This document shows positions 1-33,959 of a DNA stretch of 33,959 bases, in pieces. The DNA is from Bacteroidota bacterium (GTDB lineage: Bacteria; Bacteroidota; Bacteroidia; Chitinophagales; Saprospiraceae). The stretch lies in contig CAUJEY010000099.1 in the NCBI GenBank assembly GCA_963169325.1, forward strand, positions 1 to 33,959, read 5' to 3'. A model generated the notes under the pieces. It was not told where the DNA came from. It saw nothing but the letters and a program-made list of their open reading frames with translations, and searched no databases. The translations under genes were made by a program, and so were the position numbers. Numbering within the stretch: position 1 is the first letter of the stretch; each line of letters begins with the position of its first letter.

Positions 1-330
1 AGTCACGGTTACGGCATAAGTGCCGGCGGGAATACCGGCCAGGTCTTCCGTCGTGGCGTTGTTCGACCAGTTAAATGAGTAAGCGCCTGCGGGTGCGACG
101 TTGAGGTCTACGGCGCCGTTGTTTTGGCCGCAGGTAGAAGCAGTCGGCGTGGCGGTCGGCGTGGGTGGCGTTGTATTGTTAGCGACAGTGGCGGTAGCGA
201 TAGCGGTACAGCCGCCGGGGACTGACGTGACGGTGACGGTGAAATTACCGGCGGCAAGGTTAGAGATATCTTCCGTCGTTGCGCTATTCGACCAGATAAA
301 GGTGTAAGCGCCTGATGGATTGGGTGTTAT
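1..330 (-). repeat. Tandem 225-bp SprB-type coding repeats
   Basis: Two in-frame coding repeats are visible. The element TCTTCCGTCGT occurs at 269 and again at 44, exactly 225 bp (75 codons) apart, with matching flanks such as TTCGACCAG and AAGCGCCTG. The second copy runs to the window edge, so the number of units is unknown. Confidence 0.75.
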
Positions 331-1398
331 ATCGATACTGCCGTTCGGTGCTGTGCAGGAGGAGACAGGAATAGTTGTGCTCGTAATGTTGATGTTTTGG
401 CTGTTAGAAGTAACCGTGAAACTACCGGTTGCTGTTCCGCAGCCTCCCGCATCTGTGACGGTAACCGTGTAGGTGCCGGGATTATTGATGCTGATAGAAG
501 ACGAATTTCCCCCCGTGCTCCAGGCAAAACCGGTATAGTTGCCGGCGTTGGTTACTTCGATAGTTCCGCCCTGGCCGGGGCAGAGGTTGGCCGGTCCGGA
601 TAATTGAGGCGCAGGAATTCCGCCTGAACCGGGTAAAATTTCCAGCGTGTCGATTCCTGCGCAGTTGAAACCATTCTGGGAAACAACGACGACATACGTA
701 CCTGGCATCGAAACTTCGATCGTTGGGGTGTATTCCCCGTTCGGAAGCCACTGATAGGAATCGTATGGTCCTCCCGATACGGAAAGTGTGGCGGTTTGGC
801 CTGAGCAGAGCGATGTTGGCCCCTGAATGACAGGATCAGGTGCAGGCGGGTAGGCCAGGTTATCACTCAAAACCAGGGTACACCCGGAAGATGGGTCGGT
901 AATGGTTACAGTGTAAGTACCCGGGGTAGTAGTGAAAATTCCGGCTGTGGTTTCTCCAGATGACCATAAATAAGTAACGCCAGGGGGCTCGTTGAAGGTC
1001 CAAAGTACTCCTAAATCCATAACATCCCCCGGACAGCAATTGAAGCACGACTGGTTTAATGTCGCATACGCTGTGACAGGGGTTGAAATCCAAAAAAGTC
1101 CAACAACCACACAACCAATATTATCGGTGACCGTCACTAAAAAATTATCCGGTGCATTGGGAACGCAAATGGTCTGGGTCGTTTCATTCGTTGACCATAA
1201 GTATGTGTATGGAGGGTTTTGATTGTTGCCCGTAGGCATGGCACTGATTGGTATACAGTTTATTTGAGGGTCACAGAAATCCGGAACAACGTCTATGATC
1301 ACTTTACAATGAGGCGCCTGGGATTTTATCTGGCCGGCCAATGCAAGAAAGGTTATCAAAAATATTAAAGCGTGGAACTGTGGGAATACTCTTTTCAT
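1..1398 (-). CDS. SprB-repeat / Ig-like surface protein, N-terminal part (cut by window edge)
   Basis: The reading frame is open from an ATG at 1398 down to base 1 (466 codons, no stop), so the protein continues outside the window. It starts with a Sec signal peptide (MKRVFPQFHALIFLITFLAL, then a small-residue stretch). Residues about 50-340 are Ig/PKD-like segments with the repeated themes 'YLWS..ETT', 'PGTYTVT(I/V)TD' and 'LCxGQ'. From about residue 345 there are two SprB-type repeats with a 75-codon period (WSNSATTEDISNLAAGNFTV, then WSNNATTEDLAGIPAGTYAV). Proteins of this class are large exported adhesins or gliding-type surface proteins; a T9SS tail would be expected at the unseen C-terminus. 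It lies 193 bp downstream of the VCBS protein in the same direction. The class is clear, the exact role unknown. Confidence 0.85.
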   Translation of the reverse strand, partial: MKRVFPQFHALIFLITFLALAGQIKSQAPHCKVIIDVVPDFCDPQINCIPISAMPTGNNQNPPYTYLWSTNETTQTICVPNAPDNFLVTVTDNIGCVVVGLFWISTPVTAYATLNQSCFNCCPGDVMDLGVLWTFNEPPGVTYLWSSGETTAGIFTTTPGTYTVTITDPSSGCTLVLSDNLAYPPAPDPVIQGPTSLCSGQTATLSVSGGPYDSYQWLPNGEYTPTIEVSMPGTYVVVVSQNGFNCAGIDTLEILPGSGGIPAPQLSGPANLCPGQGGTIEVTNAGNYTGFAWSTGGNSSSISINNPGTYTVTVTDAGGCGTATGSFTVTSNSQNINITSTTIPVSSCTAPNGSIDITPNPSGAYTFIWSNSATTEDISNLAAGNFTVTVTSVPGGCTAIATATVANNTTPPTPTATPTASTCGQNNGAVDLNVAPAGAYSFNWSNNATTEDLAGIPAGTYAVTVT

Positions 1399-1591
1399 GA
1401 CGTTTGCCAGATAAATCCTTGATCGCTCCGGTTGTCAGAAAAGCATCGTTTTACCCTGACAAACCGGTCAGTGTAAAGGTTGAAAAAAAGCAGGCCGTTC
1501 AATGAGTGAGATTTCCCGAGCCGGAATAAAATGCTGCTGAAGGGGTAAATTGATCAAGGGGAGCGCTGTGCTTAAATTCCCGGGCCAATCC

Positions 1592-4324
1592 TTAATTTTC
1601 AAGGATGAAAGTTTTGTTGGCCACCCTATTCTGAGCAATTATCACCAATTGATACACTCCCGAAGGTAATTCCGCAGTATTCAATATCAGGAAATTGCGC
1701 TGTTGGAGCGACTGCCGGATCAGGTGTCGCCCGGCAATGTCCAGCACCAGGACTTCCGCATCGGGCCCAAGCGCGTCATGTAATACGATTTGGAGCGTTT
1801 TTGATGCAGGAACCGGAAAAACTTCGATGTTGAGGCGTTCAAAAACTTCCTTATTCGAAGAAACTTCAATGGTCACAGGAGTTCGCGGGGAGACACAGGT
1901 AATTTCCGGTTTTTGAATCACCCAATTGAAAAAATACGGGTAAAAATTCAAACCGGTGGAAGAGGAGTCCAGTTGACCGACATCACCGACAGGATAAGGG
2001 TAATCGAGCGCTCCTATGTTTTGAAATTGATCGTTTTGATCACATTTAAGCGAGAATTTCCCGACAGGTATTTGAAAATTAAGGGCCACTACGTTTTTTC
2101 CCTTGTATAAATAGGCGCTGGTTTCCGCAAGAATACTATCGCCGGAAATCAATTGAATGGTCCTTTCTCCCTCGGATGCCTGCCCCGTGATGTAAATATC
2201 TGTAGTGAGCAGGGTAAACGGCGCCCAGGCCGTAAAGCGCATTTCCTTATTGGATGTCAGGATGGCGCCGAACCCCAGGCTGTCCGGTTTCCCACCCGAT
2301 TGGATGGCCCCGGGGTATTTGTAGCGACTTTCTACGTATAGCACGGTATCCGAAAAAACAGGCAGGGTTTGAAAACTACATCCGTCTGACAAAATACTGC
2401 CACCGGTGGGCACGTCGTACCAGGCGCAGTTTTCGCCGCTTGCCAGGAGTAAAATGGAATCGCCGGCGGCCAAAGTGACGGCGTCTGTTTGCGGCGCGTG
2501 AGCGGCTAAAAACGCAATGTCTATTGGCGTGGAAACCAATTTGCCCGCGCCGCAAACGGAATCCCGCGCAACGGTATAACTTCCTGATGTTGTAACGGTT
2601 ATCGTCCCGGTATCCTGTACCCCGTTTGACCAGTAGGACTGGTTGCCCGCAGCGGATTTTAACACCACCGGGGCGCCATCGCATATTTGTTTTTCGCCGC
2701 TTATTATAGATATTTCCGGCAATACTGCGTCCGCCCGGGTTAAGACAACGGATTTGGAAATTCCGGCGCAGCCGGCCGAATCGATACACACCACGTGATA
2801 AAGGCCGGGCGCCCCGGTTTGCAATTCGGCGGCCGTTGTGCCGTTCGACCAACGGTAATGCGCGTAACCGGACGGTGCTGTCAACGAAACCGAATCGCCG
2901 GGACAGAGGTCCGTTTTACCGAAAATTGTTATGTCTTCTGCTACGCGTATACAAGGCGCTTCAGGTATAAAATAGGTGGAGTCGGCCGTCAGATTGAGAA
3001 TTTCGGTCACTGTTCCGCCAGGCCACCTGACCACCAATTTGTCGATACTATCTGCCTGGCCCAACCCAAAATGGACAGAAAGTGTATTCATCGGGCTAAA
3101 ACTTTGACCCGCGCGCAATTCCCTGACCTGAACGCCCCAGGCGCCATAAATTTCAATACGCGCGCCTATGCCGTTTCTATTACTTTCTATACCTCGAAGG
3201 TGGAGTTTCAGCCAGTGATGGTCGTTGCCGTCATTAATCCACAACTGACTTCTGTAAGTGACATCGAGAAACCCGTCGTTGTTAAAATCACCGATAGCGC
3301 CGGGCGTGAAGGGCAGGGATTGGCCGGTAAAAGTCATGTCGCCATTGCCCAGGTACAGGCGGTTGGCGAGTTCTGAAAAAATGTCTGTAAATCCGTCGTT
3401 GTTGAAATCGCCGGAGGCATTTTCCCAGGCGCCCAGGTCGAATTCATCGATGCCCGATGCGGCGATAATATTGGCAAAAGTACCGTCGCCATTGTTTTGG
3501 AACAGGCGGTTTCCCTGGTCGTGGTTGACGATGAACGCATCGAAATCGCCGTCGTTGTCGAAATCTTCAAAAACCGTACTCCAGGATTGCGCATTGTCGT
3601 CAAGTCCGGCCGCAGCGCCTTTTTCCGTAAAAGTGCCATTTCCGTTGTTGTGATATAACAGGTTGGTGCGTGCAGGGTTGCCAGGCATTCCTGTGGCCAG
3701 GCATTTAGTGATATACAAATCAGTGTAGCCGTCATTGTCGTAGTCCGTCCAGATGGCGGAATAATTACCGGGCAGATTGGACGTATTCAGCAGGGTTTGA
3801 TCCAGCGCCATATTGCCGGCTCCATAGTTGCGAAAGGTTTGCGATTTACCGTCGTCACGGCAGACAAAAGCGTCGAGATCGCCGTCGAGATCAATGTCGG
3901 ATAAGGTAGTTCGCTGGCTGAAAATGAAGTCGGGCATCAACGATTCCACAAATCCGGCGCCGTTGGCCTGCGCCAGCAGAAAGGATACGCGGCTCTTGCT
4001 GCCGAAGAGCAGGTCGTTCCAGCCATTGTTGTCGAGATCGCCCGCACAGATGCTCCAGGTAGGAAGCGCCTGAACCCCCATGGAAAAAAAACGATGTTGA
4101 AACGAACCGTCCGGCTGTTGGTAATCGATATGTATGCCCTCACTGCCAATCCGGGTAATATCGTCAAGCATATCTCCATTCATGTCCGCGGCGCATTTAG
4201 CCTGCCCCATGGTGCCCATGATAAACGGGAGCTTTGGGCTATTCTCGGTAAAACTTACCGTTTGGGCGACTATGAAGTACATTGGACATCCCGATATCAA
4301 GAGTGCAAAAACAATTGGTTTCAT
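1592..4324 (-). CDS. Secreted VCBS/FG-GAP repeat protein with ASPIC/UnbV domain and T9SS sorting tail
   Basis: A 910-residue exported protein. I place the start at the ATG at 4324 because MKPIVFALLISGCPMYFIVA is a good signal peptide; the longer frame would need a TTG. Residues about 45-355 carry at least seven FG-GAP/VCBS units with Ca-binding style motifs (DLDNNGWNDL, DIDLDGDLDA, DYDNDGYTDL, DFDNDGDFDA, DFNNDGFTDI), expected to fold as a beta-propeller. About 377-445 is an ASPIC/UnbV domain (GIGARIEIY ... LRAGQSFSPMN ... VHFGLG ... VRWPGG). Ig-like segments follow (LCPGDSVSLTAPSGY). The last 75 residues form a type A T9SS tail (VFPVPASKTLQI ... LPSGVYQLVI). Likely cell-surface or secreted, ligand unknown. 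It sits 54 bp after the mannosidase and could be cotranscribed with it. Confidence 0.9.
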   Translation of the reverse strand: MKPIVFALLISGCPMYFIVAQTVSFTENSPKLPFIMGTMGQAKCAADMNGDMLDDITRIGSEGIHIDYQQPDGSFQHRFFSMGVQALPTWSICAGDLDNNGWNDLLFGSKSRVSFLLAQANGAGFVESLMPDFIFSQRTTLSDIDLDGDLDAFVCRDDGKSQTFRNYGAGNMALDQTLLNTSNLPGNYSAIWTDYDNDGYTDLYITKCLATGMPGNPARTNLLYHNNGNGTFTEKGAAAGLDDNAQSWSTVFEDFDNDGDFDAFIVNHDQGNRLFQNNGDGTFANIIAASGIDEFDLGAWENASGDFNNDGFTDIFSELANRLYLGNGDMTFTGQSLPFTPGAIGDFNNDGFLDVTYRSQLWINDGNDHHWLKLHLRGIESNRNGIGARIEIYGAWGVQVRELRAGQSFSPMNTLSVHFGLGQADSIDKLVVRWPGGTVTEILNLTADSTYFIPEAPCIRVAEDITIFGKTDLCPGDSVSLTAPSGYAHYRWSNGTTAAELQTGAPGLYHVVCIDSAGCAGISKSVVLTRADAVLPEISIISGEKQICDGAPVVLKSAAGNQSYWSNGVQDTGTITVTTSGSYTVARDSVCGAGKLVSTPIDIAFLAAHAPQTDAVTLAAGDSILLLASGENCAWYDVPTGGSILSDGCSFQTLPVFSDTVLYVESRYKYPGAIQSGGKPDSLGFGAILTSNKEMRFTAWAPFTLLTTDIYITGQASEGERTIQLISGDSILAETSAYLYKGKNVVALNFQIPVGKFSLKCDQNDQFQNIGALDYPYPVGDVGQLDSSSTGLNFYPYFFNWVIQKPEITCVSPRTPVTIEVSSNKEVFERLNIEVFPVPASKTLQIVLHDALGPDAEVLVLDIAGRHLIRQSLQQRNFLILNTAELPSGVYQLVIIAQNRVANKTFILEN

Positions 4325-4378
4325 TTTCTTCTTGATTTTCGTTGCAATCAAAATTGAATTTTTTACAAAAAAAACCTC

Positions 4379-7300
4379 TTACTCAAACACCACCCGCAGC
4401 GTCCTGATTTCCCAGCCGTCCAACTGCAGCGTACCCGCCGTTTTTTCAAAAAACTTCTCTTTGGCGTTGCTGGAAAAAAGTACCGGCGCTTTCCGGTCGC
4501 CCCATGTCAAGGTCGTTGTTGCCGGTTTTTCGGAGGTGTTGAACAGCCGGAGCAGGTAGCCGTTCCCGTCGCGGGCGGGTTTCAGCGCGGTGACGATGAT
4601 CGCGGGGTCGCCTTCCAGGTTCAACAACGTATTTAAGCCGGTTTGCCTTTCTCCGACCGGCGCCAAAATGAGCGGCTGAACCAGCCCGATGCCGAATTTT
4701 TTAGCGTCGCTGCTGTCGAAAGCTTTGTGCGGACGCAGCGCGTAGCGGAACGGCACGGGGCCCTCCTGGTGGCCCTTGTAGTTGACGAACCAGACGTTGT
4801 TCATCACCCACGAAAACAGGCGGTTCGAGGGCGTCCAGGTTTTGAACCAGGGTTCGGTAGCCGGGTCGCTCATCCAGTGTTGCCCGTGCATGCCGCCGGT
4901 TTCCACCAGCGGGGCGTCGAGGTTTGCCCAGGTGACGCCGTCGCTGCTGTTCGAAATATCCACGAAGTGCTGGGCGCAAAAAAAGTTTTTGTTCGCGCCG
5001 CGCAACTGGTCTCTTTCCGGTTCCATCAGCGCCCAGGCCAGGTCGATGCGCAGTTTGCCGTCCGGCACGTTGAAGGGGAACGAAAAACGCACGTTTTCAT
5101 CCTCGTACACCCGTTTTTTGTCCACAAGATTGAGGATGTCCACCCGGTTCATGCCTGCGGTGAGTTGTATTTCCCGGGTGAAAAGGTTGGCGCCCGGTGC
5201 CTCCGACGCCACGGTAAACGAGGCGACGAGCGGGCCGTTTTCCTTGATTTTGATGACGGGTTTTTCGCTCCGGCGGGGATTGGCGGCATCTACGCCGGTG
5301 TACCAGTATTCATTGAACCCATAGGTATCGGCCGTGTCCACCAGGTCGAACGCCAGGTCTTTTTGGCGGATGCTCGCAATAGCGCCCGTTGCCGGGTCTA
5401 TTTTTACCGTGAGCCATTCGTTGGTCAAGGTAAGCCCGTCAGCGCGTGCGCCGCCGGATTTGCTTTTTTTCGCGGCTTTCTTTTTCAGCGTAAAACGGGC
5501 GGCGCTGAACGGCGGAATATTTTTGGCAACAAAAGCCATCTCACCGGTGGATAACATTTGAGCGGGGAGCGCCTTGCCGTCTGCTCCGAAAACGGTTAGG
5601 CCGGCCGCTTTCCAGGCTGCCGGAATTTTTACCAGCTCCGTCCGTTCCCAGGAAGTCGTGTTAAAAACAAGGAAAGCGGAGACGGCCTCGCCCGGGCTTT
5701 TTAGGTTGGATAAAATTTTATAAATCAACACCTTAGACTGGCGTTCGGCATTATCGGCAAAGCCCTTTTTTACGTTCCACTGGCTGGTGCTAAAATCAAT
5801 ATCCGGGTCCGATTTGCTGCTGACAGCCCCCCAGGTATGCTCCGAAAAAAGCAGCACGTTCGTCCAGGCCTCGTCGAATTCGGCCGACGGGAAATGATTG
5901 GGATCGAGCATGGTCCACAACATTTCCGCCTGTACGAGTTGCTCGGCTGTGTTGCGGTTGGTGCCCGTTTCGAGGGCCGAAGAAGCGGCGCCGTCTTCCC
6001 AGTAGGGCGTAAAATCGCCGCGGTGTACGGGCAGTTTTTCGCCATATTTTTGCTCGAACGCCATGAACATTTCCGAGGTGGTGGCGATGCGGAATTTCGG
6101 GTACTCATAGGTCTCGTTCCACTCTTTTACAAACTCCGGCGTGTCGGCGTCGGGGCCGCTGTTGTCGCCGAGGGTGTAGCGGATTTGCACCATATCGTAG
6201 GGGTAATTTTCGCTGTCGAGTTCGCCGAGAAACTTCAGAATCGGCGTTCCCTGGGTGCGCCGCAGTTTGCCCAGCAGCCAGTCGTGAAACCAGGAGTAGC
6301 CGTGCCGGGTCATCCAGAACAATACTTTGCCTTTGCCGGAAGGCGACTCCCAGTAAAACGGCACGTCGCCCCAGGCTTCGAACGTCAGCCCGACCTGGTA
6401 GCCGCCGTGTGCCTTGTGCGGCATGTGGTTGGGGCCGATGGAAAAATATTTGACCTCGTTTTCTGCCAGCGCCGGCACGATGCCCCAGGCGTATCCGGGC
6501 ACGTCGGAAATCATGGCGGAGTTGATCTGGATGCCGTAGTCCCGCTCCATCTGGTTGGCGAAGCCAGTGACGTGCATCAGTTCTTCCGGCCGTTGCAAAC
6601 CCGTTAATTCGCTGCCATAGAGGGCATCCAACCCGATCCAGCCTTTTTTAACGGCGTCGATGAAGGCGTTCCGGCTTTCGGGCGGCGCGTGTTTCAGGTA
6701 GCCGTCCACGGCCCAAAGCACTTCCACGTTCCACTTGTAGCGGGCGCCGTCGGGGTAGCCGGCGGTCTTTTTGGCCAGTTCGATGCCCGCCTCGAAGTTG
6801 TCCCACTGCAAATGTTCCACCTCGTGCTGCAAGTGGGTGAAGCCGATGTCCACGTGCGAGTGGGGCAGCAGATACACCTCGAAGGGACGCACGGGTTTCA
6901 GCGCCACGGCTTGTTTCCAGCGGTCTTTTTCCTTGTTGTCAAAAACTACCTCCACGGTGGCAGAACGCGCGGCGGCGACTTTATCCACCCAGATGTAAAA
7001 CTGGTTCAAACCCGGCTGAAGGAGCCGGTCGTACTGTTTTTTTTCATCCAAAAAAACAGCGGCGGACGCGGGCGCCCCGGTATGCGTAAACTCCACGAAC
7101 ACCGGCTGCTGCAATTTACCTTCCTGCCGTTTAATTGCCTGAAAGGCAAATACTTGCAAAGCGGTTTCAATCACATTCTGATAAGCCGTGTAAGCATCCG
7201 GGAGTTTGGCGTCTTCGGCCAGAATTTTCAACGCGAGGGGCTGTCCGGCCGGGAAATCCCGCCGGGGCACGGTCAGGAACTGGTACCCCAAAAAGTTTCC

Positions 7301-7744
7301 TTTTTCATCTTCCGGCGCGGTAGCCACGAAGGCCAGTTCGAAGCTTTCGTTTTGGTACATCCAGTCTTTTTCGCCGGCATTTCGGGGGCTGGAAAAGGTG
7401 AAATATTTTTTTCCGTTGATGAAAAAATCAAAATTGGCGGGGCGGTCGCCGCTACCTGTCGCCAATGAGGCCTGCCAGACGAAGGTGACCCGCTCGTCGT
7501 TTCCAGCGGGCATGGGGGCGGTCTGGAACTCGGCGGGTTTGCCACCGGGCGTCACCATCAAGGCGAGTTTTCCTTTTTGTAAAACAGGCGGGTAATCGAG
7601 TTGCTGACCGGCAATGATTTTTTCAAAACCCTGGCTATATTGGACTGACCGCGTGGGAAAGGGGCTGTCGGGGGACCGGCGCTCCTGGGCTTGCAGTTGC
7701 AGGACGGCAAGGGTAAACAAGAGAAGAGCGTTACGTTTTTTCAT
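4379..7744 (-). CDS. Glycoside hydrolase family 38 alpha-mannosidase, secreted
   Basis: 1121 residues from the ATG at 7744, which starts a signal peptide (MKKRNALLLFTLAVLQLQAQ). The longer frame upstream is translated from an intergenic hairpin and is rejected. After a non-catalytic N-terminal region (about 20-285) comes the GH38 catalytic domain: HSHVDIGFT with likely zinc ligands His297 and Asp299, and SDVPGYAWG whose Asp414 fits the nucleophile/zinc ligand. SEHTWGA further on is a likely further metal-site His. The C-terminal ~370 residues look like the GH38 beta-sandwich domains. GH38 enzymes are zinc-dependent retaining alpha-mannosidases, so the role is probably periplasmic or extracellular trimming of mannose-containing glycans. 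With the upstream DUF4185-like gene and the divergent acetylesterase it suggests a small glycan-use locus. No SusC/SusD pair is present in the window. Confidence 0.92.
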   Translation of the reverse strand: MKKRNALLLFTLAVLQLQAQERRSPDSPFPTRSVQYSQGFEKIIAGQQLDYPPVLQKGKLALMVTPGGKPAEFQTAPMPAGNDERVTFVWQASLATGSGDRPANFDFFINGKKYFTFSSPRNAGEKDWMYQNESFELAFVATAPEDEKGNFLGYQFLTVPRRDFPAGQPLALKILAEDAKLPDAYTAYQNVIETALQVFAFQAIKRQEGKLQQPVFVEFTHTGAPASAAVFLDEKKQYDRLLQPGLNQFYIWVDKVAAARSATVEVVFDNKEKDRWKQAVALKPVRPFEVYLLPHSHVDIGFTHLQHEVEHLQWDNFEAGIELAKKTAGYPDGARYKWNVEVLWAVDGYLKHAPPESRNAFIDAVKKGWIGLDALYGSELTGLQRPEELMHVTGFANQMERDYGIQINSAMISDVPGYAWGIVPALAENEVKYFSIGPNHMPHKAHGGYQVGLTFEAWGDVPFYWESPSGKGKVLFWMTRHGYSWFHDWLLGKLRRTQGTPILKFLGELDSENYPYDMVQIRYTLGDNSGPDADTPEFVKEWNETYEYPKFRIATTSEMFMAFEQKYGEKLPVHRGDFTPYWEDGAASSALETGTNRNTAEQLVQAEMLWTMLDPNHFPSAEFDEAWTNVLLFSEHTWGAVSSKSDPDIDFSTSQWNVKKGFADNAERQSKVLIYKILSNLKSPGEAVSAFLVFNTTSWERTELVKIPAAWKAAGLTVFGADGKALPAQMLSTGEMAFVAKNIPPFSAARFTLKKKAAKKSKSGGARADGLTLTNEWLTVKIDPATGAIASIRQKDLAFDLVDTADTYGFNEYWYTGVDAANPRRSEKPVIKIKENGPLVASFTVASEAPGANLFTREIQLTAGMNRVDILNLVDKKRVYEDENVRFSFPFNVPDGKLRIDLAWALMEPERDQLRGANKNFFCAQHFVDISNSSDGVTWANLDAPLVETGGMHGQHWMSDPATEPWFKTWTPSNRLFSWVMNNVWFVNYKGHQEGPVPFRYALRPHKAFDSSDAKKFGIGLVQPLILAPVGERQTGLNTLLNLEGDPAIIVTALKPARDGNGYLLRLFNTSEKPATTTLTWGDRKAPVLFSSNAKEKFFEKTAGTLQLDGWEIRTLRVVFE

Positions 7745-7772
7745 CAATTTTTTTCGGTAAGTGCATAGACGA

Positions 7773-7850
7773 ATTAAACACATAGAAACATAGAACACAT
7801 AGAATCTTTTATTATCAAAACTATGTGTTCTATGTGCCTATGTGTTTAAT
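7773..7850. repeat. Intergenic hairpin of short repeats (CACATAGAA-type units)
   Basis: Two 30-nt arms, 7773-7802 and 7821-7850, are complementary at 28 of 30 positions around an 18-nt loop. Each arm is itself three copies of an 8-9 bp unit (CACATAGAA, ACATAGAA, CACATAGAA). It lies between the DUF4185-like gene and the mannosidase, both on the minus strand. It could act as a terminator or processing site between them, or be a dispersed repeat. Confidence 0.85.
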
Positions 7851-7881
7851 ATCAAATAAATGTGTTCAGTCACTTATTTTA

Positions 7882-9084
7882 CTACAATTTCAAACTAAAA
7901 AACCGGGGCCGGCACAGCCTCGGCTCTTTCCGGATATCGTTCCAAAAATCCATCGAATTGACGTTGTAGGCGATGAGCAATTCGCCGGGTTTGGACAGGT
8001 GCGGGAACCCTTTGGCGTTGTAGGCGAAATAATCAAAATCCGCCTGCCACTCGGGGCATTGCCACACTTTCCGCAAGGGGAGATAGGGCCCCGCCGGGCT
8101 TTTCGACACCTGCACGGCCACTTCGTTTTCCATCCCGAAAAATTGGTGCGCCAGGATAAAACGCCCGTCGGCCATAGGGCTGAGGCTCATTTCGTTGGAC
8201 ACAAAACGGGTGACCGGTTTTGTCTTTTGCAGGTCCGTCGTCCAGTCCGGTCCGGCAGCGAATTCCCACTTGTCGAACTGCTCGAACTCCTTCGGTTTCA
8301 CCCTTGCGATTACCAGCCCATTGTTCTGCCCGCCCACGCCCATCACATAGATGTAGCCGTCGGGTTTGGGCGCGCCGGCCCATTCGGTATTGACGAGGAT
8401 GCCGCTGCCCATCGTGACTTTGTTCCAGTTTTCCAGCGGAAAAAAGAAGGGCGTTTCCAATTGCCGCTGCTCTTTGAAGGGCGGTTTGCTTCCTTTCGGA
8501 ATGGCGATGAGGTTGACGCCCGTTTGTTCAAACTCAAAAAAGGAGCCGGGCACGATGGTGTCTTTTACCGGATAGGCAAAAATGTACAACGTACTGTCCA
8601 GTTCCACATTGACGAAGCCGTCGCCGAGCCAGTAGTACTCGCCTTTTTTGGTATTCGGCGTGTTGGGCACAAAGAGGGAAGTAGGTTTGCCGTTTTCGTC
8701 TTTGTGGATATAAAATTTGAATTTGGAAGGGTCCGGCTCGTTACCGTCGAGGTAGGCGATGCAGTTATGCACCATTACAAAATCTTTTTTTTCAATGGCA
8801 TCGCCGATCGAATCGGCCACGACGGAGTCGCTGAAAATGAACAGGGACTTGGTTTTTTTCGTCGCCGGGCGGAATTCTGCGCCGTCCATCGGGATGGCGA
8901 AGATGCCGTCGCCACCGAACCAGCCGGCATTTCGGGTCAACAATTTGTCCCATTCAGGCGCAGCGGACACCCGGTCGATTTGTTTGGGTTGCCCGGGCGC
9001 GGCAAGGCCCGGTTGTTGCCCCATCGCTTGTACAAAGCAGAGGAAAATCAGCAGAATTGTTTGATATAAATATCTGAATAGCAT
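7882..9084 (-). CDS. Secreted DUF4185/DUF5005-like protein (predicted glycosidase-type beta-propeller)
   Basis: 400 residues from the ATG at 9084, chosen because it begins a signal peptide (MLFRYLYQTILLIFLCFVQA); the frame extends further upstream but without a sensible N-terminus. Motifs such as WFGGDGIFAIPMDG, LFIFSDS, YYWLGDGF, GYIYVMGVGG, RFVSNEMSLSP and LIAYNVNS resemble the DUF4185/DUF5005 group, whose members share the blade architecture of GH43/GH32-like enzymes. No reaction can be assigned. It is the first gene of the minus-strand glycan block and is divergent from the sialate O-acetylesterase, sharing a 113-bp regulatory region. Family call moderate; secretion is more certain. Confidence 0.7.
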   Translation of the reverse strand: MLFRYLYQTILLIFLCFVQAMGQQPGLAAPGQPKQIDRVSAAPEWDKLLTRNAGWFGGDGIFAIPMDGAEFRPATKKTKSLFIFSDSVVADSIGDAIEKKDFVMVHNCIAYLDGNEPDPSKFKFYIHKDENGKPTSLFVPNTPNTKKGEYYWLGDGFVNVELDSTLYIFAYPVKDTIVPGSFFEFEQTGVNLIAIPKGSKPPFKEQRQLETPFFFPLENWNKVTMGSGILVNTEWAGAPKPDGYIYVMGVGGQNNGLVIARVKPKEFEQFDKWEFAAGPDWTTDLQKTKPVTRFVSNEMSLSPMADGRFILAHQFFGMENEVAVQVSKSPAGPYLPLRKVWQCPEWQADFDYFAYNAKGFPHLSKPGELLIAYNVNSMDFWNDIRKEPRLCRPRFFSLKL

Positions 9085-9152
9085 AATGTTAAGTTGTTTT
9101 AATTTCCGGTAACCGTACCGCTGTTTTCTTTTTGTGTAAAAGTAGGAAAAAC

Positions 9153-9183
9153 GCCAGACTGGCATAGTATGTTTGCACATACT
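9153..9183. promoter_or_regulatory. Two adjacent palindromes in the divergent promoter region (candidate operator)
   Basis: GCCAG-A-CTGGC at 9153-9163 is followed by AGTATGT-TTGC-ACATACT at 9166-9183, both perfect. TATGTTTG at 9168-9175 matches the Bacteroidota -7 box TAnnTTTG and overlaps the second palindrome, so a bound protein could block transcription toward the acetylesterase gene. No convincing -33 box was found at the usual distance. Confidence 0.4.
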
Positions 9184-9197
9184 AATTTTGCCACGAC

Positions 9198-11192
9198 ATG
9201 TTTCTTACCACAAAAAAGGCCGCACGGGCGGCATTGACGGTTTGTTTTTTATCCACTTTTGCCGGAATAACCCGGGCGGATATTTCGCTGCCCAAACTGT
9301 TCAGCGATCACATGGTGTTGCAACGCGAGGCCACAGTGCCCGTGTGGGGCTGGGCGGACCCGGGTGAGGAAATCGCCGTCAGCATCGCCGGGCAGTCGTT
9401 GAATACCCGCGCCGGAAATGACGGCAAATGGCTGGTTCGCCTCCAGGCGCATGCCGCCGGCGGGCCGTTTGAGATGACCGTGACGGGGAACAACCGGGTT
9501 GTTTTTAACGACATACTTTTTGGCGAGGTGTGGCTCTGCGGCGGGCAGTCGAACATGCAGTGGACGCTGGACATGCTCCGGTACCAGGAGTCCGACACCG
9601 CCCGCGCAAACAACCCGAACCTGCGCTTATTCAACGTGGCGGTCGACCTCGATTATTTGCCTAAAAAAGACATCAAGGCGGGGTATTGGACGGTGGCATC
9701 CACCGGAACGATGGGGAATTTTTCCGCCGTGGCGTATTTTTACGGCAGGTACCTGCAGGAAACGTTAAAGGTGCCTGTCGGGTTGATTAGCAGCAACTTA
9801 GGCGCTACTTTTATTGAAACCTGGATGAGCGCCGGGGCGCTGAAGCAATTTCCGCAGTTTGAACAAGTGGTGCGTGAAATGGAGGCTTCGGGGAAAAATT
9901 TCGACCAGCTCTATGCCGACCTGAATGTGTTTCGGGCGCAATGGGACCAGGATTTTTACCTGAAAGACGACCCCGGGTTTGCGCAAAACTGGCAAGACCC
10001 CGCCACCGATGTTTCCGATTGGAAAAATATCGAAATTCCGAACCTCTGGGAAGACGCCGGGTTGGAAAATTACGATGGATCGGTCTGGTTTCGCCGGGAA
10101 TTCGATATGCCCGAAGGGTTCAACCGGGAGACCTTCAACATTGCCCTCAATCAGATTGACGACTACGATATCGCCTGGGTAAACGGCGTGAAAATCGGCG
10201 AAAGCTTCGGCAGCCGCAACTGGCGCAACTACTTTTTCCCGGCCAATATTTTAAAACCGAAGGGCAACGTGCTCGTCGTACGCATCTTCGACGCGGGCGG
10301 CAAGGGCGGTATGTACACCAACGCGTTCTGGGGGAATGCCATCCTCAACGGCGCCTGGAAATACAAACCGGGCGCGCGCATCAATGCTTCGGCATTTCCG
10401 AAACCCATTGTGCCGAACGGCAGCTTTTTCACGCACCCGAGCCTGCTGTACAACGGCAGCATTGCGCCGTTGCAGCCCTTCGCCATCCGGGGCGTCATCT
10501 GGTACCAGGGCGAATCGAACATTTACCGGGCGGAGGAATACGGCGCGCTGTTGCCCGCCCTGATAACGGATTGGCGGCAACAGTGGGGGCAGGGCGATTT
10601 TCCATTCCTCCTGGTGCAGTTGGCCAACCATCTCCCCGAACCGGATCAACCCGGCGAAAGCGTTTGGGCGGAGCTGCGCGCCGCGCAAATGAAAGCGCTT
10701 AGCCTGCCGAACACCGCCGTTGTTGCGGCCATCGACCTGGGCGAGGCCAACGATATTCACCCGCCCAAAAAAGCCGAGGTCGGCATCCGTCTGGGACTGG
10801 CTGCCCGAAAACTGGCTTACGGGGAGCGTATCGTACATTCAGGCCCTGTATTTCAGGCCATGAAAAAGCAGGGCGATAAAATCAGGATTTCGTTCACGTC
10901 AACTGGCGGTGGACTGGTTTCGAAGGACAAATACGGGTACCTGCGCGGCTTCGCTATGGCGGGGGCGGACCGGAAATTCCACTGGGCAATGGCTTGGATC
11001 GAAGGTAATACGGTGGTGGTTTTTTCACCGCAGGTCAAACGACCGGTTGCGGTACGCTATGCCTGGTCGGACAATCCGGGGCCCCTGGATTTATATCACA
11101 AGGAAGGGCTTCCCGCGCTGCCTTTCCGGACGGATGACTGGCCTGTTTCGACGGCAGGGAAGGTGTTTTTGTATGAGGAGCATGGGTTTTAG
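9198..11192 (+). CDS. Sialate O-acetylesterase-like SGNH carbohydrate esterase with inserted jelly-roll domain
   Basis: 664 residues with an N-terminal signal peptide (cleavage near residue 26). The N-terminal beta domain contains LFSDHMVLQRE, typical of the sialate O-acetylesterase group. GGQSNMQW carries the likely catalytic Ser118, GVIWYQGESN is the second conserved block (about 432-441), and NDIHPPKK supplies Asp519/His521. Between about residues 260 and 385 sits an inserted GH2-like sugar-binding jelly roll (VSDWKNIEIP ... GSVWFRREF ... NGVKIGE). The enzyme should remove O-acetyl groups from sialic acid or other sugars in the periplasm or outside. It is divergent from the DUF4185-like gene and lies 56 bp before the TPR kinase. 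Confidence 0.9.
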   Translation: MFLTTKKAARAALTVCFLSTFAGITRADISLPKLFSDHMVLQREATVPVWGWADPGEEIAVSIAGQSLNTRAGNDGKWLVRLQAHAAGGPFEMTVTGNNRVVFNDILFGEVWLCGGQSNMQWTLDMLRYQESDTARANNPNLRLFNVAVDLDYLPKKDIKAGYWTVASTGTMGNFSAVAYFYGRYLQETLKVPVGLISSNLGATFIETWMSAGALKQFPQFEQVVREMEASGKNFDQLYADLNVFRAQWDQDFYLKDDPGFAQNWQDPATDVSDWKNIEIPNLWEDAGLENYDGSVWFRREFDMPEGFNRETFNIALNQIDDYDIAWVNGVKIGESFGSRNWRNYFFPANILKPKGNVLVVRIFDAGGKGGMYTNAFWGNAILNGAWKYKPGARINASAFPKPIVPNGSFFTHPSLLYNGSIAPLQPFAIRGVIWYQGESNIYRAEEYGALLPALITDWRQQWGQGDFPFLLVQLANHLPEPDQPGESVWAELRAAQMKALSLPNTAVVAAIDLGEANDIHPPKKAEVGIRLGLAARKLAYGERIVHSGPVFQAMKKQGDKIRISFTSTGGGLVSKDKYGYLRGFAMAGADRKFHWAMAWIEGNTVVVFSPQVKRPVAVRYAWSDNPGPLDLYHKEGLPALPFRTDDWPVSTAGKVFLYEEHGF

Positions 11193-11248
11193 GATATTTT
11201 TTGGCCATATTTTTAAAATCGCTAAAGAAATATAAGCCATTTTTGGGC

Positions 11249-13180
11249 ATGAAAACGCAATATATAAACCGTGCCCATCTGACCTTGCTGCTGCTTTGCC
11301 TGTATGGCAGCGGCTTTACCCAATCAAAAATAGACAGCCTGGAAAAAGTGCTGACTACCGCTACGGGCAACCTACGGGCAGAAGCGCTGTACATTCTGAG
11401 TTGGGAATACCGTTTTGCCGACAAAGAAAAGGCGCTCCGATACGGCGAGGAAGGGCTCCGGCTGGCCCACGACTTGAAAGATACGGGGGCCATTGCCAGT
11501 GCGCTCAACAGTATTTCGGAAACCTGGCTCAATTTCGGCGACTACGACCAGGCCGAGAAAATTACCCGGGAAGAATTGCCCTACGCGCGGGCCATTCCCC
11601 AGACCAAAAACCTGCTCGGTGCGCTCACCCGATTAGGCACCATCAATTATCGCCGGGGCAAGTTCGACGAGGCGCTGGTGTACCAGTTGGAAGTGCAACG
11701 GGAAGCCGAAAAAATCAATAAACCTGAAATTATCGGCGTGGCAAGTCTCAATCTGGGGCTTACCTACATGGATTTGAAGCGGTACGACGAGGCCATGCAG
11801 TATTTTCTGGTTTCGCTGGACGCATTTGAAAAACTGGAGTTTGCAGCCGGTATCGGCGCCTGCTATGTGAATATAGCGGAAACCCTGCGCAACCAGAAAA
11901 AGTACCGGGAAGCAGAAGCTGCGGCCTATAAAGGGGAAGATATTCTTCAAAAATCGGGCAACAAACTCCACCTGGGCTACATATACACCGTTCTGGGTAA
12001 ATTGTACCGGGAGACGGGCGACCAGCAAAAACGGCTCGAATACCAGCAAAAAGCCCTTGCTCTTGCACAGGAAAACAACGACGATTTTATGACCTGTGCC
12101 AACCAGACCAGCCTGGGCCGCACCTTTTTGGAACGTGGCGATCTGGCCGCCGCCAAAAAGTACCTCGACGACGCCGTGCTGTTATCCGCTCAAATCGGGG
12201 AAAAATCGGTGCTGCTCGAAGCCTACGCTCACCTGCGCGACTGGCATTTGCTGCGCAAAGATTTCGCCGAAGCCACCCGCTACGACGAAAAATTCACCGG
12301 CGGTATGGACTCCGTTTTCAATGCGAAAATGGCTGGAAAAGTAGCCGATGCACAGACGAAATACGAAACCGAAAAAAAAGAAGCCGAGATAAAAACCCAA
12401 AAACTGGAACTCTTCCGCCAGCGTACCTGGATTTACGGTCTGCTGGCCGGATTATTTGCCTTCGTTATTTTAGGCTACCTGTTTTACAATCGCTACCGCC
12501 TGCGCAAAAAAACAGAACTGGATGCCGCCGTCATCCGCGAACAGCAACTCGGCCTGAACGCTGTGATCGAAGCCCAGGAAGCCGAACGCAAACGTATCGC
12601 ACAGGAATTACACGACAGTATCGCCCAGGAAATGGCCGCTATCCGGATGGGCTTCAGCGTGTTGCAGCGCAAATTGGCCGCCGTATCACCGCAGGAGGCC
12701 GAACGCATCGGCGAACTGGCACAACAACTCGATCAATCCTGCACCGAAGTGCGCTCTATCTCCCACGTGATGATGCCACCCGCGCTGGAACAACAGGGCC
12801 TGGCGCCCAGCCTTGAATTGTTGCTGCACAATACCCTGCAATACAGTGAATTAAACTATATGTTTGAGCATGCCGACGTGCCGGAAAACCTGAACGAAAA
12901 AACCAAACTCGGTCTTTATCGCATCGCACAGGAATTGCTGAATAATATCGTCAAACACGCCAAAGCCACCAGGGTCGTGCTGATGTTGTACCCCGCCGGA
13001 AATCACCTGCTTTTGCGCCTGGAAGACGACGGTCAGGGCTTCGATTTCGAGCAGGCCCGCGCGAAAGGCAATATGGGCTTACTGAATATCATTAGCCGGG
13101 TCAGTACGCTGGGCGGTACATTCCAGGCAGAACCCGGGCAGCCGCGAGGGACGTTCGTTACGGTTCGGGTGCCGTTGTGA
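11249..13180 (+). CDS. TPR-containing sensor histidine kinase, HisKA_3 (NarL/LuxR-partner) type
   Basis: 643 residues from the ATG at 11249, which gives a signal peptide (MKTQYINRAHLTLLLLCLYG); the longer frame from 11201 lacks one. Residues about 27-350 are TPR repeats in the periplasm. One membrane segment lies at about 395-413 (WIYGLLAGLFAFVILGYLFY), then a coiled coil, then HisKA_3 with the phospho-acceptor His455 in RKRIAQELHDSIAQ. The ATPase domain has an N-box (QELLNNIVKHA, about 561-571) and G-boxes (EDDGQGFDF; GNMGLLNI). Kinases of this type normally phosphorylate LuxR-HTH regulators. None is adjacent: the regulator downstream is OmpR-type and has its own kinase. The partner is therefore unknown. 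Confidence 0.92.
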   Translation: MKTQYINRAHLTLLLLCLYGSGFTQSKIDSLEKVLTTATGNLRAEALYILSWEYRFADKEKALRYGEEGLRLAHDLKDTGAIASALNSISETWLNFGDYDQAEKITREELPYARAIPQTKNLLGALTRLGTINYRRGKFDEALVYQLEVQREAEKINKPEIIGVASLNLGLTYMDLKRYDEAMQYFLVSLDAFEKLEFAAGIGACYVNIAETLRNQKKYREAEAAAYKGEDILQKSGNKLHLGYIYTVLGKLYRETGDQQKRLEYQQKALALAQENNDDFMTCANQTSLGRTFLERGDLAAAKKYLDDAVLLSAQIGEKSVLLEAYAHLRDWHLLRKDFAEATRYDEKFTGGMDSVFNAKMAGKVADAQTKYETEKKEAEIKTQKLELFRQRTWIYGLLAGLFAFVILGYLFYNRYRLRKKTELDAAVIREQQLGLNAVIEAQEAERKRIAQELHDSIAQEMAAIRMGFSVLQRKLAAVSPQEAERIGELAQQLDQSCTEVRSISHVMMPPALEQQGLAPSLELLLHNTLQYSELNYMFEHADVPENLNEKTKLGLYRIAQELLNNIVKHAKATRVVLMLYPAGNHLLLRLEDDGQGFDFEQARAKGNMGLLNIISRVSTLGGTFQAEPGQPRGTFVTVRVPL

Positions 13181-13220
13181 CTGCTGCTAAGGAACAAGTT
13201 ATTATTCACCCGTTCCTAAC

Positions 13221-13267
13221 TCCGCAAGTTTCGGGTTGGAACGGGGCATTTTACCCGGTTACCTTTG
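13221..13267 (+). promoter_or_regulatory. Copy of the ada-like gene promoter
   Basis: An 18-bp block at 13221-13238 ending in GGGTTG (-33-like) is identical to 19058-19075. TTACCTTTGT at 13259-13268, with the -7 box TACCTTTG at 13260-13267, is identical to 19096-19105. The 20 bp between are unrelated in the two places. Box spacing is 21 bp in both copies. Confidence 0.6.
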
Positions 13268-13285
13268 TTGCAAAAATTGCCGTCC

Positions 13286-13363
13286 ATGACACCATCGCAA
13301 TTGAACTACGAGCGTAATCTTTTTCATCAAATTACATTCCGGATGGTTTTTACGAAAATTTGA
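13286..13363 (+). pseudogene. Duplicated 5' fragment of the ada-like gene (first 10 codons), or a 25-codon ORF
   Basis: The 30 bp from ATG to codon 10 (MTPSQLNYER) are identical to the start of the AraC/methyltransferase gene at 19122-19151. The sequence then diverges and runs into a TGA after 25 codons. The upstream leader is also nearly identical, with one A more in an A-run. I see it as the remnant of a duplication. A translated 25-residue peptide (ending FRMVFTKI) is possible because promoter boxes and start are intact. Confidence 0.7.
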
Positions 13364-13395
13364 AATTTGCTTTTATATCTGAAAACACCCACCCC

Positions 13396-13429
13396 TTCAA
13401 ATTTCCCTCAAAATCCCTACCTACCTTTG
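13396..13429 (+). promoter_or_regulatory. Response-regulator operon promoter with 11-bp direct repeats
   Basis: Two 11-bp units, TTCAAATTTCC (13396-13406) and CTCAAAATCCC (13407-13417), are followed after 4 bp by a perfect -7 box TACCTTTG (13422-13429). The ATG is 8 bp further on. A diverged inverted unit (GAAAATTTGAA) lies at 13354-13364. The repeats sit where the -33 box would be, as expected for an OmpR-family activator site; the same arrangement recurs before the receptor gene at 15412. Confidence 0.6.
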
Positions 13430-13437
13430 CCCCCATC

Positions 13438-14115
13438 ATGAAACTTCTGATCGTCGAAGACGAAAAAGCCTTGATGGACAATATGTTGTCCTACCTGTCG
13501 GGAGGCGACATGGTGTGCGAGCAGGCCGCTACGTTTCGGCAGGCGGAGGATAAACTTGTTGCCTTTTCCTACGACATTATCATCCTCGACATTATGTTGC
13601 CCGACGGCAACGGCCTGAACCTGATCCCCCTGCTGAAAGAATACCAGCCGGAAGCGGGTGTGCTCATCATCTCGGCCAAAAACGCACTCGACGACCGGGT
13701 ACAGGGCCTGGAACTCGGCGCCGATGATTACCTCACCAAACCCTTCCACCTGCCCGAACTCAATGCCCGGCTGAAAGCCATTTACCGCCGCCGCAAATTC
13801 CAGGGGCAAAAAGCGGTGCAGTTCAACGAAATCTCCATCAACACCGACACGCACGATGCCAGCGTCCACGACACTGCACTGACCCTCACACTGAAGGAAC
13901 ACGAACTACTCGTCTTTTTTATTGCCAATAAAAACCGGGTGCTCACCAAACAAAGCATCGCTGAACACCTGTGGGGCGATCACGTGGATTTGCAGGATTC
14001 CTTCGATTTTGTATATCAACACGTTAAAAACCTCCGGAAAAAAATCACCGCAGCCGGCGGAGCCGACTATATCAAAACTATTTACGGACTGGGGTATAAA
14101 TGGAGCGGCGCATAA
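13438..14115 (+). CDS. OmpR/PhoB-family response regulator
   Basis: 225 residues from the ATG at 13438 (MKLLIVEDE is the usual start; the longer frame is promoter sequence). The receiver domain (1-115) has the acidic pair Glu7/Asp8, the phospho-acceptor Asp51 (DIIILDIMLPDGNG), Ser79 and Lys101 (LTKPF). The C-terminal winged helix (about 125-225) has the OmpR pattern LTLKEHELLVFFIANKNRVL ... DFVYQHVKNLRKKI ... IKTIYGLGYKW. The kinase gene follows 28 bp later and should be its partner. Direct repeats upstream suggest autoregulation, and similar repeats upstream of the receptor at 15520 make that gene a likely target. Confidence 0.95.
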   Translation: MKLLIVEDEKALMDNMLSYLSGGDMVCEQAATFRQAEDKLVAFSYDIIILDIMLPDGNGLNLIPLLKEYQPEAGVLIISAKNALDDRVQGLELGADDYLTKPFHLPELNARLKAIYRRRKFQGQKAVQFNEISINTDTHDASVHDTALTLTLKEHELLVFFIANKNRVLTKQSIAEHLWGDHVDLQDSFDFVYQHVKNLRKKITAAGGADYIKTIYGLGYKWSGA

Positions 14116-14143
14116 ATATTTTTCAAAAGCATTGGAAAAAAAC

Positions 14144-15403
14144 ATGAATTTAATCGCCAAAATCACCGTGTTGAACCTCTTGCTCGCCCTAGTTGCATTT
14201 GGCATCGGCGGCGTCAGGGTGTACCACAAATTTCGGCACGAGATACAGCGGGAGACCGATTATACGTTGCGCGAATCGCTTGCCGAGGCTGTACAAACCA
14301 TCCGTTCCGGTGTGCCGGCGTCCGATCTGCAGAACCGGTTTATGTATATCACGCCGGCCGACACGGTCACCCCGGCTGATACCCACAACGTTTTTTCCGA
14401 TACCCTCGCCAATCATCCTGCACTGAACCGGCCCGAACTGTTTCGCCAACTCACCACCACCCGGAATGTCGACGGGCATTTTTACCGCTTCACGATCATG
14501 AATGTGATTATCGAACAAAGCGATATCAGCCGGATTACTGAAAATATATTGTCGGATTTGTTTGTCCTGCTGGGGGCTATTCTTCTGGTTTTTAATTTTT
14601 TAATTTCAAAATGGTTGCTTCACCCGTTTCAGGTGACCTTGGAAAAAATCAAATTTTTTAACCTGAAATCCGGCGAGATTCCGGAACTCCCCCAAACAAC
14701 TACTACTGAATTCCGCCAGCTCAATACTTTCCTGACCGCGATGCTGCACCAGGTACGAAAAGACTACCGGGCGCTGAAAGAGTTTTCGGAAAATGCCTCT
14801 CACGAAATGCAAACCCCTTTGGCCGTGGCCAGTGGTAAACTGGAATTACTGGTCGAGTCACCCGGCCTCGATAGTACCCAGCTACAGTTGATACAGGATG
14901 CACAGCAGGCGCTTTCCCATTTGTCGAAATTGGGGGAAGCGCTGTTATTCCTGACAAAAATTGAAAACCGGGAATTTGCAACACAGGCGCCCATCAATTT
15001 TTCAGCACTCCTGACCGCCGACCTTTCCACCTTCGGAGAATTGGCCGGCATGAAAGGGTTGCAGTTCAGCACGGAGATCAAGCCGGATGTCCAATTGCGG
15101 ATCGATCCGGTGCTGGCGCATATTCTGGTTGGCAACTTGTTGAAAAATGCGATCCGGCACAATGTGGATGGCGGCTGGATAAAAGTCCGGCTCGATACGG
15201 ATTGCCTGACCATCAGCAATTCCGGCCCGGATCCCGGCATGCCAACGGAGCAATTGTTTGAACGTTTTCAGAAAAGCGACCAAACGGGCCGTTCGTTGGG
15301 CCTGGGTCTGGCTATTGTGAAAAAAATTTGCGAAGCGAATAGTTGGCAGGTGCATTATACGTACGCCGGCGGGGTACATGAGATCACCGTTCGGGTTGCT
15401 TAA
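14144..15403 (+). CDS. Membrane sensor histidine kinase (HisKA + HATPase_c), partner of the OmpR-type regulator
   Basis: 419 residues from the ATG at 14144; an upstream in-frame extension lies inside the regulator gene and is rejected. Two membrane segments (about 8-25 and 138-157) enclose a periplasmic sensor region of about 110 residues with no recognised domain. His220 in FSENASHEMQTPLAV is the phospho-acceptor. The ATPase domain shows an N-box (GNLLKNAIRHN) and a G2 box (GRSLGLGLAIVKKI). There is no clear HAMP domain, only a short linker of about 45 residues after TM2. It should phosphorylate Asp51 of the regulator just upstream; the signal is unknown, perhaps envelope or ligand status linked to the receptor downstream. 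Confidence 0.93.
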   Translation: MNLIAKITVLNLLLALVAFGIGGVRVYHKFRHEIQRETDYTLRESLAEAVQTIRSGVPASDLQNRFMYITPADTVTPADTHNVFSDTLANHPALNRPELFRQLTTTRNVDGHFYRFTIMNVIIEQSDISRITENILSDLFVLLGAILLVFNFLISKWLLHPFQVTLEKIKFFNLKSGEIPELPQTTTTEFRQLNTFLTAMLHQVRKDYRALKEFSENASHEMQTPLAVASGKLELLVESPGLDSTQLQLIQDAQQALSHLSKLGEALLFLTKIENREFATQAPINFSALLTADLSTFGELAGMKGLQFSTEIKPDVQLRIDPVLAHILVGNLLKNAIRHNVDGGWIKVRLDTDCLTISNSGPDPGMPTEQLFERFQKSDQTGRSLGLGLAIVKKICEANSWQVHYTYAGGVHEITVRVA

Positions 15404-15411
15404 TACACGCC

Positions 15412-15467
15412 TTCAAATTTCCTTCAAAATCCCTACAAATTCCCCTCAAAGTGCCTCCTCATCTTTG
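15412..15467 (+). promoter_or_regulatory. Receptor gene promoter with four 11-bp direct repeats
   Basis: Four contiguous 11-bp units: TTCAAATTTCC (15412), TTCAAAATCCC (15423), TACAAATTCCC (15434) and CTCAAAGTGCC (15445-15455). After 4 bp comes CATCTTTG (15460-15467), a one-mismatch -7 box. The first two units match those before the response regulator at 21 of 22 positions, with the last unit at the same 4-bp distance from the -7 box. This fits tandem binding of OmpR-type dimers on one face of the helix. Confidence 0.65.
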
Positions 15468-15519
15468 TGGCGTTGAAACACTTTTTCATCTTATTCCGTG
15501 CCGTTTTAATTCCACAATC

Positions 15520-17943
15520 ATGAAATACCTGCATCTTTTTGTCATACCGGCCCTTTTATTCCTCTCTTTTTACGCCGCGGCGCAGCCGGGTGGAAAAATC
15601 AGAATCACCGGCAAAACGCTCGACGCCCAAACCGGGGCGCCATTAGGCTATTCGACCGTAACGCTTTTCACCGAAGCGGACAGCCTGTTGGTCAATGGAA
15701 CGATCACCGGCGATGCCGGCACATTTATCCTCGAAGCGAATCCCGGACGCTATTTTACCAAAATTGAATTTCTGGGATACAATACCGAGTATTCCGGAGA
15801 TATTGAAGTGGTGGCCGGCGCTTCGTCTCTGGATATCGGCGCAATCAAATTGTCGCCTGGCACCACTTTACTGGATGAAGTAGTCATACAGGCCGATAAA
15901 AGCAGTATGCAACTGGCGCTGGACAAGAAAATTTTCAACGTAGGTAAAGATTTGGCGAATGCCGGTGGAAACGCGGCGGATGTTCTCAGCAATATCCCCG
16001 CCGTTTCGGTGGATGTGGACGGCAACGTCAGTCTGCGGGGGAGCAACAACGTGAAAATACTGATCGACGGTAAACCCTCCGGGCTGATGACGTTCAAAGG
16101 CGCCGACGGATTGCGGCAGTTGCAAGGCAACCTGATTGAACGGGTGGAGATCGTCACCAACCCCTCTGCCCGCTACGAGGCGGAGGGCATAGGCGGCATC
16201 ATCAATATCGTGCTGAAAAAAGAACGTACCGGTGGGCTGAACGGTTCGTTCGACCTGATCGCAGGCTACCCCAGCAATTTCGGGACGGCCATCAACCTGA
16301 ACTACCGCAAAGAGCGCCTGAATTTTTTCGTCAACTACGGTATCTCCTACCGCAATTCGCCGGGCGCCGGATCGGCATACCAGGAAGTGTATAACGGCGA
16401 TACAACCGCTATTTACCAGCAAAACCACGACCGCCGGCAAACGGGTTTTAACAATAACATCCGCGGCGGATTGGACTACTTTTTCACGCCCAAAGATATC
16501 CTGACCGCATCCTACACCTGGCGTCGCAGCAATAACCAACGCAAATCAACCCTCGAATACTTTGATTACCTGTTCTCAACAAACAATCCCACCGGGATCA
16601 GCACCCGCGCGCAGGATGAAACCGAAATTGAACCCAACGCCGAATATGCGCTCCAATATAAAAAAACGTTCGCGCGGGAAGGCCATGATCTGACGGCGGA
16701 AGTGCGCTACTTCGACAATTGGGAAGACTCCGACCAGGATTTCGTACAGCGCACTTTCCTGCCCGATTACACCCCTGGCGGCGTAGCGGACCTGCTGGAA
16801 CACGCCTATAACTACGAGACGGAAAAACAACTGTTGTTTCAACTGGACTATGTGCAGCCGTTCGGCAAAGACGGCAAAGTTGAGGCGGGGCTTCGCAGCA
16901 ATTTCCGCGATATGACCAATGACTACCTGGTGGAACAATTCACCGGTGGCATCTGGCAGCCCAAAGAAGGCCTGAACAACAATTTTGTATATGACGAAAA
17001 CATTCATGCCGCTTACGCCACGCTCGGCAATAAGGTAAAACGTTTTTCCTACCAGTTGGGGCTGCGGGCGGAACAGACGGACGTCACAACTACCCTGAAA
17101 CAAACCGACGAAGTGAATCCCCGCAACTATACTAACCTTTTTCCAAGCGCACACTTTACATACGATTTACCGGCGCAAAACGCCGTTCAGGCCAGCTATA
17201 GCCGCCGGGTACGCCGGCCGCGATATTGGGATTTGACGCCCTTTGTAACTTTTGTAGACAACCGGAATTTTTTCAGCGGCAATCCCGATCTGGAGCCGGA
17301 GTTCACCAACGCGTTCGAACTGGGCCACGTAAAATATCTGGACAACGCCTCCATTAGTTCTTCCTTGTATTACCGCCACACAACCGGAAAAATTGAACGC
17401 ATCCGCCAGGTAGATATGCAGGGCAACTCCGTCACCCGCCCGGAAAATCTGTCGAAGGAAGATGCTTTCGGCGCGGAATTTACCGCATCGTACAGCCCGT
17501 TCAAATGGTGGAAGGTGGATGGCAACTTCAACTTTTTCCGCGCTATTACCGATGGCGGCAACCTCGGCGAATCGTTTCAGAGCGAAACGTACAGTTGGTT
17601 CACCCGCCTAACCTCCCGGTTTACGTTCTGGAAAAATACCGACCTGCAATTGCGCGGGAATTATGAATCCAAAGTACAAAATACCCAGGGCTACCGCAAA
17701 CCCGTCTGGTATCTCGATGTGGCTGTCAGCAAGGATATTTTAAAGAATAACGGAACACTCACCTTAAACGTCAGCGACCTGTTCAACACCCGCCGCCACC
17801 GCAGCGTCGCGGAAGGAGATAACTTTTATTCCTATAACGACTTCCAATGGCGGGCGCGGCAGATCAATCTTACCCTGAATTACCGTTTGCATCAGCAGAA
17901 GAAAAAAGAGGCAAGAAAGCCAGCCGAAGGAGAAGATTTCTGA
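15520..17943 (+). CDS. Outer-membrane TonB-receptor-like barrel protein (OMP_b-brl_3 family)
   Basis: 807 residues from the ATG at 15520, chosen because MKYLHLFVIPALLFLSFYAA is a clear signal peptide. Residues about 25-112 form a CarboxypepD_reg-like domain (ITGKTLDAQTGAPLGYSTVT). About 117-215 is a plug-like domain (LLDEVVIQADKSS ... AADVLSNIPAVSVDVDGNVS ... GGIINIVLKKE). The remainder is the beta-barrel of the outer membrane beta-barrel family, with the conserved block NPDLEPEFTNAFELGHVKYL. No SusD-like partner is beside it. It follows the two-component pair with 116 bp between, and that gap holds the direct-repeat promoter. Probably imports or senses a compound, or is an envelope-stress target; the substrate cannot be told. 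Confidence 0.9.
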   Translation: MKYLHLFVIPALLFLSFYAAAQPGGKIRITGKTLDAQTGAPLGYSTVTLFTEADSLLVNGTITGDAGTFILEANPGRYFTKIEFLGYNTEYSGDIEVVAGASSLDIGAIKLSPGTTLLDEVVIQADKSSMQLALDKKIFNVGKDLANAGGNAADVLSNIPAVSVDVDGNVSLRGSNNVKILIDGKPSGLMTFKGADGLRQLQGNLIERVEIVTNPSARYEAEGIGGIINIVLKKERTGGLNGSFDLIAGYPSNFGTAINLNYRKERLNFFVNYGISYRNSPGAGSAYQEVYNGDTTAIYQQNHDRRQTGFNNNIRGGLDYFFTPKDILTASYTWRRSNNQRKSTLEYFDYLFSTNNPTGISTRAQDETEIEPNAEYALQYKKTFAREGHDLTAEVRYFDNWEDSDQDFVQRTFLPDYTPGGVADLLEHAYNYETEKQLLFQLDYVQPFGKDGKVEAGLRSNFRDMTNDYLVEQFTGGIWQPKEGLNNNFVYDENIHAAYATLGNKVKRFSYQLGLRAEQTDVTTTLKQTDEVNPRNYTNLFPSAHFTYDLPAQNAVQASYSRRVRRPRYWDLTPFVTFVDNRNFFSGNPDLEPEFTNAFELGHVKYLDNASISSSLYYRHTTGKIERIRQVDMQGNSVTRPENLSKEDAFGAEFTASYSPFKWWKVDGNFNFFRAITDGGNLGESFQSETYSWFTRLTSRFTFWKNTDLQLRGNYESKVQNTQGYRKPVWYLDVAVSKDILKNNGTLTLNVSDLFNTRRHRSVAEGDNFYSYNDFQWRARQINLTLNYRLHQQKKKEARKPAEGEDF

Positions 17944-18088
17944 ACGACTCGTATTGCGGATTAAAAAATACGAATTACCAAGAGATTTTATGGCGCACGT
18001 TTGCTACGGTTCGGGCGCTGTTGCAGGGCAGGGTCGACCAGTTCTGTGAAACGCCACTTATACCATGTAAATTGGAAAAAATCATCCC

Positions 18089-18133
18089 TGTGATACAAGT
18101 CACGAATCCGGGACTGAATCTGCCCCATCTTTG
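18089..18133 (+). promoter_or_regulatory. CRP/FNR-like palindrome and -7 box upstream of the carbonic anhydrase gene
   Basis: TGTGA-TACAAG-TCACG at 18089-18104 fits the CRP-type pattern TGTGA-N6-TCACA with one mismatch in the last base. CATCTTTG at 18126-18133 is a -7-like box. If transcription starts about 7 bp after the centre of that box, the palindrome is centred near -40, the usual class II activator position. The gene starts 88 bp downstream. Confidence 0.45.
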
Positions 18134-18221
18134 TGCTACCAAACCAAAAACGGTTCCGAATCCTTAAAAACGAGGCTCGTTTTGAATTTTCGAATTAAAA
18201 TTTTATATAAATTACAAACTA

Positions 18222-18986
18222 ATGGCTTGCAATTCTTTTTTAAAAACTTCGAGGGTGACACAAAAACGGACACTCACATATCTTAGTCTTGTTGCAAGTC
18301 TCCTTGTCTCCATTTTTATTTTGTTTTCGGCTTGCGAGGCGCCGCATCACGAAACCCCGGAGTCTTTTACGCCAACGACTGCACTGGCCCGCTTGGTGGA
18401 AGGCAATCAGCGTTTTTTGCAAGGAAAATCCAGACATCCGCACCAAACGCACCAACGTATTCTGGAAACACAAGACCATCAGCGCCCCTTTGCGGTAGTT
18501 GTCACTTGCTCAGACAGCCGGGTTTCGCCGGAAATTATTTTTGACGAAGGCCTCGGCGACCTTTTTGTGATTCGCACAGCGGGTAACCTGATGAGCGACC
18601 TCGAATTGGGCAGCATCGAATACGCTGTGGAGCATTTGGGCGCGTCTTTGGTCGTTGTGCTTGGTCATACGGAATGCGGTGCGGTAAAGGCGTTTTTAGA
18701 TGGCGGTAAAACGTGCGGTCATATCACACAGATTGTGGAAGCGCTGGCCAATGAGCAGGAAGAGCAACAGGTATTGCGGTATGAAGGTAAAGACCTGCGA
18801 GCCTGTATTGAAGGAAATATCCTGCATGGCGTGACCCAGTTAGAACACGACGAGCCCATATTGGTCGAACAAATACGCCAGGGAAAATTAGGCGTTACCC
18901 CAATGTTGTACGACATTCATACCGGCCGGGTTTTAGTGTTAAAGGAGAGCGAACTTCGTAAAAAACACCACTCGCTGAGCAATTGA
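18222..18986 (+). CDS. Beta-class carbonic anhydrase, predicted lipoprotein
   Basis: 254 residues. The N-terminus is a long lipoprotein signal (LVASLLVSIFILFSAC) with the lipidated Cys38, so the enzyme is probably anchored facing the periplasm. The beta-CA core has CSDSRVSPE (zinc ligand Cys96, Asp98/Arg100 dyad) and LGHTECGAV (zinc ligands His149 and Cys152), plus IRTAGN. It interconverts CO2 and bicarbonate. Most bacterial beta-CAs are cytoplasmic, so the lipobox is worth noting. It stands alone in a 278-bp upstream gap holding a CRP-like palindrome, and 135 bp before the ada-like gene. No adjacent SulP transporter is seen. Confidence 0.92.
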   Translation: MACNSFLKTSRVTQKRTLTYLSLVASLLVSIFILFSACEAPHHETPESFTPTTALARLVEGNQRFLQGKSRHPHQTHQRILETQDHQRPFAVVVTCSDSRVSPEIIFDEGLGDLFVIRTAGNLMSDLELGSIEYAVEHLGASLVVVLGHTECGAVKAFLDGGKTCGHITQIVEALANEQEEQQVLRYEGKDLRACIEGNILHGVTQLEHDEPILVEQIRQGKLGVTPMLYDIHTGRVLVLKESELRKKHHSLSN

Positions 18987-19057
18987 TGCCGGGTACGGTT
19001 TTGGCGCCTGCTTATTTTCCCGGCTTTTCATCACAGGCTGTGGCGCCAAACCAATGT

Positions 19058-19104
19058 TCCGCAAGTTTCGGGTTGCCGGTGCCCGGCGCCGGCCCTTACC
19101 TTTG
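19058..19104 (+). promoter_or_regulatory. Promoter of the ada-like gene
   Basis: GGGTTG (-33-like) ends at 19075. After a 21-bp spacer comes TACCTTTG (19097-19104), a perfect -7 box, then the ATG 17 bp later. The spacer contains the inverted repeat GCCGG...CCGGC. Box sequences and spacing match the copy at 13221-13267, while the spacer sequence does not. Confidence 0.6.
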
Positions 19105-19121
19105 TATCAAAATTGCAGTCC

Positions 19122-19976
19122 ATGACACCATCGCAATTGAACTACGAGCGTGTGGCCCAGGCTATTGAGTATTTGAGCCGGAATTTTCGCGAACAACCCG
19201 ATTTGCCCGCAGTGGCAGCCCAGGTACACTTGTCGCCCGAGCATTTCCAGCGGATATTCACCGAATGGGCCGGCGTAAGCCCCAAAAAATTTACCCAGTA
19301 TCTGACTATCGATTATTTGCGCAGCCGAATACATCAATTCGACAGCGTACAGGAAGCCGCCGATGCCGTGGGCTTTTCGGCGCAGTCGAGGGTGTACGAT
19401 CTGTTTGTCAACATCGAAGGGGTTACGCCCGACGAATTCAGACGCCGGGGCAAAGGCGCCCACATCCGCTATGGCTTTCACCCGACACCGTTCGGCGAAT
19501 GTTTTATCGCCGCCACCGAACGTGGTATTTGCGGGCTTTCTTTTGTCAACGACACCTCCCCGCAAGTTGAACTGGGCCGGTTCGAGCAAAAATGGGCTTT
19601 CGCACAAGTGGAAGCAGATCAGGATTTTACACGGAAAATAGCGGAAACAATATTTTTTACAAACCGGCCACAGGCATCCAATCTGACGCTGTTGCTTCAG
19701 GGCACCCGGTTTCAGTTGAAAGTTTGGGAAGCCCTGCTCAAAATCCCGGCCGGTTCGGTCAGTACCTACGAACAAATTGCCCGCAGCATTGGCCGCCCAA
19801 CGGCCACACGGGCAGTTGGTACTGCCATCGGTAGCAATCCGGTGGGGTACCTCATTCCCTGCCATCGTGTGATCCGGAAAGCAGGCCAGATCGGGGAGTA
19901 CCACTGGGGCGAAACGCGCAAACGGGCCATAATCGGTTGGGAAATGGTGCGGGAAGCGGTAGCCGTGGCGGTTTAG
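19122..19976 (+). CDS. AraC-HTH / O6-alkylguanine-DNA methyltransferase fusion (Ada-like, no Zn domain)
   Basis: 284 residues. Residues about 5-108 form an AraC-type double helix-turn-helix (LPAVAAQVHLSPEHFQRIFT ... AADAVGFSAQSRVYDLF). About 112-280 is the methyltransferase, with the acceptor Cys247 in IPCHRVI and the conserved VWEALLKIPAGSVSTYEQIA. It should take alkyl groups from O6-alkylguanine onto Cys247 and may regulate genes. The N-terminal Ada zinc-binding domain with the phosphotriester-acceptor Cys of E. coli Ada is absent, so the usual Ada activation switch is missing. Its stop codon overlaps the stop of the opposite gene by 4 bp, leaving no room for a terminator between. Promoter and first ten codons are duplicated at 13221-13315. 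Confidence 0.93.
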   Translation: MTPSQLNYERVAQAIEYLSRNFREQPDLPAVAAQVHLSPEHFQRIFTEWAGVSPKKFTQYLTIDYLRSRIHQFDSVQEAADAVGFSAQSRVYDLFVNIEGVTPDEFRRRGKGAHIRYGFHPTPFGECFIAATERGICGLSFVNDTSPQVELGRFEQKWAFAQVEADQDFTRKIAETIFFTNRPQASNLTLLLQGTRFQLKVWEALLKIPAGSVSTYEQIARSIGRPTATRAVGTAIGSNPVGYLIPCHRVIRKAGQIGEYHWGETRKRAIIGWEMVREAVAVAV

Positions 19977-20848
19977 TATTTCACCATTTTCACTACGTTG
20001 CGCCGCACCCCATCCGTCGCTTCCACCAGATACATCCCCGGCGCCCAGTCTCCCGCCGGCAATTCCAGCCGGGTAATACCCTGTCCGAGTTGTTGCGCAG
20101 TTTGCCAAATGGTTTGGCCGGATACATCGTACACCCTGAACTGGTACCGGCCGGCCTGAACCAAATTGACTTCTACTTGTGCCGTATGCACAACCGGATT
20201 GGGCCAAACAGTCAGTTGGACCGGCGTAACGGCAAGGTCGGAAGTCGAAGTCGCGCCTTGTTCGGTCAGTTTCAGGGTAGCGGCCGCGGCCCCGTCGCCG
20301 TTCGTGGATCCGTTGCGGTTCACGGCATTTCCGGCGGCATAAAACGTAACGGGCCCGGTACCGGCAGGCGGCGCCGTCCACACGACGTTGAACTGGCCGT
20401 TGTTTACCGACACGTTGTCGTGCTCCGCGTAAGTGCGGCCATTGGGGATGCTGGCAATTTTATAATTGTTCACCGTATTATTTCCGGGATCGGAAAAGCC
20501 GTCCAGGTCCACATTTCCGTTGTCGCGCAGGGCGATCATCTGGAAACCGAAGCCGGTGAGCGTCGCGACGTTTGTGTTAATGGCCACCCTGGCCACGTAC
20601 TGTTGCCCCGGGATGTATGTAGTGACCATATCGCCGTTGGCATCGAGCACCCGCACGCTAACTTCGGGGGCTGCTGCACCGAAATGGCAGTGCGTACAAA
20701 TTCGGGGCGTACCGTTGGCGTTGGCTTCGTCGCCGGGCGCGCCGGTATTGCCGGTTTTGTCCTGGGAGGCCCGGCCGTTTTTACTGGCCGGCAATACAAT
20801 GGCGCAAAGGATTGTCAGAAATAACAGGTAAACAAGGCGGATTTTCAT
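19973..20848 (-). CDS. Choice-of-anchor V-like secreted protein with CxxCH motif and T9SS tail
   Basis: 291 residues from the ATG at 20848 (signal peptide MKIRLVYLLFLTILCAIVLP); the extra upstream start would be TTG. After the signal comes GDEANANGTPRICTHCHFGA, with a CxxCH haem-type motif at 51-55. Then a beta-sandwich of about 150 residues (VRVLDANGDMVTTYIPGQQY ... GFGFQMIALRD ... WTAPPAGTGPVTFYAAGNAV) resembling the choice-of-anchor V / reeler-like group. The last ~75 residues are a T9SS sorting tail (VWPNPVVHTAQVEVNL ... PAGDWAPGMYLVEA). Probably a secreted or surface protein; covalent haem is possible but not shown. It lies 132 bp downstream of the glucosaminidase-like gene. Confidence 0.82.
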   Translation of the reverse strand: MKIRLVYLLFLTILCAIVLPASKNGRASQDKTGNTGAPGDEANANGTPRICTHCHFGAAAPEVSVRVLDANGDMVTTYIPGQQYVARVAINTNVATLTGFGFQMIALRDNGNVDLDGFSDPGNNTVNNYKIASIPNGRTYAEHDNVSVNNGQFNVVWTAPPAGTGPVTFYAAGNAVNRNGSTNGDGAAAATLKLTEQGATSTSDLAVTPVQLTVWPNPVVHTAQVEVNLVQAGRYQFRVYDVSGQTIWQTAQQLGQGITRLELPAGDWAPGMYLVEATDGVRRNVVKMVKY

Positions 20849-20980
20849 GTTCAAGGATGATGATTGTTTTAAAACCGGATTTGAAAAGAGGCATTAGGAC
20901 AATCCTTGTCTGCGAAAGTTGAAAGTGACCCCTCCTTATATCTGTCTTTTTTTGGCAAAACCCGAACTACCAATTTCTGA

Positions 20981-21643
20981 TCAGTCCAGCTCGAAAAGCC
21001 GGTATTGCTGAATCACCCTTACCAATTCCTGCTCAAAATTCTCCACTTCCGACACCCGGTGCTTCGCCAGGGCTTTGGCCCACGCGCGCCAGTCCTGTTT
21101 TGCCGATTTTTTCAAAGGGCCATACCACTGCTGCTTACTCAGCTGCACATTAAAATCCCGGATACTTTCCCAGGGTGTATTGTATTGCCGGTAACAAACG
21201 CCGGAACAAGTGACCGACGACTCGCCCCACTCGGCTGTACAACGCACGGCTAAGTAGTTGTTGGCCTCTACGGTACACGCGCGCCGGCCGGCAAAACTGT
21301 TCAGGTAGGTGCAGGCCAGCAATACCGAGGCCGGCATGCCGAATTTTTTCTGTTCGGACACCGCCACCTGGCCGAATCGTTTCAGGAATGCCATGGCGGT
21401 GGCGTCGTCCGTTGCCGGCATACGTACGGCAGCGCTGGAACCATCGGCGCCAAGGCTCAACATGGACGTACTTTGGGCAATCGTCGGTTCGGCCGTATAT
21501 TTTTCAGGTTGTTCCTTTTTAGCCGGCGAGGCGGTATCGCCGACATTGATACGCAAGTTTTTACGGACGACTGCGACTAATAGCAGCGCAACCAGCGCTA
21601 CGGAAAACCAGCGTTTTTTAAAAAAATCCCAAATCAAAATCAT
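20981..21643 (-). CDS. Membrane-anchored glucosaminidase-like protein, catalytic Glu apparently lost
   Basis: 220 residues. A single membrane segment near residues 12-26 (WFSVALVALLLVAVV) anchors it, with a low-complexity linker to about residue 80. The C-terminal 140 residues match the FlgJ/mannosyl-glycoprotein glucosaminidase fold: MPASVLLACTYLNSFAG ... EANNYLAVRC ... YRQYNTPWESIRDF. Active members have a Glu in 'LAxxxLESGxG'; here the position reads L-N-S (Asn115). If the alignment is right, the protein binds peptidoglycan rather than cutting it. Extra cysteines (111, 123, 135, 145, 150) suggest disulfides. Divergent from recQ. Confidence 0.75.
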   Translation of the reverse strand: MILIWDFFKKRWFSVALVALLLVAVVRKNLRINVGDTASPAKKEQPEKYTAEPTIAQSTSMLSLGADGSSAAVRMPATDDATAMAFLKRFGQVAVSEQKKFGMPASVLLACTYLNSFAGRRACTVEANNYLAVRCTAEWGESSVTCSGVCYRQYNTPWESIRDFNVQLSKQQWYGPLKKSAKQDWRAWAKALAKHRVSEVENFEQELVRVIQQYRLFELD

Positions 21644-21710
21644 GGCGGCAAGTTTTTAGTTTAATGTTATTCACCCGCTGAGTTCGTATCCTGCCTTTGT
21701 TTTAATCGCA

Positions 21711-21718
21711 CAAATATA
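21711..21718 (-). promoter_or_regulatory. -7 box for the glucosaminidase-like gene
   Basis: TATATTTG on the minus strand matches TAnnTTTG exactly. A TTTC lies 20 bp upstream as a weak -33 candidate. The leader to the ATG would be about 60 nt. Confidence 0.4.
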
Positions 21719-21756
21719 AAACAAAATGTTTTTACGATGAAACAATTTTTTTGTTT

Positions 21757-21764
21757 TAAATTTG
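21757..21764 (+). promoter_or_regulatory. -7 box for recQ
   Basis: TAAATTTG matches TAnnTTTG exactly, 78 bp before the recQ ATG. No clear TTTG at -33, only a T-rich stretch. Confidence 0.35.
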
Positions 21765-21842
21765 CTGCGAAAGCGGAGGAGCCAGACTCCGGAGGTCAAA
21801 TTATCAGGAATGCGCCACCATTCCGCAAAAATCAGGGAGAAC

Positions 21843-23999
21843 ATGACACTCACGCATGCACGGGAAGTGCTGAAAAAAGTGTTTGGCTACGATGCTTTCC
21901 GCCCGTTACAGGCAGAAATTATCCAAACCGTTTACGACCGGCGCGATGCGCTGGTACTTATGCCCACCGGCGGCGGCAAAAGTATCTGCTTCCAGGTGCC
22001 GGCGCTTACGCTTGAAGGCACTGCCGTTGTCGTCAGCCCGCTGATTGCGCTGATGAAAGATCAGGTGGAAAGCCTGCGCGCCAACGGGGCCTCCGCGGCT
22101 TTTATCAACAGCATGCTCGACGCTTCCGCCGCGCGTAATGTGGAAGACGACCTGCTGGCCGGCCGCATCAAGTTGCTGTATGTCAGCCCGGAAAAACTCG
22201 TCTCCCAGTCTTTCCAGCCCTTGCTCCGGCGCCTGAAAATCAGCCTGTTTGCCATAGATGAAGCGCACTGCATTTCTGCCTGGGGACACGATTTCCGGCC
22301 GGAATACACGCAACTCAAATTCCTGAAAGAACAATTCCCTGACGTGCCGGTAATCGCCCTCACCGCCACTGCCGACAAACTCACCCGGAAAGATATTGCC
22401 GACCAGCTCCAACTGCACGATCCGGCCATCTACATCGCTTCCTTCGACCGGCCCAATATTTCCCTCACGGTACGGCCCGGCCAGAAAAAATTCGAACAGA
22501 TCGTTGAGTTTTTGAAAAAACATCCCGGCCAGTCGGGTATTATTTATTGCCTGGCGCGTAAAACCTGCTCCGACCTGTCGGACAAACTCAACGCCCGCGG
22601 CTTCAAAACGGGTTTTTACCACGCCGAGTTAAGTCCACGGGAGCGCAACCAGGTGCAGGAGGATTTTATCAACGACCGCGTCCCCGTCATCTGCGCCACC
22701 ATTGCCTTTGGCATGGGCATCGACAAAAGCAATGTCCGGTTTATCATTCACTACAACCTGCCCCGCAACCTCGAGGGGTATTACCAGGAAGTAGGCCGCG
22801 GCGGACGGGACGGATTGCCCGCTGAAGCGCTGCTGTTTTTCAGTTATCAGGATGTGATGGCCTACCGGCAAATGGTGGAGGAGGGCGAGGCTTCGGCAGA
22901 ACAAAAAGAGCTGAAAATCGCCAAACTGGACCGGATGTACCAATTTGCCGAGGCCCCGGTTTGCCGCCGGAAAACGGTGTTGCATTATTTTGGCGAAGCC
23001 TTCGACCACAACTGCAATAACTGCGACGTGTGTAAAAACCCGCCGCGCCAGTTCGACGGCACCACGGCCGCCCAAAAAGCGTTGTCGGCCCTGCTGCGTA
23101 TGCAGGAAAAAGTAGGCATGAACATGCTGGTGGATGTGCTGCGCGGCAGCCGGCGCCGGGAAATTTCCGAACTGGGTTACGACCAGATTAAAACCTACGG
23201 GGCCGGCCGCGAATACGGCTTCGACGAGTGGCAATTTTTAATCTCGCAGATGTTGCATCTGGGGCTGATCGAGATCGCCTACGATGAAAAAAACTGCCTG
23301 AAGGTCACGGAGGCCGGCCGGGCGGTGCTGTATAACAATCAAAAAACGAACCTCGCCCTGCCGCCCAAGCCCGAAGAAAAAGCGGCCGAAAAAGCCGCCG
23401 CCGCTCGTACGCCCGGCCGTACCCAAGGGCTGCGCGACGAGTTGTTCGACCGGCTTGTGGCCCTGCGGCGCAAAATCGGCCAGCAACAAGGCGTGCCGCC
23501 CTATATCGTTTTCAGCGATGCTACGCTGGAGGAAATGGCCCAAAAACGCCCGATTTCCGATGCCGATCTGCTGTTCGTGAGCGGGGTGGGCGAACGGAAA
23601 CTCCAACTCTACGGGGACGCTTTTATTGAAGAAATACGCCGCTTTGTACGTGAGAAATCCGGGGAAGGACAGAGTGTGCAAGGCAGCACTTACCTGCTCA
23701 CCTGGGACATGTACAAGGCGGGCCGGCCGATCAACGAAATAGCGCGGGCCCGGGAAATCAGCACAACCACCGTGGTCAGCCACCTTGCTGTGATGTACGA
23801 ACGCGGCGAGTTAGTGGATTTCAGCGCCTGGGCTTCGCCCGAAACCCTGGATTTTATTCAGGGCGCCCTGCACCAGTTCGAGGAACCCTACCAGTTGAAA
23901 GAAATTTATGAACACTTCGAACAACGTTTTTCCTATGAGGCCATCCGGTTCGCCATTGCCGACGCCAAACGGAAGAAGTGGAAGCAGCAGCAAGGGTGA
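21843..23999 (+). CDS. recQ: ATP-dependent DNA helicase RecQ
   Basis: 718 residues from the ATG at 21843 (MTLTHAREVLKKVFGYDAF is the normal RecQ start; GGGAGA lies just upstream). Walker A is MPTGGGKS (40-47), the DEAH box is IDEAHCISAWGHDF (139-142), and motif VI is QEVGRGGRDG. The RecQ zinc site is Cys374, 391, 394 and 397. Then come the winged helix (about 405-500), an HRDC domain (about 532-600, LFDRLVALRRKIGQQQGVPP) and a C-terminal helix-turn-helix HTH_40-like domain (about 615-705), a layout known in Bacteroidota RecQ. It unwinds DNA 3' to 5' in recombination and fork repair. A strong hairpin begins 9 bp after the stop. Confidence 0.97.
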   Translation: MTLTHAREVLKKVFGYDAFRPLQAEIIQTVYDRRDALVLMPTGGGKSICFQVPALTLEGTAVVVSPLIALMKDQVESLRANGASAAFINSMLDASAARNVEDDLLAGRIKLLYVSPEKLVSQSFQPLLRRLKISLFAIDEAHCISAWGHDFRPEYTQLKFLKEQFPDVPVIALTATADKLTRKDIADQLQLHDPAIYIASFDRPNISLTVRPGQKKFEQIVEFLKKHPGQSGIIYCLARKTCSDLSDKLNARGFKTGFYHAELSPRERNQVQEDFINDRVPVICATIAFGMGIDKSNVRFIIHYNLPRNLEGYYQEVGRGGRDGLPAEALLFFSYQDVMAYRQMVEEGEASAEQKELKIAKLDRMYQFAEAPVCRRKTVLHYFGEAFDHNCNNCDVCKNPPRQFDGTTAAQKALSALLRMQEKVGMNMLVDVLRGSRRREISELGYDQIKTYGAGREYGFDEWQFLISQMLHLGLIEIAYDEKNCLKVTEAGRAVLYNNQKTNLALPPKPEEKAAEKAAAARTPGRTQGLRDELFDRLVALRRKIGQQQGVPPYIVFSDATLEEMAQKRPISDADLLFVSGVGERKLQLYGDAFIEEIRRFVREKSGEGQSVQGSTYLLTWDMYKAGRPINEIARAREISTTTVVSHLAVMYERGELVDFSAWASPETLDFIQGALHQFEEPYQLKEIYEHFEQRFSYEAIRFAIADAKRKKWKQQQG

Positions 24000-24008
24000 T
24001 AAAACGAG

Positions 24009-24044
24009 CCAGGGCCGCAGTACTCGTTCGTACCGCGGCCCTGG
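24009..24044. terminator. Strong hairpin after recQ, possibly two-way terminator
   Basis: The 10-bp arms CCAGGGCCGC / GCGGCCCTGG extend, after one mismatch, by GTAC/GTAC around a 6-nt loop. On the plus strand it is followed by CCTATAATATT. On the minus strand it is followed by CTCGTTTT, a better U-tract, so it may work mainly for a minus-strand transcript. Confidence 0.65.
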
Positions 24045-24129
24045 CCTATAATATTCTCATGAAAAGTCGTTGTTGTTGGTCAGTGCTGCCCGCTTTTTTC
24101 GTTCTCGCTGCGCTTCTTTCGCATTGACA
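24009..24129 (-). ncRNA. Candidate small RNA (promoter plus terminator, about 120 nt)
   Basis: On the minus strand CATCTTTG (24140-24133) is a -7-like box identical to those at 15460 and 18126, with CTTTAC 19 bp upstream as a possible -33. The hairpin at 24044-24009 followed by GTTTT would end the transcript. It could encode the 14-residue basic peptide MRKKRSENEKSGQH. No minus-strand gene lies directly downstream, so it is not obviously a leader. Confidence 0.3.
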
Positions 24130-24269
24130 GTACAAAGATGCGGCGGGTGGCAATGGTTGTAAAGGACAAAAAGGCCTGTTGATAAAAGCGTTTTTTTAAC
24201 AGAAAAGTATGAGAAAAAAATTCTAATTATATGACTATAAGTAACTTATGGTAACAGAATTTTATCTGA

Positions 24270-24304
24270 TTTTAGCATCTGGAGTGCGTATTCGTATGCT
24301 AAAA
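24270..24304. repeat. 9-bp inverted repeat downstream of the DAHP synthase gene
   Basis: TTTTAGCAT (24270-24278) pairs with ATGCTAAAA (24296-24304) around a 17-nt loop. It lies 36 bp past the stop of the minus-strand DAHP synthase gene and may be a weak AT-rich terminator. Confidence 0.4.
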
Positions 24305-24339
24305 AAACGTTCAATACGGTAAAAAAAACGGTAAACCCC

Positions 24340-25446
24340 TCAATCACCCAGCCACAAATTACCCGCCACCACTTTTCCGGCTGCCTTTCCATTAATAATC
24401 TGCTCCTGCTGATTGATACTTTCCTGGTGAATTGCTTCCAGAAACATGGAGATAAACTCCGGGCTTAGTTCATTTTTTTCACCCCGCTTTTGCAGCGCCT
24501 CCCGTAGGGCCCGGAACCGTTCGGGCTGGAGCACGGCGATGTTTTTGTCTTTTTTGATGGCGCCGATTTCTTTTACCAAATGCATCCGCTGCGCGATGAG
24601 GTGGATAATCTCTTCGTCGATATCGTCGATGGCGCTGCGACTGTTTTCCATACGGGCCAAAAAATCGGGGTCGTCGGTGGTGACGGCCCGGCGTATCAAC
24701 GCCCGGGTCATTTCGCCGAAACGCTCCGGCGTGACCTGCTGCGCGGCATCGCTCCAGGCCTGGTCGGGCGTAGGATGTACTTCCACCATCAGTCCATCGA
24801 AGTTGAGGTCGTAGGCTTTTTGGGCTGTTTCAGCCAAAATATCGCGGCGCCCGCAGATATGGCTGATGTCGCAGATAACTTCCATATCCGGAAATTCCTG
24901 CATCAGGTCGATCGCCATTTGCCAGCGCGGCACATTGCGGTACTTGGAATCGCCGTAGCTGGAGAATCCGCGGTGAATGGCCGCCACCCGCCGTAAACCG
25001 GCTTTATGCAGGCGCTCGATGGCGCCAACCCAGAGTTTGTAATCGGGATTTACCGGATTTTTCACCAGCACGGGTATGTCGGTGCCTTCCAGGGCATCGG
25101 CAATTTCCTGCACGGAAAAGGGGTTCACCGTAGTGCGCGCGCCGATCCAGAGCACGTCGATGCCGAATTTCAGGCAGTCATACACGTGCTGGGCATTGGC
25201 GACTTCGGTGGTTACCGGCAGCCCGGTTTCGATCTTCACCCGTTTGAGCCATTTTAGCCCCTGCGTCCCGATGCCCTCGAAAGCGCCCGGCCGCGTGCGG
25301 GGTTTCCAGATGCCCGCGCGAAACAGGTCGACACCCTGGTCCTTCAAACCCCGGGCAGTAGCCAGCACTTGTTCTTCGGTTTCGGCAGAGCAGGGGCCGG
25401 CGATGAAGATCGGACGTTTAAGATCGAATACCGGTTGGAAAGTCAT
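24340..25446 (-). CDS. Bifunctional 3-deoxy-7-phosphoheptulonate synthase / chorismate mutase
   Basis: 368 residues from the ATG at 25446 (MTFQPVF); an upstream TTG lies in repeat sequence and is rejected. Residues about 10-260 are a type I-beta DAHP synthase (IFIAGPCSAE ... GIWKPRTRPGAFEG ... LVKNPVNPDYKLWVGAIERL ... SHICGRRD ... LMVEVHPTPD). It condenses phosphoenolpyruvate and erythrose 4-phosphate in the first step of the shikimate pathway. Residues about 272-350 are an AroQ-type chorismate mutase (IDDIDEEIIHLIAQRMHLVK). This fusion is known in Bacteroidota such as Prevotella, where the mutase also takes part in feedback control. Third gene of a trpB-trpA-DAHPS set; the 108-bp gap before it is filled by 10-bp repeats. 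Confidence 0.95.
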   Translation of the reverse strand: MTFQPVFDLKRPIFIAGPCSAETEEQVLATARGLKDQGVDLFRAGIWKPRTRPGAFEGIGTQGLKWLKRVKIETGLPVTTEVANAQHVYDCLKFGIDVLWIGARTTVNPFSVQEIADALEGTDIPVLVKNPVNPDYKLWVGAIERLHKAGLRRVAAIHRGFSSYGDSKYRNVPRWQMAIDLMQEFPDMEVICDISHICGRRDILAETAQKAYDLNFDGLMVEVHPTPDQAWSDAAQQVTPERFGEMTRALIRRAVTTDDPDFLARMENSRSAIDDIDEEIIHLIAQRMHLVKEIGAIKKDKNIAVLQPERFRALREALQKRGEKNELSPEFISMFLEAIHQESINQQEQIINGKAAGKVVAGNLWLGD

Positions 25447-25450
25447 GTTA

Positions 25451-25525
25451 TTGAATGTGGTCAATGTGATGGAATGTGGTCGTTAATCGTCATTAATCGT
25501 CATTAATCGTCATTAATCGTCATTG
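25451..25525. repeat. 10-bp direct repeats between trpA and the DAHP synthase gene
   Basis: GTCATTAATC-type units run from 25479 to 25525, four copies and a partial one. They are preceded by related units of AATGTGGTCA type (25454-25480). The array lies in the leader of the DAHP synthase gene, ending 5 bp before its ATG. Read on the minus strand, each unit holds an ATGACGATTAA mini start-stop. Confidence 0.85.
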
Positions 25526-25554
25526 GGTTTCATTTTTTTTTGAAAAAACAAAAA

Positions 25555-26505
25555 CTAAACGGCGGGGGTTGTGGAATGGGCAATGTTTTCCAAATAATTT
25601 TCCAAACGCCCTTCCTGCTGTGCTACAATAAGCGCCGAGCCGATGATGGCGTAATCGGCCACTTCAAGTACCGCCTTGATCTGTTCCGGCGTATTGATGC
25701 CGAAACCGATCCCGATCCGGGCTGCGCTGTTTCCCGATTTGATGCGCCCGGCGATTTCCCGCAGCCGCGGATGCAGGCTGAAAGTGCTTCCGGTAATTTT
25801 AAAATCGGACATCAGGTAGAAAAAATCGTACCCGGCGGCTATGAGTTGGTCGAGGCGGGTATCGGGGATATTGGCGGCGAGGACGGGGACGAGAGGGGGC
25901 CTGACCCACTCCTCCCCTTTAGCGGCAGGGCCGATCATTTCTGTTATTTTGTCCATTTCGAGGGGTATCATTCTGAGCGAAAGCGAAGAATCCGAGGCCG
26001 AAGGCCTCGATTTTATCTTGTTTTTGAGGCCTTCGGCCTCGGATTCTTCGCTTTCGCTCAGAATGACACCCTGTGGTGACGAGATGACCGAAGAACTGCT
26101 CGACCCTGCTCCTTTAGGGGGGGAGGATTGGGTCGGGCCAACCACCGGCAAATCCGGCACAATAACATGCCCTACCCCCATTTCTCCTAAATCCTGAAAA
26201 AAACGATACATCCCGTAAACATAGATACGATTGAGGTACGACATGACCATAATCTCCTGCTCCGGATATTTTTTCCGCAGCGCGCGGATAGCGGCCAGGC
26301 AATCGGACACGGTTACCCCTTGTTTCACCGCTTCCTGGCAAGCGACGGTTATTACAGGGCCGTCGGCCGTCGGGTGCGAAAAAGGGATTTGTAATTCAAG
26401 GATGGCGCAGCCGGCAGCGATGTAGGTTTCGGCCGTGCGGAGGCTTTCGGGGAGCGTGGGGTAGCCCAGTACGAGGTGGGCCATGATGGGAAGTTGCGGA
26501 AGCAT
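25555..26505 (-). CDS. trpA: Tryptophan synthase alpha subunit with in-frame palindromic insertion
   Basis: 316 residues from the ATG at 26505, against about 250-270 for the family. The alpha-subunit core is present: LELQIPFSHPTADGP holds the catalytic pair Glu37 and Asp48 (Glu49/Asp60 in Salmonella numbering). VPVLAANI, FFYLMSDFKITGS, IGIGFGINTPEQ and ADYAIIGSALI follow the TIM-barrel order. After IVPDLPVV (residue 122) the frame runs through about 80 residues encoded by a palindromic element (residues 123-204, rich in Ser and Glu), then resumes at VPVLAANI. The 16 or so native residues expected there (helix after strand 4) are not recognisable, so activity is uncertain. The enzyme normally releases indole for TrpB. 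trpB lies 62 bp upstream. It could be a decaying gene, but there is no stop or frameshift. Confidence 0.88.
   Translation of the reverse strand: MLPQLPIMAHLVLGYPTLPESLRTAETYIAAGCAILELQIPFSHPTADGPVITVACQEAVKQGVTVSDCLAAIRALRKKYPEQEIMVMSYLNRIYVYGMYRFFQDLGEMGVGHVIVPDLPVVGPTQSSPPKGAGSSSSSVISSPQGVILSESEESEAEGLKNKIKSRPSASDSSLSLRMIPLEMDKITEMIGPAAKGEEWVRPPLVPVLAANIPDTRLDQLIAAGYDFFYLMSDFKITGSTFSLHPRLREIAGRIKSGNSAARIGIGFGINTPEQIKAVLEVADYAIIGSALIVAQQEGRLENYLENIAHSTTPAV
25898..26139. repeat. 242-bp palindromic element inside trpA (REP/MITE-like)
   Basis: The core is a perfect 41-bp inverted repeat, 25968-26008 and 26026-26066, around a 17-bp AT-rich spacer; it contains the phrase CATTCTGAGCGAAAGCGAAG. 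Outside it, imperfect outer arms continue to 25898 and 26139 (GGCCTGACCCACTCCTCCCC against the complement of the right end, GGCCCGACCCAATCCTCCCC). Both arms are open in the trpA frame, giving VILSESEESEAEGL from one arm and RPSASDSSLSLRM from the other. No target-site duplication was found by eye. Confidence 0.85.
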
Positions 26506-26518
26506 TTTCTTTCTTACC

Positions 26519-26564
26519 ACAAAGTGCACAAAGTTCACATTAGCAGGTTCTTAGTGCACTTTGT
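26519..26564. repeat. Hairpin of CACAAAGTG-type units between trpB and trpA
   Basis: Perfect 11-bp arms ACAAAGTGCAC (26519-26529) and GTGCACTTTGT (26554-26564) with a 24-nt loop. The left side repeats its unit (CACAAAGTG, CACAAAGTT, CACA). It lies in the 62-bp gap between trpB and trpA and could attenuate trpA relative to trpB. Confidence 0.75.
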
Positions 26565-26567
26565 ACA

Positions 26568-27818
26568 TTATATGGTTAATAAATTTTTTGCGTATTGAAT
26601 CAAACTCTCCTCCTGGAAATGCCGCATGGTTATAAACAAATCCTTCTCTCCCCGCCCGGAAGCGTTGACGGCCACGACGGCCTCGCGCGGCAACTCCGCA
26701 GCCAGTTGGAAGGCATAAGCAAAAGCGTGCGCCGATTCGAGGGCCGGAATGATACCTTCTGCGCGGGCCAGGGTTTGCACGGCCTCCAGGGCTTCCGCAT
26801 CCGAAGCCACGGCAAATTCCACACGTCCGGCATCGGCCAGCCAGGCCAGCACCGGGCTGACGCCGCAGTAATCCAGCCCGGCTGATACCGAATGGGTGTT
26901 GGCGATATTACCATCGCCGTCCTGTAAAAAATACGAGTGATAACCTTCGAAAATGCCGGCCTGGCCTTGCAGCAGTTTGGCGGCGTGCTCGCCGGAGCGT
27001 GTACCGCGCCCGCCTGCTTCCACGCCGATCAGGCGCACCGACTCCTCATCCAGAAAATCGAAAAACATACCCATCGCATTGGAGCCGCCGCCCACGCAAG
27101 CCACGCATACATCGGGTAAACGTCCGGCTTGAGCCAGGCATTGGCGGCGGATTTCCTCGCCTACAATTTTTTGAAAAAAGGTATTCATCGCCGGGTAAGG
27201 ATGTGGCCCCACGGCTGAGCCGAGCAAATAATAGGTATCGTTGGGGTGCGCCACCCAGTCTTTAAACGCCGCAATGACCGCGTCGTTGAGCGTTTGAGTC
27301 CCGTCTTCCACGGGTACCACGCGGGCGCCGAGCAGTTCCATCCAGTACACGTTGGGGCGCTGGCGCTCGTAGTCTTTCCGGCCCATGTACACGGTGCAGT
27401 CCAACCCCATGCGGGCGCACACGGCTGCTGTGGCATAACCGTGTTGCCCGGCACCTGTTTCGGCGATAATGCGGCGTTTGCCCAGCCGCTTGGCCAACAG
27501 GGCCTGCCCGATGCAGTGGTTGATTTTGTGCGCGCCGGTATGGTTGAGCCCTTCATTTTTTAAAAAAAGTTGGGCGCCGCCCAAACGTTCCGACAACCGC
27601 GGAAGCGGCGTTAGGGGCGTGGGGCGGCCGGAAAACTCTCGCAGGGTCTGCCGGAATTCGGCCAGAAATGTTTCATCCGTTTTGATGGCTTCAAAGGCAT
27701 CGGCAATTTCCGACAAGCCCGGCAGCAATACTTCAGGTACAAAGCACCCGCCGTACGGGCCAAAAAAACCGTTGGAGGCCAGTATTTGATCCTGATAGGT
27801 CGTTTGTGTAAGTGTCAT
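26568..27818 (-). CDS. trpB: Tryptophan synthase beta subunit
   Basis: 416 residues from the ATG at 27818 (MTLTQTTYQDQ); the frame extends upstream only into promoter sequence. NHTGAHKIN carries the PLP lysine Lys98, IIAETGAGQHG the catalytic Glu120, GGGSNAMG the phosphate-binding loop, and ALESAHA the conserved C-terminal block. It joins indole and serine to make tryptophan, in complex with TrpA encoded just downstream. Length and motifs are normal. The -7 box TATCTTTG lies 36 bp upstream. First gene of the trpB-trpA-DAHPS group; other trp genes are not in the window. Confidence 0.97.
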   Translation of the reverse strand: MTLTQTTYQDQILASNGFFGPYGGCFVPEVLLPGLSEIADAFEAIKTDETFLAEFRQTLREFSGRPTPLTPLPRLSERLGGAQLFLKNEGLNHTGAHKINHCIGQALLAKRLGKRRIIAETGAGQHGYATAAVCARMGLDCTVYMGRKDYERQRPNVYWMELLGARVVPVEDGTQTLNDAVIAAFKDWVAHPNDTYYLLGSAVGPHPYPAMNTFFQKIVGEEIRRQCLAQAGRLPDVCVACVGGGSNAMGMFFDFLDEESVRLIGVEAGGRGTRSGEHAAKLLQGQAGIFEGYHSYFLQDGDGNIANTHSVSAGLDYCGVSPVLAWLADAGRVEFAVASDAEALEAVQTLARAEGIIPALESAHAFAYAFQLAAELPREAVVAVNASGRGEKDLFITMRHFQEESLIQYAKNLLTI

Positions 27819-27853
27819 GTTTATTTTTATATCATCGTACTGGTACAGTGATG

Positions 27854-27861
27854 CAAAGATA
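27854..27861 (-). promoter_or_regulatory. -7 box of the trpB operon
   Basis: TATCTTTG on the minus strand is a perfect TAnnTTTG. GTTG lies 19 bp upstream as the -33 element. Divergent from the gene at 27990; a small palindrome TTGGAG-GTAT-CTCCAA (27935-27950) lies between the two. Confidence 0.55.
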
Positions 27862-27989
27862 AACACTTCTCTTTTACTAACAACAATTAAATAATAGACA
27901 TGAATTTATCTCCCGGCAAGAAGCATATTTGGCCTTGGAGGTATCTCCAAACAGTTGAATTTTTTTTATTATAACCTGAATCCTGACTT

Positions 27990-30323
27990 ATGACAAAAAA
28001 ACTGACGCTTTTGGTTCTGGCAACTTTGTTTGTCCATTTCTCCCTGTCCGCTCAATTACTTCAACCCTGCTCTCCGGTGGCAAAAGGCGCCGCTTCCTGC
28101 GCCTCGGCTTGTGCCCGTTGTACCTTTGGCACCATCATGGGGACTACGGACGACAACACTATTCAGAGTATCCTTCCAGATTTTTGCGGTACGCTCACCA
28201 AACCCGAGTGGTACGCCTTTGTAGCCGGCGCTGCTTCGGGCGAATTTTTACTGAACGCTTCCTCCTGCGACCAGGGCCTGGGCTTACAAATAGCGCTTTA
28301 TGATGATTGCAGTACCGCTCCGCTGGCTTGCCTGGCCGGCGGCGGCCTATCGCTCACGCTACCGGTGAATAACCTGACGATCGGAGAAACCTACTTTCTG
28401 TTGGTAGATGGGTATCAGGGCGATGATTGCACTTATACCTTGCAAGCCGCGAATCCGGCCCTCACAACGGCCCCTGCCTTAGGTGGTAGTCCTGCGACAC
28501 TGCCCGGTCCGGTCATCACCTGTCCGGGGGCTACCGTACAATATTGTTTGTCGCAGCCGGTGGCCGGTGCTTCACATTATACTTGGGAGGCGCCCCAAGG
28601 CGCATTTATCAATGGCAGTTGGAGCAGCCTCCTTACGCTTCCGGCATCTTCCGGCAACTGTGTGAGCATTACGTTTAGCCAGATAAGCGGTCAGGTACGT
28701 GTTACACCCGTAACGAGTTGCAGCATGGGTGCGACAATTAAGCGAAATATCAGCGTACAGAACCAGATTTTAATGCAGCTGCCTCTGCTGTTCGTGACCC
28801 AGGACGATCTCCCGTACAACTGGCAGCACGGCTCCTTTATGATTTTACAGGGCGATACCACTTATATGCTTCAAGCCGTTTTGGCATCACAATTCGGCTG
28901 CGATAGCGTCGTACACCAGCCGGTTATCGTGTACCAAAAAAACACGGCTTACGGACAGGTATATTGGGATGTGAACAACAACGGCGTTTATGATTTATCA
29001 ACGGATTACCCCTATACCCTGGGCGCTATTGTACAATCGGCCAGCGGCCAATTCGGCGCTTCCGATCCTGCCGGAAAATTTAAAGTAAGCGGGCTGAACG
29101 ACCAGGATTCCGTTTGGTTGACGCCTATTCCGGGCGTAACAGTTACTCCCGCGTATCAACCGTACAACCAGAACCTGTCGCCCTGGGTCTACCGCAATTT
29201 TGGCCTTTACCCGCCTCCGTCCGGCTTTGACCTGAAAACCTTTACGAGTAATCTTAACCCGGTACGGCCGGGTTTTTCCTGCGCTGTTTCGGTAAATTGT
29301 AAAAATAGCGGGGGGACGGCAGCCAATAATGTGGTCGTAAAACTGGCCTTGCCCGGTATCCTGCAATTTCAATCGGCCAATATTACGCCGGATGGTATGC
29401 TTGGAGACACACTATTCTGGAATGTCGGCACTATGGCAGCCGGCGCTACATTTAATGTGCAGGTCACGAGCGTCTGCGCGCTCGTCCCAATTGGTACACC
29501 TTTTCAAATATACAGCACCGCTGACGGCGTCCCGGGCGCCGATGAATTGAATCCGTTGAACAATCCGTTCATCCGTCATGGCACGGTAGTGGGCTCCTAC
29601 GATCCGAACGACAAACAGGTCGATCCGGCATATATAACCCCGGATATGTTGAGCAGCGGTCAGGCCCTGGAATACACGATTCGTTTTCAGAACACCGGAA
29701 ATTACCCGGCCGAATTCGTCCGGATCATCGACACCCTGGGCGCCGGCCTCGATCCGGGCAGTTTCCGGTTTCTGGGCTCCAGCCACCCCTGCACCTGGAA
29801 ACTGAGCGGTAAAGGCGTCGTCGAGTTTTTCTTTAAAGATATAAACCTGCCCGACTCCGTCAGCAACGAACCGGAAAGCCACGGCTTCGTTTCGTTTAAT
29901 GTAAGAATGCAACCGACTATGGGGCTGGGCGACATCGCGGAAAACTTCGCCGATATTTATTTTGATTTCAATGACCCGGTACGCACCAACACCGCCGGCA
30001 CCCAAATCGTTTATTTTCTGCCGAACAACCCGCCAAGTGGCGCCGGTATGTCGGCGCGACCCAACCCGGCTTCTTACATGATTCACTTTGCCTGGCTCAA
30101 ACCACTGCCGCAAGCCGGCGTCCTGCGTTTGTTTAGCGCGACCGGCGAATTGGTGCGTGAAACGCCCGTTTCCGCGGGAAGCGTGGGTATCGACGTATTT
30201 GTGGCCGATCAGGCGCAAGGTATATATTTTGCCATGCTGGAGGCAGGCCCGGTGAAATATGTTAAAAAAGTGATCATTCAACGGAACGCGTTACAGCCGG
30301 TGCGCAGGCCGGGGAGGGAGTAG
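27990..30323 (+). CDS. Large secreted protein with DUF7619-type domain and T9SS sorting tail
   Basis: 777 residues with a signal peptide (MTKKLTLLVLATLFVHFSLS). The N-terminal ~150 residues are Cys-rich and resemble Bacteroidota pre-peptidase-like beta domains (WYAFVAGAASGEFLLNASSC ... YFLLVDGYQGDDCTYTL). A PKD/Ig-like part follows, then an SdrD-like segment (GQVYWDVNNNGVYD) and a conserved-repeat DUF11-like segment. About 537-673 is a DUF7619-type domain (YDPNDKQVDP ... IRFQNTGNYPAEFVRIIDTL ... FADIYFDFNDPVRTNTA). The last ~90 residues are a T9SS tail (ARPNPASYMIHFAWLK ... QAQGIYFAML). Likely a cell-surface or secreted structural or adhesive protein. It is convergent with the crotonase gene, 2 bp between stops. 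Confidence 0.85.
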   Translation: MTKKLTLLVLATLFVHFSLSAQLLQPCSPVAKGAASCASACARCTFGTIMGTTDDNTIQSILPDFCGTLTKPEWYAFVAGAASGEFLLNASSCDQGLGLQIALYDDCSTAPLACLAGGGLSLTLPVNNLTIGETYFLLVDGYQGDDCTYTLQAANPALTTAPALGGSPATLPGPVITCPGATVQYCLSQPVAGASHYTWEAPQGAFINGSWSSLLTLPASSGNCVSITFSQISGQVRVTPVTSCSMGATIKRNISVQNQILMQLPLLFVTQDDLPYNWQHGSFMILQGDTTYMLQAVLASQFGCDSVVHQPVIVYQKNTAYGQVYWDVNNNGVYDLSTDYPYTLGAIVQSASGQFGASDPAGKFKVSGLNDQDSVWLTPIPGVTVTPAYQPYNQNLSPWVYRNFGLYPPPSGFDLKTFTSNLNPVRPGFSCAVSVNCKNSGGTAANNVVVKLALPGILQFQSANITPDGMLGDTLFWNVGTMAAGATFNVQVTSVCALVPIGTPFQIYSTADGVPGADELNPLNNPFIRHGTVVGSYDPNDKQVDPAYITPDMLSSGQALEYTIRFQNTGNYPAEFVRIIDTLGAGLDPGSFRFLGSSHPCTWKLSGKGVVEFFFKDINLPDSVSNEPESHGFVSFNVRMQPTMGLGDIAENFADIYFDFNDPVRTNTAGTQIVYFLPNNPPSGAGMSARPNPASYMIHFAWLKPLPQAGVLRLFSATGELVRETPVSAGSVGIDVFVADQAQGIYFAMLEAGPVKYVKKVIIQRNALQPVRRPGRE

Positions 30324-30325
30324 GA

Positions 30326-31093
30326 TTACGCCTTTTTCTCCGATTTAAATGCTGCGATGGCATGCTTCGTAAACTCCGACAGCGACAGCCGTCCGCTGAT
30401 CGCGGCGCGTTCGGCCAGCAGGGTATCCCAGTGTTCCGTACCCTGCCAGAAGATTTTTTTCAGTTCCAAAAGCGCCTCCTGGTGATAGCCCGCGAGATTT
30501 TGAGTGAAATGTTCGATGTAGGCGTCCAGCTGCTCCACGGTATCGAATACCTCCTGAAACAGGCCTTTTTCTTTGGCCCAGGCGGCGGTTTGCCATTCGC
30601 CGGGGTTCAGCGCCATCTGGCTGAAAGCCGCGGCGCCCACCTTGCGTTCTACGGCCGGGCCGATGACGAAAGGGCCGAAGCCCACGGCCAGTTCGCTCAA
30701 CCGAACAGAGCCATATTGCGAAGCCATACAATAGTCGGTGCCGGCCGCCAGTCCGACGCCGCCGCCCACGGCTTTGCCATGAATACGCCCGACGATGATT
30801 TTCGGACAGCGCCGCATGGCGTTGATCACGTTTCCGAAGCCGGAAAAGAAGGCCAGGCTTGTTTCATAATCCTGGATCGCTACCAGTTCGTCGAAACTGG
30901 CGCCGGCGCAAAAGGTTTTGTGTTCCGCGCTGCGCAGCACGATGGCTTTCACGGCGGGATCTTTGCCGGCGGCGACGAAGGCATCTACCAATCCTTGCAG
31001 CAGCAGGCTGGGCAGGCTGTTGTGGTTGGGGTGAAAAAAGGTGATGTGGGCAATGCCGGCGGAGGTGATTTCGGTTTGGACGTAGCCTTGCAC
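30326..31093 (-). CDS. Enoyl-CoA hydratase/isomerase (crotonase) family protein
   Basis: 255 residues from a GTG at 31093, as no in-frame ATG is near. Crotonase blocks are clear: FCAGASFDEL (oxyanion hole), RIHGKAVGGGVGLAAGTDYC and VRLSELAVGFGPFVIGPAV. Of the two glutamates in classical enoyl-CoA hydratase, the first is a Gly here (GGGVGLA instead of GGGCELA), the second is present (LSEL). This pattern is shared with methylglutaconyl-CoA hydratase-type enzymes (LiuC/AUH), so leucine breakdown is possible, but the substrate is not certain. No other liu genes are near. A palindrome lies 20 bp upstream. Confidence 0.85.
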   Translation of the reverse strand: MQGYVQTEITSAGIAHITFFHPNHNSLPSLLLQGLVDAFVAAGKDPAVKAIVLRSAEHKTFCAGASFDELVAIQDYETSLAFFSGFGNVINAMRRCPKIIVGRIHGKAVGGGVGLAAGTDYCMASQYGSVRLSELAVGFGPFVIGPAVERKVGAAAFSQMALNPGEWQTAAWAKEKGLFQEVFDTVEQLDAYIEHFTQNLAGYHQEALLELKKIFWQGTEHWDTLLAERAAISGRLSLSEFTKHAIAAFKSEKKA

Positions 31094-31451
31094 AGTGGCG
31101 TCATTTGTAGGGCCGTCTGGCAGACGGTCCGGTTAAAAAAGTGGATGCCGCAAAGGTAACGTTTCCGTAAAATCTAAGTTTTTTTTCAACCTGAAGTTGT
31201 CTCATAAGTTCCTGCAACAAATTTCCCTGCGATGATTATTTGGTCTCCCGCAAATCAACGCTGATTTTCATTTTGACAACTCGCAAAAATAATCTGCAAA
31301 AATCTGCGGCATCTGCCGGATATGGGCTTGTAATACAGCCTCTTCATTGTCTCCGCTGTGACATATTACGCTACTTTGCCACATACCGTAACCAATAAAG
31401 CAGGGAACCCGGGTTACTTTGTTGTCTCATGCACAAAAACACACATACATC
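31094..31451. other. 358-bp intergenic region with small repeats and weak promoter candidates
   Basis: Contains the palindrome CCGTCTG-G-CAGACGG (31113-31127) and a run of three ATCTGC units at 31292, 31302 and 31311. Two -7-like boxes point to the lipoprotein gene: CTACTTTG near 31371 and TTACTTTG at 31414-31421, both imperfect. No coding sequence was seen. Confidence 0.5.
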
Positions 31452-32387
31452 ATGAACCGACACTTTTTCAAATACCTCGCCTGGTTGCCGGTATTGTTGC
31501 CGGTCGGGTGCGTACAAACGGAAATTATTCCCGAGGTGCTCGAACCTAAATTGACGCTTAGCCCGGCAGCCATTTCCCTCATGCCCGGGTTATCCGCAAC
31601 CCTTACCGGGACCTATACGGATGAAATGGGCGAGGCACATCCGGAACTGATTCAATGGCAAAGCGCTGTCCCGCTTGTCGCGGAAGTGAACGGCACCGGG
31701 GTGGTGACTGCTAAAGCCACGGGCCAGACCTGGGTCATCGCCTCGGCCCCAAACGATTTGACCGATTCGGTGCTCGTTACTGTTGTAGCCAACGACAATG
31801 CCGTGGCCCGCGTGGAAATCGGCAATCCCCCGGCGACACTACAGGAGAACGCTTCTGCAACGCTACAGGCGAGGGCGTTTAATATGGCTAACCAGGAATT
31901 GACTGGACAAATATTCACTTGGGCCAGTTCTAACAACCTGGTTTTAGGCGTCGACGCTAATGGTACCGTAACCGGCCTGAGCGCCGGAACGGCGGCGATT
32001 ATTGCGACTACTGCCGGTGTTCAAAGCTTGCCGTCGGAAATTCAGGTGCTGCCTGTCGGCGGACTTACCCGAAGCGGGCAATTTTCGGGCAACTCCGGCT
32101 ACACGGTGAAAGGTACGGCTACGCTCCAGCAATCCGGAGATGATCTTACCCTTGTGCTGGGTAGTGATTTTATGTCCGGCAACGGCCCTATGCTGGGCGT
32201 TTATCTGGCTAAAACCGCTTCCGGCGCCTTGAACTCGCAAAACAGCCTGAAACTGGATAACCTGAAAAGCAACAATGGGATGCAAACCTATCCGGTTCCT
32301 GCGGGAGTGGGATTGCAGGACTACGGTTACGTGGTGATTTATTGTATTCCATTCAACGTCCGTTTTGGAACGGCAGGCCTATTGTAA
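31452..32387 (+). CDS. Lipoprotein with Ig-like (BIG2-type) repeats and a DM13 domain
   Basis: 311 residues from the ATG at 31452. The signal ends in LLPVGC, so Cys20 should be lipidated. Two BIG2-type Ig-like domains follow (about 34-112, LTLSPAAISLMPGLSATLTG and VVTAKATGQTWVIA; and about 117-200, GTVTGLSAGTAAIIAT). Residues about 207-310 form a DM13 domain (GQFSGNSGYTVKGTATL ... GPMLGVYL ... GMQTYPVPAG ... YGYVVIYCIPFNVRFGTAGL) with its conserved Cys298. DM13 is a small domain proposed to act in redox or electron transfer outside the cell. The barrel gene follows after 18 bp, so the two are probably one operon. Confidence 0.85.
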   Translation: MNRHFFKYLAWLPVLLPVGCVQTEIIPEVLEPKLTLSPAAISLMPGLSATLTGTYTDEMGEAHPELIQWQSAVPLVAEVNGTGVVTAKATGQTWVIASAPNDLTDSVLVTVVANDNAVARVEIGNPPATLQENASATLQARAFNMANQELTGQIFTWASSNNLVLGVDANGTVTGLSAGTAAIIATTAGVQSLPSEIQVLPVGGLTRSGQFSGNSGYTVKGTATLQQSGDDLTLVLGSDFMSGNGPMLGVYLAKTASGALNSQNSLKLDNLKSNNGMQTYPVPAGVGLQDYGYVVIYCIPFNVRFGTAGLL

Positions 32388-32405
32388 ACTATTTTAAACT
32401 TGAAC

Positions 32406-33263
32406 ATGAAAAATAATCGCACAATCATATTCACCGCATTGTTCCTGATTTTTTCGGCGCCTGCCGTATTTGCCCTGGGCTGGCCTCAACGCAAGGGACA
32501 TGGGTTTTTCAAACTCGATTTTAGTACGATCCGGGCCCGGCAGTTCTTCGGTATGGATGGAAATATTTACGATATCAATGGCGCAGGTACAATACTGGGC
32601 AATTACACCACCTCGTTCTACGGTGAATACGGCCTGACCAAGCGGCTGACCGCCATTGCCTACGTGCCCTTTTTGGTGCGCAATACGGTGAACGAAGGAG
32701 TGGGCGCCATCACCGGCGAAGTGCTGCAACCAGGCCTTGAAAACACGGCTTTCGGCGACACCGACCTGGGGCTCCGGTATGGGTTTCTGCAAAAAGGTCC
32801 CTGGGTATTGAGCGCCACCGCTATGATCGGTATCCCCAGCGGCGACTACAAAAATGCCGACCTGCTGTACACCGGCGACGGCGAATTCAATCAGATGCTC
32901 CAGTTGGAGTGGGGCTATGGCGCCGCGCGCTGGTATGCCACCGGGTATGTTGGAGTAAACAACCGGACGAAGGATTTTTCTGAAGAATTCCGGTACCACG
33001 CCGAATTCGGCTACTGGCTGATGAAAAGCACTTTGCTCGCCGCAGTAAAGTTTGCCGGCGTAGAATCATTCAACAACGGCAATCCAACCGGTTCCGGTAA
33101 CGGCTTGTTTTCCAATAATGTGGAATACGCTTCGCCGCAATTATCACTCACCTACGAGCATAAACAAAAATGGGGACTCACGGCCCAAATTGCCGGAGCC
33201 ATGTCCGGCCGAAATGCCCTTGCTTCGCCGGCAATATCCGTGGGTGTGTATTGTAAAGTTTGA
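32406..33263 (+). CDS. Outer-membrane beta-barrel protein, function unknown
   Basis: 285 residues from the ATG at 32406 (signal MKNNRTIIFTALFLIFSAPA, cleavage after VFA). The rest alternates in the way of an outer-membrane beta-barrel, with strands such as YGEYGLTKRLTAIAYVPFLV, WVLSATAMIGIPSG, LQLEWGYG and PQLSLTYEHKQKWGLTAQIA. No family with a defined substrate is recognised; it recalls short transporter-like barrels found next to redox proteins. Its stop codon lies inside the first arm of a heptamer repeat. Probably cotranscribed with the DM13 lipoprotein. Confidence 0.78.
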   Translation: MKNNRTIIFTALFLIFSAPAVFALGWPQRKGHGFFKLDFSTIRARQFFGMDGNIYDINGAGTILGNYTTSFYGEYGLTKRLTAIAYVPFLVRNTVNEGVGAITGEVLQPGLENTAFGDTDLGLRYGFLQKGPWVLSATAMIGIPSGDYKNADLLYTGDGEFNQMLQLEWGYGAARWYATGYVGVNNRTKDFSEEFRYHAEFGYWLMKSTLLAAVKFAGVESFNNGNPTGSGNGLFSNNVEYASPQLSLTYEHKQKWGLTAQIAGAMSGRNALASPAISVGVYCKV

Positions 33264-33342
33264 AGTTTGAAGTTTGAAGTTTAAAGTTGGCGCCCCTCGG
33301 TTCAAACTTCAAACTTTGAACTTCAAACTTTGAACTTCAAAC
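33255..33342. repeat. Inverted heptamer arrays between two convergent genes (likely two-way terminator)
   Basis: Left arm: GAAGTTT-type heptamers from 33255 to 33287. Right arm: TTCAAAC / TTTGAAC heptamers from 33301 to 33342. They can pair as a long hairpin. The stop codon of the barrel gene (33261-33263) and that of bcp (33342-33344) lie in or at the edge of the arms. Confidence 0.85.
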
Positions 33343-33794
33343 TACCCAAGTACTTGTGCCGAATGATTTTCCGTATCCACCTTGCTGATAATCCGTTCGA
33401 TTTTCCCGGATTCATCGATCACAAAGGTGGTCCGGTGAATGCCGTCGTAGGCACGGCCCATAAATTTTTTTTGCCCCCATACGCCGTAGGCATTGGCGAC
33501 GCTGTGGTCTTCATCGGCTAGCAGGCTGAATGGCAACTGGTATTTTTCCTGGAACTTGACGTGTTTTTTCACGGAATCCGGGCTAACGCCGAGTATTTCA
33601 TAACCTTTTGCCAAAAACTGCGGATACCCGTCGCGCAAGCTGCATGCTTCGGCCGTACAACCGGGCGTATCGTCTTTCGGATAAAAATACAGCACTAATT
33701 TTTTGCCTTTATAATCGCTCAAACTAACGGTTTGACCTTTTTCAGTCAAGGTGGCAAAATCAGGGGCGGGATCGCCTTCTTTTAAGTGAAACAT
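33342..33794 (-). CDS. bcp: Thioredoxin-dependent peroxiredoxin (BCP/PrxQ type)
   Basis: 150 residues from the ATG at 33794 (MFHLKEGDPAPDF); the upstream in-frame extension is translated heptamer repeat and is rejected. The peroxidatic Cys46 is in YPKDDTPGCTAEAC and the likely resolving Cys51 is five residues later, the PrxQ/BCP pattern. ILGVSPDSVKKHVKFQEKYQ and the C-terminal RTTFVIDESGKI are standard. It reduces peroxides using thioredoxin in the cytoplasm. Length is normal. The promoter must lie in or beyond the repeat at 33801-33959. Confidence 0.95.
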   Translation of the reverse strand: MFHLKEGDPAPDFATLTEKGQTVSLSDYKGKKLVLYFYPKDDTPGCTAEACSLRDGYPQFLAKGYEILGVSPDSVKKHVKFQEKYQLPFSLLADEDHSVANAYGVWGQKKFMGRAYDGIHRTTFVIDESGKIERIISKVDTENHSAQVLG

Positions 33795-33800
33795 GAATAT

Positions 33801-33959
<159 letters not shown>

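Follow-up and report, generated by a model that had tools for sequence, protein, structure and literature searches.

A dispersed palindromic repeat read in frame within a tryptophan synthase alpha loop that is occupied by different repeats in related Bacteroidota

How can trpA, the gene of a core enzyme, harbour a long palindrome and still be read from end to end? The question is raised by a contig of a Bacteroidota genome, of which a stretch of 33,959 nucleotides (hereafter, the window) was analysed. A first-pass annotation had proposed that a 242-bp element with a perfect 41-bp core, taken to be a selfish palindrome, interrupts trpA after codon 122. The gene was identified in a family model scan, in which its product scored 139.1 bits with TIGR00262 (cut-off 102.35), and Pfam Trp_syntA matched the protein in two stretches. 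A second in-frame start, GTG at 26538, lies upstream of the ATG used here (Table 1). A search of the genome with trpA returned one true trpA match, the other nine matches being copies of the repeat described below. The neighbouring genes were named by eye, trpB also by its match to trpB on a public contig (L094, positions 1-3666). This contig, titled Thermoanaerobaculia, encodes a TrpA identical to that of genome G050, of the same genus as the window, and its label looks wrong. Tandem decamer repeats (about TTAATCGTCA) occupy 25479-25528, immediately upstream of the aroG/pheA-like gene.

Table 1. Features of the trpA locus and of the palindromic element (window coordinates; dN/dS is pairwise, with synonymous sites near saturation)
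Feature	Position	Strand	Remarks
trpA (tryptophan synthase alpha)	25555..26505	-	316 aa from ATG at 26505
TrpA N-terminal part, strands 1-4	26140..26505	-	intact, ends PDLPV; dN/dS 0.108 vs sister G050
TrpA C-terminal part, strands 5-8	25555..25897	-	intact, from about LVPVLAAN; dN/dS 0.133 vs sister G050
242-bp palindromic element	25898..26139	.	fills nearly the whole beta4-beta5 connection of TrpA; an opposite-strand self-match spans exactly these positions
Outer end GGCCTGACCCACTCCTCCCC	25898..25917	+	18/20 complementary to 26120-26139
Inner arm 1	25963..26008	+	hairpin ATTCT-GA-GC-GAAA-GC-GA-AGAAT, then hairpin GAGGCC-GAA-GGCCTC (pairing drawn by eye)
17-nt spacer, palindrome tip	26009..26025	.	
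Inner arm 2	26026..26071	-	inverted copy of arm 1, 45/46
Outer end, inverted, GGCCCGACCCAATCCTCCCC	26120..26139	-	pairs 18/20 with 25898-25917
trpB	26568..27866	-	directly upstream of trpA, same orientation
aroG/pheA-like gene	24340-25464	-	downstream of trpA

The extent of the element and its perfect core were as first described. The inner arms are complementary at 45 of 46 positions and, past the single mismatch, 41 nt pair perfectly across the 17-nt spacer. With the hairpins drawn by eye, the arms amount to two inverted REP-like units with a short spacer, the arrangement of a REPIN, and form a doublet of about 110 bp. Loops of this kind, closed by G.A pairs, give very stable DNA hairpins as a class. 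The segment 25880-26160 folded as DNA to -97 kcal/mol (z -13.7), and the coding strand from 25890 to 26147 folded as RNA to -161.6 (z -15.6), with none of 200 shuffles equally good in either case. Across the whole window, Rfam gave nothing that reached the gathering threshold; its nine sub-threshold matches at a permissive threshold, seven of them to miRNA models, reflect the hairpin alone. Plasmid and phage collections searched with the core gave no match at E<=1e-3.

The residues D118-L119-P120-V121 precede the insert, which places the interruption within one codon of that first proposed, and the trpA frame runs open through 25898-26139, with neither stop nor frameshift in either arm. The translation of the insert includes VILSESEESEAEGLK. 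Such an open frame is not remarkable alone, because 2434 of 5000 dinucleotide shuffles had at least one open frame among the six.

Searching the 8.07-Mb genome with the element gave 26 strand-wise, overlapping matches, which were merged by hand into 13 places, that of the window included. The core was also matched elsewhere in the genus, in nine of 42 genomes counting its own (E<=0.001). In other copies the first loop is GAA, GTA, GCA or GTAA and the stems vary. The outer arms of copies related to the trpA element end in C-rich stretches, and copies on contigs C139, C319 and C20 have the same core with different outer arms. At two of the 13 places the element is embedded in an ORF that stays open for a long way on either side, namely trpA and a 496-aa ORF on contig C335 (locus L014, G000:C335, 991-2478). 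Both read the element in the same frame, as VILSESEES..KSRPSASDSSLSL in trpA and VILIPGSRE..KSRPSTPDASLSL in the C335 ORF. The latter had no match in Pfam or NCBIfam and is likely to be a real gene; by eye, it has a membrane-helix-like stretch near its N-terminus. Three further ORFs of more than 150 aa spanning copies in this genome were not counted: in a 337-aa ORF on C274 the element lies upstream of the likely ATG, and ORFs of 185 aa (C274, in another frame) and 184 aa (C139) show no evident sign of being genes.

Other copies, which the first-pass annotation had suggested looking for together with any REP-type transposase, are thus present. Y1_Tnp models gave 38 matches in nine genomes, and 33 of these loci, scanned with up to 1.5 kb of flank, held no instance of the core motif GTCATTCTGAG (0/33). 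The REPIN reading of the element is therefore one of analogy, and its mobility is inferred. A loose pattern match in L169 and GGCC-type matches in L162, L169 and L176 are not the element. Around the three Y1 transposases of the window's own genome other repeats were seen by eye, without the core motif. At the trpA insertion no target-site duplication was obvious by eye; native codons have been lost there, so that a duplication would not be readable.

We compared the insertion with TrpA of relatives, for which matches were found in 27 of the 42 genus genomes (own included). Two distant sequences (G052 and G044, 29-31% identity) were left out, and 25 were aligned. From PDLPV to the PV of strand 5, the loop measures 84 aa in the window's TrpA, 52 aa in G050 and 13-26 aa in the other aligned proteins. 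Relative to the reference G012, the gain is 69 residues here, 37 in G050, 11 in G014, 9 in G041, 8 in G051 and 7 in G047. Ends aside, insertions of more than two residues with respect to G012 occur at two sites only among the 25 proteins, the largest being in the beta4-beta5 loop; the second site, just before GIGFG, has gained 17 residues in G041 and 9 in G007 and G009. In a PDB profile search, the loop corresponded to the residues that follow PDLP in 5ey5 chain A, taken here as helix 4 of the TrpA fold. The window's loop retains nothing recognisable of the other genus loops, as expected if the native helix after strand 4 was replaced, and in none of the 25 proteins was the same extra segment found without the palindrome. 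The enlarged loops of different genomes have no evident common sequence.

Three relatives' loops, picked as longest or palindromic-looking (G050, G041 and G014), were tested for copy number, and all three recur in their own genomes. The G050 insert has four further matches (76-80%) on three contigs of that genome, one of which carries two matches as an inverted pair, and none in the genome of the window. In the G041 loop lies a palindrome some 40 nt long, of which G041 has two more copies (98% and 93%); the repeat is also matched in G007 (95%) and more weakly in G021, G001, G009 and G023. The G014 loop contains a portion of a repeat that has 23 more matches in the same genome at E<=0.05 (16 of these at E<=0.001) and that is also matched in G010 and, weakly, in G023. 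The further matches of the three loops fall mostly within the added segment of the query (positions 65-148 of 171 for G050, 22-75 of 78 for G014 and 17-72 of 72 for G041), except for a marginal 24-base match of the G041 query in G009 (positions 5-28, E 0.008). By eye, the loops of G006, G016 and G048 look like microsatellites of the ATTCATC or CATTCCTC type.

Because the loops of relatives hold different repeats, the beta4-beta5 loop of TrpA is, as far as comparison of these genomes tells, a recurrent landing site. The palindrome first noticed in trpA is real, and its first description was incomplete in that the gene is a recurrent target. In a TrpA tree the window's protein and that of G050 are sisters (support 100/96), and G041 and G014 stand elsewhere, deep support being weak. 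A label test on this tree gave one change for the repeat carriers, a figure obtained against three microsatellite rows only, with 18 rows uncounted; the independence of the loop insertions rests on the repeats being different and not on this test. As a separate observation, heptamer microsatellites of the ATTCATC type, similar to repeats in the G006 and G016 loops, are present in the window at 33801-33831 and 33883-33959, at the start of a peroxiredoxin-like ORF (by eye).

We considered the possibility that a hairpin repeat had been wrongly joined into trpA during assembly. The genome is a draft of 349 contigs, and three of them (C129, C190 and C305) begin or end inside copies of the element. 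Yet the sequence on either side of the insert belongs to a single trpA, whose two halves are in frame with each other, and a wrong join would not restore both sides. The order trpB, trpA, aroG/pheA-like gene is moreover the same on the sister contig L094, and other genomes carry other repeats at the same loop. We regard an artefact as highly improbable.

The barrel outside the insert looks intact, judging by conservation and by structure prediction. Of the 66 residues at which the other 24 aligned proteins do not vary, the window's TrpA breaks none, and its branch in the tree is 0.10, as compared with a median of 0.2 for end branches. Residues E37 and D48, invariant in seven aligned sequences, are kept; we take them to be the catalytic Glu and Asp of the family, which the first-pass annotation had already reported as present. 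In an AlphaFold model (seven sequences), most of the barrel exceeded a pLDDT of 85, and residues 122-186 and 188-193 fell below 50, suggesting that the insert is disordered. The 50 Foldseek matches listed for the PDB all belong to tryptophan synthase. Three carry other titles (2ekc in two rows, 5ey5 in one) but were named TrpA or LBCATS-a in the PDB profile search. Measured against G050, with synonymous sites near saturation (pS about 0.6), dN/dS was 0.12 for trpA outside the loop, 0.083 for trpB and 0.035 for the next gene, so that trpA appears somewhat less constrained than its two neighbours. Such a pairwise value mostly reflects older divergence, from which selection after the insertion cannot be isolated, and the element may be recent.

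This last point bears on the possibility that trpA is dying, i.e. that the insertion inactivated or weakened the gene and that the frame is open only since the event is recent. The near identity of the inner arms would fit a young element, the dN/dS of trpA exceeds that of both neighbours, and absence of the gene seems common in the clade, as no TrpA match was found in 15 of the 42 genus genomes. One carrier, G014, breaks 5 of 71 invariant residues and has a long branch; its TrpA may be decaying. Against decay in the window speak the unbroken invariants and the short branch. Furthermore, the G050 repeat is only 76-80% like its copies and still lies in an open, mostly conserved trpA, and the repeats in the loops of all three relatives are in frame. 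We consider decay unlikely.

Alternatively, the insert could have been recruited to serve TrpA, for instance through contacts with TrpB or through regulation by an mRNA hairpin. It directly follows strand 4, and the hairpin predicted for the transcript is very strong. However, the AlphaFold model gives the insert no confident structure, and the enlarged loops of different genomes have no evident sequence in common. Recruitment thus appears very unlikely.

The explanation that we favour, and hold to be probable, is that a selfish hairpin repeat landed in trpA, replaced the variable alpha4 segment and persists there because its frame is open and the loop is tolerant. The element, in which longer outer arms enclose an inverted pair of REP-like units, would be of a REPIN-like or MITE-like kind. 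After insertion it would have persisted as long as the frame stayed open and the loop tolerated the added residues, and the host would then make, by full-length translation, an active TrpA whose barrel is intact and whose loop, about 80 residues long, is disordered. Since other genus genomes have taken up different repeats in this loop, the apparent targeting is best read as selection at the protein level: insertions elsewhere in TrpA would be purged, and those in the loop would survive.

Repeats of the relatives are also read in frame in other genes. That of G041 has the reading DLTIPKKSGLSNL, or a near variant of it, in three genes, namely trpA and those of a glycosyltransferase and of CoaBC (TIGR00521, 407 bits, cut-off 219.7); in the last two it sits at the junction of two domains. 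The G014 repeat is in frame in GatA (TIGR00132, 495.9, cut-off 481.1), ApbE and a helicase, as well as in the N-terminal tail of an RNA pseudouridine synthase (L185/L190), where the start is unsure. It precedes the AAA matches in the helicase and lies inside the domain match in GatA and ApbE. The loci concerned are L195 (GatA), L141 (CoaBC), L138 (glycosyltransferase), L197 (ApbE), L189 (helicase) and L185 (pseudouridine synthase), and the positions in these other genes may correspond to loops or linkers. A G050 copy in an LptD/OstA-like ORF (L147) was not counted as in frame, being N-terminal with an unsure start. In G001, a 27-nt match to the G041 repeat (L135) falls in a gene that by eye resembles that of histidyl-tRNA synthetase; this match is probably due to chance.

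A bolder proposal would extend these observations to a general mechanism, at work across the genus, by which hairpin repeats enter protein genes in frame, favouring certain reading frames, via an enzyme acting on single-stranded hairpins. The beta4-alpha4 loop of TrpA would then be genuinely favoured as a target, with successive repeat families overwriting each other and new protein loops arising at a high rate. We deem this rather improbable.

The kind of element is already known from the Rickettsia palindromic elements (RPEs) and from intragenic REPs. PMC10969869, citing Ogata 2000 and 2002, describes RPEs as dispersed palindromic repeats that lie in frame inside unrelated protein genes and encode a conserved peptide, and the title of a reference therein presents protein-coding palindromes as a recurrent feature of Rickettsia. 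Like RPEs, the trpA element is dispersed, palindromic and read in one and the same frame in two genes or putative genes (2 of 13 places), and the G041 repeat is read in one frame in three genes; the likeness is one of description. Unlike RPEs, which measure about 150 bp, the element is 242 bp long, and its host clade is not Rickettsia: of the six relatives that have titles, five are Saprospiraceae or Chitinophagales MAGs and one is titled Thermoanaerobaculia. A further difference is that here a single site in a single gene has received several different repeats.

Intragenic GTAG/CGTC REPs provide a second parallel. As reported in PMC3733652, REPs and inverted REP pairs occur inside ORFs, clusters of them encode 43-82 aa, and different REPs lie at about the same recB site in X. 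campestris and X. oryzae. The trpA element differs from these in being longer and having outer arms, and one TrpA loop holds four different repeats in four genomes. By eye, no GTAG or CGTC foot was noticed in the core among the copies viewed. A third parallel is with REPIN/BIME elements and their RAYT (TnpA-REP) transposases, since each arm is a REP-like hairpin and two inverted arms form a doublet; here the long outer arms and the lack of a Y1 transposase beside the motif in the 33 loci set the element apart. The copying of REPINs by Y1 (HUH) transposases, as outlined in PMC6006769, offers an analogy for how the element might spread. The same paper reports REPs inserted within RAYT genes of a subclass that abounds in Cyanobacteria and Bacteroidetes, which gives in-gene REPs a precedent in this phylum. 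With MITEs the element shares being a short dispersed inverted-repeat sequence devoid of a transposase gene, and it differs in that no cognate transposase was found for it; a target-site duplication was not obvious by eye.

Searches of the open-licence literature gave no report of the exact core strings or of a palindromic in-frame insertion in tryptophan synthase, and none of the titles and abstracts listed dealt with in-gene palindromes of Saprospiraceae, which is no proof of absence. As far as this search reaches, the host clade, the size and the presence of four different repeats in one loop of a core enzyme are new. In-frame hairpin repeats would thereby extend, beyond Rickettsia and the REPs of other bacteria, to several genes of a Bacteroidota clade. 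The loops of 13 to 84 residues constitute a natural series of replacements in a well-studied enzyme, and this series makes the origin of new protein segments from selfish DNA testable.

The window contains other repeats as well. A 43-nt direct repeat (98%) occurs at 13273-13315 and 19109-19151, 5.8 kb apart; the start of an Ada-like ORF (by eye) lies within the second of these copies. A 30-nt inverted repeat (93%), with arms at 7773-7802 and 7821-7850 and 18 nt between them, surrounds the start of a large ORF. Near the end of an ORF, at 33244-33288 and 33301-33348, AAGTTTG-type repeats form inverted arrays.
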